Shown in pieces: positions 1 to 14,115 of a stretch of 14,115 nt of DNA (position 1 is its first letter; the number at the start of each line of letters is the position of its first letter). The DNA lies in assembly GCA_020283715.1 (NCBI GenBank), contig JAIQCW010000356.1, positions 1-14,115 of the forward strand. The letters are read 5' to 3'. Source of the DNA: Cytauxzoon felis. Its lineage: Eukaryota > Apicomplexa > Aconoidasida > Piroplasmida > Theileriidae. The notes beneath the pieces are model-generated. The model was given only the letters and a program-made list of their open reading frames with translations. It was not told the DNA's origin and did no database searches. The translations under genes were made by a program, and so were the position numbers.

Positions 1-51
1 TAACAGAGGTGAAGGTAGTGATTGGACCTCAGGTGGAGGACCTCGAGTGGA
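1..51 (+). repeat. Right end of a palindromic insertion element (copy U, truncated by window edge)
   Basis: ACCTCAGGTGGA at 26-37 is an exact match to the right terminal motif of the element family, and a second version (ACCTCGAGTGGA) follows at 40-51. The preceding GATTGG also matches the sequence next to this motif in other copies. The rest of the copy lies outside the window. Confidence 0.75.
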
Positions 52-82
52 TGTTTATTCTTTTGGGTATAATAATAATTAG
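2..82 (+). CDS. C-terminal end of an upstream gene (partial)
   Basis: An open frame enters the window at base 2 and runs 26 codons to a TAG at 80-82. Its first part (GEGSDWTSGG) is the right-hand end of the inserted palindromic element also seen in the other genes, read in the usual sense frame. Its last residues (VDVYSFGYNNN) look like host sequence. The identity of the gene cannot be judged from this stub. It could also be a final exon whose true frame is set by upstream splicing, although the element's standard frame supports the reading given. Confidence 0.5.
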   Translation, partial: NRGEGSDWTSGGGPRVDVYSFGYNNN

Positions 83-376
83 AAAATTTTTATGATTTAT
101 ATATATAAAAATATAATTAGGATTATTATTTATATATGATTTTTTGATATTCGTTATGTTATTGTGGGTGATGTGTATGTGGTTTAGACAATTGGATTAG
201 AGAGTTAAGGTTTAGTTTTGTATTTAATTTAGTTTTAGTTCATGTAACTATAATTAATATAATTTGTATATTTAATTGTGTATTTTATACATTTAATTAT
301 TATTTTTTTGTATTTATTGATATAGGTGTGTTGATATTGATGATAGATGTATACACATTTATGAAAATATGGTATA
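83..376 (+). promoter_or_regulatory. Intergenic region / 5' leader of the ferlin gene
   Basis: This stretch is very AT-rich, with a TATATATATAAAAATATAA-like tract just after the upstream stop and a T/G-rich tract at about 150-230. An in-frame stop (TGA 362-364) precedes the ferlin ATG. A short upstream ORF (ATG at 340, TAG at 388-390) overlaps the ferlin start in another frame and could dampen initiation if it lies in the mRNA. A 5' UTR intron is possible but not demonstrable. No promoter motif can be assigned with confidence. Confidence 0.4.
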
Positions 377-3300
377 ATGCCACGTTATAGTGTTAGTTTT
401 ACAATACATGAGGCATTATTTCCATCTATACGTACGGATAATCCAATAAATCCATTAATTGTGGTGAGATGTTTTGGTAATGAATTTACAACAAGTATAA
501 AATATTCAAAGACAATAGTATCATGTTGGGATGAAGGTTATCATTGGAATAATTTGGAATTATCAGAATATATATGGAATACAGGTATAATTGATTTTGA
601 ATTACAATCGGCTAATGCATTATGGCGTAATGATATATTAGGAACATCATCATTACAATTAAAATTGATATCAACATGTAAGAATAATACATTTATAGGT
701 AAGATACCATTAACGGCATTAAATTCTGTACGTATAATTGGTTATTTAAGTTTAACAATTAATGCATATGATTTATCACATGATAAATTGAATAATAATA
801 ATCAACCATATATAACTAAAGAATATGAGATTAAACAGCCTGTAAATTTGGAGATACCATCATTGATTGATCCACAGATTTATAGATCATTGAATATAAA
901 TGATGTTAGTAATACATATAAATATTTTCATTTATATATAAATATTTATACATTAGAGGATATACAAGTTGATTTATTATGTAATTATCCATATATTACA
1001 TGTGAATATGGTGGTTGTAGATTACAATCTACAAAGCCTATACGTATAAAATGTAAAGATTTATTAAATAATAATCAGATATCGCATAATATTATAAAGA
1101 GATCAAATTTTACATTTAATCAATGTTTTTTGATACCTATTAGTGTAATTATAGGTGAACCTACACTTGATGATAATATTATTATTAGAGTATGGATGAC
1201 TTCTACTATTGATTTACCTATTATTGGTAATGGTAAAGATAATGGTTTGATTAATAATACATCTATATCTTCAAGATTATTAGCTGAGGGTATATTTTCA
1301 TTAGCTGAACTTAGATCTAGAAAACAGGTACCTAGATGGTTTAATTTTTATAGAAGGGGTGGAAATGATAAAGATGGAGTTGGTAATGTAGTAGATGCTA
1401 CAAATTCATCATTATCCAATATCATGTATGATTATATTGGTAGAATATTATTAAGTGCTAGTGTTAAACGTATATTAAAGACATCTGATGTTTTAAAAGC
1501 TCATGTTATTTCATCACATCAAATGGAACCAATTTTACCAAGCCCTACTAGAATATTTTCAGATGTATTTATGATTGAATCTTCTTATAATTTTGGTTAT
1601 AATAATGAATTTCAAATATCACTTGAATTATCATGTGGTCCTTATACTACTAGTACTAATTGGCAATATGTTAAATTTAGAAATAATAATAATGATTATG
1701 GGGATAATTTCCCCCATAAGATTAAAGATGATGGGGTAAATTTATTAAATTTAGGTTGGTATTGTAATTATGATAATATAAATGGTAGATTAATACCATT
1801 AGATATATTAGTTGCATATAAATCTGATGAACAATGGTATATATTTATTAAAATATTTAGTAAATTGAATAATAATATCAAATTATTAGGATCTATCAAA
1901 TATACATTCAATGATATATCAAATTATACCATCAATAAATCCAAAATTCCATTCTGGATCTCATTACAATGTAATGGGGATAAATGGGGTAATTATGGGG
2001 TAAACCCTCCATTTTTGAATGTATTGATGACATTAGAGAAGCATATGTTTTATTCAGAGATGACGAATATATCAACAAATAATGAATATCGTATAATGAA
2101 TCAGCATCGTAGAATAACAATGATAAATATGAATTATGAATTAAGATGTTATATATATTCAATAATATTACCAGAGCCAATAAAAGAAAATATATTAGTA
2201 TCAATAATATGTAATGGTAAGATGAAAATGACTACATGTAGAAATAGGTATACAAGATTTCCAATATTTATGGAGTGTATAACAATACCAATAAATATAT
2301 TATCATGTCCAATAAGTATGATAGCAACACCAATACCAATAATGATTAATATATTAATTGGTAATAATAATAAATGTATATATACTAGTACTATAAATTA
2401 TAATCGTTTAATAACATCATCATCATCTACATGTAATAAATCTATAGCAGGTAAACCTAAATGGTTAAAATTAGGTAATGATAATTCATATATATTATTA
2501 TTTATTGATCTAATTAATAATAATAAATTACCAATCTATCAAATGATACCATTAGTTAAAAATATTAATATCAAATTAGGTATCTTAGGATTAAGAAATC
2601 TAATCACATGTAATAATATCAAAATCAAAGCTACAATACAAAATTATACAATCATTACTAATAAACAACAAGAATATAATATCAATTGTAAAATCACCAA
2701 TCATTGGATCACTAATAATCTACATAATTGTGATCTCTTCACCGTACAAAATCTCAATTTCAAAATACCAATCGAAACCATCTTCAATACACATCTAGAA
2801 CTCATCATCTATAATAACCAATACATCATCGGATACTGCTCATTCCCAATACATACACCCAATCCACCTGAGGTCCAATGCAACTCTATTCCACTACACT
2901 CCAACTCTCTTCATCCTGCCGTCAGCTCTTCTAATTACCTATCTCTAAAGAGTAGAGCCACTCCCGGAGATCGTGGCGGTGAAGGTAGAGATGGATCATC
3001 CATCATGGGAATGATGGAAGATGGTGCTAAGGATGTGTTGGATGTAACCTCAAGTGGACTACCCGCAGCTGATCTCAGGGAAGCGAAGGGACAGCTAAAT
3101 AAGGAAAGCCTCCACGGTGAGTGGAAGACCTCGGGTGGAGCATCTACTGGCTTACAATGTGAAAATATGAGGATTGCTATGAATGATGTAATGATATTGG
3201 ATGGTATAGATTGTTGTATGGAGGATTTGAGATATAGTATGGTACCTTATAAGATGTCGGAATTATTGGAATTATTACATAGGCAAAAGAATAAAAATGG

Positions 3301-5486
3301 TTATAATTTTGATGATATAAATATAAATTCTAATTATATAACACATAAAATTGGTATACCAGAGGTATTAGAAGAATTTGAATGCATTAAAGAATATAAA
3401 AAATTAAATTCATCATTATCTATTAATAATGTTAGTGTATATGTACCACCCAAATTTATATTAGCTGTCGATGGTAAAAAAATTATTAATAAATCATCTG
3501 TTGAATATACACTCGTTGCCGATCGACAACTCGATTATATACTCGATGATATACCATATAATATCATCACACTCAAACAACCAAATCATACAAACTCTCC
3601 ACCTGAGGTTACAGCCTCGCGTTCTCTTGCAGAGAGCTCTTCCAATTGCCTATCTCTAAAGAGTGATGCCACTCCCGGAGATCGTGGCGAAGGTAGAAGT
3701 GTAGATGGAATGAACAGTAGTACTGGACCTCAGGTGGAACCCGTAGCTGATCTCAGGGAAGCGGAGGGGGAAGTAAATAGAGAAGCTGACGGCAGGACGA
3801 AAAGAGGTGATAAGGCCTCAAGTGTAGGAGCTGATGTCAGGAATGTTATGGATAACAATCCATTACCGATAATGAAGTATTTTTTGACGATTGATGATAA
3901 GTATTGTTCATATAATATGGAATATAAAGATATAGCTATTGATTCTATTAAGATGTCTGATGCATTTAGAAAAGGTATTAAATCTACATTATATAAATTA
4001 CGATTTTGTATTGTATCTGCATCAAATTTTCAATTAGAGGGTAAATTAACCCCATATTTAGTAGTAGAGATAGCTAATAAAGAGAATAGGGAGATATTGA
4101 ATACACAATGTGATAGATTAACATCGGATATATATCGTATATATGAATATGAGATATTTTTACCAGAGAATTCATTAATAATAATAAAAGTTATATCATC
4201 AAATGAATATATTATGGGGGATATTAAAGAAGATATAATAGCAACAGGTTATATAGATTTAGAAAATCGTTGGTTTAGTAAAAAATGGCAACAAATGATA
4301 CGTAAAAATAATATACCAATAGAAAAAATCTATTTACAACATAATGGTAATATACAAGGCTATATTAATGCTATTATACATGTTACTAAATTAGAAAAAT
4401 ATACATTATTAAAACCATTAACATTTAATCATATACCTAATACATCTATTGAAATTAGAATTATAATATGGTCTACTCGTGGGGTAAAATTACCCCATGA
4501 CACCACAATTAAAGATGATAATATGTTAGATTTATATATGTTATCAACATTAGATTGTAAATCATATAATGGTATATATCCATTAATACAAAAAACAGAT
4601 GTACATTATAATTGTAATAATGGTAATGCTATCTTCAATTGGAGAATAGTATATCCAAATATTAATACACCATTAGGTACATGCCATCTACAATTAGCAT
4701 TATATGATTATTGGAAATTATCAAACCCAATATTTATAGGAGAAGCTAATCTCGAACTCAAACCATATATCAATATCGTATCATCTACATCAAATAAAAT
4801 CAATATCGATGGAGAAATACCGCTCATCAATACAAATACCAAAAATACACACGGTTATACACAAATCACACTACAAATACTCACTCAAAATGAAGCAACA
4901 TCCAAACCAGTATGTTTTACATTCACCCGAGGTTACATCCAACTCTCCTTCCACTCGGCGTGGAGCCCTCTTCCAATTACCTATCTCTAAAGAGTAAAGC
5001 CACTCCCGGAGATCGTGGCAGTGATGGAGGTGTGGATTGGACCCCGGGTGGAGACCTCAAGTGGACTACCCGGAGCTGATCTCAGGGAAGCGGAGGGGGA
5101 AGTAAATAAAAGAGCTGACGGCAGGACCAACAGTGGAGGCGAGTGGACGACCTCAGGTGGAAAGAAGAGTAATACTCTAACCTCAGGTGGATATGATAAA
5201 TATGTTTTTAATATAAATTTTCTTATAATATTAATATATAGGTGGGTTTGGCTAGGAATGAGCCGAATGTGAATCCATATTTGATGGCACCGAATATGGG
5301 TAGACAATGGCAGGATTGGTTGGCACATACAGGATTAACATTTGATTTTAGTGGTATAATGTTTTATGTAAGTAATAATTTAATAAATAAATATAAATAA
5401 TATTATAGATTAGAATATTTGGTACAATATTATTATTATTATGGATCTTCTTCATTTCATTTATTTATCCAGCACTACTCGTTTAA
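377..5486 (+). CDS. Ferlin: large multi-C2-domain, tail-anchored membrane-fusion protein (3 exons)
   Basis: Exons 377-4909, 5242-5367 and 5409-5486 join in phase 0 to give about 1,578 residues. Ferlins are Ca2+-responsive vesicle-fusion proteins; in apicomplexans they act in secretion of invasion organelles. C2-like segments are visible at about residues 1-130, 183-318, 583-681, 728-825, 1203-1300 and 1355-1480. The last two are the clearest: IDLENRWFSKKW matches the ferlin IDLENR motif, and QKTDVHYNCNNGNAIFNWR matches the QKTDVHYRSLDGEGNFNWR block of dysferlin C2G. After splicing, SKP joins VGLARNEPNVNP, equivalent to the ferlin RPAG-x-R-x-EPN motif before the membrane anchor. The last exon encodes 25 mostly hydrophobic residues (ILLLLLWIFFISFIYPALLV at the end), a C-terminal transmembrane anchor. 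Two palindromic elements add residues of about 829-921 and 1074-1150, between C2 domains; a third lies in intron 1. The start at 377 follows an in-frame stop at 362. The 3' end overlaps the adaptin gene. Confidence 0.9.
1696..1719. repeat. Inverted repeat TTATGGGG / CCCCATAA in ferlin exon 1
   Basis: A perfect 8-bp inverted repeat with an 8-base spacer, in coding sequence. It belongs to the recurrent G4/C4 motif class of this window. Confidence 0.6.
2863..3139 (+). repeat. Palindromic in-frame element, copy F1 (ferlin exon 1)
   Basis: Bounded by TCCACCTGAGGT (2863-2874) and ACCTCGGGTGGA (3128-3139). It is GC-rich against an AT-rich host and starts as PPEVQ. The left arm carries the CCTGCCGTCAGCTC module, then NYLSLKSRATPGDRGG (core) and TSSGLPAADLREAKGQ. 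The right arm carries the CCTCCACGGTGAGTGGA module. It is open through its whole length and lies between a C2 domain (ending at about residue 825) and the middle region. Confidence 0.9.
3598..3826 (+). repeat. Palindromic in-frame element, copy F2 (ferlin exon 1)
   Basis: The left terminus TCCACCTGAGGT (3598-3609) is exact; the right terminus is degenerate (GCCTCAAGTGTA, 3815-3826). The left arm uses the TCTTGCAGAGAGCTCT module, the core is ATPGDRGE, then QVEPVADLREAEGEVN, and the right arm uses GCTGACGGCAGGAC. Fully open in the ferlin frame. The left and right arms are different modules, so this copy is a mosaic. Confidence 0.88.
4480..4497. repeat. Inverted repeat TGGGGTAA / TTACCCCA in ferlin C2 region
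   Basis: A perfect 8-bp inverted repeat with a 2-base spacer, encoding RGVKLPH in the last C2 domain. Same G4/C4 motif class as the repeats at 1696 and 10640. Confidence 0.6.
4910..5241 (+). other. Ferlin intron 1, containing an element copy
   Basis: The donor is GTATGT at 4910 and the acceptor is TATATAG ending at 5241. Splicing joins codon CCA (P) to GTG GGT TTG, which restores the ferlin-family motif before the tail anchor; unspliced reading hits TAA at 4988-4990. Without the element the intron would be about 62 bp. An alternative that keeps part of the element and uses a smaller intron from 5204 (GTTTTT donor) is possible but needs readthrough of stops, so it is less likely. Confidence 0.8.
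4922..5191 (+). repeat. Palindromic element, copy F3 (inside ferlin intron 1, frame broken)
   Basis: Left terminus TTCACCCGAGGT (4922-4933); right terminus ACCTCAGGTGGA (5180-5191). It has the same modules as the exonic copies but an extra C in GAGCCCTC (4964-4970) relative to GAGCCTC elsewhere, and a second frame change near 5050-5070. The standard frame therefore ends in TGA, and the ferlin frame hits TAA at 4988. It is the only complete copy in the window that is not open, and it lies in an inferred intron. Confidence 0.87.
5368..5408 (+). other. Ferlin intron 2 (41 bp)
   Basis: GTAAGT at 5368 and ATTATAG ending at 5408 bound an AT-only intron with in-frame stops. Removing it joins FSGIMFY to IRIFGTILLLLLW in phase 0 and supplies the transmembrane tail every ferlin should have. 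The exact fit of frame, splice consensus and family expectation makes this call strong. Confidence 0.87.
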
Positions 5487-8400
5487 AAATGGATTCAATT
5501 GCTCAAATGCATCACCATTAATCTCATTCGATACATTTATATTCATGTCGTTCATAGTGTTATCTTGAACTCTTCTTCCATTAGAAGTGTAATCCGAATC
5601 TTCTTTCCACTCGCCTCCACTGTTGGTCCTGCCGTCAGCTCTTTTATTTACTTCCCCCTCCGCTTCCCATAGATCAGCTACGGGTTCCACTTGAGGTCCA
5701 GTCACTTTACTTCCGCCACGATCTCCGGGAGTGGCATCACCCATTAGGGATATTAAATTAGAAGAGGCCTCCACGGCGAGTGGAAGAGAGTTTGATTGGA
5801 CCTCGGATGGAATAGATTTGGATTGTACATTGGGTGACAATGATAATAGATTATCATTTGATATGATTGTATTATTATTTAAATTAAAATTATTTTTTTT
5901 ATGGGGTATTTTATCGAATAAATTTTTTAATAAATTTGGTTGTAGATCGATAATAATATCGAGTTCACATGATCTTTGTTGTAATTCGATATTAGGATGT
6001 CTTTTAAAACGTTTAATAATTTTTCTAATTCTTAAATGTTCATTTGGTAAATGTTTAATTAATTTACCTAAACATGTCAATAAATATTTACCACTTGTTA
6101 TATTATCATTTAAATTCGATAATATACGCTTACATACCAACTCTAATATATCCAATAATATAATACCATTCTTATTTATCATATCAATATGACTTGAATC
6201 ATTTATACCTGAGGTCTTTCCACTAGGCGTGGTGCCTTCTCCTTTTAGTTCCCCCTCAAACTCCCAGAGATCGTTTTCGGGTTCCACTTGAGGTCCAGTA
6301 CTACTCTTCATTCCATCTCCACCTGAGGTCGTCCTGCCGTCAGCTCTTTTAATTACCTCACCTCGACTCCCATGGATCGTCTCGGATTCTTCGCCACGAT
6401 CTCCGGGAGTGGCATTACCGTTTACGGGGAGATAATTGGAAGAAGGCTCCACGCCAAGTGGAACGGAAGGTGGAGATTGGACATTGAGATCCCAAAGATC
6501 GGATATGGATTTATCTTTATAATCGGAAGGTATGGTTGTTGTGGTAAATGAGAATGGATCATAATCTGACAATAAATTATCATTACTCTTATTATTATAA
6601 TCCAATGATAATAAATTAAAATCATCATTTAAATTATTATCATCTACACAATCATCCATTAAATTCAATAAATCATAATCACCAACTACACGAGGTTCAG
6701 TCCTATTCTTCTTTCCACCTGAGGTCGTCCTGCCATCAGCTCTTCCACCCGAGGTCGTCTTGCAGACAGCTTCTCTATTTACCTCCCCCTTCGCTTCCCT
6801 GAGATCAGCTCCGGGTTCCACTCGAGGTCCAGTACTATTCTTTATTCCATCACTACCTTCAACACCGCCACGATCTCCGGTAGTGGCATCACTCTTTAGA
6901 GATATTAAATTGGAAGAGGCCACCACGGCGAGTGGAAGAGAGGTGGAAGTGAGAGCAGACGTGGATTGGACCTCAGATGGTATTGTTTTCATATGTAAAT
7001 TGGGTAATTGGAATTGTAGTATATAATCTGTATATTCACCGATTGACCATAATGTAGCATTGACTAATGCATTTTGTCCTAGATTATTAATGAGATTATT
7101 TATGAGGTTGAGTGTTGTATAGATTTGTAAATTTTTAGGTGCTTGATTTAATAATGATATAAAATTAAATAATATAATGTCGGGTATATAATTACCCGCT
7201 ATTGTAAATAATTTAATTAAATATTGTAATTTATATTTATAATCATTACAATATATATTTAATATATTAAATATTTTTATTAATGATTGTTTTTTTAATT
7301 CATTATCTATTATTAATATATTTATTATATAATTAAAAAATATTTTATAATTATCCCCATTTATTAATTTTAACCCCACATCCAAAGCTCTTTTTCTTAT
7401 GGTGATATCGGGTTGATTAAATGATTGCATTATAATTATCCAATAATTATCCCCATATTCCATATTGATATTAGATAAGTAATTTAATATACCTAATGCT
7501 ATATATTTAATATTATTATTATTACCACATATAAATTTATTAACAACATCAATACCTAATTTATTAAATTTATTTATATTTAAATTATTATATATAGTAC
7601 GTATACATTCATATAATATTATATTATTATTTATATTATTTATTATCCTATATATTAAATTATATAATTCTTCTATTATATTCTTATCATCTTTTAATTC
7701 ATTCGTTACTATACGTATCAATTCTAATAATTTTATATATAAAAATGGATCATTTATACCACCTATCATATAATCTGTTATATTCATTACCCCAGTTGCC
7801 CCATTATTTCCAATAATCCCTACATTACTCCCCACATTACTATTATCTAATAGATCATTAATAGATTTAGTTAATAATTTGAATAATTGATGAAAATTAC
7901 ATACATTAGGATAATATTTAATAAGTGTAGACATTAAATTTAATCCAGACATAATAACACCATGATTAAAATCATTTAATAATAAATGTAAATAATTATA
8001 ATATAATTTAGCCATATTTAATTCAATAATATTGGGTTCAATAGATAATTCCCCATATTTACGTAACATACGATTAGCAACAATAGTAGCTTTTTTTTTA
8101 TATTAGGTATATTAGATTTTATTAAATATTCAATTTCATATTGTAATTCATTATACATTTCAATAGTACCAATATTACCTAATGATTTTAATGCTAATTC
8201 ACATGAATAAGGATTATTAGAATTTAAATCTAATTTTATACAATTTGTAGCTAACATTAATATCTCATTATCATCATTTAATAATAATGTTAATGCTAAA
8301 TAACCTATACGTTTATCATTAAATTTATTTGATGCTAATAATTTTATACATTCAATCTGACCAAAATTTACAGGATAACCCAATAAATGTATAAATAATA

Positions 8401-8545
8401 ATTTTGTTATATTCTTACGACGATATGATTCATTATTTAATGAACTACGTATCTTTGCACATTCTTTTGCTAATACAGAACGTTCCTCAGAGGATGTCTT
8501 GGAACTACGTATACTCCTAACCAACTCCTTCACCGATCCACTCAT
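5475..8545 (-). CDS. AP1G1: AP-1 complex subunit gamma (gamma-adaptin), with one-base frameshift
   Basis: This is the large subunit of the AP-1 clathrin adaptor, for trans-Golgi/endosome sorting. The N-terminus (MSGSVKELVRSIRSSKT...) matches the gamma-adaptin start. LLGYPVNFGQIECIKLLAS and DKRIGYLALTLLL match gamma rather than alpha adaptins. The frame breaks at a run of nine A (sense) at 8091-8099; one more A would give KKKATIVANRMLRKYGEL, as in the family, and about 1,023 residues in total. The trunk runs to about residue 515 (LWSIGEYTDYI) and resumes at about 785-875 (ILLDILELV, ELQQRSCELDI). Elements A1 and A2, and an acidic spacer with a clathrin-box-like LLSLD, fill what is a short acidic loop in other gamma-adaptins. 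A3 lies in the C-terminal hinge. The protein stops at LNPFLNE with no recognisable ear domain. The start at 8545 is chosen by homology; the frame stays open to an ATG at 8695, but that stretch is intergenic repeat. Confidence 0.9.
5577..5811 (-). repeat. Palindromic in-frame element, copy A3 (gamma-adaptin hinge)
   Basis: In gene sense it starts near TCCATCCGAGGT (5811-5800) and ends near ACTTCTAATGGA (5588-5577). It contains the TCCACTCGCCGTGGAGGC left arm, core ATPGDRGG, QVEPVADLWEAEGEVNK and the right arm GCTGACGGCAGGAC. It is open in the adaptin frame. Its ends are more diverged than in most copies, so the boundaries are approximate. Confidence 0.85.
6204..6474 (-). repeat. Palindromic in-frame element, copy A2 (gamma-adaptin trunk loop)
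   Basis: Sense left end TCCACCTTCCGT (6474-6463); right end ACCTCAGGTATA (6215-6204). The left arm is of the CACTTGGCGTGGAGC type, the core NYLPVNGNATPGDRGE uses the PVNG variant, and the interior holds a GCTGACGGCAGGAC module. The right arm contains CACCACGCCTAGTGGA, an inverted counterpart of the left arm. Fully open. Confidence 0.87.
6600..6614 (-). other. AP1G1: Clathrin-box-like motif LLSLD in an acidic spacer
   Basis: Between elements A1 and A2 the adaptin has an Asp/Asn-rich host segment (about residues 620-690). It includes LLSLD, which fits the clathrin-box pattern L-hydrophobic-x-hydrophobic-[D/E], and a DPF tripeptide nearby. In other gamma-adaptins clathrin boxes lie in the hinge. 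Short motifs of this kind arise easily by chance, so function is uncertain. Confidence 0.35.
6685..6981 (-). repeat. Palindromic in-frame element, copy A1 (gamma-adaptin trunk loop)
   Basis: Sense left end ACCATCTGAGGT (6981-6970); right end approximated by ACCTCGTGTAGT (6696-6685). An exact ACCTCAGGTGGA lies just inside it, at 6727-6716. The core is ATTGDRGG, the only change in the ATPGDRG signature. The right side carries two modules in a row, CTGTCTGCAAGACG and GCTGATGGCAGGACG, each followed by a terminal-like motif, suggesting stepwise growth. Fully open. Confidence 0.85.
8091..8099 (-). other. AP1G1: Frameshift site in gamma-adaptin (homopolymer A9 in sense)
   Basis: Nine T on the + strand (nine A in sense) separate two open frames that together make one colinear gamma-adaptin trunk. 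Upstream reads NIPNIKKK; downstream reads ATIVANRMLRK in the other frame. The family has RKKAALCA...IRK here, so a single missing A explains everything. A sequencing or assembly slip is most likely; transcriptional slippage or programmed frameshifting is possible. No intron with usable splice sites fits. Confidence 0.85.
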
Positions 8546-9003
8546 TTTTGAAGCGAAGAAGTGAGCGAACGAGTGAGCGAAGCGAAGGAGTGAATTGAAG
8601 CGAAGGAGTGAATACCAGAGGTTGTGAGTTATAGAGAGGAAGTGAGTAGAGAAGTTGTGAGTTGAAGCGAAGGAACGAGTACAATCAATTGTCATTTACA
8701 ATGAAGAATATCAGTAGTTACAAGTTGAAGCGAAGGAGTGAGTACCATCAATCATCATTCATATAAAATAAACACCACCTTCGTCATTTAAAGATAATAA
8801 ACATCAACCGTCATCATTCGTATAAAATAAATGTCAATAAATTATAATAAAAAAAATAAATCTTCATATAAATATACACTCAATGGGGAAGCTAATATAA
8901 AAGATGATTATACATCATGAAAATTTCCAATCTATGAAAATTACACTACACATTTATTTAAAAATGAATTTAATTAATTAAATTATTAATTTTAAATAGA
9001 ATA
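8546..9003. promoter_or_regulatory. Divergent intergenic region between gamma-adaptin and Scc3-like gene
   Basis: The two genes diverge from these 458 bp, so both promoters should lie here. The adaptin-proximal half (8549-8747) is G-rich on the + strand and made of dispersed GAAGCGAAGGAGTGA units. The middle holds two similar stretches with CATTC(A/G)TATAAAATAAA (about 8756-8772 and 8815-8832), whose TATAAAATAA cores resemble TATA elements. The Scc3-proximal 100 bp are almost pure A/T. In-frame stops just before 9004 exclude an N-terminal extension of the Scc3-like gene without a further exon. Confidence 0.55.
8549..8747 (+). repeat. Dispersed short repeats, unit TTGAAGCGAAGGAGTGA
   Basis: Units or close variants start at about 8549, 8579, 8595, 8662 and 8725. 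The 8595 and 8725 units extend to GA(A/G)TACCA, and the 8662 unit to CGAGTACA. They are not perfectly tandem; spacer sequence differs. On the minus strand they form the region just upstream of the adaptin ATG, so they probably sit in its promoter or 5' UTR. They share nothing obvious with the palindromic exon elements. Confidence 0.7.
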
Positions 9004-12000
9004 ATGACAGAATTATCCGATATTATTGATATATCAGATGATAACCAAAGTACAGATAGTAATGGAAGTGATGATAGTTATCATGATGATTATCAATCAT
9101 CAAAGGTTAATAAAAAAAAGAAGAAGAAAATAATTAAAATTAAACATCAAGACAATGATAATTTTAATGAATCATTGACATCATCAATGCTATTTCAAAT
9201 TGTAATATTAGGGAAAAGAACTAAATTATCATCATGTCTACAAAGATTATACCTATCTTTATCCTCAAATGATAAATATAACGTCATTGCTGATATACTA
9301 TGCCTTATATGCGAATGTGCAGGATTTAAACAATCATGCATTACACATGATATCATCAATGAAGAACATGATTCTGTCAAATATCATAGTGACTCTCCAC
9401 CTGAGATTACAACCACTGTTTCCACTAGGCGTGGTGCCTCTTCTAATTACCTATCTCTAAAGAGTAGAGCCACTCCCGGAGATCGTGGCGGTGATGAAGG
9501 TGATGAGGATGATGTAACCTCAAGTGGTCAACCCGGAAGAACGAAAAATGTAGCCCCTAAGAACAGGAATTCTACTCGGAAGAACAGAAATAATATACCC
9601 GGAGGAACAAAGAGTGTCAACCCGGAAGAACAGACCTCGAGTATAGTAGATGTAACCTCAAGTGGAGAACCCGCAGCTGATCTCAGGGAAGCGGAGGGAG
9701 AAGTAAAAGGAGGAGGCCTCCACGGCGAGTGGACGACCTCAGGTGGAACGGCGAGTGGTAAAGATAGGATTGTAACCTCAGATGGACATGATGACATAGA
9801 TGACTTAACTATTGATAGTTTCAATTGGTTTTATTTATCGGATTGTTTTAATAGAGAATTGGATATAAGAAAATTTAATTTGGATGATGATTTATGTAAA
9901 TTATTGCCATCATTTGATTTGGAGTTGTTATCATCGAGGATTTTACCTGATTCGGGTAATATATTAAAGGATAAGAAGTGTATATCATGGAAATTTTATA
10001 AATTTTGTATGGATAGGATTAAGAGGTTAACTAAATTTCTTATAATAAATGATGGTATGGGTATAAATATTAATTCTAAAAGTATTACATTTCAAAGATT
10101 TAAAGAATTTTTTTATAAATTAATTTATAATGTACCATTAAATTATATTAAAGATTTGATTTTATTATTACAATGGATATTTACTATGGGGTTATGTGGT
10201 TATAGATCTATAAGATTATTATCTACTATTGCTTGTAATGAAATTATTAAAGGTATATTAGATAGGATCCAATTATTAATTAAAGATGAACATATTTATA
10301 TTAAACAATTTAATATTGAATTTAATATTGAAAAAAATATAATTAAAAATAAAAGAAAATATGGGGATTCCATGAATAATGGGGTTGAAAAGAGTAGTAG
10401 AAATAAAGATGTAAATGGTATAAATAATAATAATTATAATTGTAAAGATATAAGTTCATCTACTATTGAATTATGGAATAGATTATGGTTAACACGTATG
10501 TCAAATGTAGTATTAAATAAATTCCTACTTGTAATCTTCAATATTAATTATACCACTAAATTATCTGATGTATTAATCGATATCAGAATCATTACAGCAT
10601 ATACATTATTAAATTGTATCATGTTCTATAAGAAATTTTACCCCATAAAATATTATATGGGGTTGTGTATGGAGATGGTACCGATAGGGGATGAGATGAC
10701 TAGAGTATTATTATTAAGAGTGGTATATATAAATGATATAGTAATAGATAAGGATATAATAATAATATTATATAAATTATATATAAATAATATAAATGAT
10801 AATGAATTATTAAATATAATAGAATTAATATTAATTAATGAGGTTAAAAAACCCAATACAATATTAAAATGTGGGGATAATAAAAATATAATAAATAATA
10901 TAATTAAATATTTAAAAATAAGATCATCATTATATCTATCATTATTATTCATATATATATACCTACCATTCATTAATATCAATAATTATCATATACCAAA
11001 TCTACTCTCAATCAATACATTCAAAAACAAAATCAAATCTATACTTACAATACATCAAACACACTCATACAATAATACACAGTACAATCCAACTGAGATC
11101 CAATCCAACTCTCTTCCTCTTGCAGAGAGCTCTCCTCCACCTGAGGTTACAACCTTGTCTTCCACTCGGCGTGGAGCCTCTTCCAATTCACTCCCCGTAA
11201 ACGGTAAAGCCACTCCCGGAGATCGTGGCGATATTAACCCGGAAGAACAGGAATTACCCGGAAGAACGAAGAGTGTAGCCCCTAAGAACAGGAATTCTAC
11301 CCGGAAGAACAAAGGTTGTCAACCCGGAGGAACAAAGAATGTCAACCCGGAGGAACATACCTCGAGTATAGTAGATGTAACCTCAGGTGGATTACCCGAA
11401 AACGATCTACGGGAGTTTGAGGGGGAAGTAAATGGAAGAGCTGTCTGCAAGACGAATAGAGGTGGTAGAGTTGAAGGTAGTGATATGACCTCAACTGGAG
11501 AACACAATGAGGTTACTATAGGTATGGGATCGTGTAAGGTATTGAGGGGTGAGGTGGTTGTATATGATAGGATATTGATATTATTGGATGGTGTAAAGGA
11601 TGTGATGATTGATGATGAAGAGGGTATAGATATATTTGTATATAATTTGATGATGAATGTATGGATGTATGATGATGTATTTACAAATGTATCATATATG
11701 TTAATATTATTATGTAAGGGTGGTGATAATGAATATGATATATATGGTATGGATATAATATATCAGAATATATTAATAAGATTTATATTATATAGTTTAG
11801 AAATATTAATTAAAAATAATGATAAAAATAATAATAATGAATTATTAAATATAATAAATTTAATATTAATATCAACATCAACATTAATAAAATTACATAA
11901 AGCTAATAAAATTAATTTAATTTTAATTATTAAAATTATTGAATTATCCAGTATCTTAATTAAAAAATTTAATATTAATAATTATAATAATATTATTAAT

Positions 12001-14115
12001 ACCATTTTCAATCTTATACCTATACTTATACCAAATAATTTCAATTGTATACTACCCATCATACGTATCATCCATAATCTTAACAATTATAATACCAAAT
12101 TAATCATCAATAAATTATATACACATCTTATCAAATATTTACACATCCAATACAAAACACTCGAGGTCACCTCTACCAACGGTCCAACCTCGCATTCTCT
12201 TGCAGAGAGCTCTCCACCTGAGGTCAGTCCTGCCGTCAGCTCTCCACTCGAGGTCCAATCCAACGTAGGTCCTCCTGCCGTCAGCTCTTCCAATTACCTC
12301 CCCGTAAACGGTAGAGCCACTCCCGGAGATCGTGGCGAAGGTAATGATGAGGATGATGTAACCTCAAGTGGTCTACCCGGAAGAACGAAAAATGTAGCCC
12401 CTAAGAACAGGAATTCTACCCGGAAGAACAGAAATAATATACCCGGAGGAACAAAGAGTGTCAACTCGGAAGAACGTGAAGGTAATGATGTAACCTCAAG
12501 TGGAGAACCCGCAGCTGATCTCAGGGAAGCGGAGGGAGAAGTAAAAGGAGGAGGCCTCCACGGCGAGTGGACGACCTCAGGTGGAACGGCGAGCGGTAAA
12601 GATAGGGCTGTAACCTCAGGTGGAAGTGAAAAGGATATATCATCAATTGATATTATAGATAATGAGATGAATGTAACAGAGATTGTATCAACAATTGATG
12701 ATATATCACCTACATTTAGCTGTATTAGTAATGATAATACCACAAATCTACCAGATTATATCAATCAACAATATTTATCCACCGAAGTCCAATCCAACTC
12801 TCCTTCCACTAGGCGTGGAGCCTCTTCTAATTACCTATCCCTGAAGGGTGATGCCACTCCCGGAGATCGTGGCGATGGTGATGATGAGGATTTACCCGGA
12901 AGAACGAAAAAAATATCAACCCAGAAGAACAGAAATAGTCTACCCGGAGGAACAAAGAGTGTCAACCCGGAAGAACGTGAAGCTAATGATGTAACCTCGA
13001 GTGGACTACCCGTAGCTGATCTCAGGGAAGCGGAGGGACAACTAAATAAAGAAGCTGTCTGCAAGACGACCTCAGGTGTAAAGGAGGTGGATTGGACTTT
13101 GAGTATGAAGGAATTGAATGGTAGAAAATCTCCATTGATATATGATTATATGATGGATGTTGAGGATATAAGGATGAAGATGTCTATGACTAAATTAGAA
13201 TTTGATATTGATATGAATGTTGATATGATTGATATATGGCTGATTGAGAATTTTAATTTATTGGATATAGATAATGATAGATATGATTGTTATATTAAAT
13301 TATTATTATATTTAATATATTATTTCCCATTAGATTTAGATTTATTAAATTGTTTATATATATTAGATTATATTAATAATATTAATTTATTATTAAAATG
13401 TAGTTTAATGTATGTATTATATGAATCTATTATTTATAAATTTATTAAATCTAATCATATCTATACTAATCTACAATTTATTAAACTTAAAAATAATCTA
13501 TTATCATTATTAATACATATTTGTAAATATGGGGGAAATTTTAATATAAATGGGGTAAATGGGGTAGAAAATAATGATTATTATAGATATATATGTATAG
13601 TATCGATATGTAATATAATACAATTGGAGAGGTTGATAGATGAGTATAGAGATGAAGATATAGATGATAATATAATATATAATATGTATAATATAATAAA
13701 TGAATTGATGAATAAAATAAGTATAAAGGATAAGATAAAGAATGAAATGATAATAAAAATATCAGATTTATATATAAAAAATAAAATTTATAATAAATTA
13801 AATATAATTGATATGTCATGTATAATAATAAAACAATTTACTACAGTATTTAATAATAATTTATATTCATCAAGTATTTCAATATATTTAATCTTACAGT
13901 GCAATCATATCAATCATAATATACGTAAATATATTAATCAATATCTTAAATTCCTATTCAAATTCAATAAAATACTTACACTCGCACTCTTTCTATATAT
14001 ACTCATCGGTCTATTCGAATCAACCAATCATAACCTCATCAATCAATTACAAAAACAATTCATCAATATCATCATCTATAAACATAAACGAATTAATACT
14101 TCCAATGCTCCACTC
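9004..14115 (+). CDS. SCC3: Cohesin subunit Scc3/STAG-like protein (3' end outside window)
   Basis: The frame is open from ATG 9004 to the window edge, 1,704 codons, without a stop; stops lie just upstream. Scc3/STAG is the HEAT-repeat cohesin subunit that binds the Scc1 kleisin and DNA. Residues 1-50 are acidic and Ser-rich, followed by a Lys-rich likely nuclear localisation signal (residues 37-47). Residues 60-115 (MLFQIVILGKRTKL, ICECAGFKQS) match the STAG start LFEVVKMGK...CSGCKG. The STAG domain resumes at about 300-430 (SWKFYKFCMDRIKRLTKFLI..., GYRSIRLLSTIA). About 490-580 resembles the stromalin conservative domain (LSDVLIDIRIITAYTLLNCI..., EMTRVLLLRVVYI). The rest is very Asn/Ile-rich helical sequence. 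Four palindromic elements interrupt it at about residues 132-261, 696-832, 1051-1207 and 1259-1359. The identity rests on motif similarity read by eye; another HEAT-repeat nuclear protein is the alternative. Confidence 0.78.
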   Translation, partial: MTELSDIIDISDDNQSTDSNGSDDSYHDDYQSSKVNKKKKKKIIKIKHQDNDNFNESLTSSMLFQIVILGKRTKLSSCLQRLYLSLSSNDKYNVIADILCLICECAGFKQSCITHDIINEEHDSVKYHSDSPPEITTTVSTRRGASSNYLSLKSRATPGDRGGDEGDEDDVTSSGQPGRTKNVAPKNRNSTRKNRNNIPGGTKSVNPEEQTSSIVDVTSSGEPAADLREAEGEVKGGGLHGEWTTSGGTASGKDRIVTSDGHDDIDDLTIDSFNWFYLSDCFNRELDIRKFNLDDDLCKLLPSFDLELLSSRILPDSGNILKDKKCISWKFYKFCMDRIKRLTKFLIINDGMGININSKSITFQRFKEFFYKLIYNVPLNYIKDLILLLQWIFTMGLCGYRSIRLLSTIACNEIIKGILDRIQLLIKDEHIYIKQFNIEFNIEKNIIKNKRKYGDSMNNGVEKSSRNKDVNGINNNNYNCKDISSSTIELWNRLWLTRMSNVVLNKFLLVIFNINYTTKLSDVLIDIRIITAYTLLNCIMFYKKFYPIKYYMGLCMEMVPIGDEMTRVLLLRVVYINDIVIDKDIIIILYKLYINNINDNELLNIIELILINEVKKPNTILKCGDNKNIINNIIKYLKIRSSLYLSLLFIYIYLPFININNYHIPNLLSINTFKNKIKSILTIHQTHSYNNTQYNPTEIQSNSLPLAESSPPPEVTTLSSTRRGASSNSLPVNGKATPGDRGDINPEEQELPGRTKSVAPKNRNSTRKNKGCQPGGTKNVNPEEHTSSIVDVTSGGLPENDLREFEGEVNGRAVCKTNRGGRVEGSDMTSTGEHNEVTIGMGSCKVLRGEVVVYDRILILLDGVKDVMIDDEEGIDIFVYNLMMNVWMYDDVFTNVSYMLILLCKGGDNEYDIYGMDIIYQNILIRFILYSLEILIKNNDKNNNNELLNIINLILISTSTLIKLHKANKINLILIIKIIELSSILIKKFNINNYNNIINTIFNLIPILIPNNFNCILPIIRIIHNLNNYNTKLIINKLYTHLIKYLHIQYKTLEVTSTNGPTSHSLAESSPPEVSPAVSSPLEVQSNVGPPAVSSSNYLPVNGRATPGDRGEGNDEDDVTSSGLPGRTKNVAPKNRNSTRKNRNNIPGGTKSVNSEEREGNDVTSSGEPAADLREAEGEVKGGGLHGEWTTSGGTASGKDRAVTSGGSEKDISSIDIIDNEMNVTEIVSTIDDISPTFSCISNDNTTNLPDYINQQYLSTEVQSNSPSTRRGASSNYLSLKGDATPGDRGDGDDEDLPGRTKKISTQKNRNSLPGGTKSVNPEEREANDVTSSGLPVADLREAEGQLNKEAVCKTTSGVKEVDWTLSMKELNGRKSPLIYDYMMDVEDIRMKMSMTKLEFDIDMNVDMIDIWLIENFNLLDIDNDRYDCYIKLLLYLIYYFPLDLDLLNCLYILDYINNINLLLKCSLMYVLYESIIYKFIKSNHIYTNLQFIKLKNNLLSLLIHICKYGGNFNINGVNGVENNDYYRYICIVSICNIIQLERLIDEYRDEDIDDNIIYNMYNIINELMNKISIKDKIKNEMIIKISDLYIKNKIYNKLNIIDMSCIIIKQFTTVFNNNLYSSSISIYLILQCNHINHNIRKYINQYLKFLFKFNKILTLALFLYILIGLFESTNHNLINQLQKQFINIIIYKHKRINTSNAPL
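9396..9786 (+). repeat. Palindromic in-frame element, copy S1 (Scc3-like gene)
   Basis: Termini TCCACCTGAGAT (9396-9407) and ACCTCAGATGGA (9775-9786). The left arm is TCCACTAGGCGTGGTGCC, the core NYLSLKSRATPGDRGG, then the gene-specific Arg/Asn module (9532-9631), EPAADLREAEGEVK and the right arm CCTCCACGGCGAGTGGA. Left and right arms are inverted versions of one another. Fully open. Interrupts the N-terminal STAG domain. Confidence 0.9.
9532..9631 (+). repeat. ~22-bp tandem repeat CCCGGAAGAAC inside element S1
   Basis: CCCGGAAGAAC-like units start at 9532, 9554 (CCCCTAAGAAC), 9575 (CTCGGAAGAAC), 9598 (CCCGGAGGAAC) and 9621, spaced 21-23 bases. The encoded peptide alternates PGRTK/PKNRN/TRKNRN/PGGTK. 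The module recurs in the three other Scc3 copies and is absent from the ferlin and adaptin copies. Confidence 0.8.
10640..10663. repeat. Inverted repeat ACCCCATA / TATGGGGT with 8-base spacer
   Basis: A perfect 8-bp inverted repeat inside the Scc3-like coding sequence. It coincides with a switch from C-rich sense sequence (10500-10640) to G-rich sense sequence (10660-10720), the same switch that brackets the palindromic elements, but no element is present. Confidence 0.6.
11088..11499 (+). repeat. Palindromic in-frame element, copy S2 (Scc3-like gene)
   Basis: Termini TCCAACTGAGAT (11088-11099) and ACCTCAACTGGA (11488-11499). The left side carries two arms in series: CTCTTGCAGAGAGCTCT, then a fresh internal CCACCTGAGGT followed by TCCACTCGGCGTGGAGCC. 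The core is SLPVNGKATPGDRGD, followed by the Arg/Asn module and LPENDLREFEGEVN. The right arm is AGAGCTGTCTGCAAGACG, the inverted partner of the first left arm. Fully open. Confidence 0.9.
12156..12624 (+). repeat. Palindromic in-frame element, copy S3 (longest; Scc3-like gene)
   Basis: Left end AACACTCGAGGT (12156-12167); right end ACCTCAGGTGGA (12613-12624). Three left arms in series: one TCTTGCAGAGAGCTCT and two CCTGCCGTCAGCTCT, separated by CCACCTGAGGT and CCACTCGAGGT. The core is YLPVNGRATPGDRGE. From about 12342 to the right end it is nearly identical to copy S1 apart from a few substitutions and a short indel at about 12475-12486. Confidence 0.9.
12778..13080 (+). repeat. Palindromic in-frame element, copy S4 (Scc3-like gene)
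   Basis: Left end TCCACCGAAGTC (12778-12789; one base short of TCCACCTGAGGTC), right end ACCTCAGGTGTA (13069-13080). The left arm is TCCACTAGGCGTGGAGCC, the core YLSLKGDATPGDRGD, followed by a shortened Arg/Asn module, then LPVADLREAEGQLN. The right arm is GCTGTCTGCAAGACG. Despite the indel at its edge the core is in the standard phase. Only 153 bp of host sequence separates it from S3. Confidence 0.88.
14109..14115 (+). repeat. Probable first bases of a further element copy (cut by window edge)
   Basis: The window ends in TCCACTC, the first seven bases of the terminal motif variant TCCACTCGAGGT seen at 12242-12253. The preceding ~130 bases have the C-rich, G-poor sense composition found before every other copy. 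Seven bases alone would be weak. Confidence 0.45.

Follow-up and report, generated by a model that had tools for sequence, protein, structure and literature searches.

What kind of DNA can sit in frame in the exons of three unrelated genes of one parasite, and what marks the DNA around it? The window (the whole stretch of 14,115 nucleotides analyzed here) belongs to an 8.62-Mb piroplasm nuclear genome of the Theileria clade and carries many copies of one element. We consider it probable (roughly 0.75) that these copies belong to a high-copy, apparently non-autonomous modular repeat that has spread through the nucleus of this Theileria-related piroplasm, that is translatable in exons, and that is bordered by a strand-biased halo in the host DNA.

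The 20-bp core of the element was found 10 times in the window (9 exact matches and 1 with one mismatch) and never in 200 dinucleotide shuffles; together with a partial copy at positions 1 to 51, this reproduces the ten copies and one edge fragment reported in a first-pass annotation of this DNA. That annotation had also described nine exonic copies as free of stops and read in a single phase in three unrelated genes, which held for 9/9: two in a ferlin gene, three in the AP-1 gamma adaptin gene, and four in a STAG-like gene. The features are as follows.

1 to 51, plus strand: edge fragment, a partial eleventh copy (right arm and right terminus), with the frame open until a stop near base 80 (by eye)
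377 to 5486, plus strand: host gene 1, ferlin/C2-domain protein, with exons 377-4909, 5242-5367, and 5409-5486 (exon ends set by eye, using the sequence together with the T. equi orthologue)
2713 to 2862, no strand: example of the halo in host codons to the left of copy 1, rich in C (200-bp bins)
2863 to 3139, plus strand: copy 1, exonic and in frame, ferlin gene
2958 to 2977, plus strand: core of copy 1, CCACTCCCGGAGATCGTGGC
3140 to 3400, no strand: example of the halo to the right of copy 1, rich in G (200-bp bins)
3594 to 3801, plus strand: copy 2, exonic and in frame, in the variable ferlin linker preceding MKYFLTI
4910 to 5241, plus strand: ferlin intron with copy 3 (GTATGT...TATAG), its flanking exons aligned visually with the T. 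equi protein
4922 to 5191, plus strand: copy 3, intronic
5475 to 8545, minus strand: host gene 2, gamma subunit of the AP-1 complex, queried as two pieces, 5478-8102 and 8021-8545
5569 to 5811, minus strand: copy 4, exonic and in frame, past the region alignable to AP-1 gamma structures
6204 to 6463, minus strand: copy 5, exonic and in frame, between stretches aligning to 1w63_A residues ≤496 and ≥510
6714 to 6981, minus strand: copy 6, exonic and in frame, in the same AP-1 gamma interval as copy 5
9004 to 14115, plus strand: host gene 3, STAG/cohesin-SA-like protein, continuing past the window edge
9396 to 9786, plus strand: copy 7, exonic and in frame, a gap in the T. equi alignment of the STAG-like gene
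11088 to 11499, plus strand: copy 8, exonic and in frame, same gene, mostly a gap versus T. equi
12158 to 12629, plus strand: copy 9, exonic and in frame, same gene, with tandem left arms, a gap versus T. equi
12783 to 13099, plus strand: copy 10, exonic and in frame, same gene, a gap versus T. equi
Other core starts: 3669, 5000, 5715 (minus), 6393 (minus), 6867 (minus), 9470, 11210, 12317, and 12854

Small hairpins, with stems that change in a compensatory manner, make up the element as a mosaic, a feature absent from the first-pass annotation. Stem pairing was retained in 116/126 and 100/108 cases, where shuffles reached at most 84 and 80, a covariation signal based on few haplotypes. The 12-bp motif taken at first to be an inverted terminus is strongly enriched (38 matches in the window at ≤2 mismatches, versus 0.42 expected), but because many matches are internal or tandem, it marks arm units and not just the two ends. 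The earlier description of the copies as palindromic likewise holds in part: inverted 12-bp motifs and paired stems are present, but the fold z-scores of single copies are just −1.75 (9396-9786, RNA) and −1.09 (3598-3810, DNA). Matching of arm modules was not supported (the same in 24/110, versus 21.3 by shuffle). At gathering scores, the window has no Rfam match. A copy can be pictured as a chain of hairpins around a strongly conserved core, probably bounded by the 12-bp inverted motifs.

Comparison with related proteins, which the first-pass annotation had called for, showed copies to be missing from the counterparts in all three genes. Copy 1 is absent from 8/8 aligned ferlin orthologues. 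For the STAG-like gene a single relative was found, T. equi BEWA_004800, which has a STAG domain and lacks all four copies (gaps, copy 8 being mostly gap). In AP-1 gamma, 283 residues that include copies 5 and 6 occupy the place of 13 residues in the solved structure 1w63_A, the second of the two flanking stretches aligning weakly. It is hardly credible that the copies compared are ancient protein segments or native tandem repeats; in-frame placement taken alone would speak for this, yet the segments are absent from the counterparts at the same sites and the same DNA also occurs outside exons. The peptide of copy 1 had no relative at an E value of ≤10 among proteins of ~830 to 2642 amino acids.

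In all sampled sequence, 31 elements are flanked on both sides by same-strand coding sequence; 29 of them keep the frame with no stops, 1 is unusable, and 1 (C4, about 121763-122000, in a part of C4 where positions from the joined sequence run ~337 too low; rechecked on the unjoined locus) breaks the frame, being out of frame on its left side. The host proteins of the exonic copies in the genome sample contain several unrelated domains. The element phase is open at 28/28 exonic cores versus 18/80 "other" sites (P = 5e-14), and the right arm lies in the phase of the core in 26/26 exonic cases versus 36/79 elsewhere (P = 8e-8). One of the six phases is commonly open, and it is in this phase and sense, stop free and with a frame-keeping length, that the exonic copies occur; their shared orientation and phase are attributable to this single commonly open phase together with selection. 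The idea of an intrinsically "designed" open frame was discarded: at least one phase is open in 22% of shuffled consensus sequences, so an ancestral open phase alone is no evidence. The 82 "other" copies contain fewer stops in the element phase than their own shuffles (1.77 versus 3.95).

Given the open phase at 28/28 exonic and 18/80 other sites, the exonic copies are very probably translated, as peptides of ~36 to 175 residues that the host would tolerate. They behave as tolerated insertions, as the first-pass annotation had proposed for apicomplexan nuclear genes: the frame is conserved among the exonic copies, the peptide is not, and the search for peptide-level selection turned up no excess at third positions shared by the two halves of exonic copies.

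The alternative that the exonic copies are removed as introns has to be weighed against these counts. Introners exist as many related copies, some intronic, with inverted ends, and the present family resembles them in all three respects. On this account splicing would use a GT and an AG that lie within the termini (GAG^GT ... CAG^GT), and splice-like dinucleotides are indeed present in both; copy 3 and, by our own rule for calling elements intronic, at least 7/139 elements in the sampled sequence lie in introns. Exonic copies here keep the reading frame, however, which introns need not do, and splicing requires neither the open element phase nor the in-phase right arm that set exonic copies apart from those elsewhere. 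Around copy 3, the intron has ordinary splice sites beyond the element ends; the ferlin frame read into this copy meets a stop at 4990, and the element phase is open for just 61 codons. A splicing test by length modulo 3 from terminal GT to AG had a mixed outcome (21 pairs in one class, 16 and 10 in the others). We regard splicing of the exonic copies as very improbable, and translation as the preferred reading.

Across the 8.62-Mb genome the core occurs 2,851 times, or about once per 3 kb, almost equally on the two strands (1410/1441), with no occurrence of a backward-pattern control. Conservation of the core is strong: of 126 found at ≤3 mismatches in the sampled sequence, 56 are exact and 112 have ≤1 mismatch. 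The copies have diverged to a median identity of 77.7% (high-scoring pairs of ≥100 bp). The family makes up roughly 10 to 19% of the sampled sequence of C4 and C9 (~200 kb outside the window), a share partly estimated with a mask built from 64 cores at ≤4 mismatches, out of 127 present. In this sequence 13/103 elements are exonic; this count, like the intronic one, is a lower bound because the segmentation assigns coding status to only 37 to 47% of C4 and C9 and overlooked one or more genes with introns, as recognized by eye. Most sampled copies lie outside recognized exons, so exon insertion, presented earlier as the state of the family, is not its usual one; the window is atypically rich in exonic copies (9/10). 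The survey PMC9141347, which covers 64 apicomplexan genomes, gives no Class II elements, discards its candidates for miniature inverted-repeat transposable elements (MITEs), and lists zero transposable elements for C. felis and three Theileria species. It reports LINE-like repeats from T. equi and some Babesia; the only locus found here with the reverse transcriptase profile RVT_1 is telomerase, although a very diverged reverse transcriptase would escape this search.

Searches for signs of transposition gave little. Target-site duplications showed no clear excess over shuffled pairs in 57 terminus-bounded elements and 136 flank pairs. Profiles for MULE, DDE_3, rve, and Y1_Tnp had no genome match at an E value of ≤0.001, with positive controls detected, and hAT and piggyBac searches of the genome were empty, with the control for both also silent. 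Because neither target-site duplication, transposase, nor a reverse transcriptase other than telomerase was found, the mobility of the family is deduced from its distribution. To call the element selfish, as was done earlier, is plausible, but it has to be set beside these results and the divergence of the copies.

Another possible origin is a classical family of MITEs or foldback elements, mobilized in trans by a DDE transposase that has since been lost or has diverged beyond recognition. Such a family would share the short length, inverted terminal motifs, high copy number, lack of a visible coding gene, and even representation of the two strands. An interior-bearing relative of the element strengthens this comparison, with inverted arms on either side of an AT-rich interior of roughly 250 bp (the interior has 259 matches), as in foldback elements; its Rfam matches fall far short of gathering scores. 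One example of this long-armed relative, elsewhere in the genome, has a fold z-score of −11 (DNA), whereas the two core-bearing copies folded gave weak scores. The missing target-site duplications and the lack of a MULE, DDE_3, or rve match (and, with a silent control, of a hAT or piggyBac match) count against such an origin, which we hold to be a serious possibility, if short of an even chance.

Next to the copies, the composition of host DNA is skewed in mirror fashion: on average, and on both gene strands, C is in excess to the left and G to the right, out to ~350 bp. The first-pass annotation had not noted this halo. At exonic third positions within ≤150 bp, we counted 255 C and 44 G on the left and 263 G and 60 C on the right; per element, the left side agreed in 26 cases and disagreed in 2, and the right side in 25 and 2. 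Third positions of codons conserved in orthologues gave the same picture (left, C 39/G 1; right, G 17/C 2). The median skew flip was 0.62 for exonic elements, 0.50 for non-exonic elements, and 0.0 where the nearest element is more than 500 bp away. The pattern is reversed in 3/12 elements of minus-strand genes, and one exonic element has a flip of −0.26. The third-position shift is not purely transitional.

The halo might instead consist of outer arms that older copies have lost to decay, or reflect a preference of the element for targets that already had a skew flip. The arms show the same left-hand excess of C and right-hand excess of G and can be tandem, and 2 to 4% of element-free positions attain the median flips of elements. 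These two variants are nevertheless quite unlikely: the halo is found at third positions of single-copy host codons, including those for residues shared with orthologues, and the median flip at element-free coding positions is −0.02. Resection at double-strand breaks was rejected as a cause on the reasoning that it would give the opposite sign. From base composition, we infer that the element itself may cause the halo.

The strong conservation of the core and the symmetric skew centered on it, reaching ~350 bp outward, could also mean that the elements are sites useful to the host, for example, bidirectional starts of transcription or replication multiplied for their function; replication origins show a skew jump. 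This we consider unlikely, since there would be such a site about every 3 kb, even inside AP-1 gamma and STAG-like exons, and the element segments are absent from the compared proteins of relatives.

For a repeat that causes its own halo, the skew would be the trace of outward synthesis, of RNA or DNA, starting at the core. The displaced strand would become single stranded and prone to C-to-T and A-to-G change. With low confidence, we suggest that the element is copied by the same hairpin-and-displacement process, which would account for the absence of target-site duplications and a transposase. Taken further, and put forward only tentatively, these features may define a eukaryotic element of a new class. 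It would replicate by displacing a strand outward from its fixed 20-bp core, with neither transposase nor target-site duplication; it would consist of interchangeable hairpins in which structure matters more than sequence, would be translatable in one phase and hence able to reside in exons, and would rewrite base composition and codon usage in the host DNA as far as ~350 bp on each side. As a strand-asymmetric footprint at very many sites in one genome, the halo offers a testable handle on the action of the element.

Protein-coding palindromic DNA has been described elsewhere. PARCELs, according to PMC2996958, are tandem 25-residue repeats, an arrangement that distinguishes them from the present family, and the protein-coding palindromes of Nematomorpha described in PMC6649704 are mitochondrial, whereas the family here is nuclear. 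The Rickettsia palindromic elements (RPEs), according to the review PMC10969869, are ~150-bp dispersed repeats, many of them inserted in frame in unrelated genes to which they add a peptide; genes of R. conorii hold 44 insertions, and close to half of RPEs lie in ORFs. The present family shares the dispersed short repeat in a small genome, the in-frame position in unrelated genes (29/31), and the single open phase that adds a peptide in exonic copies; it differs in having a piroplasm instead of a bacterial host, in its 2,851 cores, and in its smaller exonic share (13/103 sampled). We know of no flanking skew beside RPEs. The family works like RPEs, a likeness of features that need not mean kinship. 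If the favored reading is true, selfish DNA that proteins can accommodate is not confined to bacteria, and foreign segments may be present in hundreds of the parasite's proteins, with consequences for gene annotation; by rough extrapolation from 13/87, exonic cores would number ~430 genome-wide.

The first-pass annotation had described ten complete copies of a short, GC-rich repeat and one edge fragment in the window, and these proved to be real: 10 cores are present, and 38 terminal motifs were counted there versus 0.42 expected. Its nine exonic copies do lie in stop-free frames; one further copy is intronic. The window, contig C179, belongs to an assembly of 8.62 Mb in 181 contigs, with a G+C content of 30 to 33% in the sequence read across it; the published genome report for C. 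felis gives 9.1 Mb and 31.8% G+C (PMC3748084). The first host gene encodes a ferlin (copies 1 to 3, plus strand), with T. equi BEWA_004780 as best match (49% in the search, 52% over the alignment). In a tree of nine ferlins, the window species formed a separate branch within a group shared with T. equi and Theileria (100/99); one inner fork lacked support, and the tool flagged the composition of the window species' row. The second gene (copies 4 to 6, minus strand) encodes AP-1 gamma adaptin: both of its pieces match Adaptin_N, and the best PDB matches are AP-1 gamma. The third (copies 7 to 10, plus strand) is STAG/cohesin-SA-like, its sole match at an E value of ≤0.001 being the STAG domain-bearing T. 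equi BEWA_004800. The AP-1 gamma frame breaks between its two pieces at a T9 run (A9 on the coding strand; window 8092-8103), likely a homopolymer sequencing error or a slippage site. By eye, the 3' ends of the ferlin and AP-1 gamma genes overlap by ∼12 bp (window 5475-5486). AP-1 gamma lies between ferlin and STAG (window 377-14115), and since the ferlin and STAG locus numbers are close in T. equi, this gene order may be conserved.

Comparison with orthologues agreed with the proposal that the copies are insertions. Copy 1 forms ferlin residues 829-921, between the conserved GYCSFPIH and DLRYSMVP, and is missing from 8 of 8 aligned orthologues; copy 2 is part of a variable linker. All four STAG copies fall in alignment gaps relative to T. 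equi, the single orthologue found. The AP-1 gamma query matched 1w63_A in two stretches: 31-365 against residues 177-496 and, weakly (16.3 bits, i-Evalue of 0.018), 649-735 against residues 510-592. The 283 residues in between, which include two copies, thus take the place of 13 in the sequence of the structure.

At its left end, by eye and alignment, a copy has the terminus TCCACCTGAGGT; next come an arm, whose hairpin module is of one of at least six kinds, and TCTTCYAATTACCT. The first hairpin, in the variants CTCTAAAGAG, CCGTAAACGG, or CCCTGAAGGG, precedes the core, which is followed by a linker and an inner ACCTCAAGTGGA. A second hairpin 3' of this is built around GATCTnnGGGA and has the stem GCT/AGC, AGC/GCT, or AAC/GTT, and beyond it come AAGTAAATAGAAG, a further module, and the terminus ACCTCAGGTGGA. 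The arm modules combine independently. Full pairing was found for the first hairpin (4/4) in 116 of 126 copies (shuffle mean of 73, maximum of 84) and for the second (3/3) in 100 of the 108 copies in which that hairpin could be located (shuffle mean of 68, maximum of 80), few haplotypes underlying both counts. Two core-bearing copies folded barely better than shuffles. A related repeat, in which inverted right arms flank a conserved AT-rich interior of ∼250 bp (L032:640-1130, L034:5300-5790, and similar loci), gave a fold z of −11 in one example, and its interior 32-mer has 259 genome matches with ≤3 mismatches.

Searched for genome-wide, the core was found 2,851 times with ≤3 mismatches (1,410 forward and 1,441 reverse), and a backward-pattern control gave 0. 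About 251 kb was read in detail (the window, 122 kb of contig C4, 80 kb of contig C9, and pieces of contigs C1 to C3), containing 126 cores and 139 elements of ≥100 bp. Masked element clusters made up 9.5% of C4 and 16.3% of C9 with an earlier version of the mask; self-BLAST depth of ≥3, which includes some other repeats, covered 13.6% and 18.7%, respectively.

Location of elements of ≥100 bp; exonic and intronic counts are lower bounds because the coding segmentation is incomplete.
C4 and C9: 103 elements, with 13 exonic, 6 intronic by the segmentation rule, 2 uncertain, and 82 other
Window: 9 of 10 exonic
Pieces of C1 to C3: 7 of 26 exonic

Extrapolation from 13 of 87 in C4 and C9 would give, very roughly, 430 exonic cores genome-wide. 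In a six-frame search with the consensus peptide, a query that favors intact frames, 150 of 4,600 candidate places were scored, and 59 of these lay within open frames of ≥300 amino acids (longest, 3,670). By eye, copies at C9 ∼18.5 kb (missed by the segmentation) and C9 34401-34672 seem to lie in introns of CCT chaperonin subunit-like and Hsp60-like genes. Short repeats outside the family at C4 ∼21.0 to 22.0 kb and 49.7 to 51.1 kb resemble copies of a protein gene family, and a stretch with internal repeats (GGTTGAGTTGAACCAAATAG...) at C4 37.3 to 39.2 kb has, on reading by eye, the look of a gene for a repeat-rich nucleoporin.

Elements were classed from the coding signal of their unmasked flanks alone, so that the content of an element had no influence on its class. 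Same-strand coding flanks on both sides were found for 31 elements in the ∼251 kb, and 29 of these keep the frame across 36 to 175 codons with zero in-frame stops. The exception, C4 ∼121763-122000, is in frame with its right exon, and the left 496-codon frame stops within it; the remaining element, C4:67415, was unusable (right flank of just 17 bp, 2 stops). The exon to the right of the exception is uS9m-like by eye. The core is present in 28 of the 29, in sense orientation in all 28, one having an additional antisense core. Among exonic cores, the element phase, the single commonly open one, was open in 28/28, compared with 18/80 other, 2/7 intronic, 0/9 unclustered, and 1/1 uncertain cores. 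Of the exonic copies with an identified right arm, 26/26 had it in the phase of the core, versus 36/79 non-exonic copies. With a single commonly open phase among six, the sense bias is sufficiently explained. No consistent third-position excess was seen among substitutions in exonic copies, and with the frame kept, these sequence patterns suggest that the frame, not the peptide, is under selection, a pattern that fits a passenger which the host tolerates. Of 15 listed host frames outside the window, 13 were scanned against Pfam and 7 had a match, as follows.

Pfam domains in host frames outside the window.
LCCL
WD40
Beta-lactamase-like
FAINT (an element and this domain share frame C9:21639-23271)
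CAF1B/HIR1 propeller
zf-CW
DEAD (below cutoff)

Neither the 57 terminus-bounded elements nor the 136 flank pairs compared showed a clear target-site duplication. RVT_1 matched at a single genome locus (G000:C56:73693-74436, L051), which is the telomerase reverse transcriptase (Telomerase_RBD plus RVT_1). MULE, DDE_3, rve, and Y1_Tnp had zero genome matches with positive controls; hAT and piggyBac also had zero, with controls equally silent. Identity among HSPs of ≥100 bp had a median of 77.7% and a 99th percentile of 89.4%, which gives no sign of a recent burst within the sampled sequence.

The annotation knew of no such family in apicomplexans, and literature searches aimed at the repeat itself, in a library with few subscription journals, listed no paper describing one in its title or abstract opening. 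The copy 1 peptide had no relative at an E value of ≤10 among proteins of ∼830 to 2,642 amino acids, with 118 word-sharing candidates from a database of 5.8 billion. The survey "Mobilome of Apicomplexa" reports zero transposable elements in C. felis, T. parva, T. annulata, and T. orientalis, LINE-like elements in T. equi, and Class II elements in 0 of 64 genomes, MITE candidates having been discarded (PMC9141347); a T. parva study states that transposable elements had not yet been found in Theileria (PMC2612703). By behavior, the nearest kind is the Rickettsia palindromic elements (PMC10969869); their host differs, and on that point the element falls outside them.

Copies are flanked by a halo of host DNA that is on average C-rich on the left and G-rich on the right; at copy 1, the GC skew rises from −0.57 on the left up to +0.54 on the right. 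To our knowledge, this halo is the feature most distant from any known system. Around 108 non-exonic elements, skew was −0.29 (left) and +0.28 (right) in the first 100 bp and had faded by ∼400 bp; 65 of 107 were C-left/G-right and 5 the reverse. Random places (n = 219; 23 C-left/G-right, 60 reverse) lean the opposite way because they are situated between halos. The composition of non-exonic flanks is shifted mainly by T-to-C and G-to-A change left of the element and by A-to-G and C-to-T change right of it; transversions also seem to have a share in the shift at exonic third positions. Within 150 bp in single-copy host exons, third positions had 255 C/44 G on the left and 263 G/60 C on the right, with 26 elements for and 2 against on the left and 25 for and 2 against on the right (n = 29). 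Codons of conserved residues (ferlin residues common to one of five Theileria-clade orthologues, STAG residues common to T. equi) had 39 C and 1 G on the left (n = 151) and 17 G and 2 C on the right (n = 66) within 150 bp; beyond 600 bp, they had 8 C and 46 G on the left (n = 433), and the right ran contrary to the trend with 9 C and 5 G (n = 52).

Host-gene transcription is an unlikely cause, since the halo occurs on both gene strands: exonic elements were C-left/G-right in 11 cases and reverse in 0 in plus-strand genes (n = 17), and 5 and 3 in minus-strand genes (n = 12), where third-position skew is also weaker. In 122 aligned cores, the skew changes sign inside the core, a point set partly by the conserved core sequence itself, and reaches ∼350 bp to each side with no visible step at the element ends; 19 core-less elements had flank skews of −0.27 and +0.29. 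From composition, we infer an enrichment of A-to-G and C-to-T change on the strand that leaves the core in the 5'-to-3' direction. A displaced strand would be expected to suffer these changes if transcription or DNA synthesis ran outward. Resected 3' ends, also considered as a source, would give the opposite pattern. The median skew flip was 0.62 for exonic elements (n = 29; range, −0.26 to 1.83), 0.50 for non-exonic ones (n = 92), and 0.00 with no element within 500 bp (95th percentile of 0.46; n = 1,327). About 2 to 4% of element-free positions in the window, C4, and C9 attain element-level flips, possibly as scars of lost copies.
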